A stretch of DNA of 64,000 bases from Mesonia aestuariivivens. GTDB taxonomy: Bacteria; Bacteroidota; Bacteroidia; Flavobacteriales; Flavobacteriaceae. The position numbers were made by a program, and so were the translations under genes. Location of the stretch: contig NZ_JAHWDF010000006.1 of NCBI RefSeq assembly GCF_019311235.1, forward strand, positions 62,001 to 126,000, in the 5' to 3' direction. This document shows, piece after piece, positions 1-64,000 of the stretch. Position 1 is the first letter of the stretch; the number at the start of each line of letters is the position of its first letter. The notes under the pieces are model-generated. The model searched no databases and was not told the origin of the DNA. It saw only the letters and a program-made list of their open reading frames with translations.

Positions 1-1099
1 TATTGACTACTTGCGCATTTTTATTGATTTCAAAAACTGCTGAAAAGGTATATTTTTCTTCGTGCGGTCGTAAGGAACACGCATTATTTGATAAAACTTC
101 TGGAAGCATTGGCACTACGCGATCTACCAAATAAATAGAGGTGCCACGTTCGTAAGCTTCTTCATCTAAAATAGTACCTGGTTGCAGGTAATGTGAAACA
201 TCTGCAATGTGAATACCAACTTCGTAATTACCATTTTCTAAGATTTTAAAACTTAGCGCATCATCAAAATCTTTGGCATCTTTGGGATCTATCGTAAAGG
301 TAAGTCTATCGCGCATATCGCGACGCTTTTTGATTTCACTTTCTTGTATTGAAGTATCTAAATTATTTGCAAATTCTTCTACTTCTTTCGGGAAATCTGT
401 CGGTAAACCGTTTTCTGCTAAAATAGATTGCATTTCGGTTTCATGACTTCCTGCTTCTCCTAAAACTTCAATTATTTTACCATTTGGAGAGTCTTTCTTT
501 TCTGACCAACTTTCCATTTTCACTAAAACTACTAAACCGTCTTTAGCTTCTTCAGTAATGTTTTCTTTCGGAATAAATATATCGGTATACATTTTAGGAT
601 TTTGCACTTCTACAAATCCAAAATTGTCATTAAGTCGTAATATTCCTACAAAATTTTCTTTCTTTCGGGTGATAACTTCTACGACTTCTCCTTCACTTTT
701 TCTTCCTTTTCGTTGGCGATAAACGTATACTTTTACCTCGTCGCCATCTAACGCTCTGTTTAAATTTTTACTAGGTATATAAATATCATCTTCTAATTCT
801 TCTACAATCACATAACCATCTTTACGAGTAGTCATGTCTAACTTACCGGTAAAATAATTAACGCGTTCGTTAATTTGAAATTTACCAGGATCTGCTTGTA
901 AAATTTGTTTGCCTTTGGTGAGTTTCGCTAATTCTTTAATAATTTGATTTCTGCTATTTGCATCGTTTACATCAAGTTTAGCAGCGATTTGCTTGTAATT
1001 AAAGTTTTGGCTTGGATTTTTTCTTAATATATCTAAGATCTTTTTAGAAAGACCTGCAATGCTTTTAGTATTATTTTTTTTACTTCTTCGTTTTGCCAT
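1..1099 (-). CDS. rnr: Ribonuclease R, N-terminal part (runs off the window edge)
   Basis: This is a 3'-5' hydrolytic exoribonuclease that degrades structured RNA in the cytoplasm. About 366 codons are visible, from ATG at 1099 to the window edge. The basic N-terminus MAKRRSKK is followed by a winged-helix-like segment (residues about 10-80), OB-fold cold-shock domains, and the start of the RNB catalytic domain. The metal-binding motif DPKDAKDFDDALS lies near residue 268. The remaining RNB domain and the S1 domain lie outside the window. It is transcribed away from the rpiB side across an AT-rich gap. RNase R rather than RNase II is favoured by the N-terminal helix-turn-helix extension and by the single-copy pattern of Bacteroidota. 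Confidence 0.93.
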   Translation of the reverse strand, partial: MAKRRSKKNNTKSIAGLSKKILDILRKNPSQNFNYKQIAAKLDVNDANSRNQIIKELAKLTKGKQILQADPGKFQINERVNYFTGKLDMTTRKDGYVIVEELEDDIYIPSKNLNRALDGDEVKVYVYRQRKGRKSEGEVVEVITRKKENFVGILRLNDNFGFVEVQNPKMYTDIFIPKENITEEAKDGLVVLVKMESWSEKKDSPNGKIIEVLGEAGSHETEMQSILAENGLPTDFPKEVEEFANNLDTSIQESEIKKRRDMRDRLTFTIDPKDAKDFDDALSFKILENGNYEVGIHIADVSHYLQPGTILDEEAYERGTSIYLVDRVVPMLPEVLSNNACSLRPHEEKYTFSAVFEINKNAQVVN

Positions 1100-1276
1100 T
1101 TATTATTTTCTCTATTGATTCTAAAAATACATTTAAATATTTAGAATAGCTTTTTTTAGGATTAAAATTTTGTTAAGTACCACTTACAAAAAAATCATAG
1201 TAGCTTAAAATTAAGATAACTTAGATAAGTTAATGTTATCTTAATTTTTTATAAATTGTAGGTATAAATATTGCCA

Positions 1277-1429
1277 ATGTATAAGCAAAAGAACATATAT
1301 CTTTTCTTTTTTATCATTTTACTTATAGGTATCACTACTATTGTATTGATAATCAATAGTTTATTTGAAAAAAGTAATTATCAAAAGATTGTTAAAAGAG
1401 ATTCTTACACACTTGTAAAGAACTATTAG
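1277..1429 (+). CDS. Possible small single-pass membrane protein (50 aa)
   Basis: The frame starts with ATG and ends in TAG. It encodes a short basic N-terminus (MYKQKN), one strongly hydrophobic segment at about residues 8-26, and a Lys/Arg-rich C-terminal tail ending LVKNY. The layout fits a small single-pass membrane peptide. It lies between the divergent rnr start and the DUF2007 gene, 40 bp upstream of the latter and on the same strand. No family is recognised. The region is AT-rich, so a chance frame cannot be excluded. Confidence 0.35.
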   Translation: MYKQKNIYLFFFIILLIGITTIVLIINSLFEKSNYQKIVKRDSYTLVKNY

Positions 1430-1445
1430 TTAAGTAATTAAATAG

Positions 1446-1453
1446 TATTTTTG
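1446..1453 (+). promoter_or_regulatory. Bacteroidota -7 box (TATTTTTG)
   Basis: TATTTTTG matches the TAnnTTTG consensus of the Bacteroidota primary sigma factor and lies 17 bp upstream of the DUF2007 gene start. No TTG sits at the expected upstream distance, so the assignment rests on the -7 box alone. Confidence 0.4.
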
Positions 1454-1469
1454 CTATATATTACTTGCT

Positions 1470-1709
1470 ATGAAAAATTATCTCCCTTTAGCTACTTTCA
1501 ATAATCCTTTTGAATACGCTGTATTAAAATCAATTTTAGAACGTGAAGGTATTCGTTTCTTTTTTCAAAACGAAACTATTATTGGCTTGCTTCCTTTTTA
1601 TTCTTCTCCCTCAGGAGGTATCCATTTAAAAATTCATCAAGAAGACTTTCAAGAAGCAAAGATACTGTTTGAAGAATTTAAATACAATTCTCATTTAAAA
1701 ATTACCTGA
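1470..1709 (+). CDS. DUF2007 domain protein (putative signal-transducing protein)
   Basis: This 79-aa cytosolic protein matches the DUF2007 pattern: an N-terminal beta strand (YLPLATFNNPFEYAVLKSIL), a helix describing two-copy selection between short loops, a Gly/Ser-rich turn (SSPSGGIHLKI) and a final helix (QEDFQEAKILFEEF). DUF2007 domains resemble PII-like ferredoxin folds and are named putative signal transducers, but no activity has been shown that I know of. It is a single-domain, full-length example, with its own -7 box upstream. It ends before a 528-bp non-coding gap, so it is probably monocistronic or shares a transcript with the small frame at 1277. Confidence 0.8.
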   Translation: MKNYLPLATFNNPFEYAVLKSILEREGIRFFFQNETIIGLLPFYSSPSGGIHLKIHQEDFQEAKILFEEFKYNSHLKIT

Positions 1710-2205
1710 GTTTAGTTGTTATCAACAACATATATTATTATTAATCTTTTTTGTAAAATTTTAAATATAAATGATGTTATATGATTGTTTGTGAATAGCG
1801 GTATAATTAGTTTAAATTATATTTTGTTTTGTTCTTATCTAACATGATTAAACAGCTATTAACAAGTATTGTTAATAGTAATAAACTGATAATCAAATTG
1901 CTTATTTTGGTTATTAACAATTTTCATGTTGAGTGTATAATTTAGAAAAGTTAATTGATTTTTTTACATTTTGTTGTTAATAACCTGTGATTAGCTCTTA
2001 ATAACTTTTTATTAGAAAAGGAAAAACTTATTTGGTTAACTGGTAAAATTTTACTGATTGATTTTTTTCTGAGATAATCAAAAAAACTTTATCAGATTTC
2101 ATTTTTAGTTATTCACAATTTTTGTTGAAAGCTAAACCAATAGAAATAAAGACTTTAAAAAATTTAATTAACAAGCATATTTCTTTTGGTTAATAACCGA
2201 TTATT
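1710..2205. other. AT-rich non-coding gap with repeated TTATTAACA-type 9-mers
   Basis: No convincing gene is seen here. The gap carries TTATCAACA at 1719-1727 (inside the palindrome GTTGTT-ATC-AACAAC, 1715-1729), the inverted pair CTATTAACA (1856-1864) and TGTTAATAG (1870-1878), TTATTAACA at 1911-1919 with its inverse TGTTAATAA at 1975-1983, and TTATTCACA at 2109-2117. The last fits the DnaA-box consensus TTWTNCACA; the others differ from TTATCCACA at one or two positions. The flanking genes rnr and rpiB point outward. A replication origin or a regulator-binding array are both possible. Confidence 0.35.
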
Positions 2206-2213
2206 TACCTTTG
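2186..2213 (+). promoter_or_regulatory. rpiB promoter (TTG, 17 bp, TACCTTTG)
   Basis: TTG at 2186-2188 and TACCTTTG at 2206-2213 form a near-ideal Bacteroidota promoter. The inferred transcript start is near 2220. This makes the ATG at 2238 the rpiB start and excludes an in-frame TTG at 2211, which lies inside the -7 box. Confidence 0.7.
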
Positions 2214-2237
2214 CAGACGAACTTAAACCCTATTTTT

Positions 2238-2669
2238 ATGAAAATAGCTATCGGTAATGATCACGCTGGTACAGATTACAAAAATGCCATTATAGAATAT
2301 CTTCAAACTAAAAAAATTGAAGTTGTTAATTATGGAACTAACGCAGAAGATAGCGTTGATTATCCAGATTTTGTTCATCCTGTTGCTAGCGATGTAGAAA
2401 GTAAAAAAGTAGATTTAGGTATTATTATTTGCGGAAGCGGTAATGGTGCGGCAATGACAGCTAACAAACACCAAGAAGTTAGAGCTGCTTTATGTTGGAC
2501 GAAAGAGCTCGTAGAACTCGCAAGAGAACATAATGATGCTAATATATTAAGTATTCCTGCCAGATATACTTCTTTACCGCAAGCGGTAGAAATGGTAAAA
2601 ACATTTTTAGATACTTCTTTTGAAGGCGGAAGACACCAACGTCGTGTAGATAAAATAGCTTGCCAATAA
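2238..2669 (+). CDS. rpiB: Ribose-5-phosphate isomerase B
   Basis: This enzyme interconverts ribose 5-phosphate and ribulose 5-phosphate in the non-oxidative pentose phosphate pathway. The 143-aa length is normal for RpiB/LacAB. The N-terminus MKIAIGNDHAG carries the phosphate/substrate-binding DHAG motif, the VDYPDF segment follows, and GIIICGSGNGAAMTANK contains the catalytic-base Cys and the anion-hole loop. HNDANILSIPAR is the usual C-terminal motif. The start at 2238 is chosen because the consensus promoter immediately upstream leaves only a short leader. It is followed after 4 bp by a CDF transporter and then an acetyltransferase, probably one operon of three genes. Confidence 0.95.
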   Translation: MKIAIGNDHAGTDYKNAIIEYLQTKKIEVVNYGTNAEDSVDYPDFVHPVASDVESKKVDLGIIICGSGNGAAMTANKHQEVRAALCWTKELVELAREHNDANILSIPARYTSLPQAVEMVKTFLDTSFEGGRHQRRVDKIACQ

Positions 2670-2673
2670 ATTC

Positions 2674-3576
2674 ATGCATCAACATTCAGGACATACACAC
2701 CAGCCCGTAAAAGGGAAAAATCTTTGGTTTTCTATACTATTAAATATAGGAATTACGATTGCTCAAATTGTTGGTGGTTTACTAAGTGGTAGTCTATCTT
2801 TATTATCTGATGCTTTGCATAATTTTAGTGATGTAATCTCTTTAATTATTAGTTATATCGCTAATAAGATTGCTGGTAAAGAAGCTTCTTTTAATAAGAC
2901 TTTTGGTTACAAAAGAGCAGAAATAATTGCGGCATTTGTTAATGCACTTTCCTTAATTGTGATTGCAATTATTTTAATTAAAGAAGCCATTTTTCGCTTT
3001 TTCGATCCGCAACCCATTCAGTCTAATATGGTCATTTGGTTGGCCATTTTAGCCATTGCTGGTAACGGTTTGAGCGTTTTATTAATGAAAAAAGATAGTA
3101 AAACCAATATGAATATGCGCTCTGCATATCTGCACCTCTTAACAGATATGTTAGCATCGGTAGCAGTATTGATAGGAGGTTTATTAATGAAATTCTATCA
3201 GATTTACTGGATAGATAGTTTATTAACTGCCGCTATTGCGATCTATCTAATTTATGTAGGTTGGGATTTGTTGCGTGATAGTTTTAAAATTTTAATGTTA
3301 TTTACTCCACATCAAATTCCTTTAAAAAACATTGCAACTAAAGTTTGTGAAATTGAAGAAGTAAAAAATATGCACCATATTCATGTATGGCAATTAAATG
3401 AAAATGAAGTTCATTTAGAAGCACATATCGATTTTAAAAAGAATATTACGCTTTCAGAATTTGATGAAATTCTAGTAAAAATTGAACATGAAATTAATCA
3501 TTTCGGTATCAATCATATCAATATTCAACCAGAATTTAATAAACCCGATAACAAAGCGATTATCGTTCAAGATTAA
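2674..3576 (+). CDS. Cation diffusion facilitator (zinc exporter, CzcD/ZitB type)
   Basis: This inner-membrane antiporter exports divalent cations, probably Zn2+, in exchange for protons. The 300-aa protein has a His-rich start (MHQHSGHTHQ), six predicted membrane segments, and the paired HxxxD motifs of zinc-selective CDF members: H49/D53 in HNFSD of helix 2 and H154/D158 in HLLTD of helix 5. The C-terminal cytosolic domain with MHHIHVWQLNENEVHLEAHI provides the dimerising metal-sensing fold. It is encoded 4 bp after rpiB and 5 bp before an ElaA-like gene, which implies cotranscription. Zinc specificity is inferred from the motifs; Cd2+ or Co2+ export is possible. Confidence 0.92.
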   Translation: MHQHSGHTHQPVKGKNLWFSILLNIGITIAQIVGGLLSGSLSLLSDALHNFSDVISLIISYIANKIAGKEASFNKTFGYKRAEIIAAFVNALSLIVIAIILIKEAIFRFFDPQPIQSNMVIWLAILAIAGNGLSVLLMKKDSKTNMNMRSAYLHLLTDMLASVAVLIGGLLMKFYQIYWIDSLLTAAIAIYLIYVGWDLLRDSFKILMLFTPHQIPLKNIATKVCEIEEVKNMHHIHVWQLNENEVHLEAHIDFKKNITLSEFDEILVKIEHEINHFGINHINIQPEFNKPDNKAIIVQD

Positions 3577-3581
3577 AAAAT

Positions 3582-4025
3582 ATGTTGCAACTCGAAGCAA
3601 AAACTTTCGACGAATTAACGATTACTGAATTGTATGAAATACTTCAACTTCGTTCTGAAGTTTTTGTAGTAGAACAAAATTGTGTTTATCAAGATATAGA
3701 TGGTAAAGATGAAACAGCTTTACATATCTTAGGAAAAAAAGAAGGAAAAATTGTAGCCTACGCCCGCTGTTTTGCTCCTCAAATTTATTTTGAAGAAGCT
3801 GCTATTGGGCGCGTTGTAGTAAAATCTAGTAAACGAAAATTTGGCTACGGGCATGATATTTTAAAAGCTTCTATAGCAGAAATAGAAAAACGCTACCAAA
3901 CTTTTACCATTAAAATTTCTGCACAACAATACCTTACGCATTTCTATGAGTCTCATCAATTTATACAAATTGGTGAAGGATATTTAGAAGACGGTATTCC
4001 ACATATTGCGATGCTAAAAAATTAA
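3582..4025 (+). CDS. ElaA-like GNAT N-acetyltransferase
   Basis: This 147-aa cytosolic protein belongs to the GNAT superfamily and looks like E. coli ElaA throughout. It has the N-terminal LRSEVFVVEQNCVYQDIDGKD signature of that subfamily (residues about 22-42), the LHILG strand, and the acetyl-CoA-binding region around residues 75-95 (AIGRVVVKSSKRKFGYG). The substrate of ElaA proteins is unknown. It sits 5 bp after the CDF transporter gene and closes the rpiB transcript; the next gene has its own promoter. Confidence 0.85.
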   Translation: MLQLEAKTFDELTITELYEILQLRSEVFVVEQNCVYQDIDGKDETALHILGKKEGKIVAYARCFAPQIYFEEAAIGRVVVKSSKRKFGYGHDILKASIAEIEKRYQTFTIKISAQQYLTHFYESHQFIQIGEGYLEDGIPHIAMLKN

Positions 4026-4051
4026 TTTACAAAAAGTTAAAAAGATTGCTA

Positions 4052-4082
4052 TTGGTTTAACTGGCTTTTATAGTTACTTTTG
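4052..4082 (+). promoter_or_regulatory. Promoter of the SulP gene (TTG, 20 bp, TACTTTTG)
   Basis: TTG at 4052-4054 and TACTTTTG at 4075-4082 fit the Bacteroidota consensus with 20 bp spacing. The ATG of the SulP gene lies 24 bp downstream of the -7 box. Confidence 0.65.
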
Positions 4083-4106
4083 CACGCTTAAAATTTAACA
4101 ATATCA

Positions 4107-5639
4107 ATGAAGAAAGTTCTCAATCTTTTCGACTTTAAACAGAAAGTAAATTATAAAACTGAAATCTTAGCCGGATTAACCGTAGCGATGACGATGATTC
4201 CAGAATCACTATCGTTTGCAATCTTAGCTGGTTTTCCTCCATTGGTTGGTTTATATGCTTCTTTCATCATGGGATTAATTACAGCCATTTTTGGAGGTCG
4301 TCCAGGGTTAATTTCTGGTGGTGCTGGAGCCACAACGGTTGTGTTAATTGCGTTAATGAATTCTCACGGACTCGAATATGTTTTTGGTGCGGTGATCATT
4401 GCTGGTATTATTCAGGTGATCGTAGGTTTATTTAAACTTGGTAAATTTATTCGACTTGTACCACAACCTGTTATGTTTGGTTTTGTTAACGGACTGGCTA
4501 TTATTATTTTTATGTCTCAAATTGAACAATTTAAAGTAAATGTTGGAGGCAATATTGAATGGATGACAGGTTCACCATTTTTAATTATGGCCGGTTTAGT
4601 GGCACTAACCATTGGTATTATTGTGCTTTTACCAAAACTTACCAAAGCAATACCTGCCTCTTTAGTCGCTATTATAGTCGTTTTTGCAATCGTTTATTTC
4701 TTCGGAATTGATACTAAACAAGTAATAGATATTGCATCAGTAAGTGGTAGTTTACCTCCATTTAATATTCCTGATATTCCTTTCACATTCGAAGCTTTTA
4801 AAACCGTACTTCCTTATGGTTTAATTATGGCAGCAGTTGGCTTAACTGAAGGTTTATTAACGTTGAATTTAGTAGATGAAATTACAGGAACCAAGGGCCA
4901 AAGTAATCGGGAGTGCGTAGCACAAGGAACAGCAAATATTGCAAACGGTTTTTTCTTCGGAATGGGTGGTTGCCCAATGATCGCACAAACTTTAGTGAAT
5001 TTATCTTCAGGTTCTCGTGCTCGACTTTCTGGAATTATTGCTGCAATTACCATTTTAACGATTATTCTTGTTGGCGCTCCGGTGATCGAATTATTACCGA
5101 TGGCAGCGTTAGTTGGGGTAATGATTATGGTGGCCTTCGGTACTTTTGAGTGGGCAAGTTTTAGAGTCTTTACCAGAATGCCAAAACACGATATATTTGT
5201 GATGCTATTGGTAACTTTAATCACTGTATTTTTACACAACTTAGCGTTAGCGGTATTAATTGGAGTCATTATTTCTGCTTTGGTTTTTGCTTGGGATAAC
5301 GCCAAAAGAATTCGAGCTAGAAAAAGCGTCGATGAAAACGGAATAAAACATTATGAAATTTACGGGCCTTTATTTTTTGGTTCTACAGCTACCTTTATGA
5401 GTAAGTTTAATGTTCATAAAGATTCTGAAGAAATTATTGTCGATTTTACCGAAAGTAGAATCGTAGATATGTCAGCTATCGAAACTTTAAATAAGCTTAC
5501 CGAGCTATATTCAAAACACGGTAAGAAAGTACATTTAAAACACTTGAGTGGCGATTGTAGAAAGCTATTAAGCAATGCGGAAGCCGTGATCGATGTAAAT
5601 ATTATTGAAGATCCAACCTATCGTGTAGTAGCCGATTAA
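4107..5639 (+). CDS. SulP-family inorganic anion transporter with STAS domain
   Basis: This 510-aa inner-membrane transporter belongs to the SLC26/SulP family, which moves sulfate, bicarbonate or other anions, often coupled to Na+ or H+. The N-terminal sulfate-transporter region carries the typical PESLSFAILAGFPPLVGLYA motif in the first helices and NGFFFGMGGCPMIAQTLVN in the middle. About 10-12 membrane segments fill residues 15-395. The C-terminal STAS domain (about 410-510) includes IIVDFTESRIVDMSAIETL. The protein is somewhat shorter than many SulP proteins but all parts are present. It has its own promoter and a strong terminator follows. The substrate cannot be read from sequence. Confidence 0.92.
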   Translation: MKKVLNLFDFKQKVNYKTEILAGLTVAMTMIPESLSFAILAGFPPLVGLYASFIMGLITAIFGGRPGLISGGAGATTVVLIALMNSHGLEYVFGAVIIAGIIQVIVGLFKLGKFIRLVPQPVMFGFVNGLAIIIFMSQIEQFKVNVGGNIEWMTGSPFLIMAGLVALTIGIIVLLPKLTKAIPASLVAIIVVFAIVYFFGIDTKQVIDIASVSGSLPPFNIPDIPFTFEAFKTVLPYGLIMAAVGLTEGLLTLNLVDEITGTKGQSNRECVAQGTANIANGFFFGMGGCPMIAQTLVNLSSGSRARLSGIIAAITILTIILVGAPVIELLPMAALVGVMIMVAFGTFEWASFRVFTRMPKHDIFVMLLVTLITVFLHNLALAVLIGVIISALVFAWDNAKRIRARKSVDENGIKHYEIYGPLFFGSTATFMSKFNVHKDSEEIIVDFTESRIVDMSAIETLNKLTELYSKHGKKVHLKHLSGDCRKLLSNAEAVIDVNIIEDPTYRVVAD

Positions 5640-5659
5640 TAAACAAAATTATAGATTAT

Positions 5660-5697
5660 AAAAAGCCTTTTTCTTAACTAGAAAAAGGCTTTTTTTA
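5660..5697. terminator. Bidirectional intrinsic terminator between convergent genes
   Basis: A 13-bp stem AAAAGCCTTTTTC / GAAAAAGGCTTTT with loop TTAACTA is flanked by A and T runs. It can end both the SulP transcript and the opposing glycosyltransferase transcript. Confidence 0.85.
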
Positions 5698-5724
5698 TTA
5701 GTTGTAGCAGGTTAGAAAAATCAA

Positions 5725-6396
5725 TCATTTAAGCAAATATTTAGCAAATTTGAGCAATCTATCTTGGTGTATTCCTCTAAAAAAACCAAACATCACAAAT
5801 CCATACACCAACTGAGTTCTAAAATTACCGTGCTCGTCGTAGGTTCTGGTACTTACCAAAACATCTTTTTGAATTACGTGGTAATCAGAAAGTTTTGTAG
5901 CGCGTTTAATAAAGTCATATTCTTCCATTAGTTTTAGCGATTCATTATAACCATTTAAGCGTTGGTACAAATCGCGCGTAATCCATAATGTTTGACCGCC
6001 ACCACGAAACATCATTCCTTTAAAACGAGAAAAATAACTGTTTAATAATAGAAATTTATTCTTTGTATCAAAAAGCGATCGAAAACATCCAAATTGAATT
6101 TTTTCACTTAGATGGGCTAAAATATCTGCTGAAAAACTTTTGGGAGGTAAACTATCGGCGTGAACAAAATAGAGGATTTCTCCTTTGGCAGCATCAACAC
6201 CAGCATTCATTTGTTTGGCTCTTCCTTTAGCTGAAGAAATTACTTTTACCAGAAAATTTTCCGCTACTTTCCTACTCTTATCGCTGCTTCCGCCGTCAAC
6301 AATGATAATTTCTTCTGCACCATTTTCTTTTAAGTAAGGTAGAAGACGTTGTAGATTTTCTTCTTCATTAATTACAGGAATTATAATACTAATCAT
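5725..6396 (-). CDS. TIGR04283-family glycosyltransferase (GT2)
   Basis: This 223-aa family-2 glycosyltransferase begins MISIIIPVINEEENLQ, the standard nucleotide-sugar-binding start, followed by EIIIVDGGSSDKS and ILYFVHADSLPP, which replaces the usual DxD with HAD as in TIGR04283. That family is often named for arsenosugar biosynthesis in public annotation. The ATG at 6396 is chosen over an upstream in-frame TTG at 6411 because it places the first strand at residue 2. The gene follows the DUF547 gene after 22 bp on the same strand, and this pair commonly occurs together. The partner enzymes ArsM and ArsS are not in the window, so the sugar acceptor is unknown. Confidence 0.85.
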   Translation of the reverse strand: MISIIIPVINEEENLQRLLPYLKENGAEEIIIVDGGSSDKSRKVAENFLVKVISSAKGRAKQMNAGVDAAKGEILYFVHADSLPPKSFSADILAHLSEKIQFGCFRSLFDTKNKFLLLNSYFSRFKGMMFRGGGQTLWITRDLYQRLNGYNESLKLMEEYDFIKRATKLSDYHVIQKDVLVSTRTYDEHGNFRTQLVYGFVMFGFFRGIHQDRLLKFAKYLLK

Positions 6397-6418
6397 TACT
6401 ACTGAAGTCAATTTTTTT

Positions 6419-7231
6419 TTAACTGTAATTCTCTAAATCTAACTCCCAGTTATAATCTAAAAATTCTACACCTGGATCTGAGTTTTTTGGAATGAGCTCA
6501 TAAGATTTTAAAATTTTAATAACACCATCTTTTCCGCCAAAATCTGCCCTAAACCAATTCATTAATCGAGGTACGTAAACCTTATTTTTATTAAATTTTA
6601 CCTCACGCTTTAAATAAGCTTTTGCAGATTTTTCTAATTGTGTATCTAAACTTTCTACCTTATAAAAAGTAACAGGAGGGCAACTTTTCGCTCCGCAATT
6701 AAGCGCGAAATGAATACGCCAATCTACCTCAGATACTCTAAATTTCTTTTCAAACTTAGAAGCAAAAGGATCTTTTAAATGACCGTAAGAAAGTTTGACG
6801 CGAGAATCTCTAATCATGCCGTGTTCTACATCATCTAAACTCATCTTTTCACCAGCAATTGTAAAACGTTCGTCCTTAAAAAAAGCAGAACGATCTTGGT
6901 ATAAATCTGGATTTTTCTTCAGTAAATATTGAATGTAAGTATTGTAAATATTCAACCAAAAAGCTTTCTTTTTCGTATCGTTAGTTAGTTCTTTTTCTAA
7001 ATTATTCTTAGCAATTTTTTCTAATTGTTGAATATATTTTTCTGCTGAACTATCATTTTTTACAGCATCGTAAAAATTTTTTGAAAGCTGAAATAAATCT
7101 ACTTTTTCTACTTCGGAAGAAGTTAAAATTTGTTGACTTTTTTTGTCGTTCGCATAAGCCGTAAAAACTATTGACAAAGCCAGTAAAAGCAATAATTTTC
7201 TAAAATAGTTGATTAAAAAATTCATTTTCAA
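6419..7231 (-). CDS. DUF547 domain protein, exported
   Basis: This 270-aa protein has an N-terminal signal sequence (hydrophobic residues about 12-27, ending ...TAYAN). A complete DUF547 domain follows: AFWLNIYNTYIQYLL (about 83-97), MIRDSRVKLSYG, and the hallmark HFALNCGAKSCPPVTFY (about 178-194). DUF547 proteins have no established function, although the conserved His, Cys and Asp residues suggest a papain-like or hydrolase fold. It probably acts in the periplasm. It is the upstream member of a two-gene unit with the TIGR04283 glycosyltransferase. An alternative ATG lies two codons inside the chosen start. Confidence 0.85.
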   Translation of the reverse strand: MKMNFLINYFRKLLLLLALSIVFTAYANDKKSQQILTSSEVEKVDLFQLSKNFYDAVKNDSSAEKYIQQLEKIAKNNLEKELTNDTKKKAFWLNIYNTYIQYLLKKNPDLYQDRSAFFKDERFTIAGEKMSLDDVEHGMIRDSRVKLSYGHLKDPFASKFEKKFRVSEVDWRIHFALNCGAKSCPPVTFYKVESLDTQLEKSAKAYLKREVKFNKNKVYVPRLMNWFRADFGGKDGVIKILKSYELIPKNSDPGVEFLDYNWELDLENYS

Positions 7232-7269
7232 TTTTTATATAATATACGAAAATTATGCTAATCAGTTTT

Positions 7270-8037
7270 TTACCACCAAACAATAAAGAAACGTTCATAG
7301 GTTTGCTCGTCTTTTTTCATCCACATCAATGCGGCTTTTTGATGCTGAAGTAAATACTTCACTTCATGTAAAATTTCAGCATATGATTTCCAGTTTTGAT
7401 GGTGTTGTGGTTCAACTGGCCAATCTGGTTTTTTGGGCGAATAAAATTCAAAAGAGCCATATTCTTCTTGGCTAAATTCGTTTTCGTGTAACCAATAGCC
7501 TAAAATGCAGCTGTTGTTTATCTGTTTAAATTGATGGTTTAATAATGATTTTGGCACAAATAAATTGGCTAAAAAACAAACTTGCTGCTCGGTTTTATCT
7601 AATTCAATTTTGTGTTCTTTCAGTAAAGATTTACTTTCTTTTTTATACAATAACTGTAGCTGATGCGATTTTAAACGGTCAATTTTTTTAAGCAACGTAT
7701 CTTTTCGGTTGGGACCAATCCACCGGTCAAGTTCATTTTCAAAATTAAGATCGTACACATAAAATTTATAGACCAATTCGACGTGAATCGTTTGATTGGT
7801 ATTTATTTCATTTAAGAAAAAATCAAATTCTCCTAGCGTTTGTTTGTCATGAATGAGCTGGAGGTTCTGAGCGATTAAATCGTAATTAGAAGATTGCCGA
7901 ATGGCTTCCGCAAAAAAAAGTTCAGCACGTTTTCCTAAGACTAAATTTGGTGGAATTTCTATATTTTGCTGAAGTGAAGAAGTATTTTTAGGGAGTTGAA
8001 ATTGTGTTAAACCGAATAATTTTTTGTCTTTCCACAA
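7270..8037 (-). CDS. DUF1853 family protein; real N-terminus probably lies upstream
   Basis: This 255-aa frame matches DUF1853, a nuclease-like family of unknown function: LGKRAELFFAEAI, the TLGEFDFFLNE motif with acidic residues typical of PD-(D/E)XK folds, HVELVYKFYVYD, and WIGPNRKDTLLKKIDRL. The only canonical-type start is a TTG at 8037. The in-frame codons upstream (8085 to 8038) read ISALELQYQGFLTTFPLW, which resembles the usual DUF1853 N-terminus, and are bounded by a TAA at 8092-8094 with no ATG, GTG or TTG before it. Either a rare ATT start at 8085 is used or the start was destroyed. A palindromic repeat lies just upstream. DUF547 lies 38 bp downstream. Confidence 0.7.
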   Translation of the reverse strand: MWKDKKLFGLTQFQLPKNTSSLQQNIEIPPNLVLGKRAELFFAEAIRQSSNYDLIAQNLQLIHDKQTLGEFDFFLNEINTNQTIHVELVYKFYVYDLNFENELDRWIGPNRKDTLLKKIDRLKSHQLQLLYKKESKSLLKEHKIELDKTEQQVCFLANLFVPKSLLNHQFKQINNSCILGYWLHENEFSQEEYGSFEFYSPKKPDWPVEPQHHQNWKSYAEILHEVKYLLQHQKAALMWMKKDEQTYERFFIVWW

Positions 8038-8149
8038 CGGAAAAGTCGTTAAAAAACCTTGATATTGAAGTTCAAGTGCTGAAATAGAATTTTAAGTTTT
8101 TGTGGTTTATAAGATTTCTCGACTTGGCTCGAGGTGGCATCTACCGTTA

Positions 8150-8235
8150 TCGTCATTCCGTGTTTGACACGGAATCTCATCTTGCTAAGTAAATGAATCT
8201 TGATAATGAGGTGCTGAATCAAGTTCAGCATCACG
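8150..8235. repeat. Composite palindromic intergenic repeat (type B)
   Basis: Two perfect hairpins occur in series: ATTCCGTG-TTTGA-CACGGAAT (8155-8175) and TGCTGAA-TCAAG-TTCAGCA (8212-8230). The element begins with CGTCATTCC and ends with CATCACG. It looks like the dispersed palindromic elements common in several bacterial genomes. A 61-codon open frame across it is a by-product of the repeat. Confidence 0.65.
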
Positions 8236-8249
8236 ATTCGATTCTCGAA

Positions 8250-9884
8250 TTATGAACGTCCTAAAACTTTGTTGTATTCATTTGAGTTATTCAGTATTTC
8301 TTTTGCCTTTATAATTTCAGGATTTTCCTGAATGTAGTAATCATATAATCCTTCTTGATAGAAATAACGTTTAATAATCTCATCGGTTAGTAAACTTACG
8401 ATTTCTGGTTTTTTATCTTCTAAATCTTGCGTTTTAGCCTTTTCAATTTCTTTTAAAAGTCGCTCGTATTGAGTTTTTATTTCGTTATTAAAACCTTCCT
8501 CCTCAGCGGTTTTAAAAGCTTCTTTTAATTCTTTTTCAGTTTTGGTGGTGTAATCAAAATCTGATGAATTTAAGAATTTTTTAAAATCTTCGTAATCACT
8601 ATCTGTAAATTTAAATTCTTTTGGGTTGCTTAACTGATGATTGTAATAATAGTTGGTCGCATAATCGAAAATGGCATTTTTCTCCATTAGCGCCTGCGTA
8701 ACGCCGCTGTATTTAGAAGTTTCTAATTGAATATCTGGTAAAATACCGCCACCGTCGTAAACTTTTCTTCCGTTACGGGTAGAAAATTCGTTATAATCTT
8801 CTGCTTTGGTTCTTACCGCTTTTCCTTCTTCATCACGATTCCAGTAATCTAAGGCTTGTATACATCTTCCGCTAGGCGTGTAATAGCGAGAAATGGTAAC
8901 TTTCATTTGGGTATTGTAGGTCAATTTTTTAGGTCGTTGTACCAATCCTTTTCCAAAACTTCTAGCACCAATAACTACGGCACGGTCTAAATCTTGTAAA
9001 CCGCCAGAAACAATTTCACTAGCAGAAGCACTTCTACCGTTAATCAATACCGCCAACGGAATTTCTTTATCCATTGGGTCACGCTGAGTTTTGTAAGTTT
9101 TATTATACTTTTCTATAATCGATTTTGTAGTGGTAATTACTTCCTCTTTATCTACAAAAATATTGGTGGTGTTTACCGCTTCGGTTAACAAACCACCAGG
9201 ATTACCACGCAGGTCTAAAATTATTTTTTGAGCTCCTTGCTCTTTTAATTTTTTGAGAGCGGTAGCCACTTCAGAAGAGGCTTTACGGGTAAATTTAGAA
9301 AGTACAATATAGCCAATATCACCATCGATCACTTTTGAATACGGAACAGCGTTAAGCTCGACAGCTTCACGTTCTAAGTTTGTCGTTTGGGTTTTTCCTT
9401 GTCGCTTAAATGTAAGTTGAACCGATGTTCCTGCCGCTCCTTTTAGCAATTCTCCTGCGTCATTTTCAAAATTAGATAAATCTACATCACCAATCTTAAT
9501 AATTTCGTCTCCGGCCTTTAATCCAGCTTTATCTGCAGGATAATCTTTGTAAGGTTCTACAATGGTTATCTTATGATTTTTAGTTTCTACCGAAGCGCCG
9601 ATACCGGTATATTCACCCGAATTTTGAATTCTTGCCTGTTCTACTTCTTGCTCATTCCAATAAACCGTGTAAGGATCTAGATCTGCCAACATTGCCGTGA
9701 TGGCGGTATTCATTAAATCTGCCGGTGTAGTTTCATCTACATAATTCATATTGATTTCTTTAAACAGCGTGGTGAAAATCTCAATCTGTTTGGCGATTTC
9801 AAAAAAATCTGATTTATAAGAAGTCGTAGTTAAAAAAATAACCACAGCGGCAATGGGTAAAATAATGCGTTTCTTCATCTTCAT
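8250..9884 (-). CDS. S41-family C-terminal processing peptidase
   Basis: This 544-aa tail-specific serine protease is probably anchored in the inner membrane by an N-terminal hydrophobic segment (residues about 5-22) and works in the periplasm. A PDZ domain spans about 90-170 (GIGASVETKNHKITIVEPY). The catalytic domain includes LDLRGNPGGLLTEAV, the nucleophile Ser in NGRSASASEIVSGG (about 288) and the general-base Lys in RSFGKGLVQ (about 312). A helical C-terminal extension of about 130 residues follows. The gene starts 5 bp after rnpA ends, so both are cotranscribed, an order often seen in Flavobacteriaceae. An alternative ATG lies two codons in. Confidence 0.93.
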   Translation of the reverse strand: MKMKKRIILPIAAVVIFLTTTSYKSDFFEIAKQIEIFTTLFKEINMNYVDETTPADLMNTAITAMLADLDPYTVYWNEQEVEQARIQNSGEYTGIGASVETKNHKITIVEPYKDYPADKAGLKAGDEIIKIGDVDLSNFENDAGELLKGAAGTSVQLTFKRQGKTQTTNLEREAVELNAVPYSKVIDGDIGYIVLSKFTRKASSEVATALKKLKEQGAQKIILDLRGNPGGLLTEAVNTTNIFVDKEEVITTTKSIIEKYNKTYKTQRDPMDKEIPLAVLINGRSASASEIVSGGLQDLDRAVVIGARSFGKGLVQRPKKLTYNTQMKVTISRYYTPSGRCIQALDYWNRDEEGKAVRTKAEDYNEFSTRNGRKVYDGGGILPDIQLETSKYSGVTQALMEKNAIFDYATNYYYNHQLSNPKEFKFTDSDYEDFKKFLNSSDFDYTTKTEKELKEAFKTAEEEGFNNEIKTQYERLLKEIEKAKTQDLEDKKPEIVSLLTDEIIKRYFYQEGLYDYYIQENPEIIKAKEILNNSNEYNKVLGRS

Positions 9885-9889
9885 TCGGT

Positions 9890-10252
9890 TTATTCTTGCT
9901 CTCTAAATTTAATCAATATTTTTTGAATAGATTTTTCTAACTCTGGCAGACTAAATTTTTTACGCCCCAAATAAATAAACATTAACGCGTACGGAGTTTT
10001 TTCTTCTGCTAGTAAATGTTTATTGGTACGGTAGGCTTCGCGTAATAAACGTTTTAAACGATTGCGATCTACTGCTAATTTAAAGCTGCGTTTAGGAACC
10101 GAAAAGGCAGCCAAATGATGTTTCGCGTCGTTGGTTAAGGGTAAATATACCAATTTAATAGGAAAATTTTTTACACTCCTTCCCTCTTCAAACAATTTTG
10201 AAATTACAATTTTGCTCTTTAATTTTTCAGCTTTTCCTAAGGTTTGGTTCAT
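9890..10252 (-). CDS. rnpA: Ribonuclease P protein component
   Basis: This 120-aa basic protein is the protein cofactor of RNase P, which removes 5' leaders from pre-tRNAs. The RNR signature VDRNRLKRLLREAYR lies at about residues 60-75 and is preceded by the conserved FSVPKRSFKLA strand. The family usually runs 110-130 aa. It is not next to rpmH here, unlike in many other phyla. It is the first gene of a two-gene unit with an S41 protease. A palindromic repeat (10290-10376) lies just upstream of its start. Confidence 0.95.
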   Translation of the reverse strand: MNQTLGKAEKLKSKIVISKLFEEGRSVKNFPIKLVYLPLTNDAKHHLAAFSVPKRSFKLAVDRNRLKRLLREAYRTNKHLLAEEKTPYALMFIYLGRKKFSLPELEKSIQKILIKFREQE

Positions 10253-10289
10253 GTGATAAAATTCAATCTTCGAAATTTACAATAATTCT

Positions 10290-10376
10290 TACCAAGGCTA
10301 GTCGAAGTTTTTTTATTTCTTAGTATTTGACTTCGTAGCTTTATGTGATGCTAAAATGAGTTCAGCATAACGGTCG
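10290..10376. repeat. Degenerate palindromic intergenic repeat (type B-like)
   Basis: The segment contains AGTCGAAG and GACTTCGTAG arms and an imperfect hairpin GTGATGCTAAAATGAGTTCAGCAT, read in blocks, resembling the second hairpin of the element at 8150-8235 in the opposite orientation. It lies in the rnpA upstream region, so it may form part of the rnpA leader. Confidence 0.45.
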
Positions 10377-10408
10377 TAAAATAATATTGAAATTAAATAA
10401 TAGTCAAA

Positions 10409-10442
10409 AAAAAACCTTTCAACTTAAAAGTGAAAGGTTTTT
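10409..10442. terminator. Intrinsic terminator downstream of the M1 peptidase gene
   Basis: Stem AAAACCTTTCA / TGAAAGGTTTT with loop ACTTAAAAG is flanked by A9 and T5 runs. On the minus strand it follows the M1 peptidase gene after the intervening repeat element. Confidence 0.75.
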
Positions 10443-10454
10443 ATGATGTTTTTT

Positions 10455-10541
10455 GGGTGTTTCCCTTCGGGTCAGGCTATTCGTTTCAATTCCTTGTTTC
10501 GCTTTGCTTCACTGCGGGATTTTCACTGCTATCCTTAACAC
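10455..10541. repeat. Dispersed repeat type A, copy 1
   Basis: The copy begins GGGTGTTTCCCTTCGGGTC and AGGCTATTCG, and ends ACTGCTATCCTTAACAC. It shares its ends with copies at 30599, 39828, 61005 and (inverted) 62386. It lies between the M1 peptidase stop and a terminator. Confidence 0.7.
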
Positions 10542-10546
10542 AAAAT

Positions 10547-12397
10547 TTATTTTTCCCAAATGTTATTGCTACGATCTATATCTGCCATAAGCTCACTAGC
10601 ATCGATTTCTATTTTCTTTACGCCAGTTTTTTCAATGTCAAAACTATAGGTAGGATGACCCCAGTTCCAATCTTTAAGTTGTTTACCGTTGTTTGATTTT
10701 TCCCAACGCATCATCTCTAATGGGATGTAATATTTTTTGGTAGAATTGTCATTTAAAGTAACTTCAACTTCAATAGGCATTGGCATTTGTCCAATTCTTT
10801 CTAAAACTAATTTTGTACCCTTCCCATCTTCTTCAACAGATTTAATACTGTAATCTACAGTATTCGTGGTTCTGGTCCAGTCGTTTAAATACCAACCTAG
10901 TTGTGCACCGCTTACTTTTTCGGCTACACGAATAAAATCGTTTGGTGTTGGATGTTTAAATTTCCATTCTTGAAAGTAACGTTTTAATGTTTTTGACAAG
11001 TTTTCTTCACCAATTACATAACCTAATTGTGCTAAGAAAACAGAACCTTTACTATAAGCACCAATCCCATAACCCATATTGGTTTGGTAACGATCGGCGT
11101 GAGTAGAAAGTGGTTGCTCCTGCCCTGAGTTAGCTAAATAGTTATAACCACGGTAAGAATTGCTTAAGGGATTATCGTTATTTTTATTTAAGATTTCGTT
11201 TTCAGCCATTGTAGAAATGTAGGTGGTAAAACCTTCGTCCATCCATTCATTTTCAGATTCGTTGGTGGCTAAAACAAACTGAAACCAAGAGTGAGCAAAT
11301 TCGTGAGCGGTTACACCAACTAAGCTTTCATAGCTTCTCTCGCCCGTAATTAACGTACACATCCCGTATTCCATACCACCATCACCACCTTGAATTACAG
11401 AATATTGATCGTAAGGATATTGGCCAATATGTTCATTATAATATGCTAATAATTCGGCTGTTTTTGGCTGAAATTTTTTCCAAGCGTCTTTAATTTCTTC
11501 GTTGTCTTTGTATAAGAAATGAAGCATCGTGCCATCTTCAGCCTTTAATTTATCATGAATAAATTCTGGATCTGCAGCCCAAGTAAAATCATGAACATTA
11601 GGTGCGTTAAAATGCCAAGTTAGCTTTCTTCCCTTGCGGTTTACTTTTTCACCTTCTTCTTGGTACCCATAACCAATTTCTTTAGGGTTTTGTAAGTAAC
11701 CGGTACCTCCTAAAATATAATCTTTATCGATGGTAATTTTTACATCAAAATCTCCCCACACACCGTGAAATTCTCTCCCTATGTAAGGATCGGCGTGCCA
11801 ACCTTCAAAATCATATTCGGCTAATTTTGGGTACCATTGCGTCATTGAAAGCGCTACTCCTTCAGCATTATTTCTACCTGAACGTCTAATTTGTACAGGC
11901 ACTTGTCCTTCAAAATCCATTTCAAATTTGGTAGATTTCCCAGGAAGTAAGGGTTGATTTAATTCAACTTCTAAAACCGTTCCTACCATTTGGTAACCTA
12001 ATTTTTTACCGTCTTGTTTAAGGGATTTTACATTTAAATAGCCAATTTCGTCTTCTTTAAGAATACTAATTCTACTTTCGTATTCAGGGTTTTCGCGTGT
12101 TCCTAAATTATTTACCATTCTACCATCTGGATCTTGAATGTTTTGTAAACGAGCATCCATTTGACTTCCTGGTTGAAAAGCATTAAAAAACAAATGATAG
12201 AATACTTTAGTTAAGGTATCTGGCGAATTATTGGTGTAGTTAAGTTCTTGCGTTCCGTCATATTGGTAGTTTTTTACATTCATTTCTACATCCATCTTAT
12301 AATCTACTTCTTGCTGCCAATAACCAGATTGACGCTGCGCAGTTAAAGTTCCTGTTACCAATAGAGAAAATAATATACTTTGAAGTTTAAATTTCAT
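10547..12397 (-). CDS. M1-family zinc metallopeptidase, exported
   Basis: This 616-aa aminopeptidase-like protein has a signal peptide ending at about residue 20 (...TGTLTAQ). The zinc-binding motif HEFAHSW lies near residue 360, with the third ligand Glu in NEWMDEGFTTY about 25 residues later. The exopeptidase-type substrate motif is GGMEYGMCTLI. The N-terminal beta-sandwich typical of M1 enzymes precedes it. It is likely periplasmic or outer-membrane associated and involved in peptide use. The C-terminal region is short compared with PepN, as is common in Bacteroidota homologues. It stands alone on the minus strand between two terminators. Confidence 0.92.
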   Translation of the reverse strand: MKFKLQSILFSLLVTGTLTAQRQSGYWQQEVDYKMDVEMNVKNYQYDGTQELNYTNNSPDTLTKVFYHLFFNAFQPGSQMDARLQNIQDPDGRMVNNLGTRENPEYESRISILKEDEIGYLNVKSLKQDGKKLGYQMVGTVLEVELNQPLLPGKSTKFEMDFEGQVPVQIRRSGRNNAEGVALSMTQWYPKLAEYDFEGWHADPYIGREFHGVWGDFDVKITIDKDYILGGTGYLQNPKEIGYGYQEEGEKVNRKGRKLTWHFNAPNVHDFTWAADPEFIHDKLKAEDGTMLHFLYKDNEEIKDAWKKFQPKTAELLAYYNEHIGQYPYDQYSVIQGGDGGMEYGMCTLITGERSYESLVGVTAHEFAHSWFQFVLATNESENEWMDEGFTTYISTMAENEILNKNNDNPLSNSYRGYNYLANSGQEQPLSTHADRYQTNMGYGIGAYSKGSVFLAQLGYVIGEENLSKTLKRYFQEWKFKHPTPNDFIRVAEKVSGAQLGWYLNDWTRTTNTVDYSIKSVEEDGKGTKLVLERIGQMPMPIEVEVTLNDNSTKKYYIPLEMMRWEKSNNGKQLKDWNWGHPTYSFDIEKTGVKKIEIDASELMADIDRSNNIWEK

Positions 12398-12425
12398 AGT
12401 GTTTTCAAAATTTTAATTAAAAATA

Positions 12426-12466
12426 AAGGGCGTTCACTTTGCTAAGATAAGCCAGTTCACGCCCTT
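12426..12466 (-). terminator. Possible terminator of the S8 peptidase gene
   Basis: AAGGGCGT (12426-12433) pairs with ACGCCCTT (12459-12466) around a 25-nt loop. On the minus strand it is followed by TTATTTTT. The large loop makes this a weaker call. Confidence 0.4.
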
Positions 12467-12491
12467 AAAAAAATACTTCTAAAAAAGAAGA

Positions 12492-14165
12492 TTACATTTT
12501 ACTCGCCATAATTAAGGCGTTATACATGTTTACCATTCTTCCTGAAACAGAAAGTTCAGCAAAAGGTCTAATGTCATCAGAGCTACCTCCAACCATTACT
12601 TTTTGAGGAGAAGCTAATCCACTTTTCATAAGTACTTGCTTCACTTCTGCTGCACTTAATTTTGGATATAAAGAACGAATCATAGCCGCAACACCTGCTA
12701 CTGCTGGAGAGGCCATAGAAGTTCCCTGTAAAAACTCATATTCATCGTTTGGAGTGGTAGACCAAATTTGAGTACCTGGTGCAAAAACATCTACATTAGT
12801 TTGACCGTAGTTAGAAAATCTAGCTACTAAGTCTGAACCATAATCAAAATTTGAAGCGCCAACGGTTAAGAAGTTATCTGCAATTTCTTCATCGTTATCT
12901 GGAGTTTGATCGTTAGGATAAATACGAGTAGCATCCATATCTAAGGCATCGTTACCAGCAGCATTAACGATAAGTACATCTTTTTTAGCTGCATATTTAA
13001 TAGCATCGATTACCCATTCTGGATGTGGAGAGTAATACTTACCAAAACTCGTGTTAATTACTTTGGCACCATTATCTACGGCATATCGTATACCTAAAGC
13101 AATATCTTTATCATATTCATCACCATCAGGTACCGCTCTTATAGCCATAATTTCTACATTATTGGCTACTCCATTCATTCCGATACCATTATTGCGTTCT
13201 GCAGCAATAATACCAGCTACGTGCGTACCGTGTTTAACATCTTCTTTTTTGGGATCTGGACCACTAACTTGATTGTTACCATAATTAGTATCGGTTATAT
13301 CATCTGGATCGTCTCCAGTTTTTCTACCGTCTAATTGCATATTAAGGTGAGAATCTAATCTTCCTTGGTAATAATCTACCGCTCCTTCAATTTGAGAAGC
13401 TACTGCATTTAGATCTTCACCACCATTACTCATGATGTTTAAAAGAAGCGCTTTGTATTGTTGAAGTGTAGTTTCTTCAGCTTCCATCGCTTGTAATTCT
13501 TCTAGAGAAAAGTCTTCTTTTCCTAATTTTTCAGCTATAGCATTTTTAGCTGTATTAATTTGCTCAATTAATTGCTTATAGCGATTTAAGTTTCTTGAAA
13601 TATCGCTATACTCTTTGTTATACTCTTCATTTGCTTTTTCGTAAAGAGCAAATTCTTCTTTGTTTTCTGCACTAATTTCTGAAGCAGATTTACCTTCGTA
13701 TTTAGGCTTTAATTTTCTTAAGATTCTAACGTACTCTAAGTTTTCTGCAACTGTATTTCCTAAGAAGTTCCACCCGTGAACATCATCGATGTAACCATTA
13801 TCATCATCATCAATTCCGTTTCCTGGAATTTCATCTTCATTAGTCCAGATGATATTTTTTAGGTCTTCATGATCAATATCTACACCACTATCTAAGACAG
13901 CAACAATAACTGTTTCGCCTTTAAAATCTTTAATAATTTCATCATAAGCTTTCTTTACGCTCATGCCAGGAATAGTATCGGTAACTAAATCTGTTGCTCC
14001 CCAACCTTCTAATTGAGTTTCTGTAAGGGCAGCATTTTTTAAGGGTTGCTGATCTATATTTTCTATTGGGGTTGAAGTAATTGCAGGACCAGTGGTGCCA
14101 CAACTTACGGCAAATACTGCAGCTAGAGCCGCTGCTAAAGTAGGTTTAATAAATGCTCTTTTCAT
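12492..14165 (-). CDS. Subtilisin-like S8 serine protease, lipoprotein
   Basis: This 557-aa subtilase has a lipoprotein signal peptide with lipobox AVSC (Cys at about 22). The catalytic triad is visible: Asp in VAVLDSGVDIDHEDL (about 92), His in HGTHVAGIIA (about 315) and Ser in GTSMASPAVAGVAAMI (about 483). About 220 residues separate Asp and His, against about 30-40 in subtilisin. This insertion is Glu/Lys-rich and helical, and follows a DDDDNGYIDDVHGWNF Ca-binding-like segment. Some Bacteroidota cell-surface subtilases carry such insertions. There is no T9SS C-terminal sorting domain, and lipidation suggests outer-membrane attachment. The MBL gene lies 10 bp upstream, so they form a two-gene unit. 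Confidence 0.93.
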   Translation of the reverse strand: MKRAFIKPTLAAALAAVFAVSCGTTGPAITSTPIENIDQQPLKNAALTETQLEGWGATDLVTDTIPGMSVKKAYDEIIKDFKGETVIVAVLDSGVDIDHEDLKNIIWTNEDEIPGNGIDDDDNGYIDDVHGWNFLGNTVAENLEYVRILRKLKPKYEGKSASEISAENKEEFALYEKANEEYNKEYSDISRNLNRYKQLIEQINTAKNAIAEKLGKEDFSLEELQAMEAEETTLQQYKALLLNIMSNGGEDLNAVASQIEGAVDYYQGRLDSHLNMQLDGRKTGDDPDDITDTNYGNNQVSGPDPKKEDVKHGTHVAGIIAAERNNGIGMNGVANNVEIMAIRAVPDGDEYDKDIALGIRYAVDNGAKVINTSFGKYYSPHPEWVIDAIKYAAKKDVLIVNAAGNDALDMDATRIYPNDQTPDNDEEIADNFLTVGASNFDYGSDLVARFSNYGQTNVDVFAPGTQIWSTTPNDEYEFLQGTSMASPAVAGVAAMIRSLYPKLSAAEVKQVLMKSGLASPQKVMVGGSSDDIRPFAELSVSGRMVNMYNALIMASKM

Positions 14166-14175
14166 TTAGGATAAA

Positions 14176-15036
14176 TTATGAATTAAATAATTCGTTAAAA
14201 GTAAAGGTTTTGTCTAATCGAACTCCTTTTTCAGTTCTTTTTACAGTAATAATTTCGTGATGTGCATCATGCTCTAAAAACAAATAGAAGCCTTCGTCTG
14301 CAGCTTTTTCTAAAAAGGCCTCTTTTTCACCTAAGGTTAATAAAGGTCTAGTGTCAAAACCCATGACATAGGGTAATGGAATATGACCTACAGTAGGTAA
14401 TAAATCTGCCATAAAAACTAAGGTTTTTTCTTGATAAGTGATATGCGGAATCATTTGTTTATCGGTATGACCGTCTACAAATAATACACCAAAGTTAAGA
14501 TGTGTGTAAAAATGAGAACCTTTATCACGATCTAAAAAGTGAAGTTGCCCACTTTCTTCCATAGGAAGTAGATTTTCTTTTAAGAAGGAAGCTTTTTCTC
14601 TAGCATTAGGGTGAATGGCCCAATCCCAATGTTCTTTATTGGTCCAGAATTTTGCATTTTTAAAAGCAGGTTCATAACCTGTTTTGTTTTTATTCCATTG
14701 AATGCTTCCTCCGCAATGATCAAAATGTAAATGGGTTAAAAAGACATCGGTAATATCATCTTTATGAAATCCTAATTTTTTTAGGGATGAATCTAAACTA
14801 AAATCTCCCCAACGATGGTAGTAACTAAAAAACTTTTCACTTTGTTTATCACCTAAACCATTATCAATTAAAGTAAGCTGATTTCCATCTTCAATAAGCA
14901 GACAACGTGCACCAATATCAATCATATTATTGCTATCTGCAGGGTTAGTTCTGCTCCATAAGCTCTTAGGCACCACCCCAAACATTGCTCCGCCATCTAA
15001 TTTAAAATTTCCGGCTTCAATGGGATATAAAGTCAT
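14176..15036 (-). CDS. MBL-fold metallo-hydrolase
   Basis: This 286-aa cytosolic protein has the metallo-beta-lactamase fold with the binuclear zinc motif THLHFDHCGG at about residues 105-114, further ligands at DGHTDKQM and MADLLP, and a C-terminal FLEHDAHHE. The N-terminus (LDGGAMFGVVPKSLW) resembles lactonase-like (AHL-lactonase/AttM) subfamilies, but substrate cannot be assigned. It is upstream of the S8 lipoprotein gene by 10 bp and divergent from the antiporter gene. Confidence 0.88.
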   Translation of the reverse strand: MTLYPIEAGNFKLDGGAMFGVVPKSLWSRTNPADSNNMIDIGARCLLIEDGNQLTLIDNGLGDKQSEKFFSYYHRWGDFSLDSSLKKLGFHKDDITDVFLTHLHFDHCGGSIQWNKNKTGYEPAFKNAKFWTNKEHWDWAIHPNAREKASFLKENLLPMEESGQLHFLDRDKGSHFYTHLNFGVLFVDGHTDKQMIPHITYQEKTLVFMADLLPTVGHIPLPYVMGFDTRPLLTLGEKEAFLEKAADEGFYLFLEHDAHHEIITVKRTEKGVRLDKTFTFNELFNS

Positions 15037-15205
15037 AATTAGTAATTTAATTGAAAAATTGCTTCGAAAATAAGAAATTACAAGTTTCTATGCTAAGTAT
15101 TACCTATGATTTAACGATTAGCAGAGTGATATTTAGTTGCAAACTAATTTTGCAACAAGTGTTTTTTATCGTTAAAAATCTTATTTTGCAGAAAAAACTG
15201 TCCTT

Positions 15206-17089
15206 ATGTTAGAATTAGCAGGAATAATTATATTAGGAATTTTAGCTCAATGGGTTGCTTGGAAATTTAAAATTCCTGCAATTTTACCTTTAATCTTAAT
15301 TGGCTTAGCTGTAGGGCCATTGGCTACGTTTTATACCGAAGATGGTTCAAAATTAATTGAACCTATATGGAATGGCGATACGGGTTTATTCCCTGGAGAG
15401 AGTTTGTTTTATTTCGTGTCGTTAGCCATTAGTATTATTCTTTTTGAGGGCGGACTAACGCTACGCAGAGGGGAAGTTTTAAATGTAGGACCCGTAATTG
15501 TAAAATTAATAACCATTGCGGTTGTTGTTACCTTTTTTGGTGCTGGTGTTGCTGCACACTTTATTTTTGATCTTTCTTGGCAAATTTCATTTCTTTTCGC
15601 TGCTTTAATTATCGTAACTGGACCTACGGTAATTACACCAATTTTGAGAAATATTCCTCTGAAGAAAGATGTATCTGCAATTTTAAAATGGGAAGGAATT
15701 CTTATAGATCCTATTGGGGCTTTGGTAGCGGTATTGGTTTTTGAATTTATTAGTGCCGGTGAAGGTCATGAGTTTACGCAAACTGCCATGGCTGAGTTTG
15801 GTAAAATTGTTTTATTTGGTTTTACCTTTGGTTTTACTTTTGCTCACGCTTTAGGATTTTGTATTAAGAAAAATATTATACCACATTATTTATTAAATGT
15901 CTTTACACTCGCTACCGTATTGGGTGTTTTTGTATTGGCAGATTTATTTGCACACGAAAGCGGATTATTAGCTGTTGTGGTGATGGGAATGGTGTTAGGA
16001 AATATTAATCTTCCTAATATTAAAGAACTGCTTTACTTCAAAGAATCGTTGAGTGTTTTGTTAATCTCAATTCTATTCATTTTGCTTTCGGCAAATATTA
16101 ATATAGAAGATTTATTACTTATCTATAATTGGAATGCTTTACTCTTATTTGCAGCAGTGGTATTTTTGGTTAGACCTTTGGGCGTGTTCGTGAGTAGTAT
16201 TAATTCTTCTTTAAAATTTAGAGAGAAACTATTTATTAGTTGGGTAGGACCGCGTGGTATTGTTGCTGCAGGTATTGCTTCACTTTTTGGGTTAAAACTG
16301 GCTAGTCAAGGAATTCCTGGCGCAGAATATATTACACCTTTAGTGTTTATGATTGTATTAGGTACTGTATTATTGAATGCTACTACCGCTAGAGGTTTTG
16401 CAAAATTGGTAGGAGTATTTTTAACCAGTTCTGAAGGAATTTTAATTATAGGAGCTTCTTCAATCTCACGTTTAATAGGTACTTATCTAAATAAAAATAA
16501 CCGACATGTAGTTTTGGTTGATAATAACCGAACTAATATTAGAAAAGCAAAAGAATTAGGCTTAGAAGCAATTGAAGGCAGTGTTTATTCTGATGATTTA
16601 GGGAATAATATAGAATTAAATGATGTAGGTTATTTAATGGCTTTAACTGGAAACTCCGAGATTAATAAAATGGCAATTTCTAAGCTGCAAAAGCATTTTG
16701 GTGAAAACGGATCTTTTAGAGTGGTTTCTGCTGATGAGATGTCTGACCCTGAAAACAATCCACAAGAAGGTTTATTTTCTCATACCGATGATTTTATAAA
16801 GCTTACAGAAGTGGCAAGAAAACATCCAACCATTCAAGAAATTCAGCTTAATTCTCAAGAACATTATAGCGGTTTAATAGAGATTACCAAAACAGATGAT
16901 GAAATTATTCCTTTATTTGTAAAAGATAATGAGGGAGATTTAAGTATTATTCCTTCTAACAGTCAAGAAGTAGAAATTGAAGAAGGTTATTTATTAGTTT
17001 ATTTAGGAAAAACTATTGAGACAGATAAAATTAATGAAAGTACAGATTTAGAAGAAACAGTATCTGACGATGAAGAAGATAAGAGTTAA
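15206..17089 (+). CDS. Cation:proton antiporter with C-terminal TrkA-N-like domain
   Basis: This 627-aa protein has an N-terminal CPA-type Na+/H+ or K+/H+ exchanger domain (about residues 1-400, about 12 membrane helices, with FEGGLTLRRGEV and VGPRGIVAAGIASLFG motifs). It is followed by a cytosolic Rossmann TrkA-N-like region (ILIIGASSISRLIGTYL, about 410-530) and an acidic tail. The fusion is typical of nucleotide-regulated potassium or sodium efflux. Ion specificity is not evident. The acidic end overlaps the convergent yebC gene by 4 bp, so neither gene has room for a terminator. Confidence 0.88.
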   Translation: MLELAGIIILGILAQWVAWKFKIPAILPLILIGLAVGPLATFYTEDGSKLIEPIWNGDTGLFPGESLFYFVSLAISIILFEGGLTLRRGEVLNVGPVIVKLITIAVVVTFFGAGVAAHFIFDLSWQISFLFAALIIVTGPTVITPILRNIPLKKDVSAILKWEGILIDPIGALVAVLVFEFISAGEGHEFTQTAMAEFGKIVLFGFTFGFTFAHALGFCIKKNIIPHYLLNVFTLATVLGVFVLADLFAHESGLLAVVVMGMVLGNINLPNIKELLYFKESLSVLLISILFILLSANINIEDLLLIYNWNALLLFAAVVFLVRPLGVFVSSINSSLKFREKLFISWVGPRGIVAAGIASLFGLKLASQGIPGAEYITPLVFMIVLGTVLLNATTARGFAKLVGVFLTSSEGILIIGASSISRLIGTYLNKNNRHVVLVDNNRTNIRKAKELGLEAIEGSVYSDDLGNNIELNDVGYLMALTGNSEINKMAISKLQKHFGENGSFRVVSADEMSDPENNPQEGLFSHTDDFIKLTEVARKHPTIQEIQLNSQEHYSGLIEITKTDDEIIPLFVKDNEGDLSIIPSNSQEVEIEEGYLLVYLGKTIETDKINESTDLEETVSDDEEDKS

Positions 17090-17847
17090 TCTTTTTCATC
17101 TAAAGCATCTGCAAGTTCATCTGTCATGGCTAAGGTGTGAAATACGTTTTGTACATCATCATCATCTTCAAACTTATCTATAAGGTTCATGATTTTTTTA
17201 GCTTCATCTAACTCCAGCTCATTGGTTGAAGTAGGAACGCGTTGGATTTCAGAATTTTTAACTTGAATATTTAGGTTTTCGAGGTTTTCTCCCATTTTTC
17301 CATAATTAGTAAAATTGGTATAAATGGTCACGTAGTTATCACTTTCTTCAAAATCTTCAGCCCCACCTTCTATTAATTGCAATTCTAATTCTTCTAGAGG
17401 AATTTTAAATTTACCCCTCTCAATTGTAAACACTCCTTTTTTATCAAATAAAAATTCTAACGAGCCATTGGTGCCTAGGCTTCCTCCATTTTTAGAAAAA
17501 ATAGAACGTACAGCAGCGACGGTTCTATTAGAATTATCTGTCTTACATTCTACAAAAATAGCAATTCCGCAGGGACCATAACCTTCAAAAGTGACGGTTT
17601 CATAGTTGTCAGCATCGTCACCACTTGCTTTTTTAATGGCTCGCTCGATTGTGTCTTTAGGCATATTTACACCTTTTGCATTGGCGATGGCGTTTCTTAA
17701 ACTAGGGTTAGTTTCTGCATCTGAACCTCCGCCCTCTTTCACCGCAATTGTAATATCTTTAATTGCACGAGTAAATTGTTTTGCTCTTTTTTTGTCTTGG
17801 GCTCCTTTGCGATGTTTTATATTTGCCCACTTACTGTGTCCAGCCAT
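17086..17847 (-). CDS. YebC/PmpR-family protein
   Basis: This 253-aa protein starts with the invariant MAGHSKWANIKHRKGAQD and carries GYGPCGIAIFVECKTDNSNRT (central domain, about residues 88-108) and FLFDKKGVF. YebC proteins have been described as DNA-binding regulators and more recently as ribosome-associated factors aiding polyproline translation, so the role here is not settled. The length is normal. It lies upstream of a terminator region on the opposite side and converges with the antiporter gene with a 4-bp overlap. Confidence 0.93.
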   Translation of the reverse strand: MAGHSKWANIKHRKGAQDKKRAKQFTRAIKDITIAVKEGGGSDAETNPSLRNAIANAKGVNMPKDTIERAIKKASGDDADNYETVTFEGYGPCGIAIFVECKTDNSNRTVAAVRSIFSKNGGSLGTNGSLEFLFDKKGVFTIERGKFKIPLEELELQLIEGGAEDFEESDNYVTIYTNFTNYGKMGENLENLNIQVKNSEIQRVPTSTNELELDEAKKIMNLIDKFEDDDDVQNVFHTLAMTDELADALDEKD

Positions 17848-17921
17848 TTGTCAATTTCATTTAGTTCAACAAAAACTTAAAAAATTTATTTGAAACCTCA
17901 AAATTGAAAAAGTAACTCATT

Positions 17922-17955
17922 AAAAAAGCCTCTGAATTTTCAGAGGCTTTTTGTT
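17922..17955 (-). terminator. lepA terminator
   Basis: Stem AAAAGCCTCTGA / TCAGAGGCTTTT with loop ATTT begins a few bases past the lepA stop codon. On the minus strand it ends in a T-run. Confidence 0.85.
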
Positions 17956-17956
17956 T

Positions 17957-19753
17957 TTAATCGTTAAGTTTTAATACCGCCATAAAGGCTTCTTGTGGTA
18001 TTTCTACGTTACCTACGGCACGCATTCTTTTCTTTCCTTTTTTCTGTTTCTCTAGCAATTTACGTTTACGAGATATATCACCACCATAACATTTTGCGGT
18101 TACATCTTTACGTAAAGCTTTTACGGTTTCACGCGCTATAATTTTGGCGCCAATCGCTGCTTGAATAGGAATATCAAACTGCTGACGTGGAATAAGTTCT
18201 TTTAACTTTTCACACATTTTCTTACCAATATCGTAAGCATTGTCTACGTGTAATAAGGCTGAAAGTGCATCTACGTTACTTCCGTTAAGTAAAACATCTA
18301 CTTTTACTAATTTCGATTCTTGCAGGCCGATTGGTGAATAATCGAAAGAGGCGTAACCTTTAGAAACTGTTTTTAAACGATCATAAAAATCGAATACAAT
18401 TTCAGCTAAAGGCATATTAAAGGTTAATTCAACTCGTTCTGGAGTTAAGTAAGTTTGATTTATAATCTCTCCTCTTTTCTCAATACAAAGTGACATCACT
18501 GGCCCAACAAAATCTGATTTTGTGATAATGGTTGCTTTAATAAAAGGCTCTTCTACGCGGTCTAATTTGGAAGGTTCAGGTAAATCTGATGGGTTGTTTA
18601 CCAAAATTACCTCATTAGGTTCTTTATTGCTAAATGCGTGGTAAGATACGTTAGGCACCGTAGTAATTACCGTCATATCAAATTCACGTTCTAATCGTTC
18701 TTGAATAATTTCTAAGTGAAGCATCCCTAAGAAACCACAACGAAATCCAAAACCTAAAGCAGCAGAACTTTCTGGCTGAAATACTAAAGAAGCATCATTT
18801 AGTTGAAGTTTTTCCATACAAGATCTTAGCTCTTCGTAATCTTCTGTATCTACCGGGTAAATACCAGCAAAAACCATTGGTTTTACATCTTCAAAACCTG
18901 CTACGGCCTCGGTAGTTGGGTTTTCAAAATCGGTTATCGTATCACCCACTTTTACTTCACGAGCATCTTTAATACCAGTGATAAGATAACCTACATCTCC
19001 GGTTTTAATTTCTTTCTGCGGAAATTGTTTCAGTTTTAAAGTTCCAACTTCGTCTGCAGAATAACTCTTACCCGTATTTACGAATTTAATTTTTTGTCCT
19101 TTTTTAATACTCCCGTTAATAACACGAAAGAATGTTTCTACTCCTCTAAAAGGGTTATAGACTGAGTCAAAAATTAAGGCTCTTAGTGGCGCATCAATTT
19201 TACCACTTGGGGCAGGAACTTTATCGATAATTGCGGTTAGAATTTCTTCTATTCCAAGCCCAGTTTTTGCACTAGCAGGAATTACTTCAGAAGCATCACA
19301 TCCTAACAAATCTACAATATCGTCTGTAACTTCTTCAGGACTTGCGCTTGGCAAATCTACTTTATTAAGCACAGGAATAATTTCTAGATCGTTCTCTAAA
19401 GCTAAATATAAATTAGAAATGGTTTGAGCTTGTATGCTTTGAGCGGCATCGACGACCAATAAAGCTCCTTCACAGGCAGCAATAGATCTAGAAACTTCAT
19501 AAGAAAAATCTACGTGACCGGGAGTGTCAATTAAGTTTAAAACATATTCTTCTCCTTTATGAATATAATTCATTTGAATGGCGTGACTTTTAATGGTGAT
19601 CCCACGTTCACGCTCCAAATCCATACTATCTAGTAGTTGCTCTTGCTTTTCTCTTTCGGTTACAGATCCTGTAAAATCTAAAAGTCTATCTGCCAAGGTA
19701 CTTTTACCATGATCAATATGGGCGATGATGCAAAAATTTCTAATGTGCTTCAT
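17957..19753 (-). CDS. lepA: Elongation factor 4 (LepA)
   Basis: This 598-aa ribosomal GTPase acts on elongating or initiating ribosomes and helps 30S biogenesis or back-translocation. The G motifs are complete: [15 protein letters not shown] (G1), RERGITIKS (G2), DTPGHVDF (G3) and NKVDLP (G4). The LepA-specific C-terminal domain follows with [20 protein letters not shown] and [11 protein letters not shown]. Length is typical. It has its own promoter (TTG, 18 bp, TATATTTG on the minus strand) about 90 bp upstream, and a terminator directly after the stop. Confidence 0.97.
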
Positions 19754-19844
19754 ATATCATTTTCAGTATTTTGTACTGATATTAAACAATTTAGAGCTTT
19801 TATAAATAATAATTTTATTAGCTTTGAATATCAATACATTTCTG

Positions 19845-19873
19845 CAAATATAGTTTTTTTGAAATCTAAACAA
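19845..19873 (-). promoter_or_regulatory. lepA promoter (minus strand TTG, 18 bp, TATATTTG)
   Basis: On the plus strand this reads CAAATATA (19845-19852) and CAA (19871-19873), which on the minus strand gives the Bacteroidota promoter elements with an 18-bp spacer. The predicted leader to the lepA ATG is about 85-90 nt. Confidence 0.65.
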
Positions 19874-19938
19874 GAAGTATCTAAAAGCTATATGATTATT
19901 AAGTACAAAATTGTTGAATCTTATAAAGTTTAAATCAT

Positions 19939-22338
19939 TTGAAATTAGGCTTACTTACATTTGTTTCATTAATTTTCCCTTGCCTTATTTTTAGTCAATA
20001 CACTGTTTCTGGTAAAGTGTTAGATAAGAATGACGTTGGTATTTCATATGCAAATGTGTTATTATTAAAGCAAAAAGATTCTACGGTAGTAGATGCAAGA
20101 ATTTCAGAAGAAAAGGGATATTTTATATTTGAAGCGGTTCCTCCAGATTATTATTTTTTGAAAGTATCTTTTGTAGGCTATAAAAGCAGCTTTCAAAAGT
20201 TTAATTTAGCTAAGGATATGGTTTTGCCTAAAATAGTGCTACTACCAGAGACTGAAAATTTAGATGAAGTAACTCTTACTACTAAGCTACCTAAAATTAG
20301 AAGAGCTGCTGATAGAATTATTTTTGATATTGAAAACACTAGTATTTCTAGTGGTAGTACTTGGGATGCTTTAAAAATGGCTCCGGGGGTAATTATTATT
20401 CAAGACGAATTAAAAATAAGAAACACGACAGCATCCATTTATATTAATGAGAAAAAAGTAAATCTAACTTCATCAGAGCTGAAACAATTGTTAGCGAGTT
20501 TTTCAGCAGAAAATGTCAAACAAATTGAAATATTAAGAAATCCTTCTGCTAAATATGATGCAGGAGATGGAGCTATTATAAATATTATGACTACAAAAAT
20601 GTTAGTACCTGGTTATAAAGCTAATATTAATACCAACTATACACAAGGTATATATGCCAAATACAATATAGGTTCTAGTCATTATTACAAAAACGATAAA
20701 TTTCATATTTTATTTAACTATAACTATGCTCCTGCAAAAAGACTTAAGCAAGATAAAAGTTATGTAAATTTTATTCGTAATGATGAAGTTTTTAATCGTT
20801 GGCGTACAAATTTTAATAAGGTTACTCGAGAAAATAGTCACCAAAGTAATATCATTATAGATTTTGATTTGAATGAGAAACAAAAAATTAGTTTGAATGC
20901 AAATGGTATTTATTCCCCTAGAAAAAGAAGTCAAATCAATGCTAAATCTAATGCATATTCAACAAAATTTAAGTTAGATTCTATATTTACTACCAATAGT
21001 AAATTAACTAATAACTTAACCAATATAGGTTATGATTTAGGATATATCTATCAATACAATAAAAATACAAAGTTAGCTTTAAATCTACACTCTACTTATT
21101 ATGATAATGATGTAGACCAATTTATATTTACCGATTATTACACAAATCAAAATCAGCTATTAGATGAGCATAATTTAGCGAGCCAATCTTCACAGAAAAT
21201 AAATATTTATGCGGGTCAGCTAGATTTTGAAACTACTTTAGGAGCATACCAATTTTTATCAGGTCTAAAGCATTCTAACATCAATTCTTCAAGTTCTACG
21301 TATTTCTATGAATTAGAAAGTGATGTTGCAGCTATAGCAAATACTAACTTATTAAATGTTTTTCATTATGATGAAGCAATATACGCGGGTTACATTTCTT
21401 TAACTAGAGCATGGCAAAAATTAACCGCAAAAGTTGGTTTACGAGTAGAACACACTAATAGAATAGGAAAATCTTTAGGTTTAAATCTTTCTAACAGCAG
21501 AAAGTATACAGAACCTTTTCCTAGTTTAAATGTAGGCTATCAACTTTCAGAAAATCATAACTTTTCATTTAATTACGGTCGAAAAATTAACCGACCAAAA
21601 TATGAAAGCTTAAATCCATTTATATATTTTATTACCGAAAATAGTTTTCAAACGGGCAATTCCAATTTAAGAGCATCCATTAGTAATGAATTCAATTTAA
21701 ATTATACGTTTAAAGATAAATATTCTTTTGATTTCTATTATCGCGATAATGGAAAAAACATGGCAAGCATAATTTTTCAAAACAATGATTATCTTTATTT
21801 AAGAAATAGAAAAGTAAATGTATTAGCAAGTAAATCTTACGGGATAGATTTTTTTCATGGTCGCTCAATAAAACCTTGGTGGTATGCGCAAGCCATACTT
21901 TCTGGGTTTCATGAAGAAGAGACTTTTTTAGCTGAAGAGAGTAATATGGTTCATGTAACTAATAAGGTTAGAGGTTTTTACGCTTCAATATATAATTCGC
22001 TTACACTTTCTAAAGAAAAAGCATTAACGGGGCATGTAAATTTTCTATACATTTCAGATTTTATTCTAGGCTCCTATCAAGTAGGAGATCAATTAAACCT
22101 ATCTTTTGGAATAAGAAAAAAAATTTGGAAAGAAAGAGCAGAGTTTTCTCTTTTTGTTGCAGACTTATTTAATGAATATTCAACCAAATTAACTTCAACT
22201 TACCTTAATCAAGACAATGGTTTTTATGCCTTACCTGAAAATAGATTTATACGATTTGGTTTTAAATATAATTTCGGGAACATAGGTTTAAAAGAGAATA
22301 ACCGATCTATGGATGCAGAAGAAAGAGAACGGTTGTGA
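19939..22338 (+). CDS. TonB-receptor-like outer-membrane beta-barrel protein
   Basis: This 799-aa outer-membrane protein starts with a signal peptide (LGLLTFVSLIFPCLIFSQ). A carboxypeptidase-like regulatory domain (VSGKVLDKNDVGISYANVLL, about 23-105) is followed by a plug-like region (about 120-215, IEILRNPSAKYDAGDGAIINI) and a C-terminal barrel of the OMP_b-brl_3 type (LKHSNINSSSSTYFYE, FNYGRKINRPKYESLNPFI). It starts at TTG; an in-frame stop at 19924 leaves no better start. The ligand is unknown. It lies directly upstream of the peptide/GLPGLI island, whose first leader repeat begins 12 bp after its stop, so it may be a further receptor of that system or just a boundary gene. Confidence 0.85.
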   Translation: MKLGLLTFVSLIFPCLIFSQYTVSGKVLDKNDVGISYANVLLLKQKDSTVVDARISEEKGYFIFEAVPPDYYFLKVSFVGYKSSFQKFNLAKDMVLPKIVLLPETENLDEVTLTTKLPKIRRAADRIIFDIENTSISSGSTWDALKMAPGVIIIQDELKIRNTTASIYINEKKVNLTSSELKQLLASFSAENVKQIEILRNPSAKYDAGDGAIINIMTTKMLVPGYKANINTNYTQGIYAKYNIGSSHYYKNDKFHILFNYNYAPAKRLKQDKSYVNFIRNDEVFNRWRTNFNKVTRENSHQSNIIIDFDLNEKQKISLNANGIYSPRKRSQINAKSNAYSTKFKLDSIFTTNSKLTNNLTNIGYDLGYIYQYNKNTKLALNLHSTYYDNDVDQFIFTDYYTNQNQLLDEHNLASQSSQKINIYAGQLDFETTLGAYQFLSGLKHSNINSSSSTYFYELESDVAAIANTNLLNVFHYDEAIYAGYISLTRAWQKLTAKVGLRVEHTNRIGKSLGLNLSNSRKYTEPFPSLNVGYQLSENHNFSFNYGRKINRPKYESLNPFIYFITENSFQTGNSNLRASISNEFNLNYTFKDKYSFDFYYRDNGKNMASIIFQNNDYLYLRNRKVNVLASKSYGIDFFHGRSIKPWWYAQAILSGFHEEETFLAEESNMVHVTNKVRGFYASIYNSLTLSKEKALTGHVNFLYISDFILGSYQVGDQLNLSFGIRKKIWKERAEFSLFVADLFNEYSTKLTSTYLNQDNGFYALPENRFIRFGFKYNFGNIGLKENNRSMDAEERERL

Positions 22339-22349
22339 TAATTAATAAG

Positions 22350-22519
22350 TCAAAATCAATGAAGCATATTTTTATTAGGCTAAACCGTTTTTTTTTTACT
22401 TTCGGAGAAACAACTTTTATGCCGAAGAAACGATGTTTATAGGCTGCACAACCTAAACTTATAAATGTGCATATATTTTGTACAAATGACCTTATAACGA
22501 TAAGGTCATAAATTTTAAA
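22350..22519 (+). repeat. Peptide-cassette leader repeat, copy 1 (short form)
   Basis: This leader shares with 23835-24122 and 26555-26855 the blocks TATTTTTATTAGGCTAAACC, a T-run (T10 here), ACTTTCGGA, TGCCGAAGAAACG, GGCTGCACAACCTA and the terminal hairpin. A segment of about 114 bp found in the other copies is missing. It is bounded there by the 10-bp direct repeat ACAACTTTTA, of which this copy retains only one (22410-22419). A TATATTTTG stretch at 22472-22480 may be a promoter with altered spacing. Confidence 0.85.
22488..22507 (+). promoter_or_regulatory. Leader hairpin 12 nt before peptide gene 1
   Basis: GACCTTAT-AACG-ATAAGGTC is a perfect 8-bp stem. The same stem, with different loop bases, lies at the same distance from the ATG in leaders 2 and 3. 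It could be an RNA hairpin shielding the ribosome site or a dimeric DNA-binding protein site. Confidence 0.7.
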
Positions 22520-22762
22520 ATGATGAAAAAATTATTATTATTAACCTTTTTGTTTTCCGGGTTTTCTTTTAGCAGTTTAAATGCGAATACGTATAGATTA
22601 CAAATCCAAAATAACAATTGTGCAAACTATGCTTGGAATGCTGCTTCGGATTTTTGTGCTAAAAGAGATCAAGGTTGTACTGATTATGAATATTGGGCTA
22701 TGACTGATACTGCTTATAGAATATGTTCAAGTTTAAAGTTAAATCCATCTTTAACGCCATAA
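22520..22762 (+). CDS. Small exported Cys-containing peptide 1 (80 aa)
   Basis: The product has a signal peptide MMKKLLLLTFLFSGFSFSSL shared almost exactly with the peptides at 25204 and 26856. The mature part of about 57 residues has four Cys (NNCAN, DFCAK, QGCTD, RICSS), and ends SLTP. It belongs to a four-member local family defined by the signal peptide, an early Cys, a later Cys preceded by AY-x-x, and a [LV]-x-P or S-L-x-P C-terminus; the middle is hypervariable. No known family is recognised. A GLPGLI gene starts 15 bp downstream. Predicted to be exported across the inner membrane and perhaps disulfide-bonded. Confidence 0.75.
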   Translation: MMKKLLLLTFLFSGFSFSSLNANTYRLQIQNNNCANYAWNAASDFCAKRDQGCTDYEYWAMTDTAYRICSSLKLNPSLTP

Positions 22763-22777
22763 CAAAGCATTTTAAAA

Positions 22778-23533
22778 ATGAGATATTTAATTTTAATCTT
22801 TTTCAGTTTTGTAATAAGCCATTCTTTTGCACAAACTAATTTTGAGGCTACTTATCAAATTAAATTTGATAATGAAAAGTTGAAGAATTTATACAAAGAA
22901 GAAAGTAGTAGAGATGCTATGCAATATAATATGCTCTTTAAAACTATGATAAAAAGTGCTGAAAGTTTGGATTACAAAATTTTATTCAATTCATCTAATG
23001 CTGTTTTTGAACCTACCGAGACTCTAACAGTCAAAAAAAATAAAGGATTAAATTTTGGATCGGGTATTTTGACAACAATTGATGCGGAAGCTAAAATTTT
23101 CACTTCAACTGAATGCAATGAATACTACAAAAAAATTGATGCAGGAGGTGTCAAAGCTTTGGTTCTATACCCATTTAAAAATTTTAATTGGAAGTTGACA
23201 AACCAAAATAAAGTTTTAAATGGTTTAAAGATTTTCAAAGCTAATACCGAATTAAATAGAAATAATAGAGTAATCTTAATTGAAGCTTGGTATTGTAAAG
23301 ATTTACCATACAGTTATGGCCCTGTTATGTTTAATGGTTTACCTGGGTTGATAGTGCAGGTTACTATTGAGGAGAAATCCAAGAATAGTTTAAAATATAC
23401 CTTTTCAATGGAATCTATCAAAAAAACTAGTAAAGCTGTTGAAAAAGCTCCAAAGGAAACCTATAAAATTATTTCTGAAAGAGAATTAAATGAAATTTTT
23501 GCTAAAATGAATTCGAATTTTAATCCACATTAA
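22778..23533 (+). CDS. GLPGLI-family protein 1 (TIGR01200)
   Basis: This 251-aa exported protein has a signal peptide ending near residue 18 (...ISHSFAQ), and the family hallmark SYGPVMFNGLPGLIVQV at about 184-200. The WYCKDLPYSYGP segment before it is the usual aromatic GLPGLI context. The function of the family is not known; members often sit next to TonB-dependent receptors in Flavobacteriia. It follows peptide gene 1 by 15 bp without an intervening hairpin. Sequence differs strongly from the three neighbouring paralogues outside the GLPG core. Confidence 0.88.
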   Translation: MRYLILIFFSFVISHSFAQTNFEATYQIKFDNEKLKNLYKEESSRDAMQYNMLFKTMIKSAESLDYKILFNSSNAVFEPTETLTVKKNKGLNFGSGILTTIDAEAKIFTSTECNEYYKKIDAGGVKALVLYPFKNFNWKLTNQNKVLNGLKIFKANTELNRNNRVILIEAWYCKDLPYSYGPVMFNGLPGLIVQVTIEEKSKNSLKYTFSMESIKKTSKAVEKAPKETYKIISERELNEIFAKMNSNFNPH

Positions 23534-23560
23534 TTATAGAATATTTTAAATAGAAAGTTA

Positions 23561-23772
23561 TTGCTAATCCTGTTTTTCCTAACAGGATTTTCTTCTCTTT
23601 CAGCCCAAGAAATAAAGTTAGAAAGAAAGGTGTTAGACAGTAAGCAAAACCTAATATTAAATACCAATCTAATAGCTACACCACTAATGGAAAGCCAAGA
23701 TATCACTTTTGCCATTATCGACATTAAAGGGCGATACAAGTTAAATTTTAAGACCAAAACTTATTCGATTTA
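23561..23772 (+). pseudogene. Remnant of a TonB-receptor gene (5' end only), copy 1
   Basis: About 70 codons match the 5' end of the receptor gene at 27995: signal-peptide tail (LFFLTGFSSLSAQ), the carboxypeptidase-like start EIKLERKVLDSKQNLI, TNLIATPLMESQDITFAI and IKGRYKL. Similarity then stops abruptly and a stop follows. The rest of the receptor (about 800 codons) is absent. The sequence after the break (LIVNTKVYI in one frame) is shared with the remnant at 26263. The short frame lacks an ATG. Confidence 0.8.
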
Positions 23773-23931
23773 ATAGTTAATACAAAGGTTTATATATCAA
23801 TAGTTTAAATAAATATCGCTAAAATAATAAATAGACCAAACCCGATAAAATCTATTTTTATTAGGCTAAACCGTTTTTTTTTTTTTTACTTTCGGAGAAA
23901 CAACTTTTAAATATATGATGTTCTAGCTACT

Positions 23932-23962
23932 AAAAAAGAGAAGCTCCAAAAAACTTGGAGCC
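23932..23962 (-). terminator. Minus-strand intrinsic terminator inside leader copy 2
   Basis: Read on the minus strand, the stem GCTCCAA / TTGGAGC with loop GTTTT is followed by TTCTCTTTTTT. Copy 3 keeps it at 26664-26693 with one mismatch. It may end a short antisense transcript, or be a relic of an ancestral gene end. Confidence 0.5.
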
Positions 23963-24090
23963 CTCTATAACCAAATGGTATAAAACCGTATGATTAGTTT
24001 GCACTACAAACGTACAACTTTTATGCCGAAAAAACGACACGAATAGGCTGCACAACCTAGATTTATAAGTGTGCATAATTTTATACAACC

Positions 24091-24110
24091 GACCTTATTA
24101 AAATAAGGTC
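24091..24110 (+). promoter_or_regulatory. Leader hairpin 12 nt before peptide gene 2
   Basis: GACCTTAT-TAAA-ATAAGGTC: same 8-bp stem, same distance to the ATG as in the other two leaders, with a different loop. Confidence 0.7.
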
Positions 24111-24122
24111 ATAAATTTTAAA

Positions 24123-24368
24123 ATGATGAAAAAATTATTCATGTCATTTGCTTTTATAGCAGTGTTTTTTTCTAGTCAAGCTACTAATATAATTACTCAA
24201 AGAAATTGCTCAAATGAAGCAATTGTAGCTTATGATGTTATATTTGCTTTGACTGGCAACATGGCAGTAGCATTTCAGGCTGCAGATAATACTTATAATT
24301 CTTGTATTGATGATGGCGGTTCAGAAGGTGGTGTAGTACGAGAGTTAGATAATAGTTTGCAACCATAA
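24123..24368 (+). CDS. Small exported Cys-containing peptide 2 (81 aa)
   Basis: The signal peptide (MMKKLFMSFAFIAVFFSSQA) is the most divergent of the four. The mature part has two Cys 34 residues apart (QRNCSNEA and TYNSCIDDGG), an Ala-rich middle, and ends NSLQP. The shared family features are the leader hairpin, the early Cys, the NTYNSC motif before the second Cys, and the final L-x-P. A terminator-like hairpin separates it from the GLPGLI gene 55 bp downstream. Predicted to be secreted to the periplasm or beyond; role unknown. Confidence 0.75.
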   Translation: MMKKLFMSFAFIAVFFSSQATNIITQRNCSNEAIVAYDVIFALTGNMAVAFQAADNTYNSCIDDGGSEGGVVRELDNSLQP

Positions 24369-24383
24369 TAATTTGTAGAATTT

Positions 24384-24408
24384 TTAAGCTGGAAAAATTT
24401 TCCAGCTT
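24384..24408 (+). terminator. Intercistronic hairpin, cassette 2
   Basis: Stem AAGCTGGAAAA / TTTTCCAGCTT followed by TT lies between peptide gene 2 and GLPGLI gene 2. It probably acts as a partial terminator that lets the peptide be made in excess. Confidence 0.65.
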
Positions 24409-24422
24409 TTATCTATTTTTCG

Positions 24423-25148
24423 ATGAAAAAAATTTTCACTTTAATTACTATCATTTCTGTAACGTTAATGAATACCTATTCTCAATCAGGGACTATTACG
24501 TACAAAGCGGAGATAGATAATAATATAGAAAAATTTGTAAATGATATTACAGACCCAATACGCAAAAGCTATAGTCAAAAATTTATAAGCAATCTAAAAA
24601 AAAGCGCACCTTATCTAAATTTTACATTAAATTTTAATGAGCAAGAATCACTTTTTACCGGTAAGCAAGTCATGTTAAATGATAATGGTGTCGATTTAAA
24701 TATGGCATATGGTGCCTTTAGTGCAGATGGCACATTTTATAGCAACAAGTATGATGAAATGATTTTTTGGCAGCGACAGCTTTCAGGAAAAGAATATAGG
24801 GTGCAAATGAATGCTTGCAGAGATTGGAAGATCACCAATGAAAGTAAAATAATAAAAGGGTATAAATGTTTAAAAGCAACTACGAGTACCATAATTAATA
24901 ATGAAAATTTGATAACGACTGCTTGGTTCTGTCCAACTCTAGGTTACCAGTTTGGTCCGAAAGGTTTTGAAGGTCTACCTGGGTTAATTTTGGAATTAAA
25001 TTATCTTAATCGATTTAGATTTTATGCAAATAAAATTATTATTAAAAGTAAATATCAGAAAATAGTAAAACCTCAAGAGGGAAAGTTAATTACAGCAAAA
25101 AAGTTTGAAGAAATTATTAAAAAACAAATGGGGTTTTTTCAAGACTGA
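24423..25148 (+). CDS. GLPGLI-family protein 2
   Basis: This 241-aa exported protein has a signal peptide ending near residue 20 (...NTYSQ). The hallmark FGPKGFEGLPGLILEL lies at about 178-193, after AWFCPTLGYQFGP. RDWKITNESK and the ending IIKKQMGFFQD match the GLPGLI layout. It follows peptide gene 2 and precedes peptide gene 3 by 55 bp with no new leader repeat, so cassettes 2 and 3 may share one transcript. No receptor remnant follows it. Confidence 0.88.
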   Translation: MKKIFTLITIISVTLMNTYSQSGTITYKAEIDNNIEKFVNDITDPIRKSYSQKFISNLKKSAPYLNFTLNFNEQESLFTGKQVMLNDNGVDLNMAYGAFSADGTFYSNKYDEMIFWQRQLSGKEYRVQMNACRDWKITNESKIIKGYKCLKATTSTIINNENLITTAWFCPTLGYQFGPKGFEGLPGLILELNYLNRFRFYANKIIIKSKYQKIVKPQEGKLITAKKFEEIIKKQMGFFQD

Positions 25149-25203
25149 ATTTATTCAATATCATCTTCGCTTAAAATTATAGTTGCTCATAATTTTTAAA
25201 ATA

Positions 25204-25443
25204 ATGAAAAAATTATTAATCTTAACCGTTTTTTTTGCTGGATTTTCTTTTAGCAGTTTAGATGCTAAGACCTTACAAACTGATTGTCATTCGTATGCCC
25301 AAAATGCATGTGTTGAAGAATCCCAAGCTTTGGGATATCAAATGTCTTTTAGCGAATATCAACAAGCATATGCTTTTTATTATAATGGCTGTGTTGATTC
25401 TGGTGGTAGTATTAATGATCCAATATTTGTACTTACCCCTTAA
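25204..25443 (+). CDS. Small exported Cys-containing peptide 3 (79 aa)
   Basis: The start is taken at ATG 25204 because MKKLLILTVFFAGFSFSSL aligns with the other signal peptides; an upstream ATG-like start at 25183 adds seven unaligned residues. The mature part has Cys in TDCHS, NACVE and NGCVDSGGS and ends FVLTP. The AYAFYYNGC block matches the AY-x-x-C region of its paralogues. Unlike peptides 1, 2 and 4 it has no leader repeat or GACCTTAT hairpin upstream. A very strong hairpin follows the stop. Confidence 0.75.
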   Translation: MKKLLILTVFFAGFSFSSLDAKTLQTDCHSYAQNACVEESQALGYQMSFSEYQQAYAFYYNGCVDSGGSINDPIFVLTP

Positions 25444-25463
25444 GCATATTATAATATTAAATT

Positions 25464-25516
25464 AAAAAAGATCTTCATTTACTAATAAAGACTTTTAGTA
25501 AATGAAGATCTTTTTT
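25464..25516 (+). terminator. Strong intercistronic hairpin, cassette 3
   Basis: A perfect 22-bp stem (25464-25485 with 25495-25516) and 9-nt loop ends in T6. It is the strongest hairpin of the island, sitting between peptide gene 3 and the broken GLPGLI gene 3. Confidence 0.85.
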
Positions 25517-25543
25517 AATATTTAAGAACTTTAAAGTTTATAA

Positions 25544-26270
25544 ATGAGGATAATTTTAAGCATATTATTTTTTGCGATTTTTACTGTCTGTTCTTCCCAA
25601 GAAAAACCTATTCATAAAAATATTTTGATAGTTTATGGAAAGAAGATAGTAACTAATAATAAAAAAAATATAAAAGATCAGCGTGTTAGATATTCTATAA
25701 ATTCAATCAAAAAATCCTTTGAATATCTAGAATACGAATTAATTATTAAAGATGATATATCTCAATTTTCTTTAATTCCATTTATGGATAATGAAGGTAT
25801 AAACATCAATAAGCGTGCTATAAGCGCAGGTGGAGGTGAGAGTATATATTTTACTGAAAAAAATAAAGATTCTTTATATCATCAAATGAATGAATTATTT
25901 GGTGAAATCTACACAGTTAGATATCCAAAAAAGGTATGAATGGAAAATTATTGATGAGAAAAAAATTATCAATGGATATAATTGCATTAAAGCGGAAGCT
26001 ATTGAGGTAACTAATGATTTTAGAGGAAAATTTGAAAATAAGATTACCTGTTGGTTTACAACAGAATTACCAAGTGGATTTGGACCAGCAGATTTTGTAG
26101 GGTTACCAGGATTGGTAATACGAGCACAAAAGGGAAATATAATATTTTATGTTAAAAATATATATGATAAGAGTTTAAGTTTCAAATATAAAAGAATGCA
26201 AAACTCTATTACAAAAAAGCAAATAACAGAAATATTTAATAATGGAATGAATAATTATTTTAATGATTAA
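25544..26270 (+). pseudogene. GLPGLI-family gene 3, frameshifted
   Basis: The first frame (25544-25939) encodes a signal peptide (MRIILSILFFAIFTVCSSQ) and the N-terminal half; the second (from about 25932 to 26270) continues with YEWKIIDEKKIINGYN and the hallmark FGPADFVGLPGLVIRA. The switch occurs at an A6 run (25927-25932): one A fewer would join the two frames into a normal GLPGLI protein of about 241 aa. The stop at 26268-26270 overlaps the ATG of the receptor remnant at 26263, showing an ancestral GLPGLI-receptor overlap. A sequencing error is possible. Confidence 0.8.
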
Positions 26271-26532
26271 AAAAATAAAAGTTTTTATTCTATTTATATT
26301 TTTAACAGGATTTTCTTCTCTTTCTGCCCAAGAAATAAAGTTAGAAGGTAAGGTGTTAGACAGTAAGCAAAACCTAATATTAAATACCAATCTAATAGCT
26401 ACACCACTAACAGAATGCAAAACATCGCTTTTGCGATTATCGACATTCAGGGGGCGGTACAAGTTAACTATTAAATCGAAAACCATATTGGATTTAATAG
26501 TTAATACAAAAGTCTATATACTTATAGTTTAA
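26263..26532 (+). pseudogene. Remnant of a TonB-receptor gene (5' end only), copy 2
   Basis: The frame starts with ATG overlapping the end of the broken GLPGLI gene and encodes a complete signal peptide (KVFILFIFLTGFSSLSAQ), EIKLEGKVLDSKQNLI and TNLIATPLTE. It then departs from the 27995 receptor, with a further local frame change near 26420 (TECKTSLLRLSTFRG in place of the expected ERQDITFAI...). The tail LIVNTKVYI is shared with remnant 1, so both descend from one deletion event followed by duplication. Confidence 0.8.
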
Positions 26533-26554
26533 ATAAATATCGTTAAAACAACAA

Positions 26555-26855
26555 ACCGACCAAAATCAATAATAACCGATAAAATATATTTTTATTAGGC
26601 TAAACCGTTTTTTTTTTTTTACTTTCGGAAAACAACTTTTAAATAAATGATGTTCTAGCTACTAAAAAAAGAGAAGCTCCAAAAAATTTGAAGCCCTCTA
26701 TAACCACATGGCATAACACCGTAGGTTTAACTTGCATAACAAATGTACAACTTTTATGCCGAAGAAACGATGTTTATAGGCTGCACAACCTAAACTTATA
26801 AGTGTGCATAATTTTGTACAACCGACCTTATTAAGATAAGGTCATAACTTTTAAA
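26555..26855 (+). repeat. Peptide-cassette leader repeat, copy 3 (long form)
   Basis: This copy has a T13 tract, the ACAACTTTTA pair at 26632-26641 and 26747-26756, GGCTGCACAACCTA, a consensus -7 box TAATTTTG at 26809-26816, and the hairpin GACCTTAT-TAAG-ATAAGGTC at 26824-26843, 12 nt before peptide gene 4. It is the only leader with a perfect TAnnTTTG. Confidence 0.85.
26809..26843 (+). promoter_or_regulatory. Promoter -7 box and leader hairpin before peptide gene 4
   Basis: TAATTTTG (26809-26816) predicts a transcript start close to the first arm of the hairpin GACCTTAT / ATAAGGTC. The hairpin would then be near the very 5' end of the mRNA, a position that fits mRNA protection or control of initiation, or an operator overlapping the start site. 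Confidence 0.6.
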
Positions 26856-27101
26856 ATGATGAAAAAATTATTAATCTTAACCGTGTTATTTACTGGGTTT
26901 TCGTTTACAAATAGTATTGCAAATAATTCCAAAGAAGAATTATCAACAGATTGCGTTCGATTAGCAATGGATGTTCATGATTCTTGGACATCACAGGGAT
27001 TTAGTGATCGTTATGCAAGCGGAAAGGCTGATGATGCTTACAATGATTGTGTAAATCACGCAACTACACCTCAGACACCAGAACTTGTATTACAACCATA
27101 A
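26856..27101 (+). CDS. Small exported Cys-containing peptide 4 (81 aa)
   Basis: The signal peptide MMKKLLILTVLFTGFSF matches peptides 1 and 3. The mature part has two Cys 32 residues apart (STDCVRLA and YNDCVNHA), the DDAYNDC block shared by the family, and the end LVLQP. It is the peptide paired with the last GLPGLI gene and with the only long receptor gene, so this cassette is probably the complete ancestral arrangement. A hairpin separates it from the GLPGLI gene. Confidence 0.75.
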   Translation: MMKKLLILTVLFTGFSFTNSIANNSKEELSTDCVRLAMDVHDSWTSQGFSDRYASGKADDAYNDCVNHATTPQTPELVLQP

Positions 27102-27120
27102 ATTTTTAAATATGTAATTT

Positions 27121-27150
27121 ATAGCCTGGTTTAGATCTAAATCAGGCTAT
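27121..27150 (+). terminator. Intercistronic hairpin, cassette 4
   Basis: ATAGCCTGGTTTAGA pairs along its length with TCTAAATCAGGCTAT (one G-U). No T-run follows, so it may be a processing or stability hairpin rather than a full terminator. Confidence 0.55.
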
Positions 27151-27170
27151 ATTATATAAATGAGATAATA

Positions 27171-27881
27171 ATGAAGAAAATTAAAATTTTTGTTTGCTTG
27201 TTTCTATTAATAAGCTCTTTTATTAATGCCCAAAACATATCTGTTACTTATAAAGAAACGATGGTAAAAAATCCAATTGATACTTCTAATATAGATCCAG
27301 GGGATTATAAAATGGTCATGTTTAAAGAAATGGAAAAAGTTAAGAATGCAGTAAAAAATGTATCTTATTCATTAAAGGCCAATCAGACCGAATGTTTGTT
27401 TGAAGTATTTAATTTTATGGAAAACGACGGCAATAAAAGTTTAGAAAATGCCATTTTAGCTTCTTCAGCAGATGGTAAGTTTTACAGTAATAAACTAGAC
27501 CAACTTTATTTTTGGCAGGTGAACAATGGTAGTAAATACTATAGAATATTAAATACTGATAAAATAGAAGGATGGAAAATTACTAAGCAGTCAAAAAAAA
27601 TAGGAAAGTACATTTGTTATAAAGCTACAAATAAAATTTTATTAAATAACAAATTACCTATAGAGGTAATTGCTTGGTTTACTCCAGAAGTTCCTTATTC
27701 ATTTGGTCCGAAAGGCTACGGAGGCTTACCCGGATTAATTATAGCTCTAAATGAAAGAGGTTTTTACTTTTACGCTGAAAAAATAAAATTTCACGATTCC
27801 AAATTAAATATTGATAAACCTCAAAAGGGCAAGCTGGTAACTCCAGATGAATATGATGATCAGACTCAAATAGGTTTTTAA
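27171..27881 (+). CDS. GLPGLI-family protein 4
   Basis: This 236-aa exported protein has a signal peptide ending at about residue 20 (...SSFINAQ). It carries EGWKITKQSKK, AWFTPEVPYSFGPKGYGGLPGLI (given in two parts: AWFTPEVPYSFGP, then KGYGGLPGLI) and ends abruptly at DDQTQIGF. Paralogues continue for about 10 residues with a helical KxMN-like end, so the C-terminus may have been shortened, perhaps in the same event that altered the start of the receptor downstream. It is followed after about 110 bp by the long receptor gene. Confidence 0.87.
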   Translation: MKKIKIFVCLFLLISSFINAQNISVTYKETMVKNPIDTSNIDPGDYKMVMFKEMEKVKNAVKNVSYSLKANQTECLFEVFNFMENDGNKSLENAILASSADGKFYSNKLDQLYFWQVNNGSKYYRILNTDKIEGWKITKQSKKIGKYICYKATNKILLNNKLPIEVIAWFTPEVPYSFGPKGYGGLPGLIIALNERGFYFYAEKIKFHDSKLNIDKPQKGKLVTPDEYDDQTQIGF

Positions 27882-27994
27882 ATAAAATTTCTAATATCAC
27901 AATAACTCAACACCATAAAACATTTCTCCTAATCCTGTTCTTCCTAACAGGATTTTCTTCTCTATCTGCCCAAGAAATAAAGTTAGAAGGCAAG

Positions 27995-30592
27995 GTGCTC
28001 GATAGTACGCAAAACCCAATCCCGTACACCAATCTTATCGCAACGCCATTAACTGAGAGACAAGATATCACTTTTGCCATTACCGATGTTCAAGGACGAT
28101 ACAAACTAAAGTTGGTAGAAGCCGTAAGTTACCAATTAGAAATTACCCATATGGGCTTTTCTAAAGTAACCGATACGGTAAAATTCACTGCAAACAGTCA
28201 AAAAGATTATTTCTTACAAAAAAGCACCGAGAGTTTAGAAGAGGTGATTATTAAACAAGAAATGGCGGTCATTGTAAAAGAAGATACCATTACCTACCGT
28301 ACAGATCAGTTTAAAACGGGTGAAGAGCGTAAGTTGCGAGAAGTCTTAAAAAAACTGCCCGGCGTAGAAGTAGACCGGGAAGGTAATGTTACCGTAAACG
28401 GTAAAAAAGTGACTAAACTCATGGTCGAAGGTAAAACCTTTTTTACCGGCGATACCAAATTGGGTGTCAATAATATTCCGGCAGATGCGGTCGATGAGGT
28501 CGAAGCGCTCGATAATTATAACGAAGTCGGTTTTTTAAAAGGCCTAAGCGATAGCGACCAAATGGCACTCAACATTAAATTAAAAGAAGGCAAAAAGAAA
28601 TTTTTATTTGGCGATCTCGAAGCCGGTGGCGGTATCGAAGATCGTTACCTCATTCATCCTACCTTATTTTATTATAGTCCCAAAACGGCAGTTAATGTAA
28701 TTGCAGATTTTAATAACATTGGTAAAAAGAGTTTTACCATGCAAGATTACATTAATTTTGAAGGTGGTTATGCCGCTATGCTAGATGGTTCTACCAGTTT
28801 TGGCGATGTTTATAGTAGCGATTTCGCTCAGTTTTTAAATCAGCAAGATTTTGTATATCAAAAAAACGATTTTGGAGCCGGGAGTGTTTCACAACAAATT
28901 AACCCTAAACTTCGCTTAGAAGCATTTTCTATTGTTAATAAAGGGAAAACCCAAACCAGAACCACCAACAGCCTTACGTATGTAGCAGAAGATAATCTCG
29001 ATGAGTTTAGAGAAACCACCCAAGAAAACACAATGTTGTTCAGTTTAAATAAACTCAAGTTGCGCTACCAACCCGACGATGAAAACGATTTGGCGTACGA
29101 GGCCTTTATAAAAACCTCTAATGGAGATGCTTACCAAAACCTAAATTCATTGACGACGATCGATACCACGCTTACGCAAATAAATCAGCAACCAAAAAAT
29201 GTTTCAGTAAATCAAGAAGTACGCTATAACAAACAGTTTTCTTACGAGCATACCTCTACCTTAATTGCCAATTATAAGTACAGCGATCAAGAAACCGATA
29301 ACGATTGGTTATTTAACCAACCAATTTTTACTAATTTAATCCCCTTTCAGCAAGACGGTAATTTTTTTAATTTATTACAACAAACCGCTACGCAAAAGCA
29401 CCAAGCTACGTTAGACTTAAAACATTATTGGGTGCTTAATAACTTCAATCATATTTATCCGCGAGTGGGTTTCACATTTTTAGACGAATCGTTTTCTACC
29501 TTAGACCAACAAATCTTACCAAACGGAAACTTCAATAGCTTTCAGCAAAATGGTTTTAATAACGATTTAAATTTTCGCTTGGTCGATAATTACATTGGGT
29601 TTCAATACAAAGCCAAAGCCGGCGATTTTATTTTTAAACCGGGAGTGATGTACCATTCTTATTTCTGGAAAGTGAATCAATTTTCAGAAGAAATCGCCAA
29701 TCAGCAAAAAAGTGTCTGGTTACCGGAGTTAAATATTGAATACGAAATTTCTTCCGCAGAAAAACTAGAACTCGATTACCAATTAAAAACCAGTTTCGCC
29801 AATGCCTCGCAATATGCTAATCGATTGCGATTGGTAAGTTTTAATCAATTATATCGCGGTAACGAAAATTTAGAAAATCAGCTTTTTCATTCGGCATCTT
29901 TGCGTTACCGACAATTTAATATGTATAAAGGCATTTTTTTAAACGCCAATCTAAATTATACTAAAAGAGAACAATCGATTAGAAACACGACGCAAATCGA
30001 AGGGATCGATCAAGTAAGTACTTCAATTTATACAAGCTTACCAGAAAACACTTATGCGTTAACCGGTTCTTTAACCAAAAAAATATCCAAATACAGTTTT
30101 ACTCTTCGCGGAAATATCAACTTATCCGACTATTCTAGAATTATTAACGACAATGTAAACGATTACCAATCACAAAATTACCGCTACACGCTCAAAGCTC
30201 AAACACGTTTTAAAGAATGGCCAAATTTAACTTTAGGTTGGGAGCAACGCTTTAGCAATTTTGAATCTGAAACTTTTAAAAATAACTTCACTCAAATTAA
30301 TCCGTATGCCTATTTAGAGTGGGATTTTCTAAACGATTTTATTTTTAAAGCCGATTACACCTATAACTATTACGAAAACAAAAATACCAGCCAAATCAAC
30401 CGATTTGATGTAGGGAATTTATCATTATATTATAACAAAGAAGATAGCCCCTGGGGTTTCGAGATCGATGTAGATAATGTGTTCGATATTCAGTATAAAA
30501 ACGAATACTCATTTAATCAATTTATAGTCACCGATAGAAATATTTATTTGCAACCTAGAACTATTTTGTTCAAGCTTTCCTATAAATTGTAA
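27995..30592 (+). CDS. TonB-dependent-receptor-like protein; signal peptide lies upstream of any normal start
   Basis: From GTG 27995 the frame gives 865 aa: a carboxypeptidase-like regulatory domain (about 1-75), a plug-like region (LPGVEVDREGNVTVNGKKV, ADAVDEVEALDNYNEVGF) and a long beta-barrel ending LFKLSYKL. The same frame is open upstream and encodes a signal peptide (KTFLLILFFLTGFSSLSAQ) from 27917, identical in type to the remnants, but the expected ATG reads CAT-AAA-ACA; a lost G after 27916 would restore ATG-AAA-ACA. A rare ATA at 27902 is the only near-start. GTG 27995 would give an unexported protein. Likely partner of GLPGLI protein 4; ligand unknown. Confidence 0.75.
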   Translation: MLDSTQNPIPYTNLIATPLTERQDITFAITDVQGRYKLKLVEAVSYQLEITHMGFSKVTDTVKFTANSQKDYFLQKSTESLEEVIIKQEMAVIVKEDTITYRTDQFKTGEERKLREVLKKLPGVEVDREGNVTVNGKKVTKLMVEGKTFFTGDTKLGVNNIPADAVDEVEALDNYNEVGFLKGLSDSDQMALNIKLKEGKKKFLFGDLEAGGGIEDRYLIHPTLFYYSPKTAVNVIADFNNIGKKSFTMQDYINFEGGYAAMLDGSTSFGDVYSSDFAQFLNQQDFVYQKNDFGAGSVSQQINPKLRLEAFSIVNKGKTQTRTTNSLTYVAEDNLDEFRETTQENTMLFSLNKLKLRYQPDDENDLAYEAFIKTSNGDAYQNLNSLTTIDTTLTQINQQPKNVSVNQEVRYNKQFSYEHTSTLIANYKYSDQETDNDWLFNQPIFTNLIPFQQDGNFFNLLQQTATQKHQATLDLKHYWVLNNFNHIYPRVGFTFLDESFSTLDQQILPNGNFNSFQQNGFNNDLNFRLVDNYIGFQYKAKAGDFIFKPGVMYHSYFWKVNQFSEEIANQQKSVWLPELNIEYEISSAEKLELDYQLKTSFANASQYANRLRLVSFNQLYRGNENLENQLFHSASLRYRQFNMYKGIFLNANLNYTKREQSIRNTTQIEGIDQVSTSIYTSLPENTYALTGSLTKKISKYSFTLRGNINLSDYSRIINDNVNDYQSQNYRYTLKAQTRFKEWPNLTLGWEQRFSNFESETFKNNFTQINPYAYLEWDFLNDFIFKADYTYNYYENKNTSQINRFDVGNLSLYYNKEDSPWGFEIDVDNVFDIQYKNEYSFNQFIVTDRNIYLQPRTILFKLSYKL

Positions 30593-30598
30593 AGATCA

Positions 30599-30690
30599 GG
30601 GCAAAGCCTGCGGCCCAGGCTATCCATTACCATCTTTTTTTGCCACTTATCAAAGCAAAAAAAGGATTTTCATTACTATCCCTTTTGCGA
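30599..30690. repeat. Dispersed repeat type A, copy 2
   Basis: The copy begins with GGGCAAAGCCTGCGGCCCAG and GGCTATCC, contains an internal inverted repeat around TTTTTTTGC...GCAAAAAAA, and ends GGATTTTCATTACTATCCC with TTTGCG. It follows the receptor stop. Confidence 0.65.
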
Positions 30691-30742
30691 AAATTTTAAT
30701 TCAATCTTCAGATTAAAAAAACAGCAGTTCATACTTATTTCT

Positions 30743-30750
30743 TAATTTTG
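30743..30750 (+). promoter_or_regulatory. dusB -7 box (TAATTTTG)
   Basis: TAATTTTG lies 31 bp before the TTG start of dusB. No clear TTG occurs at the usual upstream distance. Confidence 0.45.
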
Positions 30751-30780
30751 CAGATTAAAACAACTAAATAAAATTCAGTT

Positions 30781-31773
30781 TTGGCAAAGATAGGAGATAT
30801 AGATGTAGGAGAATTTCCGTTGTTGTTAGCCCCAATGGAAGATGTGAGCGACCCACCATTCAGAGCGTTGTGTAAAGAGCAAGGCGCCGATGTGGTGTAT
30901 ACTGAATTTATTTCTTCAGAAGGACTTATTCGTGACGCTGCAAAAAGCGTCATGAAACTCGATATTTATGAGAAAGAGCGCCCGGTTGGTATTCAGATTT
31001 TCGGTGCAAATCTAGAATCGATGTTAGAATCGGTAGAAATTGTAGAGAAATCTGGTCCAGATATTATTGATATTAATTTTGGTTGCCCGGTAAAAAAAGT
31101 AGTTTCTAAAGGCGCCGGCGCCGGAATTTTAAAAGATATCGATCTTATGGTTTCTCTTACCGAGGCAATGGTGAAACATACCAAACTTCCGGTAACGGTA
31201 AAAACACGTTTAGGTTGGGATCACGATTCCATTAAAATTGTTGAAGTTGCCGAGCGTTTACAAGATGTGGGCTGCAAAGCAATTTCTATTCACGGAAGAA
31301 CGCGTGCTCAAATGTATAAAGGCGAAGCCGATTGGAAACCTATTGCTGAAGTGAAAAATAACCCACGAATGCATATTCCTGTTTTTGGAAATGGCGATGT
31401 AGATTCTCCAGAAAAAGCAGCGAAAATGCGTGATGAGTTTGGTCTAGACGGAGCGATGATTGGTCGTGCGAGTATTGGTTACCCTTGGTTTTTTAGAGAA
31501 GTGAAACATTATTTTGAGACAGGTAAACATTTAGCACCGCCAACAATGGGCGAGCGTTTAGATGCCGCAAGAAGGCATTTACAAATGGCTATAGATTGGA
31601 AAGGTGATCGTTTAGGCGTTTTTGAAACCAGACGCCATTATACCAATTATTTCAAGGGAATTCCGCATTTTAAAGAACACCGTATGAAAATGGTGACTAG
31701 TGACGAAGCGGTTGATGTTTTTAAAGCATTTGATGAAGCTGAAAAAGAATTTGGAGACTTTCAATTTAGTTAA
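30781..31773 (+). CDS. dusB: tRNA-dihydrouridine synthase
   Basis: This 330-aa FMN-dependent enzyme reduces uridines in the tRNA D-loop. Characteristic motifs are LLAPMEDVSDPPFRALC (N-terminal TIM-barrel strand), DINFGCPVKKVVSKGAGAG (about 97-115, with the catalytic Cys), VKTRLGW, ISIHGRTRAQMYKGEADW and GDVDSPEKAAKM. DusB is the usual assignment for the single Bacteroidota Dus with this pattern. The start is TTG at 30781, with MAKIGDIDVGEFPLL aligning to the family start. It converges with the LolC/E-like gene with a 4-bp overlap. Confidence 0.93.
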   Translation: MAKIGDIDVGEFPLLLAPMEDVSDPPFRALCKEQGADVVYTEFISSEGLIRDAAKSVMKLDIYEKERPVGIQIFGANLESMLESVEIVEKSGPDIIDINFGCPVKKVVSKGAGAGILKDIDLMVSLTEAMVKHTKLPVTVKTRLGWDHDSIKIVEVAERLQDVGCKAISIHGRTRAQMYKGEADWKPIAEVKNNPRMHIPVFGNGDVDSPEKAAKMRDEFGLDGAMIGRASIGYPWFFREVKHYFETGKHLAPPTMGERLDAARRHLQMAIDWKGDRLGVFETRRHYTNYFKGIPHFKEHRMKMVTSDEAVDVFKAFDEAEKEFGDFQFS

Positions 31774-32978
31774 GCCTTCATTTCGATTACTTTTTTAATT
31801 CTTGTCGAGCCAATATAAGAAGCGATAATACCTAAAGTCATAATAGTAGCAAAAACAATAATTAAGTTTTTAGCTTCAAATAAAACAGGATAAGCCAAAC
31901 TTGGGGTGATCATGACCAAGCTAAATTGTTGCTGTAAAAGAATAATTAGGCAAGCCACAATTAAGCCGAATACACCTCCTGTAAAGGTAAGTAATGTTCC
32001 TTGTAAAAAGAAAACCCTTCTTATTTGGTGTAGATTTGCTCCTAAATTAGATAAGGTTTTTATATTGTTTTGTTTGTCTAAAATAGACATCACGATAGCA
32101 CCACCAACATTAAATAAGGCTATAATTAAAATAAGGGTAAAAATAAGATAAACTGCTAAATTTTCGGTATTGAGCATTTTATAAAGTTTATCGTTTAACT
32201 GTACACGATCTTTAATAATAACTTCATGATTAAAAATTTCTTGAATAGCTTTACGAGTGCTACTTTCAGAAGCATTTGGAGTTAAGCTCAATTCAATAGC
32301 AGAAACCTCATTAGGTTTTAGTTCTAATAGGTTTTGAGCCAAAGAAAAAGGTGCGTATACATATTTTTGATCTAATTCTTCATTAATACTATAAATACCT
32401 ATCGCCATAGAAGATATTGTATTAAAAGCTTCTGAAGGATTAGAAACCTGACCTTTACCTGGTCTGGGCACAAAAATTTTTAAAACATCACCATATCCGG
32501 CTACTCCAATAGAGAGTTTTCTAGAAATACCATTTCCTATAACTACTTGTTTTTCTTTTTGATGAAGCCACGTACCTGCCAACAAAGCACTATCTACCGC
32601 ATTTACTTTTAAATAGTTTTCATCTACACCTTTAAGGTAAGAAGAGGGTACATTTTTATCTCTAAAATTTAAAAGTACCCGTTCTTCAATAGTTTTAGAG
32701 GCTACTTGAATATCGGTGATGTTTTTTAGTTGCTTTTGCTGTTCAGGGGTATAGGTGAAATATTTTCCTGTTTTAGGTAAAACTTTTAAATCTGGATCAA
32801 ATTTATTAGAAAACGAAAGACTAAATTCTTTAAGTCCAGCAAACCCCGATAATACTATAAATAAGGCCATCGCGCCAGCGAAAACACCAATACTAGCTAT
32901 GATAGTAATAATGTTAATGGCGTTATTTTTACTTTTTGTAAATAAGTAGCGCTTAGCGATATAATAGGAAAAATTCAA
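31770..32978 (-). CDS. FtsX/LolC-LolE-family ABC permease
   Basis: This 402-aa inner-membrane protein has one N-terminal helix (IITIIASIGVFAGAMALFIV), a large periplasmic MacB-like domain (about 45-260), and three C-terminal helices (FtsX domain, about 270-395). The start FSYYIAKRYLFTKSKNNAIN is typical of LolC/LolE lipoprotein-release permeases. The ATPase partner is not encoded nearby. It starts 1 bp after rbfA ends, so it is in one operon with rbfA, a common Flavobacteriia order. Confidence 0.87.
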   Translation of the reverse strand: MNFSYYIAKRYLFTKSKNNAINIITIIASIGVFAGAMALFIVLSGFAGLKEFSLSFSNKFDPDLKVLPKTGKYFTYTPEQQKQLKNITDIQVASKTIEERVLLNFRDKNVPSSYLKGVDENYLKVNAVDSALLAGTWLHQKEKQVVIGNGISRKLSIGVAGYGDVLKIFVPRPGKGQVSNPSEAFNTISSMAIGIYSINEELDQKYVYAPFSLAQNLLELKPNEVSAIELSLTPNASESSTRKAIQEIFNHEVIIKDRVQLNDKLYKMLNTENLAVYLIFTLILIIALFNVGGAIVMSILDKQNNIKTLSNLGANLHQIRRVFFLQGTLLTFTGGVFGLIVACLIILLQQQFSLVMITPSLAYPVLFEAKNLIIVFATIMTLGIIASYIGSTRIKKVIEMKA

Positions 32979-32979
32979 A

Positions 32980-33375
32980 TTATGATTTTTTGCGCTTATC
33001 TAGTAAATCTGGGTTTTCAATAGGATTTTCTTCTCCTTTCACAGCTTTTTCAATATTCTCTATGTATTCTAAAGAATCGTCAAGGTAAAAACTTAACTCT
33101 GGCATTTTTCGAAGTTGATTTTTGGTTCGTTGAGCCAATTCGTGCTTCAATTTAGATTTTATACCTCTTAACTCTTCTAAAAGTCCGTTAGCATCTTTTG
33201 CAGGAAAAATACTAACATACGCTTTTGCTATAGATAAATCTGTGGTCACTTTCACTTTTGAAACCGATACGATAATTCCGGTTACATTGTTTTTTTTCAG
33301 TTCTTGCTGAATTACGTCTGCAAGATCGCGTTGTAAAACGCCTCCTATTTTTTTCTGTCTATTTGTTTCTTCCAT
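32980..33375 (-). CDS. rbfA: 30S ribosome-binding factor A
   Basis: This 131-aa cold-shock KH-like protein binds the 30S subunit and aids 16S rRNA 5'-end maturation. The family pattern is seen in RQKKIGGVLQRDLADVIQQEL, VSVSKVKVTTDLSIAKAYVS and LRKMPELSFYLDDSLEYIEN. The Lys-rich tail is normal. A -7 box TATTTTTG on the minus strand (33380-33387) is only 5 bp from the ATG, so the transcript may have almost no leader. The LolC/E-like gene follows after 1 bp. Confidence 0.93.
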   Translation of the reverse strand: MEETNRQKKIGGVLQRDLADVIQQELKKNNVTGIIVSVSKVKVTTDLSIAKAYVSIFPAKDANGLLEELRGIKSKLKHELAQRTKNQLRKMPELSFYLDDSLEYIENIEKAVKGEENPIENPDLLDKRKKS

Positions 33376-33379
33376 GGTA

Positions 33380-33387
33380 CAAAAATA
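33380..33387 (-). promoter_or_regulatory. rbfA -7 box (TATTTTTG on minus strand)
   Basis: The plus strand reads CAAAAATA. Its closeness to the rbfA ATG (33375) implies a leaderless or near-leaderless mRNA. Confidence 0.4.
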
Positions 33388-33434
33388 GTTTATTTAATAG
33401 TAATTGTTATTTTGGTAGTACAAAAATTAAAAAA

Positions 33435-33833
33435 ATGAAAAAAATAGAACATATTGGGATTGCCGTAAAAAATTTAAGCGAAGCCAATGCGCTTTATTCT
33501 AAACTATTAGGAACAGAACCTTACAAAGAAGAAGCTGTAGAAAGTGAAGGTGTGATTACTTCATTCTTTAAAATTGGAGAAACTAAAATAGAATTATTAG
33601 CGGCAACAAGTGAAGAAAGTACAATTTCAAAATATATAGAAAAGCGCGGAGAAGGTATTCATCACATTGCTTTTTATGTAGATGATATTGAAAGTGAGGT
33701 TACTAGGCTTCAGGCTGAAGGTTTTAAAATATTAAATACAACTCCTAAAAAAGGTGCAGATCAAAAGAAAGTGGTTTTTCTTCATCCAAAATCTACTACA
33801 GGAGTTTTAATAGAATTATGTGAAAATCTATAA
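33435..33833 (+). CDS. mce: Methylmalonyl-CoA epimerase
   Basis: This 132-aa vicinal-oxygen-chelate enzyme interconverts (R)- and (S)-methylmalonyl-CoA in propionate metabolism. Motifs include KIEHIGIAVKNLSEANALY with the first metal-ligand His, IELLAATSEES, GEGIHHIAFYVDDIE (second His) and GVLIELCE (Glu ligand). The ATG at 33435 is preferred to an in-frame start at 33363, because the family starts at M-x-K-I-x-H-I-G and the upstream region overlaps the rbfA start and promoter. It is divergent from rbfA. Confidence 0.92.
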   Translation: MKKIEHIGIAVKNLSEANALYSKLLGTEPYKEEAVESEGVITSFFKIGETKIELLAATSEESTISKYIEKRGEGIHHIAFYVDDIESEVTRLQAEGFKILNTTPKKGADQKKVVFLHPKSTTGVLIELCENL

Positions 33834-33852
33834 TTAATTAAAATAAAATTTG

Positions 33853-33880
33853 TTTGGTATAGTTGTATTGTATATTTTTG
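33853..33880 (+). promoter_or_regulatory. Promoter of the CAU tRNA gene (TTTG, 16 bp, TATTTTTG)
   Basis: TTTG at 33853-33856 and TATTTTTG at 33873-33880 fit the consensus, with the tRNA starting 12 bp after the -7 box. Confidence 0.7.
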
Positions 33881-33891
33881 CGCCCTGTTCA

Positions 33892-33965
33892 GGACCCATA
33901 GCTCAGCTGGTTAGAGCACCTGACTCATAATCAGGGGGTCGATGGTTCGAGCCCATCTGGGTCCA
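33892..33965 (+). tRNA. tRNA with CAU anticodon (elongator Met or Ile2)
   Basis: A 74-nt cloverleaf without an encoded CCA. Acceptor stem GGACCCA / TGGGTCC with discriminator A; D-arm GCTCAGCTGGTTAGAGC; anticodon stem CCTGA / TCAGG with loop CTCATAA (CAT at 33926-33928); T-arm GATGG-TTCGAGC-CCATC. Initiator features are absent (the first pair is G-C and no GGG/CCC anticodon-stem pairs). C4-G69 and C5-G68 match known TilS recognition features of tRNA-Ile2, and the acceptor resembles B. subtilis tRNA-Ile(CAU), but elongator Met cannot be excluded. Confidence 0.95.
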
Positions 33966-34082
33966 CTTTTTTTCTACTGCTCGATTTCAACAAAAAAATA
34001 ATTTATTACTGATAATTGAATATATAATTCGTTCACCTTCAATTAGTGACAAATTGTTTTATTCAATTAAAAACACGAAAAG

Positions 34083-34667
34083 TTATTTTTGATATAGCTT
34101 TTTAGCATATTTCCCAATTACATCAAACTCTAAATTTACTTGGTCTCCAACACTTAGGGTGTTAAATGTAGTATGTGCTAAAGTATAAGGAATAATAGCA
34201 ACGCTAAAACTATTTTTTTTACTATTCACTACGGTTAAACTTACGCCGTTTATAGTAATAGATCCCTTTTCAATAGTAATATTACCAAGATCGTCATCAT
34301 ACTCAAAAGTAAATAAGTGACTTCCATCTTGAGAAGTTTTTTCTATACAAGTACCCACTTGATCTACATGACCTTGTACCAAATGACCATCTAATCTTTC
34401 GCCCAAAATCATACCTCTTTCTAAGTTAACAGTATCGCCAACTTTAAAATGAGCTAAATTAGTTTTAAGCAAGGTTTCTTTAATGGCAGTGACCTTAAAT
34501 AAATCGTCTTGAATTTCAACCACCGTTAAGCAAACTCCGTTATGAGCAACGCTTTGATCTATTTTTAATTCTGAAGTAAAACTTGCCTTAATCGTAAGGT
34601 GCAAATTTTCATTCTCTTTTTCTAAATGATGTATAGTGGCTACTTCTTCTATAATTCCGGTAAACAT
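34083..34667 (-). CDS. ribE: Riboflavin synthase, alpha subunit
   Basis: This 194-aa enzyme makes riboflavin and a pyrimidinedione by dismutation of two 6,7-dimethyl-8-ribityllumazines. It has two homologous lumazine-binding domains: MFTGIIEEVATI and VAHNGVCLTVVE in the first (about 1-90), GHLVQGHVDQVGTC and GSITINGVSLTVV in the second (about 95-190). It is divergently placed from pdxA with a 54-bp gap that contains the pdxA promoter. Confidence 0.95.
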   Translation of the reverse strand: MFTGIIEEVATIHHLEKENENLHLTIKASFTSELKIDQSVAHNGVCLTVVEIQDDLFKVTAIKETLLKTNLAHFKVGDTVNLERGMILGERLDGHLVQGHVDQVGTCIEKTSQDGSHLFTFEYDDDLGNITIEKGSITINGVSLTVVNSKKNSFSVAIIPYTLAHTTFNTLSVGDQVNLEFDVIGKYAKKLYQK

Positions 34668-34668
34668 A

Positions 34669-34694
34669 TTTGAAGATTATTTTAGTTACCTTTG
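34669..34694 (+). promoter_or_regulatory. pdxA promoter (TTTG, 14 bp, TACCTTTG)
   Basis: TACCTTTG at 34687-34694 is a consensus -7 box; TTTG at 34669-34672 sits slightly closer than usual. The box overlaps a possible upstream start at 34692, which supports ATG 34722 as the pdxA start. Confidence 0.55.
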
Positions 34695-34721
34695 TGCAAC
34701 GCAAAAGTAGTCATTATTTAT

Positions 34722-35768
34722 ATGAAAAAAGCAGAAATAGTAAGAATAGGAATAAGTATAGGAGATTTAAATGGAATAGGAAGTGAGATTATTCTAAAAA
34801 CTTTTCAAGATGCTAGAATGTTAGAATTTTGTACGCCAGTTATCTTTGCCAACACTAAATTACTTTCTTTTTATAAAAAGTATTTTAAAGTAAATATAAA
34901 TTTTCAAGGAATAGAAGATGCTACAAAAATTATTGACGGAAAAATTAATGTGGTCAATGTTTGGAAAGAGAACACTAAAATTAATTTTGGGCAAGAAGAT
35001 AAATTTTTAGGAAAATTTACCGTAAAATCTTTAGAAACAGCTACACAAGCTTTAATAAATAATGAAATAGATGCTTTAGTGACCGCACCTATTAATAAGA
35101 ATGTTATTCAATCTGAAGAATTTAATTTTCCTGGTCATACCGATTTTCTTGCTAAAGCGATGAAAGGCGATAGTTTAATGCTTATGGTTTGTAAAGACTT
35201 AAGAATAGGTTTACTTACAGATCATGTAGCAGTAAAAGATATTGCAGAAAAAATTACGCCGCAATTAATTCAGAAAAAAATAGACATTATTCGCGATACG
35301 CTAAAGAAAGATTTTAGAATACAAAAACCTAAGATAGCCGTTTTAGGGATAAATCCGCATAGTGGAGATAATGGAGTAATAGGCAAAGAAGATGAAGAGG
35401 TATTAAAGCCTACTATAGAAAAAATTAACGCAAAAGGAACCTTAGTGTATGGTCCTTATGCTGCCGATAGTTTCTTTGGTACTAAAAATTATAAAAATTT
35501 CGATGCTATTATTGCTGCTTATCATGATCAAGGATTAATACCATTTAAAACTTTAGCATTTGGCAAAGGAGTTAATTTTACAGCAGGGCTTTCTGGAATT
35601 AGAACATCGCCAGATCACGGTACAGCTTACGAAATAGCAGGAAAAGGAGAGGCAGATTACACTTCATTTACAGAAGCAGTCTTTGCTGCGATAGATATTT
35701 ACAAGTGTAGAAATGAATATTTAGAGCTCACAAAAAATCAGCTGCAAAAGCAATCTAAAAAATTATAA
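34722..35768 (+). CDS. pdxA: 4-hydroxythreonine-4-phosphate dehydrogenase
   Basis: This 348-aa NAD-dependent, metal-dependent enzyme oxidises 4-phosphohydroxy-L-threonine in pyridoxal-5'-phosphate synthesis. Motifs are ISIGDLNGIGSEII (N-terminus), TAPINKNVI, FPGHTDFLA (about 138-146, metal-ligand His), LLTDHVAVKDI, LGINPHSGDNGVIG and AAYHDQGLIPFK (metal-ligand His). ATG 34722 is chosen because the upstream residues overlap the promoter. It is followed by DUF177 and rpmF, the usual Bacteroidota order; the DUF177 gene has its own -7 box. Confidence 0.95.
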   Translation: MKKAEIVRIGISIGDLNGIGSEIILKTFQDARMLEFCTPVIFANTKLLSFYKKYFKVNINFQGIEDATKIIDGKINVVNVWKENTKINFGQEDKFLGKFTVKSLETATQALINNEIDALVTAPINKNVIQSEEFNFPGHTDFLAKAMKGDSLMLMVCKDLRIGLLTDHVAVKDIAEKITPQLIQKKIDIIRDTLKKDFRIQKPKIAVLGINPHSGDNGVIGKEDEEVLKPTIEKINAKGTLVYGPYAADSFFGTKNYKNFDAIIAAYHDQGLIPFKTLAFGKGVNFTAGLSGIRTSPDHGTAYEIAGKGEADYTSFTEAVFAAIDIYKCRNEYLELTKNQLQKQSKKL

Positions 35769-35810
35769 ACATTTTTTTGTTGATAAACATAGCTAATTAA
35801 TTATATTTTA

Positions 35811-35818
35811 TATATTTG
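35811..35818 (+). promoter_or_regulatory. -7 box upstream of DUF177-rpmF (TATATTTG)
   Basis: TATATTTG lies 23 bp before ATG 35841. No TTG at the optimal distance is seen. Confidence 0.5.
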
Positions 35819-35840
35819 CACGCCCGAAAAGGATGAGGTG

Positions 35841-36383
35841 ATGAAGAAGTTAAAAGAGTTTACAATCCAATTTGTAGGATTAAAAACAGGGAGGCACCAA
35901 TATGATTTTCAAATTGGTGATGCGTTCTTTGAGCATTTTGAGTACGAAGATTTTAATCACGTAGCTGTAAAAGCAAATCTAGAATTAGAAAAAAAACCTA
36001 ATATGTTAGATTTACGCTTTACTATTAATGGCAGCGTGAACGTTAATTGTGATGTCACTAATGAACCTTTTGAACAGCCAGTCAAAAATACATTAGAATT
36101 GGTTGTAAAATTTGGAGAAGAATATAACGATGAAAATGAAGAGTTATTAATTCTACCTCACGGTGAATACCAATTAGAGATACAACAATACATTTATGAG
36201 GCCATTGTTTTGGCAATACCTTATAAAAGAGTCCATCCAGGAGTAGAAGACGGGACCTTAGAGTCTGAAGTGCTAGATAAGTTAGAAGAACTTCAACCTA
36301 AAGAAAAAGAAACAAAGAAAGAAGAAGAGGATATTGATCCTCGCTGGAATAAATTAAAAAATTTACTGAACGATAATAAATAA
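35841..36383 (+). CDS. DUF177/YceD-family protein
   Basis: This 180-aa acidic protein belongs to DUF177 (YceD), encoded next to rpmF in most bacteria and implicated in 23S rRNA accumulation. Seen here are [20 protein letters not shown] and [14 protein letters not shown] (the zinc-lacking variant with one Cys), and a Glu/Lys-rich tail ending [12 protein letters not shown], the conserved WxxL motif. The ATG at 35841 is preferred over the GTG one codon before. It is 11 bp upstream of rpmF. Confidence 0.88.
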
Positions 36384-36394
36384 TATTTTGCGCT

Positions 36395-36592
36395 ATGGCA
36401 CATCCAAAGAGAAAAATATCCAAGACTAGAAGAGATAAAAGAAGAACTCATTATAAAGCTACAGCGCCTCAAATCGCTAAAGATCCTACTACAGGAGAAG
36501 CTCATTTATACCACAGAGCTCACTGGCATGAAGGAAAACTTTACTATAGAGGTCAAGTTTTAATAGATAATGTAGAAGAAGTAGAAGCTTAA
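36395..36592 (+). CDS. rpmF: 50S ribosomal protein L32
   Basis: This 65-aa basic protein of the large ribosomal subunit begins [20 protein letters not shown], the standard L32 start with M-A-x-P-K. No zinc-ribbon Cys remains, so it is the C-minus form. It is cotranscribed with DUF177, and a terminator-like hairpin follows at 36620. Confidence 0.95.
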
Positions 36593-36619
36593 ATGTTTGC
36601 TGCTTAAAAAGATAACATT

Positions 36620-36656
36620 CCCACACCGGTAAGCTGGTAGTGGGTTTTGTTTTTTG
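36620..36656 (+). terminator. rpmF terminator
   Basis: CCCAC (36620-36624) pairs with GTGGG (36640-36644), extended by ACC/GGT with a bulged A, and followed by TTTTGTTTTTT. Confidence 0.65.
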
Positions 36657-36775
36657 TATTAAAATAAGCACAGAAATTGCAATAAATCTGAGTTTTAAAG
36701 CGAATTTTTCATATTATGAAAGTCAATTCGTCTAAAAACTTATGATATATCAAACGTAATTTGTAGGTTTACATT

Positions 36776-36783
36776 TATTTTTG
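36776..36783 (+). promoter_or_regulatory. fabH -7 box (TATTTTTG)
   Basis: The consensus box lies 18 bp upstream of ATG 36802 and overlaps an alternative TTG start at 36781, so the ATG is preferred. Confidence 0.55.
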
Positions 36784-36801
36784 TGGTATAAACCCTATTA
36801 T

Positions 36802-37797
36802 ATGAACAAAATTAGCGCGGCAATAACCGCTGTTGGATCTTATGTTCCAGACCATATTCTAACTAATAAAATGTTGGAAGAAATGGTAGATACCAATGAT
36901 GAATGGATTATGTCCAGAACAGGTATCAAAGAAAGAAGAATTCTTAAAGACCCTACTAAAGGGACTTCATATTTAGGAATTCAAGCAGCCCAAAACCTTA
37001 TAGAAAAAAATAATATTAATCCAGAAGAGATTGATCTTGTAATATTTGCAACAGCAACACCAGATTTAATGGTCGCTTCAACAGGAGCTTATACCGCATC
37101 TGCAATTGGCGCTGTGAATGCATTTTCATACGATTTACAAGCAGCCTGTTCTAGCTTCTTATACGGTATGTCTACCGCAGCGAGCTATATAGAATCTGGA
37201 CGCTATAAAAAAATATTAGTGATTGGGGCAGATAAAATGTCATCAATTATAGATTATACAGACAGGGCAACCTGCATTATCTTTGGTGATGGTGCAGGTG
37301 CTTGTCTTTTTGAGCCTAATGAAGAAGGTTTAGGTTTACAAGATGAATACCTTAGAAGTGATGGAATTGGCAGAAATTTTTTAAAGATTGACGCAGGAGG
37401 TTCTTTACTTCCAGCGAGTGAAGAAACCGTTGCTAATAGACAACATTTTGTACATCAAGATGGCAAGAGTGTATTTAAATATGCTGTTTCTAATATGGCG
37501 GAGGTAAGTGCTAAAATTATGGAAAGAAACCAGCTCACTGAAAGCGATGTTAACTGGTTAGTAGCGCATCAAGCCAATAAAAGAATTATAGACGCAACCG
37601 CCAATAGAATGGGGCTACCTGACGAAAAAGTGTTGATGAATATTCAACGCTATGGAAATACCACTTCAGCAACATTACCTTTACTATTGAGCGATTTTGA
37701 AAGTAAATTTAAGAAAGGAGATAATTTAGTTTTTGCTTCATTTGGAGGCGGATTCACGTGGGGATCTATCTACTTAAAATGGGCTTATAACTCTTAA
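36802..37797 (+). CDS. fabH: Beta-ketoacyl-ACP synthase III
   Basis: This 331-aa enzyme condenses acyl-CoA with malonyl-ACP to start fatty-acid synthesis. The catalytic triad is visible: Cys in DLQAACSSFLYG (about 113), His in WLVAHQANKRI and Asn in YGNTTSATLPL. The start MNKISAAITAVGSYVP aligns to the family. It has its own promoter and is followed after 28 bp by accB and then accC, joining chain initiation with malonyl-CoA supply. Confidence 0.95.
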   Translation: MNKISAAITAVGSYVPDHILTNKMLEEMVDTNDEWIMSRTGIKERRILKDPTKGTSYLGIQAAQNLIEKNNINPEEIDLVIFATATPDLMVASTGAYTASAIGAVNAFSYDLQAACSSFLYGMSTAASYIESGRYKKILVIGADKMSSIIDYTDRATCIIFGDGAGACLFEPNEEGLGLQDEYLRSDGIGRNFLKIDAGGSLLPASEETVANRQHFVHQDGKSVFKYAVSNMAEVSAKIMERNQLTESDVNWLVAHQANKRIIDATANRMGLPDEKVLMNIQRYGNTTSATLPLLLSDFESKFKKGDNLVFASFGGGFTWGSIYLKWAYNS

Positions 37798-37825
37798 CTA
37801 TTAAAATGACAAACACCTTATAATT

Positions 37826-38329
37826 ATGGAATTAAAGGAAATTCAAAATTTAATAAAATTTGTTGCCAAATCTGGAGCAAGTGAAGTTAAGTTAGAAATG
37901 GATGATATAAAAATTACCATTAAAACTTCTTCAGAAGAAAAAGAAACAACCATCGTACAGCAAATTCCTATGGGAGGTATGCAACAGGCGCCGCAAATGC
38001 AAGCACAACCTATGCAACAAGCAGCCCCTCAAACAGAAGCTGCACCTTCAGAGCAAGCAGCTCCTACCAAAGAAGAAGACGATGCTAAATACATCACAGT
38101 AAAGTCTCCAATTATTGGTACTTTTTACCGTAAGCCTTCTCCAGACAAACCTGTTTTTGCAGAAGTAGGAGATAGCATTAAAGAAGGTGACGTTGTTTGT
38201 GTGATTGAAGCCATGAAACTTTTTAATGAAATTGAAAGTGAAGTTAGTGGTAAAATTGTAAAAGTATTGGTCGATGATTCTTCTCCGGTAGAATTTGATC
38301 AGCCACTTTTCTTAGTAGATCCATCATAA
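37826..38329 (+). CDS. accB: Biotin carboxyl carrier protein of acetyl-CoA carboxylase
   Basis: This 167-aa protein carries biotin for acetyl-CoA carboxylase. The N-terminal dimer segment (LKEIQNLIKFVAKSGASEV) is followed by a Gln/Pro/Ala-rich linker (residues about 50-85) and the biotinyl domain with EAMKLFNEI, whose Lys is biotinylated. It lies between fabH and accC in one operon. Confidence 0.95.
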   Translation: MELKEIQNLIKFVAKSGASEVKLEMDDIKITIKTSSEEKETTIVQQIPMGGMQQAPQMQAQPMQQAAPQTEAAPSEQAAPTKEEDDAKYITVKSPIIGTFYRKPSPDKPVFAEVGDSIKEGDVVCVIEAMKLFNEIESEVSGKIVKVLVDDSSPVEFDQPLFLVDPS

Positions 38330-38413
38330 TAAATTTTAAGTTTCAATTTTAAATGTAGCCCTGCTAACTTAAAAGAATTTAAAATTTAGATCTAAAAATT
38401 AAAACTTCAAGCG

Positions 38414-39772
38414 ATGTTTAAAAAAATATTAATTGCTAATAGAGGAGAAATTGCTTTACGAGTAATTAGAACCTGTAAAGAGATGGGCATCAGAACTGTT
38501 GCCGTATACTCTAAAGCAGATGTAGATAGTTTACATGTTCGTTTTGCTGATGAGGCGGTTTGTATTGGTCCAGCACCCAGTAATGAGTCTTATTTAAAAA
38601 TACCAAATATTATTTCAGCTGCAGAAATCACCAATGCAGATGCAATTCATCCAGGATATGGGTTTTTATCAGAAAACGCAAAATTCTCTAAGATTTGTGA
38701 AGAGCACGATATTAAATTTATTGGTGCAAGTGCAGAAATGATTGAAAAAATGGGAGATAAGGCTACTGCAAAAGCAACTATGAAAGCTGCAGGAGTTCCT
38801 TGTGTTCCAGGTTCTGAAGGTATTCTTTCAGATTATGCAGACTGTTTAAAAGTAGCCAAAGATATGGGCTTTCCAGTGATGCTAAAAGCTACTGCTGGTG
38901 GTGGTGGTAAAGGAATGCGCGCCGTTTGGAAAGAAGAAAACTTAGAAGATGCTTGGAACTCTGCAAGACAAGAATCGGCAGCAGCCTTTGGAAACGATGG
39001 GATGTATATGGAAAAGCTTATCGAAGAGCCTCGCCATATTGAAATACAAATTGTTGGAGACAGCAGAGGTAAAGCTTGTCATTTATCAGAAAGAGATTGT
39101 TCTGTACAACGACGTCATCAAAAATTAACCGAAGAAACACCTTCACCATTTATGACCGATGACCTTCGTGAAAAAATGGGAAATGCTGCAGTTAAAGCTG
39201 CAGAATATATTAAATATGAAGGAGCAGGAACAGTAGAGTTCTTAGTAGACAAGCATCGTAATTTCTATTTTATGGAGATGAATACCCGTATTCAGGTAGA
39301 ACATCCTATTACGGAGCAAGTAATTGATTACGATTTAATTAGAGAGCAAATTTTAGTAGCAGCAGGAGTGCCAATTTCTGGTAAAAATTACTATCCAAAA
39401 TTACACTCTATCGAATGTCGTATTAATGCAGAAGATCCTTACAATGGGTTTAGACCATCACCAGGTGTAATTACTAATTTACACGCACCAGGAGGTCACG
39501 GAGTTCGTATAGATACTCACGTTTATAGTGGTTATGCTATTCCGCCAAACTATGATTCGATGATTGCAAAATTAATTACCACAGCGCAAACTAGAGAAGA
39601 AGCCATCAATAAAATGAAACGTGCTTTAAATGAGTTTGTGATTGAAGGTATTAAAACAACCATCCCTTTCCACAGACAATTAATGGAAGATCCTGCTTAT
39701 ATTTCAGGAAACTATACCACAAAGTTTATGGAAGATTTTGTGATGGATGATAAATATAAAGACGAAGAGTAA
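38414..39772 (+). CDS. accC: Biotin carboxylase subunit of acetyl-CoA carboxylase
   Basis: This 452-aa ATP-grasp enzyme carboxylates the biotin on AccB using bicarbonate. Motifs include [48 protein letters not shown] (ATP-binding glycine loop, about 160-174), [13 protein letters not shown] and [15 protein letters not shown]. It follows accB after 85 bp and is closed by a strong terminator. Confidence 0.96.
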
Positions 39773-39793
39773 ATTATATATTTTATATCACCT

Positions 39794-39823
39794 AAAACCC
39801 TCGAATTTTTCGAGGGTTTTTTT
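39794..39823 (+). terminator. accC terminator
   Basis: AAAACCCTCGAA / TTCGAGGGTTTT with loop TTT and a trailing T-run is placed about 20 bp after the accC stop. Confidence 0.85.
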
Positions 39824-39827
39824 AGTT

Positions 39828-39927
39828 TGGGCGTTTCCCTGCGGGTCGGGCTGTACGCTATATCTTTTTTAGATTTTTGCTTGTCACAAAATCTAAAAAA
39901 GGATGCCGCTCCCATCCCTAACGCAAA
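39828..39927. repeat. Dispersed repeat type A, copy 3
   Basis: The best-preserved copy: GGGCGTTTCCCTGCGGGTCG and GGGCTGTACGC at the left, an internal inverted repeat TTTTTTAGATTTTT...AAAATCTAAAAAA, then GGATGCCGCTCCCATCCC and TAACGC at the right. Confidence 0.75.
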
Positions 39928-39989
39928 TAAAAACTAACGAACCAACTAATAATCTAAGATTATAATTACATTAGAATAAAAATAGAGCA

Positions 39990-40676
39990 TTGATTAAAAA
40001 ATTATTTAAACTTATATTTAAATTTCTCATTTGGTTTTTCGTAATATCTATACTTTCTGTATTAGTTTTTAAATGGGTTCCAGTTCCTATAACGCCTTTA
40101 ATGGTAATTCGTTATTTTGAAACTCCTTCAGAAAAAAGAGAATTATGGCAACACGATTGGGAACCTTTAGAAAACATTTCGGTTAACTTACAAAAGGCGG
40201 TGATTTGCAGTGAAGATCAAAATTTTGTAAAACACCATGGTTTTGATATGCAGGCGATTGAAAAAGCTATCGAAAATAATAAAAAAGGAAACCGCGTTCG
40301 CGGGGCCAGTACAATTAGTCAGCAAACCGCAAAGAACGTTTTTTTATGGCCTAGCAGAACTTGGGTAAGAAAAGGTTTTGAAGTTTATTTTACTTTTCTT
40401 ATTGAAACCATTTGGGATAAAGAGCGTATTTTAGAAGTATATCTAAATAGTATAGAAATGGGTAACGGAGTTTATGGTGCAGAAGCAGCTTCACAATACT
40501 GGTTTAAAAGAAAGGCTTCACTACTTAAAATTCAAGAAGCAGCTGCTATCGCTGCTATTTTACCAAATCCGATGCGTTATAATGCAAATCCTGCTTCGGT
40601 CTACATACAGTCTAGAAAAAACTGGATCGCTAAGCAAATGCGTTATTATGGGCCTTTACAACTGAATAAGCAATAG
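39990..40676 (+). CDS. mtgA: Monofunctional peptidoglycan glycosyltransferase
   Basis: This 228-aa inner-membrane GT51 enzyme polymerises lipid II into glycan strands without a transpeptidase domain. An N-terminal membrane anchor (LIWFFVISILSVLVF) precedes the catalytic EDQNFVKHHGFD (about 72-83, catalytic Glu), RGASTISQQTAKNVFLW, and ERILEVYLNSIEMG. The start is a TTG at 39990, consistent with MIKKLFKLI. It is followed by a Gre-like gene after 8 bp, likely cotranscribed. Confidence 0.94.
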   Translation: MIKKLFKLIFKFLIWFFVISILSVLVFKWVPVPITPLMVIRYFETPSEKRELWQHDWEPLENISVNLQKAVICSEDQNFVKHHGFDMQAIEKAIENNKKGNRVRGASTISQQTAKNVFLWPSRTWVRKGFEVYFTFLIETIWDKERILEVYLNSIEMGNGVYGAEAASQYWFKRKASLLKIQEAAAIAAILPNPMRYNANPASVYIQSRKNWIAKQMRYYGPLQLNKQ

Positions 40677-40684
40677 AAGAAGAA

Positions 40685-41134
40685 ATGAAATTAAAAGAAC
40701 AACTTTTAAGGTTATGTACAGAGTATGTAAAACAGCGAACAGAGCGTTTAGAGAAATCAATTAGAGAATTGGAACATGATTTAGGGAATGAAATTAAAAG
40801 TAGTGCAGGCGATAAGTATGAAACTTCTCGAGAAATGATTAATACAGAGATTAATAAACTTCAAAATCAATTGCAGGAGTTTAAAAAATTAAACGAAGTA
40901 TTAAATTTAATCGCTAATAGAAAACCTTCAGCAAGTATTCAATTGGGTAGTATTGTGAAAACCAATCAAGCCAATTACTTTATCGCCATTCCAGCAGGTG
41001 AAATAGCCTTAGAAAATGAAAAGTTTTATGCCATCGGGCTAAATTCACCTATCGGTAAACTATTGTTAGGCAAGCAAATCGGAGAAAGTATTGTTTTTCA
41101 AGATAAAAAAATTAGCATTAAGGAAGTTGTTTAA
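40685..41134 (+). CDS. Gre-like protein (GreA/GreB C-terminal domain)
   Basis: This 149-aa protein has an N-terminal coiled coil (about residues 5-75, Glu/Lys-rich) and a C-terminal FKBP-like domain with NSPIGKLLLGKQIGESIVF, closely resembling the SPLGKALLGKKxGD signature of GreA/GreB. It may bind RNA polymerase and act through its secondary channel, or modulate Gre activity; this is inferred from the fold only. It is not a standard GreA (about 158 aa with an acidic DD tip). It overlaps the convergent ABC gene by 4 bp. Confidence 0.7.
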   Translation: MKLKEQLLRLCTEYVKQRTERLEKSIRELEHDLGNEIKSSAGDKYETSREMINTEINKLQNQLQEFKKLNEVLNLIANRKPSASIQLGSIVKTNQANYFIAIPAGEIALENEKFYAIGLNSPIGKLLLGKQIGESIVFQDKKISIKEVV

Positions 41135-42108
41135 TCTTTTTGCAAACGTTTAATCAATAACTCTTCCTTACAATAAATTGTTACCGTAGAAAATTCATCT
41201 AATAATTTATCGGAATTAAAATATACTAAAGCTGAATTTTTACAATTGGCCTCCACAAAATAATCACTTCCGTTAAAATAAGATTTGATGACGTTAACTT
41301 TCAAATTACCATGAGCAGCAACCGTTAGCTCTCTAGGATAAATTAAAACTTTTCCATCTTCTTTAAACCCTTCAAAAAGCTGTAGATCTAATTCATTTAC
41401 TTCTGTAAACAACGAAGCAATGTATTTGCTAGGCGGAAAATTAAAGAGATTTTCAGAAGAATCATTAGCCAGTAACTCACCTTCTTTCATCACCAAGGCT
41501 TGGTCTGCAAAGCCTAACATATCGGTACTATCGTGGGTAGCAAAAATACAGGTGATTTCCTGTTTTTTAAGGTAGTTGAAAAAATCTCGACGAAGCTTAT
41601 TTTTTCTAAAATTATCTATAAAATTAAAAGGTTCATCCAATAAAAGCAACTCTGGTTCTTTGGCCAATACTTGTGCTAATGCTACACGCTGTTTTTGTCC
41701 GCCACTTAAATTTTTCACTTTACTCTTTGCAAAAGCGGTCATATCAATCACTTCTAAAAGCTCTTGTGTACGTTGTTCACTAAATTCGGCTTGCTGTCTG
41801 CTTAAATGTTTTTGAATATTTTCTGATACCGTAGTATAAGGCATTAAATGATCTTCTTGTGCTAAGTACCTCATTTTTTCATGACCTGGCACTAAATTAT
41901 AGGCCGGTCCTAAAACTTGCTCATTATTCCAATAAATGTTTCCTTCATCTAAATCGAGTAAACCGTAAATCGTTTTAAGTAAGGTGCTTTTTCCGCAACC
42001 ACTTTCTCCAATAATACAGGTATGTGCACCTTTTTCAACCGAAAAATTGATGCTTTTTAAAGTATTTTTATTTTGGTAAGCAAAAGTAACTTCGTTTACG
42101 TTTAACAT
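41131..42108 (-). CDS. ABC transporter ATP-binding protein with TOBE-like domain
   Basis: This 325-aa ATPase has Walker A GESGCGKST (about 35-43), a Q-loop at RYLAQEDHL, the signature NLSGGQKQRVALAQ, Walker B ELLLLDEPF, and a switch His in ATHDST. The 90-residue C-terminal extension looks like a TOBE or regulatory domain, as in PotA/CysA-type importers. No permease or binding-protein gene adjoins, so the substrate is unknown. It converges with the Gre-like gene. Confidence 0.87.
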   Translation of the reverse strand: MLNVNEVTFAYQNKNTLKSINFSVEKGAHTCIIGESGCGKSTLLKTIYGLLDLDEGNIYWNNEQVLGPAYNLVPGHEKMRYLAQEDHLMPYTTVSENIQKHLSRQQAEFSEQRTQELLEVIDMTAFAKSKVKNLSGGQKQRVALAQVLAKEPELLLLDEPFNFIDNFRKNKLRRDFFNYLKKQEITCIFATHDSTDMLGFADQALVMKEGELLANDSSENLFNFPPSKYIASLFTEVNELDLQLFEGFKEDGKVLIYPRELTVAAHGNLKVNVIKSYFNGSDYFVEANCKNSALVYFNSDKLLDEFSTVTIYCKEELLIKRLQKD

Positions 42109-42186
42109 GATTAAGCAATTTTAGGCAAAGATAAGTGTTAGAAACTTGAATTTTGAAAGTGTGTATCTTTACTTCAAAAATTACAG

Positions 42187-43089
42187 ATGAAGTCTTTTCT
42201 ATTTCTATTTTTATTATTAGAAAGTGTTCTAGCTATTGCTCAAGAAGAAATAACTGAGTTAGAATTAAAAAATCATATTGAATTTTTAAGTTCAGATGAA
42301 TTAAAAGGCCGCTATCCAGGAACTTCTGAAAATGATACTGTCGTTAATTATCTAGTAAATGATTTTAGCAAGCATCAAATTTCTGTTTTAGTACAAGAAT
42401 TTGAGGCGAAAAAGAGAAAAGATAATACTATAGTTTCCACGTATAATGTTTTAGGTTTAATTGAAGGAAACGATTCTAGTTTAAAAAGCGAAGTGATTAT
42501 CTTGGGCGCTCATTACGATCATTTAGGAATAAAAGGCGATAGCATCTATCATGGTGCAGACGATAATGCGAGCGGAGTTGCAGCTTTATTAGAAATTGCT
42601 GAAAAAGTGAAAGCTCACGAGAAAGAGCTTAAACGGAGTATCATTTTTATTGCCTTTGGAGCCGAAGAGCAAGGATTGTTGGGGAGTCAGTTTTTTGTTG
42701 AAAATCCTATAGTTCCGCTAAATAACATCAAATTGATGATTAATATGGATATGTTGGGAAGTTTAAATGAAAAATCCCAAGTGTATATGGGTGGCGCCGG
42801 AACTTTTCTCGGCGGAGTCGAATTGATGAAAAGTCTAGGAGAACCTAATGAATTAAGCCCTGTAGTCCACGCTGGTAGTGTAGGTGGTTCAGATCACGTT
42901 TCTTTTTATAAAAAAGGAATTTCTGTGCTCGGAATTCATACTGGCGGAAACGAAAATTACCACCAACCTACCGATACGATTGACACTCTTAATATTTCAG
43001 GTGAAGTGAAAGTGGCTAATTATATTTATCAAGCTTTGATGGAGGTTGCGACTACTAGAAAAGAATTAAAGTTTATTCAGCAGGATTAG
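42187..43089 (+). CDS. M28-family zinc peptidase, exported
   Basis: This 300-aa aminopeptidase-like protein has a signal peptide (LFLFLLLESVLAIAQ). The zinc ligands and catalytic residues are present: HYDHLG (about 117), DDNASGVAALLEIAE (about 132), EEQGLLGS (general base Glu), NMDMLG, and GSDHVSF (about 240). It is shorter than many M28 enzymes, lacking a PA domain. It stands alone; a degenerate repeat and terminator follow. Confidence 0.9.
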   Translation: MKSFLFLFLLLESVLAIAQEEITELELKNHIEFLSSDELKGRYPGTSENDTVVNYLVNDFSKHQISVLVQEFEAKKRKDNTIVSTYNVLGLIEGNDSSLKSEVIILGAHYDHLGIKGDSIYHGADDNASGVAALLEIAEKVKAHEKELKRSIIFIAFGAEEQGLLGSQFFVENPIVPLNNIKLMINMDMLGSLNEKSQVYMGGAGTFLGGVELMKSLGEPNELSPVVHAGSVGGSDHVSFYKKGISVLGIHTGGNENYHQPTDTIDTLNISGEVKVANYIYQALMEVATTRKELKFIQQD

Positions 43090-43109
43090 TATGTTAGTTA
43101 TGGCTCTAC

Positions 43110-43245
43110 ATTTATTGGTTTTAGTCACTTCGAGTGATTGTTTTAGCGATAGCGAAAAATAATAGTATTGAGAAGTTGTTTTTTGTAATAGTTCTTGATA
43201 CGATTTGCCTCCTTTTAGCTTCATTGAATTATTCGAACTAACTTT
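43110..43245. repeat. Degenerate dispersed repeat (type C)
   Basis: A non-coding segment with the blocks AGTCACTTCGAGTGATTG, AGCGATAGCGAA, GTATTGAGAAGTTG, AGTTCTTGATACGATTTGCC and ATTATTCGAACTAAC. Its halves are partly inverted copies of each other (TATTGAGAAGT against TTCTTGATAC). It has the look of an intergenic element common in Flavobacteriia, but this is from memory, and there is no second copy in the window. Confidence 0.45.
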
Positions 43246-43283
43246 TAATTTTAATTATACTTCAGTAAAGATATTTAAAAAAC

Positions 43284-43325
43284 AAAAAACTTCATCTTGA
43301 AATAATTTCAAGATGAAGTTTTTTG
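43284..43325 (-). terminator. Terminator of the prolyl oligopeptidase gene
   Basis: A perfect 20-bp stem (43284-43303 with 43305-43324) lies just downstream of the minus-strand peptidase stop and ends in T-runs on both strands. Confidence 0.85.
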
Positions 43326-43340
43326 GAGTACTATTGATTT

Positions 43341-45494
43341 TTATTCCTTAGGTAAATTTTCAAAGCCCATATTCCATAGAGTAAAGCCAAAAATATCTGC
43401 ATATTGCTCGATGGTTTTACTTACCGGAGTTCCTGCACCGTGACCAGCGTTGGTTTCAATTCTAATTAATACGGGATTATTACCAGTTTGTTTGGCTTGT
43501 AATTCTGCAGCAAATTTAAAACTATGCGCTGGGACAACACGATCGTCATGATCTCCTGTTGTCACTAAAGTTGCTGGATATGCTGTACCTTCTTTTACAT
43601 TATGTACGGGAGAGTATTTATATAAATAATCAAACATTTCTTTAGAATCTTCTGCAGTTCCGTAATCGTAAGCCCAACCTGCTCCGGCAGTAAACGTATG
43701 GTAGCGCAACATATCTAAAACACCTACTGCTGGTAATGCGACTTTCATTAATTGTGGTCGTTGCGTCATTGTAGCGCCAACAAGTAAACCTCCGTTAGAA
43801 CCACCGCGAATGGCTAAATAATCGCTAGACGTGTAGTCGTTTTCAATTAAATATTCTGCAGCAGCAATAAAATCATCAAACACATTTTGCTTTTTGGTTT
43901 TAATACCGGCATCGTGCCATTTTTTCCCGTATTCGCCTCCACCACGAAGATTAGGTACAGCATAAATACCACCTTGTTCCATCCAAACGGCATTTGCGAT
44001 ACTGAAAGAGGGCGTTAAGCTAATGTTGAAACCGCCGTAACCATAAAGAATGGTTGGGTTTTTACCATTAAGTTCTATTCCTTTTTTATAAGTAATAATC
44101 ATGGGAACTTTTGTGCCATCTTTAGAAGTGAAAAAGACTTGCTTACTTTCGTATTTTTCTGATTGAAAATCGATTTTAGGTTTTCTGTATAATTCAGAAG
44201 TTCCTTTTTCAATATTGTATTTGTAAATACTTCCTGGTGTAATGTAATTGGTAAAAGAATAATATAATTCTTTTTCTTCTTTTTTAGTGCCAAAACCGCC
44301 AACGCTACCAATACCTGGAAGTTCAACATCTCTAACCAATTTACCCTCGTAATCGTACTGCTTAATTACAGATACGGCATCTTTCATATATTCAGCAAAA
44401 AAGTAACCACCACCTGTTGAAGGACTCAAAACATTTTCTGTTTCTGCTATAAAATCTGTCCAATTATCTGAACTTGGATTTGCCGCATCTACCGTGACAA
44501 TTTTTTTATTTGGTGCATTATAGTTGGTTACCAAAAAGAGCTTATTGTCTTTATTTTCGATGACATACGTATCGGTGTCGGTGTTTCCGATAATGGTTTT
44601 AAGTGGAGAGTTTTGTTTTGATAAATCTTTTAGAAACAACTTGTTTCCAGAGGTAGAAGTACTGGCTCTAATAATTAAGTATTTGTTATCTTCAGTCACA
44701 CTTCCGCCTACGTAGCGGTGTTTTTCAGCTTCGGTACCGCCAAAAATCAATTTGTCTTCTTTTTGTGGAGTTCCTAATTTGTGATAATATAATTTATGTT
44801 GATCTGTTTTTGCTGAAAGTTCACTTCCTTTAGGTTTGTCGTAGCTAGAATAGAAAAAACCTTCGTCGCCCTTCCAAGACATTCCGCTAAATTTAATATC
44901 GACGAGCGTATCTTCTGTTATTTCTTTTGTTTCAGCATTCATGATCATTACTTTTCGCCAATCGCTACCGCCTTCAGAAATTGAATAAGCTAGTAAATTT
45001 CCGTTTTCAGAAAAACTCATTCCGCCTAATGAAGTTGTACCGTCTTCACTAAATTTATTAGGGTTTAAAAATACTTCTGCGGTAGATGGATCTTCTCCAG
45101 TTTTATAGCGATAAATTACATATTGGTTTTGTAAACCATCATTTTTGCTGAAATAAGTATAATCACCTTCTTTAGAAGGAGCTCCTATTTTTTCATAATT
45201 CCATAACGTTGAAAGGCGTTCTTTTAAAGAATCGCGATAAGGAATTTGACTGAGGTAATTAAAAGTAACTTTATTCTCTTTTTTTACCCAAGCCTCAGTT
45301 TCTTCACTACGGTCATCTTCTAACCAACGGTAAGGATCTTTTACTTCGGTATCAAAATAATTGGTGACCGTATCTACTTTTTTTGTTTCAGGATATTTCA
45401 AAGCAATTTCTTTTGTTGAATTTTCTTCTTTTTCTTTCGAATCATGGCAAGCCACTAAGGCTAAAACCATAAATGGAATTATTATTTTTTTCAT
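43341..45494 (-). CDS. Prolyl oligopeptidase family serine peptidase, lipoprotein
   Basis: This 717-aa S9A peptidase has a lipoprotein signal ([16 protein letters not shown], lipobox Cys at 16). A beta-propeller N-terminal domain is followed by the alpha/beta hydrolase domain with nucleophile Ser in [13 protein letters not shown], Asp in [14 protein letters not shown] and His in NAGHGAGTP. It cleaves after proline in short peptides and likely works in the periplasm. ATG 45494 is chosen over an upstream in-frame start because it places the lipobox normally. Confidence 0.93.
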
Positions 45495-45557
45495 ATAAAT
45501 TGTATGAGAGAGATTCAAATTTAATTAAAATATAAGTTAACTAGACATTTAAAATAT

Positions 45558-45584
45558 AAAAACCTCATTGGTGAATGAGGTTTT
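45558..45584 (-). terminator. Terminator of the AstE/AspA-like gene
   Basis: Stem AAACCTCATT / AATGAGGTTT around GGTG lies 5 bp after the stop of the minus-strand gene. Confidence 0.75.
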
Positions 45585-45588
45585 AGAT

Positions 45589-46626
45589 TTAATCGGTAAC
45601 AGCAATACTAAAAAGTATTTGATCTTTTTTTATGGGCGGGTTGTAACTTTTATAGAGTACAAAGCCATCACAAGGAGCGTAAATTTCTTCTAAAGTTTCA
45701 CCAAAAAAATCGGTTACTTCGCCAATTTTCATTCCTTTTTTAAGGTATTGCCCAGATTTAATTTTACTCTGAAAAAAACCATCATAATTACTGTTTACAC
45801 TTTCGCGCTTGCTTACTATGAGGTTTTCTTTAGGGTAAAAAGCTTCTCCTGTACTTATTTCTAAATGCTTTAGAACATTAGACAAACCAGATTTTATGCG
45901 CTCTACATTTTGAGGTTCTATAAGGCCTTTTCTGCCGCATTCAATATCTGCTGCAGGAATACCTCTCATAAAAGCTTCTCTAGAACAATAGGTAGATTTT
46001 CCTTCAATTTTATTGGTGTTTCCAAACTGAACAATAATATCAAAACCTAAAGCTTTTGCAAGACCAAGAGATTTTTTAGAGACTTCTTTTTTGTAATCGT
46101 AATTGTAATAACCCGCATACGCCATAAGGTCATTATTAGCATCACCTGCATGTAAATCTATAAAGTAATCTGATCTAGCTATAATTTTTGAAGAAATGAT
46201 GGCGGCAATTTTTTCTGAAACAGAACCTTCCATATTTCCGGGGAAACTTCTATTAATGTTTTTTCTATCGATGGGGTTTACGCGTACACTACGTTCTAAA
46301 AACGAAGCTAGATTGGTAATGTTAACTAAAATAATTGTACCAGAAATTTCTTTAGGATCAACTTCATTGGCAAACGCTCGAGCTGCCATAATGGGTACAT
46401 ATTCAGAACCATGAACACCAGCTGTAATCCCTAAAACAGGACCAGAATTTCGTCCATTAATTACCGTAACAGGAATATGTGTTGTTAGGTTCTCTTGATA
46501 TTGAACTGGAATTAAAAACCTTTCTTTACTTCCGGGAGTTAATTTTTTTCCTTCAAACTCAAAACTATTTTGAGCTGAAATAGAAAAAAAACTAATGATA
46601 AATAATAATAAAAAATACTTTCTCAT
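45589..46626 (-). CDS. Succinylglutamate desuccinylase/aspartoacylase family protein, exported
   Basis: This 345-aa zinc carboxypeptidase-like (M14) protein has a signal peptide (YFLLLFIISFFSISAQ). Zinc ligands appear as H and E in GVHGSEYVP (about 75-83) and H in FIDLHAGD (about 162-169). It resembles the AstE/AspA clade that removes N-acyl groups from amino acids; the export signal is unusual for those cytosolic enzymes but common in this Bacteroidota subgroup. ATG 46626 is preferred over a start seven codons upstream. A hairpin separates it from DUF4625. Confidence 0.85.
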   Translation of the reverse strand: MRKYFLLLFIISFFSISAQNSFEFEGKKLTPGSKERFLIPVQYQENLTTHIPVTVINGRNSGPVLGITAGVHGSEYVPIMAARAFANEVDPKEISGTIILVNITNLASFLERSVRVNPIDRKNINRSFPGNMEGSVSEKIAAIISSKIIARSDYFIDLHAGDANNDLMAYAGYYNYDYKKEVSKKSLGLAKALGFDIIVQFGNTNKIEGKSTYCSREAFMRGIPAADIECGRKGLIEPQNVERIKSGLSNVLKHLEISTGEAFYPKENLIVSKRESVNSNYDGFFQSKIKSGQYLKKGMKIGEVTDFFGETLEEIYAPCDGFVLYKSYNPPIKKDQILFSIAVTD

Positions 46627-46640
46627 AGGCTTATAAATTA

Positions 46641-46672
46641 AAACCAAGATTGGTTTCCCAATCTTGGTTTTT
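46641..46672 (-). terminator. Terminator of the DUF4625 gene
   Basis: AAACCAAGATTGG (46641-46653) pairs with CCAATCTTGGTTT (46658-46670). It closes the minus-strand metal locus. Confidence 0.75.
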
Positions 46673-46692
46673 AACTTGATACTTAGGGTTTA

Positions 46693-47814
46693 TTAATTAA
46701 TATCGAAATGTGTAGATGTAGAATTTGTGTTTCCTTCTTCATCTTTTACTTCTAGCTCAAAATGATATTCTCCAGCAGCTGCACTTGCAGGAATATCAAT
46801 ATGCTCATGGAAGTTAGCGGTAGTTTGTCCGTCATAATTAGTGTAATCTTCTTCAAAAGACCAACCGTTTCCAGCTTCTGAGTGAATATGTACATGAACA
46901 AGATGAACACCGTGATCTGCGGTAATTGTTGCTTCTGCATGCATTTCTGTTCCTGCAGCAATAGTTGCAGGAATGTCTAATCCTGAAAATTGTATAGCAG
47001 TTGCATCGTTACCAGTTTCAGTAACATGAATGTGAGCACTTTCGGCATGAGTATGTCCTTCAGCATCAATTACAGTAATTGTCATATGATATTCTCCTGG
47101 AGTTGCATTTGCAGGTACATCAATATGTTCATAAAAAGAAGCACTAGCACCACTATAATCAGTGAAATCAACATTAAATGCCCAGTTTTCTTCATCTCCT
47201 GATGGTTGTAAACCGTGATCGTGAATGTTTACAGAAACAGTTTGAATACCGTGTTCTGCTGTAATAGCAGCTTCTAAGTGTAATTCACCACCTTTTGGAG
47301 CATCTTCTGTTTCAATAGAAGTAATGGTGATACCGTGATCTTCACCACTATGGTCTTCACCTACAATAATTTTCACGTAAGCTTCAGATTGGTTTCCTGC
47401 TTGATCTAAAGCAATAATCCCAACGTGGTAAGCGCCTTCTGCCGCATTTGCAGGAACTTCTAAATGTTTGTGAATATGGTGTGCTGTTTGTCCAGCTTCT
47501 AGTTCTTCCGTTTGCGATAAAGCCCAAGGTAGAGTTTGCTGAATAGAACTAGGTCTGCTCGTGTGAGTATGACCGTCAAAATCATTATGTACATCAATTT
47601 TGTAAGAAGCTAATTCTACATCATCTTCTAAATCTACATCAAGGTGAACTTCGCCACCAACAGCTACAGCTTCATCTTGTGTAGGTTCATTAATAGAAAT
47701 TACTGGAGGTAGATTGTCAAGTCCGTTACTAGAATCATCATCACTGCTACAAGAAGCTAGTCCTAGTATCGTAATGAGGGTAAATAGGTAATATATATTT
47801 TTATTAAGTTTCAT
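46693..47814 (-). CDS. His-rich DUF4625 lipoprotein
   Basis: This 373-aa lipoprotein (lipobox ILGLASC, Cys at about 22) has three Ig-like repeats of DUF4625 type, each with a core xGGEVHLDVDLEDD-like strand and a E-H-I-D/E-VP-A strand (EHLEVPANAA/EHIDVPANAT/EHIDIPASAA). About 35 His residues occur, many in pairs (HTHTS, HHIHKH, HVHIHS). This suggests binding of Zn2+ or Cu. It is the last gene of the receptor locus. Outer-membrane anchoring is inferred from the lipobox. Confidence 0.83.
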   Translation of the reverse strand: MKLNKNIYYLFTLITILGLASCSSDDDSSNGLDNLPPVISINEPTQDEAVAVGGEVHLDVDLEDDVELASYKIDVHNDFDGHTHTSRPSSIQQTLPWALSQTEELEAGQTAHHIHKHLEVPANAAEGAYHVGIIALDQAGNQSEAYVKIIVGEDHSGEDHGITITSIETEDAPKGGELHLEAAITAEHGIQTVSVNIHDHGLQPSGDEENWAFNVDFTDYSGASASFYEHIDVPANATPGEYHMTITVIDAEGHTHAESAHIHVTETGNDATAIQFSGLDIPATIAAGTEMHAEATITADHGVHLVHVHIHSEAGNGWSFEEDYTNYDGQTTANFHEHIDIPASAAAGEYHFELEVKDEEGNTNSTSTHFDIN

Positions 47815-47865
47815 TTTATTTATTTTAAATTATGGGTAATCTGTTTCTATTTTATGTGTTGTTAA

Positions 47866-48207
47866 TCAAGCTAAACTAGGCGGACCTCTTAAATAATAAT
47901 AAACAAAAGGGCTTTGTGTGTGGCTAACTCTTATAAATGATAAGAGGTTTCTTTGTGGGGTAAATTGATGTTGCTGTTTTATTTCTGAACTTAATAGAAA
48001 CCAATTGTTTTTCCATAAATGAAAAATACTGCACTCGTGGTTTCTTAAGTTAGTTTTTTTAAACTGCTCTACGTTTACATTGTCTGAAGAATTTTGTGAA
48101 AAATTAACTTCGTGTTTAATGACAAAGAAATGTAAAGGCACAAAAAGCTGAGCGCTTATAAAAACCGCTATTAATAATAAATTAATATGTTGTTTAAACC
48201 TCTTCAA
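47866..48207 (-). CDS. Small exported protein of the metal-receptor locus (113 aa)
   Basis: The product begins with a hydrophobic signal-like segment (INLLLIAVFISAQLFVPL), carries His/Cys residues (HECSIFHLW) and ends YYLRGPPSLA. The final RGPP recalls the end of DUF2946 proteins, which accompany copper-related TonB receptors in Pseudomonadota; this is an analogy from memory. It begins with TTG immediately after the receptor stop, so is translationally coupled to it, and precedes DUF4625 by about 50 bp. Confidence 0.6.
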   Translation of the reverse strand: MKRFKQHINLLLIAVFISAQLFVPLHFFVIKHEVNFSQNSSDNVNVEQFKKTNLRNHECSIFHLWKNNWFLLSSEIKQQHQFTPQRNLLSFIRVSHTQSPFVYYYLRGPPSLA

Positions 48208-50595
48208 TTAAAAAGGAACTTGTAGCGTTAGTTGAATATTTCTTGAAAGCTCAGGAATTTGTAAACGCCTATAGAAGCTAGTATGTTTAAAATATTTTTT
48301 ATTAAATAAATTAGATACTTGTAGGTGTACGGAGCTTTGTTTTTCAAATAAATTAAAGCTCTTTTTAACACCTAAACCAAAGAGCGCATAACCCGGAGTT
48401 ACCAATTCTCCCTGTGCTATTCTATCTTGTTCCATCGTCATTCTAGTATTGGCATAGACTTCTGAATCTTGAAGAATCGACCCTTGATTATTAAAAGAAT
48501 ACCCTACTTCTGCATAAAGGTTATTAGCTGGCGTAAATGGTAGTGGGTAATCTCTAGAACTATCTGATGTAAGTTGCTGGTTGTATAAGTATTCACCAAC
48601 CACCTGAGTTTTTAATTGATTAAAAAATGTTTTCTGTAAGCTAACTTCAACCCCACTAAGTAAAGCTCTTGACTGGCTATATTTATACAACTGACCAGAG
48701 TGTGGCAATAATGAAAAAGTTTTGGTAGGTTGAAGAAAAATATAATTGTCAAAATAATAAACATAAGGATTTACACTTACCAAGAAATCGGCATCTTTAT
48801 AAGTTATTTCTATATCGCCGACATAGCCTTCTTCGGGGTCTAAATCTGGATCTCCTTGTTCATGTCTAAACGACCCGTGATGTATACCGTTAGCACCCAA
48901 TTCTATAGGTGTTGGTAGTCTAAAGTTTGTACCAATATTAGCGTTTAAAGAAAATTTATTCCAAGAAAATAATCCTCCTAACATCACATTGAAATTACCA
49001 AAATTTCGATCTAAATTAGGACTTCTTTCTGCATAAGAACTGGCGCGTTCTTGAGATTCTCCATTTTGGATAATATAATCATACAAATAATTATCGTAGT
49101 ATTCGTTTAAATGTACTTTTCCAAAATCATAACGAACTCCTAGACTCCATAAGGTAGAGTTAGATACTTTATACTCGTGGGTTAAAAAGGCAGCATAATT
49201 TTGCGCATCGTATTTGGGAAGTAAAAAATTGAATCCGGAAATGCTATTGTCTTGCCATCTCCCTTCTATTCCTAAGTTAGTAGTGTGTTGTTCAGAAAAT
49301 TTCTGTTCCCATTTTACTTTAGCATCGTAGGTTTCTAAATTAAAATCTAACTCTAAATTAGGGTTATTTTCTGGGGGTGGTTGGTTGCCGTAGTGAGTAT
49401 GAAATAAACTCCACTCCTGTCGGTGATTTTTTTGATACCCCAAATTTACAATCAATTTAGCTTCTTTATTTATAGAAAATGTATTGTTATTTATGAGTTT
49501 AAAATGATTTACTCGCTGATAAGGGTAGCCAATATTTCTGCGATCCCCATCAGGCTGAACGCGTTCGATAGAAGGAATACCGTGTGCTCCAGGAAAAAAA
49601 CCAGATTTTTGATACACATTACTCATACTTAAGGTGCTTTTAAAATTATCACCTAAATAACCAGTTTGTATATTCCAGTCTAATTCTTTACCTGCGGTGT
49701 TTTTCAACTCCTCATCAAATACTGGAAGTTTAAAATTGAGGTAATTAATGGTATCTGCCGGTAATTTATAATCTGCATAGGATAATCCTGTAACTCTAGT
49801 TTTTACAAAAAACCGTTTAGCCTTATAATTAAGGTTAAAAGAGCCTCCTATAGTTTGGTTTACAGATTTTGCGATGGAAGAAGCACTACCTGAAATTCCA
49901 TCATCGATTGGAGCTTTATTATTGTCTATTTTTAAAACTCCGCCAATAGCATCGCTTCCATATTCAATAGCTGCAACGCCTTTAATTACTTCTAAGTTTT
50001 CTACGGCAAGCGCATCTAATTCTAAGCCGTGATCTGCTCCCCATTGTTGTCCGGCTTGATTAATTCCGTTTTCGCTTACTGCAACTCGGTTAAGACCTAA
50101 GCCTCTAATAATAGGTTTAGAAATACCAGCGCCTACCTCCATAGCGTTTACTCCAGGTAGCTTTTCTATACTCGTAGAGAGTGATCCTGTATATTCTTGT
50201 GTAATGTAATCTTTATTAACAATTTCTCGATTAAGGTTACTTCTTTCTACGGAACTTCCTTGTAATAATATCTTTTCTAATTCTTTCCAATGGTGTTCAA
50301 GTTTAATAGTTTCAAAAGTATCACCTTCAATAAGTATAGGGTAAATTAAATCTTGACACTCGGGGTGAGTAACCTTCAACTCAATTTTTCCTATACATAA
50401 TTTTTCAATTTTAAAATTTCCATCAAAATCAGCATAGACTTCAATTTCAGTATCGATCACTTGAATGACAGCATCTATTAGCGGCTCGCCATTATGTTCG
50501 TCTATTAATTTTCCAGTAAGTGTATAATCGCAGTTTTGGGCTTGTAGGGATAAACCTACCACCAAAGTGATGATCACTGATAGTACAGTTTTCAT
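48208..50595 (-). CDS. TonB-dependent receptor (ZnuD-like, probable metal uptake)
   Basis: This 795-aa outer-membrane receptor has a signal peptide (MKTVLSVIITLVVGLSLQAQ), a carboxypeptidase-like domain (about 22-105), a plug (about 120-225) and a barrel ending FLQVPF-like (IQLTLQVPF). The plug has PIIRGLGLNRVAVSENGINQ, GADHGLELDALAVENLEVI and GSDAIGGVL. The DH at the SxDH position recalls ZnuD zinc receptors; HTHYGNQPPPEN may bind metal in a loop. ATG 50595 is preferred because it places the signal peptide at the start. Zn2+ or Cu uptake is inferred, not shown. Confidence 0.87.
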   Translation of the reverse strand: MKTVLSVIITLVVGLSLQAQNCDYTLTGKLIDEHNGEPLIDAVIQVIDTEIEVYADFDGNFKIEKLCIGKIELKVTHPECQDLIYPILIEGDTFETIKLEHHWKELEKILLQGSSVERSNLNREIVNKDYITQEYTGSLSTSIEKLPGVNAMEVGAGISKPIIRGLGLNRVAVSENGINQAGQQWGADHGLELDALAVENLEVIKGVAAIEYGSDAIGGVLKIDNNKAPIDDGISGSASSIAKSVNQTIGGSFNLNYKAKRFFVKTRVTGLSYADYKLPADTINYLNFKLPVFDEELKNTAGKELDWNIQTGYLGDNFKSTLSMSNVYQKSGFFPGAHGIPSIERVQPDGDRRNIGYPYQRVNHFKLINNNTFSINKEAKLIVNLGYQKNHRQEWSLFHTHYGNQPPPENNPNLELDFNLETYDAKVKWEQKFSEQHTTNLGIEGRWQDNSISGFNFLLPKYDAQNYAAFLTHEYKVSNSTLWSLGVRYDFGKVHLNEYYDNYLYDYIIQNGESQERASSYAERSPNLDRNFGNFNVMLGGLFSWNKFSLNANIGTNFRLPTPIELGANGIHHGSFRHEQGDPDLDPEEGYVGDIEITYKDADFLVSVNPYVYYFDNYIFLQPTKTFSLLPHSGQLYKYSQSRALLSGVEVSLQKTFFNQLKTQVVGEYLYNQQLTSDSSRDYPLPFTPANNLYAEVGYSFNNQGSILQDSEVYANTRMTMEQDRIAQGELVTPGYALFGLGVKKSFNLFEKQSSVHLQVSNLFNKKYFKHTSFYRRLQIPELSRNIQLTLQVPF

Positions 50596-50804
50596 TTTGA
50601 ATTTAATTTTATAAAGATTAGTGAGGTGGTAATTTTCTAACACATTCAGAATAATAATATATTGAATGATGAACGATAATTGTGAAATGCAATTAAACTC
50701 AAAACTTATGCAGTTTGATAGTTAATTGTATTTAAAGCTTTAAAGAGAAATTTACCATAACCGAAAATTGAAGCTAAAGTAAAGCTTATTTTTTCAGTCT
50801 AAAT

Positions 50805-51119
50805 TTATGAGGCCTTGTAAAAAGGGGGTGGTTTGTTGAAAATAAGACAGAAAGGAGTTTTTTCTGTCGATATAGATTTGTAATTATTAATTACTAAAGT
50901 GGTTTCTTGAACAAGAATTTCTTGAAAATCAAAAATTGTATCTGCAGCAATTAAAGGTGTATTTTGATCTGTACCCGCTAAATGACACCAAACGCAATCT
51001 TTAGCATCGTCTTTATCATTAGTATGGGTAATACCATGTAAGCCTGAAACTTTTATAAGTATAAAAGTAACAAGAAACACCCAAGAAAGGATATGTTTTA
51101 CATGAGTAGATAATCGCAT
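50805..51119 (-). CDS. Small CxxC membrane/exported protein upstream of the metal receptor (104 aa)
   Basis: The protein has one hydrophobic N-terminal segment (ILSWVFLVTFILIKVSGL), His residues after it (LHGITHTND), a CVWCHLAG motif, and ends NKPPPFYKAS. The C-x-x-C-x-x-x-G motif and the PPP end again resemble DUF2946-type proteins. It is the first gene of the locus. Its -7 box ends 4 bp before the ATG, so the mRNA may be leaderless. Function unknown; metal delivery or sensing is plausible. Confidence 0.65.
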   Translation of the reverse strand: MRLSTHVKHILSWVFLVTFILIKVSGLHGITHTNDKDDAKDCVWCHLAGTDQNTPLIAADTIFDFQEILVQETTLVINNYKSISTEKTPFCLIFNKPPPFYKAS

Positions 51120-51123
51120 GATG

Positions 51124-51131
51124 CAAAACTA
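51124..51131 (-). promoter_or_regulatory. -7 box of the metal-receptor locus (TAGTTTTG on minus strand)
   Basis: The plus strand reads CAAAACTA. It sits directly before the ATG at 51119. Confidence 0.5.
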
Positions 51132-51245
51132 TAAAAGAAAACCTCCCCTAAGTGTTAAAATTCTTAAAACTTAGAGAAGGTAAATTATATTATGTTATCA
51201 TACAATATTAAAATGAATAGCTTTTATTTAGCTACCCTATTTAAA

Positions 51246-52232
51246 TTATACATTTTGAGTAATTAAATATTCTGCGATTTGCACAGCATTGGTAGCTGCT
51301 CCTTTTCTTAAATTATCAGCAACAATCCACATATTAATGGCACGCGGGTGCGAATGATCTTTACGTATTCTACCTACAAACACATCATTTTTTCCTTCAG
51401 CGTAAATTGGCATTGGGTAGGTATTTACAGCAGGATTATCTTGTAGAGTAATCCCAGGATAATCTTTTAAAGTTGCTTTCACTTCAGCAATATCAAAATC
51501 GTTTTCAAATTCAATATTAACAGATTCGCTATGGCCACCAACAACAGGAATTCTAACTGCAGTTGCTGAAACTAAAACTGCATCATCATCTAAGATTTTC
51601 TTAGTTTCGTGCGTTAGCTTCATTTCTTCTTTGGTATAATCATTTTCTAAGAAAACATCACAGTGCGGAATTGCGTTTTTATGAATAGGATAAGGGTAAG
51701 CCATTTCTCCTTTTTCACCTTTATATTCATTTTCTAATTGCTGTACTGCTTTCACTCCAGTCCCGGTAATAGATTGATAAGTAGAGACAATAGCTCTTTT
51801 TATTTTGAATTTATCGTGAAGCGGTTTTAAAGCCAAAACCAACTGAATTGTAGAGCAGTTAGGGTTTGCAATAATTTTATCTTCTTTAGTTAAGCTGCTA
51901 GCATTTATTTCTGGGACTACTAATTTTTTAGTAGGATCCATTCGCCAAGCTGAAGAATTATCAATCACGGTAGTTCCTGCTTCCGCAAATTTTGGCGCCC
52001 ATTCTAACGAAGTATTTCCACCGGCAGAAAACAATGCGATCTCAGGTTTTCGTTGTACTGCGGTTTCTAAGCTTACGACTTTAAATTTCTTTCCGTTGAA
52101 CTCAATTTCTTTTCCTACAGATTTTTCTGAGGCTACAGGAATTAATTCGGTTAAAGGAAAATTTCTTTCTGCTAAGACTTTTAGCATCACTTGGCCAACC
52201 ATTCCGGTGGCTCCAACAACAGCTACTTTCAT
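51246..52232 (-). CDS. asd: Aspartate-semialdehyde dehydrogenase
   Basis: This 328-aa enzyme reduces aspartyl phosphate to the semialdehyde with NADPH, feeding lysine, diaminopimelate, methionine and threonine. It starts MKVAVVGATGMVGQVMLKVL (NADP site) and has SAGGNTSLEWAP, the catalytic Cys in IANPNCSTIQLV (about 128), and RIPVVGGHSESVNIEF with the catalytic His. A -7 box (52283-52290) lies about 50 bp upstream on its strand. Confidence 0.95.
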   Translation of the reverse strand: MKVAVVGATGMVGQVMLKVLAERNFPLTELIPVASEKSVGKEIEFNGKKFKVVSLETAVQRKPEIALFSAGGNTSLEWAPKFAEAGTTVIDNSSAWRMDPTKKLVVPEINASSLTKEDKIIANPNCSTIQLVLALKPLHDKFKIKRAIVSTYQSITGTGVKAVQQLENEYKGEKGEMAYPYPIHKNAIPHCDVFLENDYTKEEMKLTHETKKILDDDAVLVSATAVRIPVVGGHSESVNIEFENDFDIAEVKATLKDYPGITLQDNPAVNTYPMPIYAEGKNDVFVGRIRKDHSHPRAINMWIVADNLRKGAATNAVQIAEYLITQNV

Positions 52233-52282
52233 TTGTACTGAGATCTAAAATTTATATTTTTTAAAGTCTTTCTGACTAACTA

Positions 52283-52290
52283 CAAAGATA
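52283..52290 (-). promoter_or_regulatory. asd -7 box (TATCTTTG on minus strand)
   Basis: The plus strand reads CAAAGATA. Predicted leader about 45 nt. The remaining gap up to 52469 contains nothing else that I can support. Confidence 0.5.
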
Positions 52291-52469
52291 TTATTCGGTT
52301 TTAAAATAGTTGCTTAAAAAACATAAAAAGACCATAGCTATATTCAGTTTTAACTACCACGGTAAAACAACTTTTTTTGATTTAATTATTAGGGTAATCG
52401 CTAAAAATCACTAAAGAGCAGAGCTTTTTTTAGATAAGCGGAATCATAAAAGTGAGTTTTTTTTTTAGT

Positions 52470-53285
52470 TTACTCATTAAAATGAACATATTTTTGCAAA
52501 GCGGCATCTTCACATATAAATGATAGGTTATCATTATATATTCCTTTATATTCTGCATAGACTTGTTGGCAATGAGTTTCATTATAATGATTAATAATAA
52601 CTAATTTGCCATGATCTAAGAAGTTTTGAGCCCCAGATTGATCCCACCAGTTTTTTTCATTTTTATACGATTCATACAAAACACCATCAAAATTATTAGC
52701 ATTTTCGACCGTATTTTTTGCCATACATTTCATTCCTTTTTGATGAACGTAATTACACAGTTCTTGATAATAAGCTTCTGTAACTTCAAAGCCGTAAGTA
52801 GCTCTTAAATCATCATCATAAAACCAATCCATATTGTCAAATTCGACCCAATCGCAACCCCAATTGGCAATTTTATCTATGCGTAATTTCATAATATCTA
52901 CAATGCCTGAAGTGGTTGAATTCACAAAATATTCATCTGGCCATTCGCCCCAAGAAGTATTTACCAAGTAAGGCTGCAAAGCAGAAAAATCTTCTCGATA
53001 ATTTTCTCCAGTACCAATACTTATATAGGCACCAATTTCGTTTCCGTTGGCTTTAAGGGCAGAAATGGAAGCTGCTACATTTTCTTGAAATGGATCTATT
53101 AAAACATAAGCGTTATGTGCCTCTACTATAATATCTTCGATTTTATCTTTTTCGAAGTTTTCTTGATAGGCTTGATTATAAATAGCAATAGCCTTATTTT
53201 TTGTTGGAATTACTTGTGTATGTTCAGCGCTATCGCATGAGCATAATACAATGCTTGTAAGCAAAAAAAACATTAATTTATTCAT
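52470..53285 (-). CDS. GH114-type endo-alpha-1,4-polygalactosaminidase-like lipoprotein
   Basis: This 271-aa lipoprotein (lipobox IVLCSC, Cys near 17) has a TIM-barrel with the GH114 features GAYISIGTGENYREDF, GCDWVEFDNMDWF (catalytic Asp region, about 143-155) and CMAKNTVENANNFDGVLYE. Family members hydrolyse polygalactosaminoglycan, an exopolysaccharide component, so a role in biofilm or exopolysaccharide cleavage is possible. It stands alone. Confidence 0.82.
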   Translation of the reverse strand: MNKLMFFLLTSIVLCSCDSAEHTQVIPTKNKAIAIYNQAYQENFEKDKIEDIIVEAHNAYVLIDPFQENVAASISALKANGNEIGAYISIGTGENYREDFSALQPYLVNTSWGEWPDEYFVNSTTSGIVDIMKLRIDKIANWGCDWVEFDNMDWFYDDDLRATYGFEVTEAYYQELCNYVHQKGMKCMAKNTVENANNFDGVLYESYKNEKNWWDQSGAQNFLDHGKLVIINHYNETHCQQVYAEYKGIYNDNLSFICEDAALQKYVHFNE

Positions 53286-53394
53286 ATTTTTAATTTAACT
53301 TATTATACTAAAGTGACTTTTTTTGACTCTTATTTCGGGAAGTAATATTAGGCAAAAAAATATTGAAGAACCTAGTATTAATAGATTGAAAACT

Positions 53395-53422
53395 AAAAAA
53401 GACTCCGCCTTTCGAGCGGAGT
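53395..53422 (-). terminator. mscL terminator
   Basis: ACTCCGC (53402-53408) pairs with GCGGAGT (53416-53422), loop CTTTCGA. On the minus strand it is followed by CTTTTTT. Confidence 0.8.
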
Positions 53423-53463
53423 TTAGATTTAAAAATGAATAGTGTAGCGGTTACTACGTATGT

Positions 53464-53898
53464 TTATGAGGCTGTATTTTGTCGCTTTAATTCGTCTCTA
53501 ATTTCTGCCAATAACTCTTCTTGGGTAGGCCCTTTAGGCGCAGCAACAGGTTTAGGATCTTCTTTTTGCTTCGTTTTCTCGTAAGCTTTTAAAAATAAAA
53601 ATATAAATAAACCTACAATAATAAAGTTAATGAAGGCTTGAATAAGATTACCATAAGTAATAACAGCAGCTTTAGCTTCACGAGCAACTTCTAAAGACTC
53701 ATAAGTGTTACCATCTAAAGCAATAAATTTTTTAGTAAAATCTATTCCACCAGTTAGTAAACCAATAATGGGTGTAATGACATCTTTTACTACAGAGTCT
53801 ACAATTGTTTTAAAAGCAGCACCAATAACAACGGCTGTCGCAAGAGCAACAATGTCACCCTTCATTAAGAATTTTTTAAAATCAGAAAAAAAGCTCAT
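53464..53898 (-). CDS. mscL: Large-conductance mechanosensitive channel
   Basis: This 144-aa inner-membrane channel opens under osmotic stress. The start [20 protein letters not shown] and the first transmembrane segment [20 protein letters not shown] match MscL; a second helix [20 protein letters not shown] and a charged C-terminal helix ([14 protein letters not shown]) follow. It sits between GH114 and alr in the order mscL-alr-tdk on the minus strand. Confidence 0.95.
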
Positions 53899-53955
53899 AA
53901 TTTTTTTAATAGTTGATTAATATTCTACTATATTAATCAAAAAATAGATTTATTT

Positions 53956-55062
53956 CTAATTTATTATTTTTCGTTTAACACGCTGAGAAATCGATGTAAT
54001 AAGTTCGTAAGAAATGGTACCAGCATTATGCGCAAATTCTTCAGCGCTTTTTTCTTTTCCGAAGAGAATAACTTCATCTCCTTCTTCGCAATCAATTTCG
54101 CTAATATCTATCATTAACATATCCATACAAACATTCCCAATAATTGATGCTAGTTGTCCATTAATTAAAACTTTAGTTTTTTGTTTGCCATAAATACGAT
54201 TGATACCATCTGCATGACCGAGTGGAAGCGTTGCTGTTTTTGTGTCTTTTTCAGCTTTAAAACCTCGGTTATAACCTACACTTTCACCTTTTTTTATATG
54301 ATGAATTTGAGAAATGATCGTTTTTAAAGTGGCAACGGGTTGAAGTTTTTGATCTTCTTCTGCAGAATTTCCGAAACCGTAAAGCCCAATACCAGTTCTT
54401 ACCATATCGTAATGCGCTTCTGGGTAATTTAAAATTCCTGAAGTGTTACATAGATGGCGAATAGGTTTGTAATCAAGTTTTGGTAAAATTTGATCTAAAG
54501 CGCTTTTGTAGTTTTCAATTTGATATTTTGTAAAATCACGTTCGGCTTTATCTTCACTAGCGGCTAAATGAGAGAAAATACCTTCTATTTTTACGCTTTC
54601 TGTTTGTGCTATTCTATCAGTAATCCAATTCGCTTCTTCAGGATCAAAACCTAAGCGATTTAATCCCGTATTTATTTTTAAATGAATAGGATATTTTTTA
54701 AGCTGAAGTTTTTCTGCGGTTTTTATAAAAGCACCAAGTGTATATTTACTATAAATGTTAGGGAACAAATTATGTTCGATGACTTCTTCAAAATTAGTAG
54801 ATTGTGGGTGCAATACTAAAATAGGCTTCTCGATGCCTCCTTTTCTTAAACTAACACCTTCTTGAGTGTAAGCGACTGCAAAATAATTAATCCCTAATTT
54901 TTCTAAACGTTTGGCAATTGCTACGGCATCACTTCCGTAAGCAAAGGCTTTTACCACGCCTAACATTTTGGTAGTTGGAGCTATTTGAGAACGTAAATAT
55001 TTGTAATTGTGTTCTAAGGCAGATAAATTAATCTCAAGAACTGTTTCTGAAGTTTGTGACAT
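53956..55062 (-). CDS. alr: Alanine racemase
   Basis: This 368-aa PLP enzyme makes D-alanine for peptidoglycan. The PLP Lys is in GVVKAFAYGSDAV (about 38), with the catalytic Tyr in IGLYGFGNS region and VGYNRGFKAEKDT, and ends GTISYELITSISQRVKR. It is not fused to MurF, unlike some Bacteroidota Alr. The ATG is 2 bp after the tdk stop, so the two are cotranscribed. Confidence 0.94.
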   Translation of the reverse strand: MSQTSETVLEINLSALEHNYKYLRSQIAPTTKMLGVVKAFAYGSDAVAIAKRLEKLGINYFAVAYTQEGVSLRKGGIEKPILVLHPQSTNFEEVIEHNLFPNIYSKYTLGAFIKTAEKLQLKKYPIHLKINTGLNRLGFDPEEANWITDRIAQTESVKIEGIFSHLAASEDKAERDFTKYQIENYKSALDQILPKLDYKPIRHLCNTSGILNYPEAHYDMVRTGIGLYGFGNSAEEDQKLQPVATLKTIISQIHHIKKGESVGYNRGFKAEKDTKTATLPLGHADGINRIYGKQKTKVLINGQLASIIGNVCMDMLMIDISEIDCEEGDEVILFGKEKSAEEFAHNAGTISYELITSISQRVKRKIIN

Positions 55063-55064
55063 AG

Positions 55065-55700
55065 TTATTCTTTGTTGTTGGTAATTTCTTCAATCCCATC
55101 AACTTGTATTTTTTTTACTTTTTCATTCAACATAGCTTTGTAATAAGCAGCTCGACTCAATGGTTCATACTCTTCGGTTTCTCCAAGTAAAACAAGATCT
55201 TTACTTGCCGATTTTCTGAAACTATATTGCGCTAAATTACCAGTTCTTGTACAAACCGCGTGAACCTTGGTTACATACTCTGCGGTAGCCATTAAGTTTG
55301 GCATGGGCCCAAAGGGGTTGCCCTTAAAATCCATATCTAAACCAGCTACAATAACCCGAATCCCTTTATTGGCTAAATCGTTACAAACACTTACAATTTC
55401 TTCATCAAAAAACTGAGCCTCGTCAATACCAACCACATCACAATCGTCAGCTAGTATTCTAATGTTTGCAGCGGCAGGAACGGGAGAAGACCTGATTTCA
55501 TTCTCATCGTGGGAAACTACCATTTCTTCATCGTAGCGTTTATCTAACGCAGGTTTAAAAATTTCAACTTTTTGTTTGGCAAATTGGGCTCGTTTTAATC
55601 GGCGAATCAGCTCTTCGGTTTTTCCAGAGAACATACTTCCACAAATTACTTCAATCCATCCAAATTGCTCTTCGTGATTTACGGTATTTTCAAGAAACAT
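55065..55700 (-). CDS. tdk: Thymidine kinase
   Basis: This 211-aa type-II thymidine kinase has the P-loop [14 protein letters not shown] (about 19-32), [10 protein letters not shown] (lid/Asp), [15 protein letters not shown], and the Cys-ligand region [17 protein letters not shown] 55700 is chosen because the family starts [14 protein letters not shown]; a frame extension to 55751 adds 17 unaligned residues. The zinc ribbon is reduced to a single Cys pair. Cotranscribed with alr. Confidence 0.93.
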
Positions 55701-55801
55701 TTTGTAATTTTCAGCATTAAAAACAGAAATATCCTGTTTACATTTAAGCAAGGTAAATTTACTAAAAATACATCCGCATAAAAAAAGTTAATCATAAAGT
55801 T

Positions 55802-56887
55802 ATGAAGAAGTCCCTACATGCCGAATTAATTAGCATAGCGCATAGAATATTACAGCTGAAAAATAAAGAAGATATTCATGAGCTTAAAGCGATTACCGCT
55901 GTGTTATTTGAGAAACTAACAGTGTTGTCTTTCGCAGAAAAACATTTTGATGGGGCACAATCAAGCATTGGTTTACAAAATGTAAAAGATAAAATAGCAG
56001 AAACTCAAGAAGAAAAAAATAAGGTTGTTGAAGAAAGCCTTTCTTCGGAAGAAGTCATCTCACCAAACGGATTAGAACACAATACTGAAGGAATTATCGA
56101 GTTGAATACCGATATTCTAAAAAGTATCTTGGCAGAAATGCCTATGGATAAAATACAAGCCATTAAAGATAGTGCACGTCCAGATGGTTTGCAATATAAC
56201 AAAGAAACCATTACAGAACCTCATACCGAAATGATTAAAGATATGGTGGCACAAATGCTTCCAGAAGCAGATGAACTCGATGAGGTGATGAAAGAAATTA
56301 ATCCAACACCAGAAGAAAAACCAGTTGAAAATAATAAGTCTGAACAAAATTTTGGTGTTCATTATGACGATTTACCGCAATTTGAACCAGTACAAAAAAA
56401 AGATTCTTCTAAGCCAACGCCAGATGAAGAGCGATTAGCAGCTAAAAAAGAAATAGAAGAAAAACTTAAACAAGCTTCAGAAAAAAATACAAGTCAACCC
56501 CAAGCTGAGGCAAAACCAGAAGATCTTCCGCAGGAAAAAGAAGCGTTAGGCTTTCAAAATTTATTTGATAGCTATGAAACCCCAGCATTTGAACCTAAAG
56601 AAAATTCTACCAAAAAGAATTTTGGTGGTGAACGAAAATCATTAAATGACCGACTTAAAAAAGGCATCAATATTGGTCTAAACGATAGGTTGGCTTACAT
56701 CAAACATCTTTTTGATGGAAATGCAACAGATTATAATCGTGTACTTTCTCAATTAAATACTATTGGAAATTTTGAAGAAGCACAGCAGTTTATTCAGCAA
56801 CAAATTAAACCCGATTATAACAATTGGGAAAATAAAGAAGTTTACGAAGCTCGCTTTTTACAAGCCATCGAAAATAAATACGACTAA
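55802..56887 (+). CDS. Conserved hypothetical protein upstream of rsmI (361 aa)
   Basis: No functional family is recognised. The protein has an N-terminal helical segment (LISIAHRILQLKNKEDIHEL), a long Glu/Pro/Lys-rich disordered middle with two partly similar blocks (NGLEHNTEGIIELNTDIL and DGLQYNKETITEPHTEMI), and a conserved C-terminal region with FGGERKSLNDRLKKGINIG, LNDRLAYIKHLFDG and NNWENKEVYEARFLQAIEN. The C-terminus is the part expected to be functional. Its stop overlaps the rsmI start (TAATG), so they are translationally coupled. Confidence 0.7.
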   Translation: MKKSLHAELISIAHRILQLKNKEDIHELKAITAVLFEKLTVLSFAEKHFDGAQSSIGLQNVKDKIAETQEEKNKVVEESLSSEEVISPNGLEHNTEGIIELNTDILKSILAEMPMDKIQAIKDSARPDGLQYNKETITEPHTEMIKDMVAQMLPEADELDEVMKEINPTPEEKPVENNKSEQNFGVHYDDLPQFEPVQKKDSSKPTPDEERLAAKKEIEEKLKQASEKNTSQPQAEAKPEDLPQEKEALGFQNLFDSYETPAFEPKENSTKKNFGGERKSLNDRLKKGINIGLNDRLAYIKHLFDGNATDYNRVLSQLNTIGNFEEAQQFIQQQIKPDYNNWENKEVYEARFLQAIENKYD

Positions 56888-57558
56888 TGGCTAAACTTTT
56901 TTTAGTTCCCACACCTATCGGTAATTTAGAAGATATGACTTTTAGAGCGGTAAAAGTTTTAAAAGAAGTAGACTTTATTCTTGCTGAAGATACTCGCAAT
57001 AGCGGAAAGTTGCTCAAGCATTTTGAAGTGAACACGCCCATGCATAGTCACCATATGCATAACGAGCATAAAACAGTCGATTTAATTTTGAAGCGCATAC
57101 AAAACGGAGAGACCGCAGCTTTGATAAGCGATGCAGGAACGCCGGCCATTTCTGACCCTGGTTTTTTATTGACCAGAGCTTGTGTAGAAAATAAGATTGA
57201 AGTCGATTGCTTACCGGGCGCGACTGCTTTTGTCCCAGCTTTGGTAAATAGCGGTTTACCCAACGATAAATTTATATTTGAGGGTTTTTTACCGCCAAAA
57301 AAAGGAAGACAAACACGATTAAAAATTTTAGCAGAAGAAACTCGAACCATGATTTTTTATGAGTCTCCTCATAAACTGCTAAAAACTCTCGGTCATTTTG
57401 TAGAATATTTTGGTGCTGAACGTAAAGTTTCAGTATCACGAGAAATCACCAAACTTCATGAAGAAACTGTTCGCGGAAGTGTTACTGAAGTTTTACAACA
57501 TTACGAACAAAAAGCTCCTAAAGGAGAAATTGTGGTCATTGTAGAGGGTAGAAACTAA
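56887..57558 (+). CDS. rsmI: 16S rRNA (cytidine1402-2'-O)-methyltransferase
   Basis: This 223-aa SAM-dependent enzyme methylates the 2'-O of C1402 in 16S rRNA. It starts MAKLFLVPTPIGNLEDMTFR and has AEDTRNSGKLLKHF, ISDAGTPAISDPGFLL (SAM-site region), PGATAFVPALVNSGLP and FYESPHKLLKTL. It is shorter than the E. coli protein (286 aa) because the C-terminal domain is absent, as is common in Bacteroidota. A terminator lies 3 bp after its stop. Confidence 0.94.
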   Translation: MAKLFLVPTPIGNLEDMTFRAVKVLKEVDFILAEDTRNSGKLLKHFEVNTPMHSHHMHNEHKTVDLILKRIQNGETAALISDAGTPAISDPGFLLTRACVENKIEVDCLPGATAFVPALVNSGLPNDKFIFEGFLPPKKGRQTRLKILAEETRTMIFYESPHKLLKTLGHFVEYFGAERKVSVSREITKLHEETVRGSVTEVLQHYEQKAPKGEIVVIVEGRN

Positions 57559-57561
57559 AAG

Positions 57562-57602
57562 AAAAAAGTGGTTTGCCTTATAAAAGGTAAACCACTTTTT
57601 AA
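57562..57602 (+). terminator. rsmI terminator
   Basis: AAAAGTGGTTTGCCTT and AAGGTAAACCACTTTT form a 16-bp stem with one mismatch (loop ATAA), with T-run; A-rich flank also allows use by the convergent ankyrin gene. Confidence 0.8.
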
Positions 57603-57619
57603 ATTTTATAGTAGAAAAT

Positions 57620-58015
57620 TTATTTTTCTACAGAATTTAGGAAAGCTAGCGTTTCTGTAGCTTTAGAAAGTTCAGCAAATTTCTTTGCCGTATATTTTTC
57701 TCCGTCAGACTTTGTAGATAAATCTGCTCCGTGGGCTATCAAAAGTCTTAAAATATCAACTTTGTTGTAACGTGCCGCATACATGGCAGGAGTTTTTCCT
57801 AGAGATTTTTCGTTCACATCTTCTCCAAACTCAATTAATTGTTTTACCATTTCTAAGTTGCCTTTCATAATAGCTTTACAAAAAGAACTAAGGTCTGCAC
57901 TTTGTTCCCAACTAACTTCAGAAGTAGTTTTTTCAGGATTAACTTCATAAGTGTTGTTTGCGAATGTAACACAGCTGATGAACGCTAAGGCTACGGTGAT
58001 GATTGTTTTTTTCAT
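57620..58015 (-). CDS. Ankyrin-repeat protein, exported
   Basis: This 131-aa protein has a signal peptide (IITVALAFISCVTFAN) and about two to three ankyrin repeats: FCKAIMKGNLEMVKQLIEFG, DVNEKSLGKTPAMYAARYNK and VDILRLLIAHGADLSTKSDG. It is presumably periplasmic; ankyrin repeats mediate protein contacts, so no partner can be named. It is terminated by the shared hairpin at 57562-57602 and stands alone. Confidence 0.83.
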   Translation of the reverse strand: MKKTIITVALAFISCVTFANNTYEVNPEKTTSEVSWEQSADLSSFCKAIMKGNLEMVKQLIEFGEDVNEKSLGKTPAMYAARYNKVDILRLLIAHGADLSTKSDGEKYTAKKFAELSKATETLAFLNSVEK

Positions 58016-58158
58016 GATGAATGATTTTTGATTAATGAATTAGTTTTAAGCAACTTGCTCTATTATAATAGACTATTGTAACTTAAATTTGTTACATAAA
58101 ATCATTCAAAATTTTTAAAAACTATCAAGAAAAGATAGTGAGGACTGTTTTTTGAATT

Positions 58159-58587
58159 TTAAGAATTAAGTTTTTTAGAATTGTAGTTGGCCATTTGTTG
58201 TATTAAATCTTTAAATTCTTCAATCGCATTTTCACTATAGTTTTCTAACTCAATTTGAGATTCACGCTCTTGGATAAGTTGAATAATTAAATTGTTTTCT
58301 TCTTTTTTAACTCCTTTAATTTCTTCAACTTTTAATCGTTTGGTTGGAGTAGAATTCAGTTTATATTTTATAAAAACAGCATCGTAAACTACTTGGTCTT
58401 TCTTAACCTGACTCGTAATTAATACATATAGAACTAGAATGTTTGCAAGAACGATGAGGTAAAAGTAAGAGAACTCTTCCGTCCAATAATAAGCAATAAA
58501 CCCAATCACGAGTAATAAAATACCTACTAAGAGTATAATAAGGTTTTGTAATGTATTTCTATATTTTATATCGAGCTCTTGCTTCAT
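58159..58587 (-). CDS. Hypothetical two-helix membrane protein (142 aa)
   Basis: No family is recognised. Two hydrophobic segments (LIILLVGILLLVIGFIAYYW and YFYLIVLANILVLYVLI) are followed by a charged cytosolic domain (KRLKVEEIKGVKKEENNLII, about residues 82-101) that has a PH-like/bPH flavour of alternating strands. It is oriented away from the UDG gene. Confidence 0.65.
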   Translation of the reverse strand: MKQELDIKYRNTLQNLIILLVGILLLVIGFIAYYWTEEFSYFYLIVLANILVLYVLITSQVKKDQVVYDAVFIKYKLNSTPTKRLKVEEIKGVKKEENNLIIQLIQERESQIELENYSENAIEEFKDLIQQMANYNSKKLNS

Positions 58588-58692
58588 ATTTAAATAATTT
58601 ATCTCACGAAATTACATAAAAGCAACTATTACCAGCGTACTCTGCTATATAATTTCAAGAAAATTCCTTATCTTAATAATTAAATTTATTTT

Positions 58693-59265
58693 TTGAAAAA
58701 ATTACTAAAAGAAGTTAGAGATTGCACTTTTTGTGAACCACATTTACCTTTAGGAGCTCGTCCTATTATTAGCGGAAACGAAAGATCAAAAATTATATTA
58801 ATAAGTCAGGCACCAGGTAGAGTGGTGCACGAATCTGGCATTGCGTGGAATGACCAGAGCGGAAAAAAATTAAGAGAATGGTTAGATGTCGATTCTACAA
58901 CCTTTTATAATGAAGATAATTTTGCGGTTTTCCCTATGGGTTTTTGTTATCCAGGTAAAGCAAAAACAGGTGATTTACCACCCCGAAAAGAATGTGCTCC
59001 ATTATGGCACAAAACCGTCATCGAAAAATTTAAAAATGCAAAGTTGTTTGTTTTGATAGGGGCTTATGCAAATAAGTATTATCTTTCTAAAGATAAAAAA
59101 CTAACCGAAGTCGTTAGCGAATATCAAGATTACCTACCTACTTATTTTCCGTTGCCGCATCCTTCTCCTGTAAATCGTTTTTGGCGAATGAAGAACCCGT
59201 GGTTTGAAGAAGAAGTGGTGCCTCAATTACGAGAAAAAGTAAAAGAGATTTTAAACGAAGATTAA
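58693..59265 (+). CDS. Uracil-DNA-glycosylase-superfamily protein
   Basis: This 190-aa protein resembles the UDG-like group: LLKEVRDCTFCEPHLPLGAR (with Cys pair), IILISQAPGRVVHESGIAW (GxxPG-like motif), FPMGFCYPGKAKTGDLPPRKEC and the terminal PLPHPSPVNRFW (HPSP motif). Whether it removes uracil has not been shown; this branch is often called uracil-DNA glycosylase family. The start is TTG at 58693. The recJ gene follows after about 40 bp with its own -7 box. Confidence 0.82.
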   Translation: MKKLLKEVRDCTFCEPHLPLGARPIISGNERSKIILISQAPGRVVHESGIAWNDQSGKKLREWLDVDSTTFYNEDNFAVFPMGFCYPGKAKTGDLPPRKECAPLWHKTVIEKFKNAKLFVLIGAYANKYYLSKDKKLTEVVSEYQDYLPTYFPLPHPSPVNRFWRMKNPWFEEEVVPQLREKVKEILNED

Positions 59266-59287
59266 GTTATCTCTTTAAAAACCCCAT

Positions 59288-59295
59288 TATATTTG
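59288..59295 (+). promoter_or_regulatory. recJ -7 box (TATATTTG)
   Basis: The consensus box lies 12 bp before the recJ ATG, so the leader would be very short. Confidence 0.5.
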
Positions 59296-59306
59296 TAGAA
59301 AAAACC

Positions 59307-60998
59307 ATGCGCTGGACTTTAAAACCATTACCAAATCAAGAAAAAGTAGCACAACTTCAGCAAGCTTTAGGTGTAGAAAAAGCTATTGCTACCTTGTTAG
59401 TTCAGCGAGGTATAGAAACTTTTGAAGCCGCTAAAAAGTTTTTTCGTCCCAGTTTAGAAGACTTGCATGATCCATTTCTGATGAAAGATATGGAGAAAGC
59501 CGTAGTAAGAATTGAAGAAGCTTTAGCAGAAGGAGAAAATATAATGGTTTATGGCGATTATGATGTAGACGGAACCACGAGTGTGGCATTAATGAGCTCA
59601 TACCTAAAAACAAGAACACCACAAATTGCCACCTATATTCCAGATCGCTATGCAGAAGGTTATGGCGTTTCTTACCAAGGAATTGACTTTGCCGCCGATA
59701 ATGATATTTCATTAATTATCGCTTTAGACTGCGGAATTAAAGCCGTTGAAAAAGTAGCTTACGCTAAAGAAAAAGGAGTAGATTTTGTGATTTGCGATCA
59801 TCACCGTCCAGGAGCAAAAATTCCAGATGCCATTGCTGTTTTAGATCCAAAACAGGAAGATTGCAATTATCCTTATAAAGAGCTCTGTGGCTGCGGAGTT
59901 GGTTTTAAATTAATACAAGCTTTAGAAGAAAAACAAGGCAATACCATAAAAACATTATTACCGTATTTAGATTTAGTCGCTACGGCCATAGGTGCAGATA
60001 TTGTTCCTATTACAGGTGAAAATCGAGTACTGGCTTATCACGGTTTGCACATTATTAACACCTTACCTCGCATTGGTTTTAAAGCTATTTTAAATCAAGT
60101 TAAAAAAGAAACGCTTACCATTACCGATGTGGTTTTTATCATCGCTCCAAGAATCAACGCTGCGGGAAGAATGAAACACGGTCTACACGCCGTGCAATTA
60201 TTAGTTGAAGAAGATGAAAAGTTGGCTGAAAAATATGCAGGAGAAATAGAAAATTACAATGCAGAACGTAAAGATGCCGATAGAACCATTACCGAAGAAG
60301 CACTACAACTCATAGAAGAATTAAAAGAGCAAGAACGCTTCACGACCGTCGTTTATGGCGAACATTGGCATAAAGGCGTAATTGGGATTGTGGCTTCTAG
60401 ACTTACCGAAACCTATTACCGACCAACCTTAGTATTTACCAAAAGCGGAGATAAACTAGCAGCATCAGCAAGATCTGTAAAAGGTTTTGATGTTTACAAC
60501 GCACTCGAAGCCTGTCAAGATCATATCGAGCAGTTTGGCGGACATAAATATGCAGCCGGATTAACCTTGCTTGAAGAACAATATGAAGGATTTAAAAATA
60601 AATTTGAAGAAGTAGTAAGTCAAAGTATCGATAAACAGTTGTTAACGCCAGAAATTAATGTCGATCTTGAACTTAATTTAAACGAAATCTCTCCCAAGTT
60701 TTATAGAATTTTAAAACAATTTGCTCCTTACGGTCCCGGAAATATGAGTCCTATTTTTTTAACAAAAAACCTAACCGATACAGGCTACGGAAAAGCAGTA
60801 GGGCAAACTCAAGCACATTTAAAATGTAGCGTACAGCAATTGCCAAAACCACATGTTATAGGCGGTATAGGCTTTAACTTAGGCGATAAATTCCCTTTAA
60901 TTCAGCATAAAAAACCTTTCGATGCTGTTTATTCTATCGATGAAAACGAATGGAATGGTAATGTTTCTCTTCAACTAAAACTAAGAGATATTAGGTAA
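59307..60998 (+). CDS. recJ: Single-stranded-DNA-specific exonuclease RecJ
   Basis: This 563-aa DHH-family 5'-3' exonuclease acts in recombination and mismatch repair. Motifs are MVYGDYDVDGTTSVALM (motif I, about 81-97), ALDCGIKAVEKVAYAK, CDHHRPGAKIPDAIAV (motif III with DHH), RINAAGRMKHGLHAVQLL, GVIGIVASRLTETYYRP and GGHKYAAGLTL. The C-terminal OB-like region (YGPGNMSPIF) is present. Usual length. Confidence 0.95.
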   Translation: MRWTLKPLPNQEKVAQLQQALGVEKAIATLLVQRGIETFEAAKKFFRPSLEDLHDPFLMKDMEKAVVRIEEALAEGENIMVYGDYDVDGTTSVALMSSYLKTRTPQIATYIPDRYAEGYGVSYQGIDFAADNDISLIIALDCGIKAVEKVAYAKEKGVDFVICDHHRPGAKIPDAIAVLDPKQEDCNYPYKELCGCGVGFKLIQALEEKQGNTIKTLLPYLDLVATAIGADIVPITGENRVLAYHGLHIINTLPRIGFKAILNQVKKETLTITDVVFIIAPRINAAGRMKHGLHAVQLLVEEDEKLAEKYAGEIENYNAERKDADRTITEEALQLIEELKEQERFTTVVYGEHWHKGVIGIVASRLTETYYRPTLVFTKSGDKLAASARSVKGFDVYNALEACQDHIEQFGGHKYAAGLTLLEEQYEGFKNKFEEVVSQSIDKQLLTPEINVDLELNLNEISPKFYRILKQFAPYGPGNMSPIFLTKNLTDTGYGKAVGQTQAHLKCSVQQLPKPHVIGGIGFNLGDKFPLIQHKKPFDAVYSIDENEWNGNVSLQLKLRDIR

Positions 60999-61004
60999 TT
61001 AATA

Positions 61005-61158
61005 TGGGCAATCCCTTCGCTAAAAAAAGCTCAGGTCGGGCTATTCACTTCAATCTTTTTTATTTGTCAATATTTCTCGACTAAGCTAGTCTTGAGCGGA
61101 GTCGAAAGCCTCGAAGCGACAAATGAAAAAGGATTTCCGTTGCTATCCCTATTGCAAA
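61005..61158. repeat. Dispersed repeat type A, copy 4 (with insertion)
   Basis: Left part GGGCAATCCCTTCGC, then AGGTCGGGCTATTC; right part GGATTTCCGTTGCTATCCC and ATTGC. The middle holds a hairpin element (TCTCGACTAAGCTAGTCTTG and GAGTCGAAAGCCTCGAAG blocks) that resembles the type B arms, so two repeats may be nested. Its ends match copies at 10455, 30599 and 39828. Confidence 0.65.
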
Positions 61159-61209
61159 TGAACAAAGAAAGAAAGCTTGTTTTTGTTTAGAATTAATCTA
61201 AATAATTAA

Positions 61210-61217
61210 TATCTTTG
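61210..61217 (+). promoter_or_regulatory. -7 box of the 113-aa gene (TATCTTTG)
   Basis: TATCTTTG lies 17 bp upstream of the ATG at 61235. Confidence 0.5.
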
Positions 61218-61234
61218 AATAACAGATTTTAATT

Positions 61235-61576
61235 ATGGGAGAAGACATAAGTATTTTATTTAAAAATGAATTCGGAATTTCATTTCATTGGAAAGGTAAA
61301 AAAGGGAAAATTCAAGTCATTTTTAGAGAAACAGGGTTTCTTTTAACTTTAGAAGAAATTAAAAGTTTTCAAAAAAAAGTTCTAAATGTAGAAGCTCAAC
61401 AATGCTGTGAAAACTGTCATCAGTCTAGAAATTGTAAGAGTTTACTACTAAAAACGCCTTCAGAAAAAATTGATTTGGCGGTGAGTCTAGACGAATTAGA
61501 CTTTATTAACGAGCTGTTGGGTGCTACCATTTTTAAGTTAGAGCTTCAGCAATATTTAGAACTTTGTGCTAATTAA
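61235..61576 (+). CDS. Conserved hypothetical protein with Cys cluster (113 aa)
   Basis: No named family is certain. The protein resembles small Bacteroidota proteins related to DUF6686: beta-strand start (ISFHWKGKKGKIQVIFRET), a helix LTLEEIKSFQKKVLN, a Cys cluster CCENCHQSRNCKS (about 65-77) that could bind zinc, and a helix AVSLDELDFINELLG. It has its own -7 box. It converges with lpxH, with only 2 bp between their stops. Confidence 0.65.
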   Translation: MGEDISILFKNEFGISFHWKGKKGKIQVIFRETGFLLTLEEIKSFQKKVLNVEAQQCCENCHQSRNCKSLLLKTPSEKIDLAVSLDELDFINELLGATIFKLELQQYLELCAN

Positions 61577-61578
61577 AA

Positions 61579-62337
61579 TTAATTTTTAAACTTTTTTACC
61601 TCAAAATTTTCACCATCAAAAACTCCATAGGTATAATAATTTATCCAATCGCCTAAATTAAAATAGGTAGAGTTTTCACCAACTTTAATATTCATGGGTA
61701 AATGCCGGTGTCCAAAAATAAAGAAATCGTAATGCGTGGTTTCTAATTTTCGTTTGGCATATTGCGCTAACCATTCGTTTTCTTCGCCTAAAAATTTAGC
61801 ATCATCATCACCAGAAATTAGTTTGTTTTTTACCGAAAGGTGTTGTGCTAAAGCCACACCAATATCTGGATGCAACCAACGGTAAAGCCATTTTGAAAAC
61901 GGATTGGTAAACACTTTTTTCATGCGTTTATAACCTTTGTCACCAGGACCTAAACCATCGCCGTGACCTATTAAAAATTTCTTTTTATTAAAAGTGAATT
62001 CTTGTGGTTTATGATAAACTGGGATATTCAGCTCTTTTTCAAAATAATCATCCATCCAAAGATCGTGATTACCAACAAAAAAATAAATGGGAATGCCACT
62101 GTCTCTAATTTCTGCTAATTTCCCTAAAACACGAACAAAACCTTTTGGGACAACGTGTTTGTATTCAAACCAAAAATCGAACAAATCTCCCAGCAAGAAT
62201 ATAGCCGCAGCATCTTGTTTTACTTCTTCTAACCAAGCTATAAACTTTAGTTCTCGAGGTTTGCTGAGTTCTGGCGTTGGCGCTCCTAAGTGATTATCGC
62301 TAGAGAAGTAAACTTTTTTTCCGATGGGAAGTTGCAT
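61579..62337 (-). CDS. lpxH: UDP-2,3-diacylglucosamine diphosphatase
   Basis: This 252-aa metallophosphoesterase of lipid A synthesis releases lipid X and UMP. Metal-site motifs are SDNHLGAP, LGDLFDFWF, VGNHDLWM, LIGHGDGLGPG and FGHRHLPMNI. The length and motif spacing fit LpxH rather than LpxI or LpxG. Its upstream region holds an inverted type A repeat (62386-62485). Confidence 0.93.
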   Translation of the reverse strand: MQLPIGKKVYFSSDNHLGAPTPELSKPRELKFIAWLEEVKQDAAAIFLLGDLFDFWFEYKHVVPKGFVRVLGKLAEIRDSGIPIYFFVGNHDLWMDDYFEKELNIPVYHKPQEFTFNKKKFLIGHGDGLGPGDKGYKRMKKVFTNPFSKWLYRWLHPDIGVALAQHLSVKNKLISGDDDAKFLGEENEWLAQYAKRKLETTHYDFFIFGHRHLPMNIKVGENSTYFNLGDWINYYTYGVFDGENFEVKKFKN

Positions 62338-62385
62338 AAGATGAATTATAAAATCAAATATACTTATTTCTATAAAAATGGTTTT

Positions 62386-62485
62386 GCGTTAGGGATTGAA
62401 GGGCGTGTTTAAGCTCTTTTATTTTTTACCCGAATAAAAAAATAAAAAGCGAGTAATGAAAGCCCGACCCGATAGGGAAACGCCC
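62386..62485. repeat. Dispersed repeat type A, copy 5 (inverted)
   Basis: Read on the minus strand it begins GGGCGTTTCCCTATCGGGTC and GGGCTTTCAT and ends CAATCCCTAACGC, in the orientation opposite to the other four. Its edge abuts the queD stop codon, whose TAG (62487-62485) ends inside it. Confidence 0.7.
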
Positions 62486-62934
62486 TAATTATCACTAGCA
62501 AACCACTCGGCAAAACTGGTCTCGGTTTCTTGAAGTTTTAAAGAAAATAGTTGAATGTTTTTTGGTAATCTATTTTTAATTTTTTCAGCAAAATCAATCA
62601 CCATCATTTCTGATGTAGGTTGGTAATCTACTAAAATGACATTGTGATCACGCTTTTTTAATTCGTTGGCTAACTCTAAATGTGGTGTGTTTTTATTAAA
62701 AACGGTAGCATGATCGTACTTGTCTACGATTTCTTCTTTCACAATTTTTTTGAGGTCGCCAAAATCGATGACCATTCCAAACTTTACGTTTTGGTTGTCG
62801 TCGATAGGTTCACCGATAACGGTTACGCTAAGTTTATAACTGTGACCGTGTACATTTTTACATTTGCCGTCATAGCCGTAAAGCGCGTGACCGGTTTCAA
62901 AATTAAATTGCTTGGTAATTCGAATATTGCTCAT
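62485..62934 (-). CDS. queD: 6-carboxy-5,6,7,8-tetrahydropterin synthase (QueD/PTPS family)
   Basis: This 149-aa enzyme converts 7,8-dihydroneopterin triphosphate into 6-carboxytetrahydropterin for queuosine or 7-deazaguanine synthesis. Motifs are FNFETGHALYGYDGKCKNVHGH (as FETGHALYGY then CKNVHGHSYKL, zinc-ligand His and catalytic Cys), MVIDFGDLKKIV, KYDHATVFN and a final Glu in KLQETETSFAEWF. The start overlaps the stop of a 32-aa frame (ATGA). A repeat element lies at its 3' end. Confidence 0.93.
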   Translation of the reverse strand: MSNIRITKQFNFETGHALYGYDGKCKNVHGHSYKLSVTVIGEPIDDNQNVKFGMVIDFGDLKKIVKEEIVDKYDHATVFNKNTPHLELANELKKRDHNVILVDYQPTSEMMVIDFAEKIKNRLPKNIQLFSLKLQETETSFAEWFASDN

Positions 62935-63029
62935 CGGTTTCTAAATTTATTGATTAAAACCACTACGACTAATACGATTGCTAGCAAGAGAAACAACCCG
63001 TTACCGCTTAAAAATTGTAAAATATCCAC
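62931..63029 (-). CDS. Possible 32-aa membrane peptide overlapping queD
   Basis: A GTG-started frame encodes MDILQFLSGNGLF, then one hydrophobic stretch (LLLAIVLVVVLVVLI) and a basic tail NKFRNR. Its TGA stop overlaps the queD ATG as ATGA, a layout typical of translational coupling. The charge distribution fits a single-pass membrane peptide. No family is recognised and the length is at the limit of what can be called. Confidence 0.4.
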   Translation of the reverse strand: MDILQFLSGNGLFLLLAIVLVVVVLINKFRNR

Positions 63030-63098
63030 TTCAATTGAGTTTTAAAATAGGCTGCAAAGTTAAGGAATAAAAGTTTCTAAGGCGGGAATGAATTATTT

Positions 63099-63130
63099 TG
63101 TATTTCGCTTCCAATAAGAATCTATATTTG
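63099..63130 (+). promoter_or_regulatory. Promoter of the 2OG-oxygenase gene (TTG, 21 bp, TATATTTG)
   Basis: TTG (63099-63101) and TATATTTG (63123-63130) match the consensus, 20 bp before the ATG. Confidence 0.6.
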
Positions 63131-63150
63131 CAAGGCTTTTAACTATTGAA

Positions 63151-63795
63151 ATGAACAAAATTTTTGATCAGCTAGAGTTTGTAGAAAACCCATTATACGA
63201 AAGTATTATTGATGATTTATTGCAGCGAAAATATAGTGTTATCGATAATTTTTTTACTGCGGAAGAGGTAGAAGTATTGCGAAATGCGTTGCTGATGAAA
63301 TATGAAGAAGATCAGTTTAAAAAATCAGCAATAGGTAATAAAACCAACGAATTAATTGAAAAAGAAGTTCGTGGCGATTTTATTTTATGGTTGAATGAAG
63401 CAGATGCTGGCAAAGCCGAAGAGGTGTTTTTTAATCGTTTAAATAATTTAATCGATTATTTGAACCGTACTTGTTTTATGGGAATTTTACATAAAGAATT
63501 CCACTATGCAGTTTACCCAGAAGGTACCTTCTATAAGCGCCACTTAGACACCTTTCAAAATGATGGACGCAGAAAATTATCTATAGTTTGTTATTTAAAT
63601 GATGATACTTGGCTAGAGGAAAATGGAGGTGAGTTAACAATTTATGTAAATGAAAATGCCAATGAGCAGGCTGTAGATTTATATCCGCTTCCTGGTAGAA
63701 TGGTGATTTTTGAGAGTCAAGAATTGGAACACGAAGTGCAACGCGTACAACACTCCAAACGATTGAGCATTACTGGTTGGCTAAAAACCAGATAG
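63151..63795 (+). CDS. 2-oxoglutarate/Fe(II)-dependent oxygenase (prolyl-hydroxylase-like)
   Basis: This 214-aa cytosolic protein has a double-stranded beta-helix with the iron triad: His and Asp in YKRHLDTF (about 130-137), His in QELEHEVQRV (about 191-200), and the 2-oxoglutarate-binding Arg in KRLSITGWLK. The N-terminal helix and VIDNFFTAEEVEVLRNAL are typical of P4H-like bacterial members. The substrate is unknown; ribosomal or translation factors are targets of some relatives. A hairpin terminator follows. Confidence 0.87.
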   Translation: MNKIFDQLEFVENPLYESIIDDLLQRKYSVIDNFFTAEEVEVLRNALLMKYEEDQFKKSAIGNKTNELIEKEVRGDFILWLNEADAGKAEEVFFNRLNNLIDYLNRTCFMGILHKEFHYAVYPEGTFYKRHLDTFQNDGRRKLSIVCYLNDDTWLEENGGELTIYVNENANEQAVDLYPLPGRMVIFESQELEHEVQRVQHSKRLSITGWLKTR

Positions 63796-63796
63796 T

Positions 63797-63829
63797 ATAA
63801 AGCCTGAAGTAGTTTTCTTCAGGCTTTTA
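63797..63829. terminator. Terminator after the 2OG-oxygenase gene
   Basis: AAAGCCTGAAG (63799-63809) pairs with CTTCAGGCTTT (63817-63827), with a T-run on the plus strand and A-run on the minus. Confidence 0.8.
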
Positions 63830-63889
63830 TATTTAATTTCAAGAGAAGCTGAATTTAATTTAAGTTCTCGTATATCTAGATTAAACTCC

Positions 63890-64000
63890 TTATAAATTGT
63901 TGATATAGTTTCCATATAAATCTTGAAACTGTATTCCTTTTGAGAATCGATGCTTGCTTAATTTATTATAGGAGGTTAATCCCCACAATATAAATTCAGT
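63890..64000 (-). CDS. 3' end of a gene running in from beyond the window
   Basis: An open frame of 36 codons runs from the right edge to TAA at 63890-63892. Residues include TEFILWGLTSYNKLSKH and FQDLYGNYINNL, a pattern like the C-termini of MoxR/Mg-chelatase-like ATPases in this phylum (W/L-x-G-L-x-x-Y-x-x-L-S and G-x-x-F-x-D-L/x-G), but the fragment is too short to be certain. Confidence 0.4.
   Translation of the reverse strand, partial: TEFILWGLTSYNKLSKHRFSKGIQFQDLYGNYINNL

What the first reader, a model, noticed from the sequence alone, without database searches (positions are those of the whole stretch)
22350..30592. Four tandem cassettes of hypervariable exported peptide plus GLPGLI protein, ending in one receptor
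Four peptide genes (22520, 24123, 25204, 26856) each precede a GLPGLI gene (22778, 24423, 25544, 27171), and only the last is followed by a full receptor gene. The peptides keep a nearly constant signal peptide, a Cys pair and an L/V-x-P end, but their middles differ strongly, and the paired GLPGLI proteins differ too. This is what recurrent duplication and diversification of a secreted peptide with a partner looks like, as in peptide antibiotics, contact-dependent effectors or surface antigens. GLPGLI proteins have no known function, so the pairing suggests a role such as a chaperone, immunity or export partner. The TonB-receptor context fits uptake or export through an outer-membrane channel.
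Basis: partly seen in the sequence, partly recalled or inferred. Interest (0 to 1): 0.85.

Follow-up and report, generated by a model that had tools for sequence, protein, structure and literature searches.

The report
Swappable secreted-peptide cassettes before one receptor
A marine Flavobacteriaceae genome carries an array of small secreted-peptide genes, each paired with its own partner protein of unknown function and all placed before one outer-membrane receptor gene, and relatives carry different peptide and partner pairs at the same place, as if the pairs were swapped like cassettes.

Summary
The window (genus Mesonia) has four secreted Cys-pair peptides, each before a GLPGLI gene (the third is frameshifted), ending in one Oar-like receptor. 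Not noticed before: cassettes 1 and 3 end in 5' stubs of the receptor, and three cassettes share a leader repeat. The architecture recurs in other genera: 63 of 75 receptor loci with an intact GLPGLI carry such a peptide. Signal peptides can be near-identical within a locus; mature parts are hypervariable except for two Cys, acidic, and predicted to be a helical hairpin. Peptide and adjacent GLPGLI co-diverge (0 of 5000 within-locus shuffles). Window and M. mobilis carry unrelated pairs between flanks about 91% identical. GLPGLI folds like the PNGF-II bowl domain and, more weakly, like LolA carriers. Best reading: a polymorphic peptide-export system (cargo, cognate periplasmic carrier, Oar-like porter) that changes specificity by cassette exchange, probably for competition or recognition between strains. 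Toxin-immunity is the main rival. The cassette logic is well supported; the biochemical role is inferred.

The parts
22343..22519 (+). leader of cassette 1 (repeat shared with leaders 2 and 4)
   Evidence: (D2, D4-D6)
22520..22762 (+). peptide 1, type A; same type beside the receptor in Mesonia algae and Haloflavibacter putidus
22778..23533 (+). GLPGLI 1
23550..23748 (+). 5' stub of the receptor gene behind cassette 1
   Evidence: (D1)
23829..24122 (+). leader of cassette 2
   Evidence: (90% to leader 4 over 302 nt)
24123..24368 (+). peptide 2
24386..24408 (+). hairpin between peptide 2 and GLPGLI 2
24423..25148 (+). GLPGLI 2
25204..25443 (+). peptide 3, directly behind GLPGLI 2 (no stub, no full leader)
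25470..25510 (+). hairpin between peptide 3 and GLPGLI 3
   Evidence: read from the sequence; not in the table
25544..26270 (+). GLPGLI 3, broken into two overlapping frames
26273..26471 (+). 5' stub of the receptor gene behind cassette 3
26563..26855 (+). leader of cassette 4
   Evidence: 91.8% to Mesonia mobilis over 316 nt that run into the signal peptide
26856..27101 (+). peptide 4; AF2 model is a helical hairpin with C32 and C64 of the 80-residue form
27120..27151 (+). hairpin between peptide 4 and GLPGLI 4
27171..27881 (+). GLPGLI 4 (structure predicted, mean pLDDT 92)
27884..30592 (+). Oar-like receptor: CarboxypepD_reg-like domain, weak Plug match, long C-terminal part; no ATG, GTG or TTG before 27995 in this frame, so the exact start is unknown

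Best explanation
A polymorphic peptide-export locus. Shown by sequence: many Flavobacteriaceae carry, before one Oar-like outer-membrane receptor gene, one or more cassettes of a signal peptide joined to a hypervariable acidic Cys...Cys mature peptide, followed by a cognate GLPGLI gene. Shown: leader DNA, signal peptide and receptor start are the constant parts, while mature peptide and GLPGLI change together. Inferred: the peptide enters the periplasm by Sec and forms a disulfide-closed helical hairpin; it is bound by its own GLPGLI protein (predicted bowl or half-barrel fold) and handed to the receptor for export or surface display; peptide is made in excess over its partners (hairpin after the peptide gene, frequent non-ATG receptor starts). 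Inferred: homologous recombination in the leader/signal DNA and in the receptor start brings in a new peptide-GLPGLI pair, and displaced pairs stay upstream, often with a receptor stub behind them. Least certain: the exported peptide serves competition or recognition between related strains, which would explain the fast turnover.
For: Cassettes: 94 of 142 GLPGLI against 3 of 166 control genes have the peptide in front. Constant against variable: same-locus signal identity of 0.7 or more in 27 of 65 pairs against 56 of 4451 pairs of distant loci; in those 27 pairs the median ungapped DNA identity is 0.93 for the signal and 0.37 for the mature part, the latter the same as between unrelated loci. 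Exchange: window and M. mobilis match over leader plus signal (91.8%, 316 nt) and from 36 nt after the GLPGLI stop onward (91.5%, 883 nt), with no match over about 1.0 kb between; of 25 locus pairs with receptor identity of 0.80 or more whose receptor-adjacent GLPGLI has a peptide, 1 shares the peptide type. Pairing: within-locus shuffles 0 of 5000; 26 of 27 cross-locus GLPGLI pairs of 0.5 identity or more also have mature identity of 0.43 or more. Stubs: 16 of 77 loci, 21 of 22 stub matches within 140 nt of a preceding GLPGLI end. Function of partners: fold, two-helix peptide, charge of peptides and GLPGLI, hairpins 51 of 70 gaps against 14.2 expected, receptor starts, Oar required for secretion of PopC in Myxococcus (PMC6434023, passages).
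Confidence: 0.45

Rival explanations
1. Toxin and immunity. The peptide is an antibacterial toxin for close kin, GLPGLI is its periplasmic immunity protein, and the receptor exports it or is the door by which it enters.
For: Polymorphic pairs that are replaced together, displaced cassettes, and GLPGLI without peptides in many loci (95 of 190 intact GLPGLI lack one by strict criteria; 8 GLPGLI without a detected peptide in Zunongwangia mangrovi) resemble toxin-immunity cassettes and polyimmunity loci (PMC3482391, passages).
Against: No toxin family matches 88 peptides. Peptides are acidic (101 of 105 net negative). Intact peptides stand beside a broken GLPGLI in at least the window, Haloflavibacter and L217. 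The hairpin between the genes predicts less partner than peptide. GLPGLI also occur beside receptors with no peptide (L044, L045).
Confidence: 0.3
2. Surface variation. Peptide and GLPGLI coat or plug the receptor, and diversification evades phages, grazers or hosts that use it.
For: The receptor is shared and the cassettes vary much faster than it does.
Against: Changing a small secreted partner leaves the receptor itself conserved (96% between window and M. mobilis); surface exposure was not testable.
Confidence: 0.12
3. Uptake aid. The peptide is a secreted ligand-catcher brought back through the receptor, with GLPGLI as periplasmic acceptor.
For: TonB-type receptor context.
Against: A fixed nutrient would not demand about 80 peptide clusters among 105 peptides; no conserved ligand residues beyond two Cys.
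Confidence: 0.07
4. Decay. The array is a heap of broken duplicates without function.
For: Stubs, GLPGLI without peptides and frameshifts are present.
Against: dN/dS 0.03-0.42 in mature parts between related loci; two Cys invariant in 88 peptides; the arrangement recurs in many genera.
Confidence: 0.04

Closest known systems
Polymorphic toxin systems with displaced cassettes (CDI, Rhs, Maf, SitA; PMC3482391 passages; Maf and SitA papers seen only as search listings)
   Same: Constant flanks, variable cargo replaced together with an adjacent partner gene, displaced cassettes kept nearby, partner genes without cargo.
   Different: The cargo is a whole small secreted gene and not the C-terminal tip of a large carrier; no toxin domain is recognised; peptides are acidic; the partner is GLPGLI; the constant gene is an Oar-like receptor placed downstream.
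Oar-type TonB-dependent transporter exporting PopC in Myxococcus xanthus (PMC6434023, passages)
   Same: Outer-membrane receptor with a CarboxypepD_reg-like N-terminal domain; a precedent for protein export by this architecture.
   Different: PopC is a large protease; no peptide cassettes and no GLPGLI partner are mentioned in the passages seen.
LolA/LolB lipoprotein carriers (PMC11885536, passages) and RseB/MucB
PNGF-II and PNGase bowl domain (4r4x, 4r4z, 7zgn)
   Same: Closest fold and sequence relative of GLPGLI.
   Different: There it is a domain of a glycosidase; here it stands alone with a peptide partner.
GLPGLI family TIGR01200 / PF09697
   Same: Members by curated cut-off.
   Different: No function was found in print in my searches; here members travel with a peptide.

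Membership tests
GLPGLI family (TIGR01200 / PF09697) | Score above the curated cut-off | tested here: met
   TIGR01200 109-129 bits against 50 for the three intact genes; PF09697 36-53 bits against 25, the broken gene's second piece included
Oar-type TonB-dependent transporter | CarboxypepD_reg-type N-terminal domain | tested here: met
   PF13715 35.7 bits against 32.2; PF13620 27.7 is below its cut-off of 32.3
Oar-type TonB-dependent transporter | Plug domain | tested here: inconclusive
   PF07715 14.1 bits against a cut-off of 23.9
Oar-type TonB-dependent transporter | TonB-dependent transport or protein export | not testable with these tools
   needs mutants
Polymorphic toxin-immunity system | Recognisable toxin domain | tested here: not met
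   88 peptides against Pfam: best E 0.0041, no family with more than 2 members
Polymorphic toxin-immunity system | Variable C-terminal tip on a large constant delivery protein | tested here: not met
   cargo is a separate gene of about 60-100 codons whose constant part is the signal peptide
Polymorphic toxin-immunity system | Growth inhibition and protection by the partner | not testable with these tools
   needs bench work
LolA-like periplasmic carriers | Half-barrel fold | tested here: inconclusive
Known peptide or bacteriocin family in Pfam | Significant match of the peptide | tested here: not met
   (88 peptides); one profile match at E 0.93 in PDB sequences
Diversity-generating retroelement | Reverse transcriptase in the genome | tested here: not met
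   no RVT_1 match in the own genome (control genomes ring)

The most novel reading that the evidence does not exclude
A new class of polymorphic export system in Flavobacteriaceae: hypervariable acidic Cys-pair helical-hairpin peptides, each loaded by a cognate GLPGLI protein with a carrier-like fold and exported through a shared Oar-like outer-membrane porter, with peptide-GLPGLI pairs swapped between species by recombination at a constant leader/signal block and at the receptor start. It would give the GLPGLI family its first function.
Probability: 0.4. Interest if true: 0.92.

Novelty: categorically new. Interest (0 to 1): 0.82.

Why it matters
The full-text search for GLPGLI found three papers, seen as a listing only, and none of my ten searches showed a function for the family. 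This locus gives GLPGLI a partner, a gene order, a predicted fold and a testable specificity. It also describes a family of small secreted peptides with no Pfam match, and a locus whose cargo turns over far faster than its flanking genes, which usually marks conflict or recognition between organisms.

Tried and rejected
A first peptide profile that included signal peptides rang in 182 of 397 family genomes, mostly on signal peptides alone, and was dropped for a mature-only profile. A larger mature profile of 71 peptides found only the own genome and Psychroflexus longus among 395 order-level genomes and only the own genome among 345 phylum-level genomes. Those samples include many genomes of the same family, and the profile is insensitive, so absence outside the family is not claimed. 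No relative of the receptor in viral contigs and only four plasmid records with distant GLPGLI: no mobile carrier found. PADLOC: no match for four proteins. A Bacteroidota -7 promoter box (motif recalled) is not enriched before the peptides (11 of 105 against 9.1 expected). A hairpin before the peptide start occurs in 7 of 105, four of them in Mesonia (shuffles 18 of 2100). A first DNA-identity measure was inflated by free end gaps and was replaced by an ungapped one. The peptide model has no PDB match at E <= 0.001. The diversity-generating retroelement idea was rejected.

Limits of the counts: the 107 profile hits are partly circular (91 come from the set that trained the profile); the independent part is the 16 others and the three new genomes. 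In one search, GLPGLI shorter than 150 aa were left out, and the signal-peptide and Cys rules are my own simple ones, not SignalP. The first comparison of last cassettes (1 of 66 pairs alike) took a few cassettes that lie behind the receptor or are not next to it; redid it with receptor-adjacent cassettes (1 of 25 pairs, 22 loci; pairs not independent). The first stub search used only the first 215 or so residues before a receptor motif; one search used nearly the whole receptor: 17 of 77 loci have an upstream fragment, 16 of them N-terminal, one C-terminal (L205), and two more loci have C-terminal pieces downstream (L147, L203); three of 80 loci gave no receptor frame. In one search, three of the six receptors without a canonical start (L161, L189, L218) are unreliable calls.
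Full report
WHAT IS THERE. The window belongs to a genome of the genus Mesonia as GTDB draws it. Its receptor is 96% identical to that of G004, whose 17,981-base contig reappears in the named collection as Mesonia mobilis; other orthologues are M. algae, M. hippocampi and Haloflavibacter putidus. Leader 2 is 90% identical to leader 4 over 302 nt, nearly all non-coding, whereas the GLPGLI genes share only a 51-nt stretch in that repeat search (D8). All five PF09697 matches of the own genome lie in this array.

THE SAME SITE IN RELATIVES. All 16 genus genomes have dusB, and the interval before it was read in each. GLPGLI plus the orthologous receptor occur in six (G000, G001, G003, G004, G008, G014); a peptide was seen in five of them, not in G014, whose receptor and one GLPGLI are broken. 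The OMP gene is followed directly by dusB in five (G002, G005, G010, G012, G013). Three (G009, G011, G015) have another peptide, a GLPGLI relative with ALPGLI (read in full in G009) and another receptor, with a C-terminal remnant of the first receptor behind (78-79% over about 203 aa). G006 has a lone GLPGLI and G007 is cut by a contig end. Between the window and M. mobilis the leader plus start of the peptide gene (91.8%, 316 nt) and the receptor region (91.5%, 883 nt; 90.9% over 3,852 nt with dusB) match. The roughly 1.0 kb between, mature peptide plus GLPGLI, does not. The breaks fall within the signal peptide, near its end, and 36 nt after the GLPGLI stop.

THE FAMILY-WIDE PATTERN. A mature-only profile of 25 peptides found 11 of 397 family genomes at E <= 0.001; all 19 hits lie in GLPGLI loci, including three genomes that were not in the profile (contexts). 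A receptor profile brought the best 80 of 147 relatives in named genomes, among them Psychroflexus, Leeuwenhoekiella, Winogradskyella, Zunongwangia, Lacinutrix and Muricauda. Of 75 loci with an intact GLPGLI, 63 have at least one secreted Cys-pair peptide. For genes with room upstream the rate is 94 of 142 for GLPGLI and 3 of 166 for other genes; two of those three are the receptor itself with a peptide in front. A profile over all 4,504 small ORFs of these loci gives 107 hits at E <= 0.05: by my reading 104 beside GLPGLI (one of these broken), 2 directly before the receptor, 1 without a GLPGLI near by, none on the minus strand (circularity is stated under Tried and rejected). One locus holds ten GLPGLI matches, two of them pieces (P. 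halocasei).

CONSTANT AND VARIABLE PARTS. In 105 cassettes from 66 loci, signal peptides of one locus reach 0.7 identity in 27 of 65 pairs, against 56 of 4,451 pairs from distant loci. In those 27 pairs the signal DNA is 93% identical (median, ungapped) and the mature DNA 37%, no more than between unrelated loci. Not every locus is homogenised: the median over all 65 same-locus pairs is only 0.45. Conversely, similar mature peptides occur behind different signals in different genera: window peptide 4 and P. longus are 61% identical over the Cys-to-Cys core with signal identity 0.25 and receptor identity 0.56. Only the start Met and two Cys are invariant in 88 peptides. Within types dN/dS of mature parts is 0.03-0.42 in the 16 of 20 pairs where it could be computed, so they are selected coding genes. 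Single linkage at 50% mature identity leaves 80 clusters among 105 peptides.

PAIRING. In distant loci, 17 peptide pairs with mature identity of at least 0.45 have a median GLPGLI identity of 0.41, against 0.275 for the rest; shuffling partners inside loci never reaches the observed value in 5,000 trials at any of three thresholds. Over all distant pairs the rank correlation is small (0.07), because most pairs are unrelated in both genes. Of 27 cross-locus GLPGLI pairs of at least 0.5 identity, 26 have mature identity of 0.43 or more; the exception, an identical GLPGLI behind different peptides in P. gondwanensis and P. lacisalsi, shows that the peptide alone can also change. Physical linkage explains part of this. 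The signal peptide, which is physically closer, hardly follows (mature-signal rank correlation 0.036), which places the exchange boundary at the end of the signal.

HOW THE ARRAY GROWS. With nearly the whole receptor as query, 17 of 77 loci hold a receptor fragment upstream of the receptor; in 16 it is N-terminal (22 matches, within residues 1-115 of the query), and 21 of the 22 begin within 140 nt of a preceding GLPGLI end. Two blocks of homology, leader/signal upstream and receptor start downstream, thus frame each cassette. I infer that incoming pairs recombine at these blocks and that a crossover in the receptor start leaves the older pair upstream with a stub. C-terminal pieces in three other loci (L147, L203, L205) and in G009, G011 and G015 show that the whole receptor can be replaced too. 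Of 25 locus pairs with receptor identity of at least 0.80 whose receptor-adjacent GLPGLI has a peptide, 24 differ in peptide type (median mature identity 0.23).

LITERATURE. Ten searches of the open library showed nothing that describes this pairing or a GLPGLI function; the library lacks most subscription journals. PMC3482391, PMC6434023 and PMC11885536 were seen as passages, the others as listings with the start of the abstract.

VERDICT. Cassette architecture, pairing and exchange are well supported; the carrier-porter mechanism is the best inference (0.45), with toxin-immunity next (0.3). I call it categorically new because the peptide family has no Pfam match, the partner family has no function that I found, and the delivery gene is of a kind not known to carry cassettes; the genetic logic itself resembles polymorphic toxin cassettes.

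Noticed in passing
window 27882-27995 and receptor loci L140-L219: The receptor frame of the window, M. mobilis, M. algae and Haloflavibacter offers no ATG, GTG or TTG before its signal peptide; of 76 receptors 34 offer only GTG or TTG and 6 none, three of the six unreliable.
   Followed up: partly
window 22488-22507, 24091-24110, 26824-26843: A perfect palindrome GACCTTATNNNNATAAGGTC stands just before peptides 1, 2 and 4 and nowhere else in the genome: an operator or a 5'-UTR hairpin.
   Followed up: partly
window leaders 1, 2 and 4 (22343-22519, 23829-24122, 26563-26855): Each of these leaders has a run of ten or more T behind GGCTAAACCG, of different length in each; a possible slippage site near the promoter.
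   Followed up: no
window 30609-30693 (minus strand): A Flavo-1 RNA (RF01705, 49.2 bits against 42) lies between the receptor and dusB.
   Followed up: no
L052, L072, L073 (G011, G009, G015): At the same site a different peptide, a GLPGLI relative and another receptor stand before a C-terminal remnant of the first receptor, as if the whole unit had been replaced.
   Followed up: partly
L160 5961-6296 (Psychroflexus gondwanensis): An ORF that looks like a GLPGLI start running into a Cys-pair peptide: a probable recombination junction.
   Followed up: no
L209 (Croceitalea dokdonensis) and L117 (G215): Two peptide types occur in both genera but in swapped order relative to the receptor, one truncated in Croceitalea.
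   Followed up: partly
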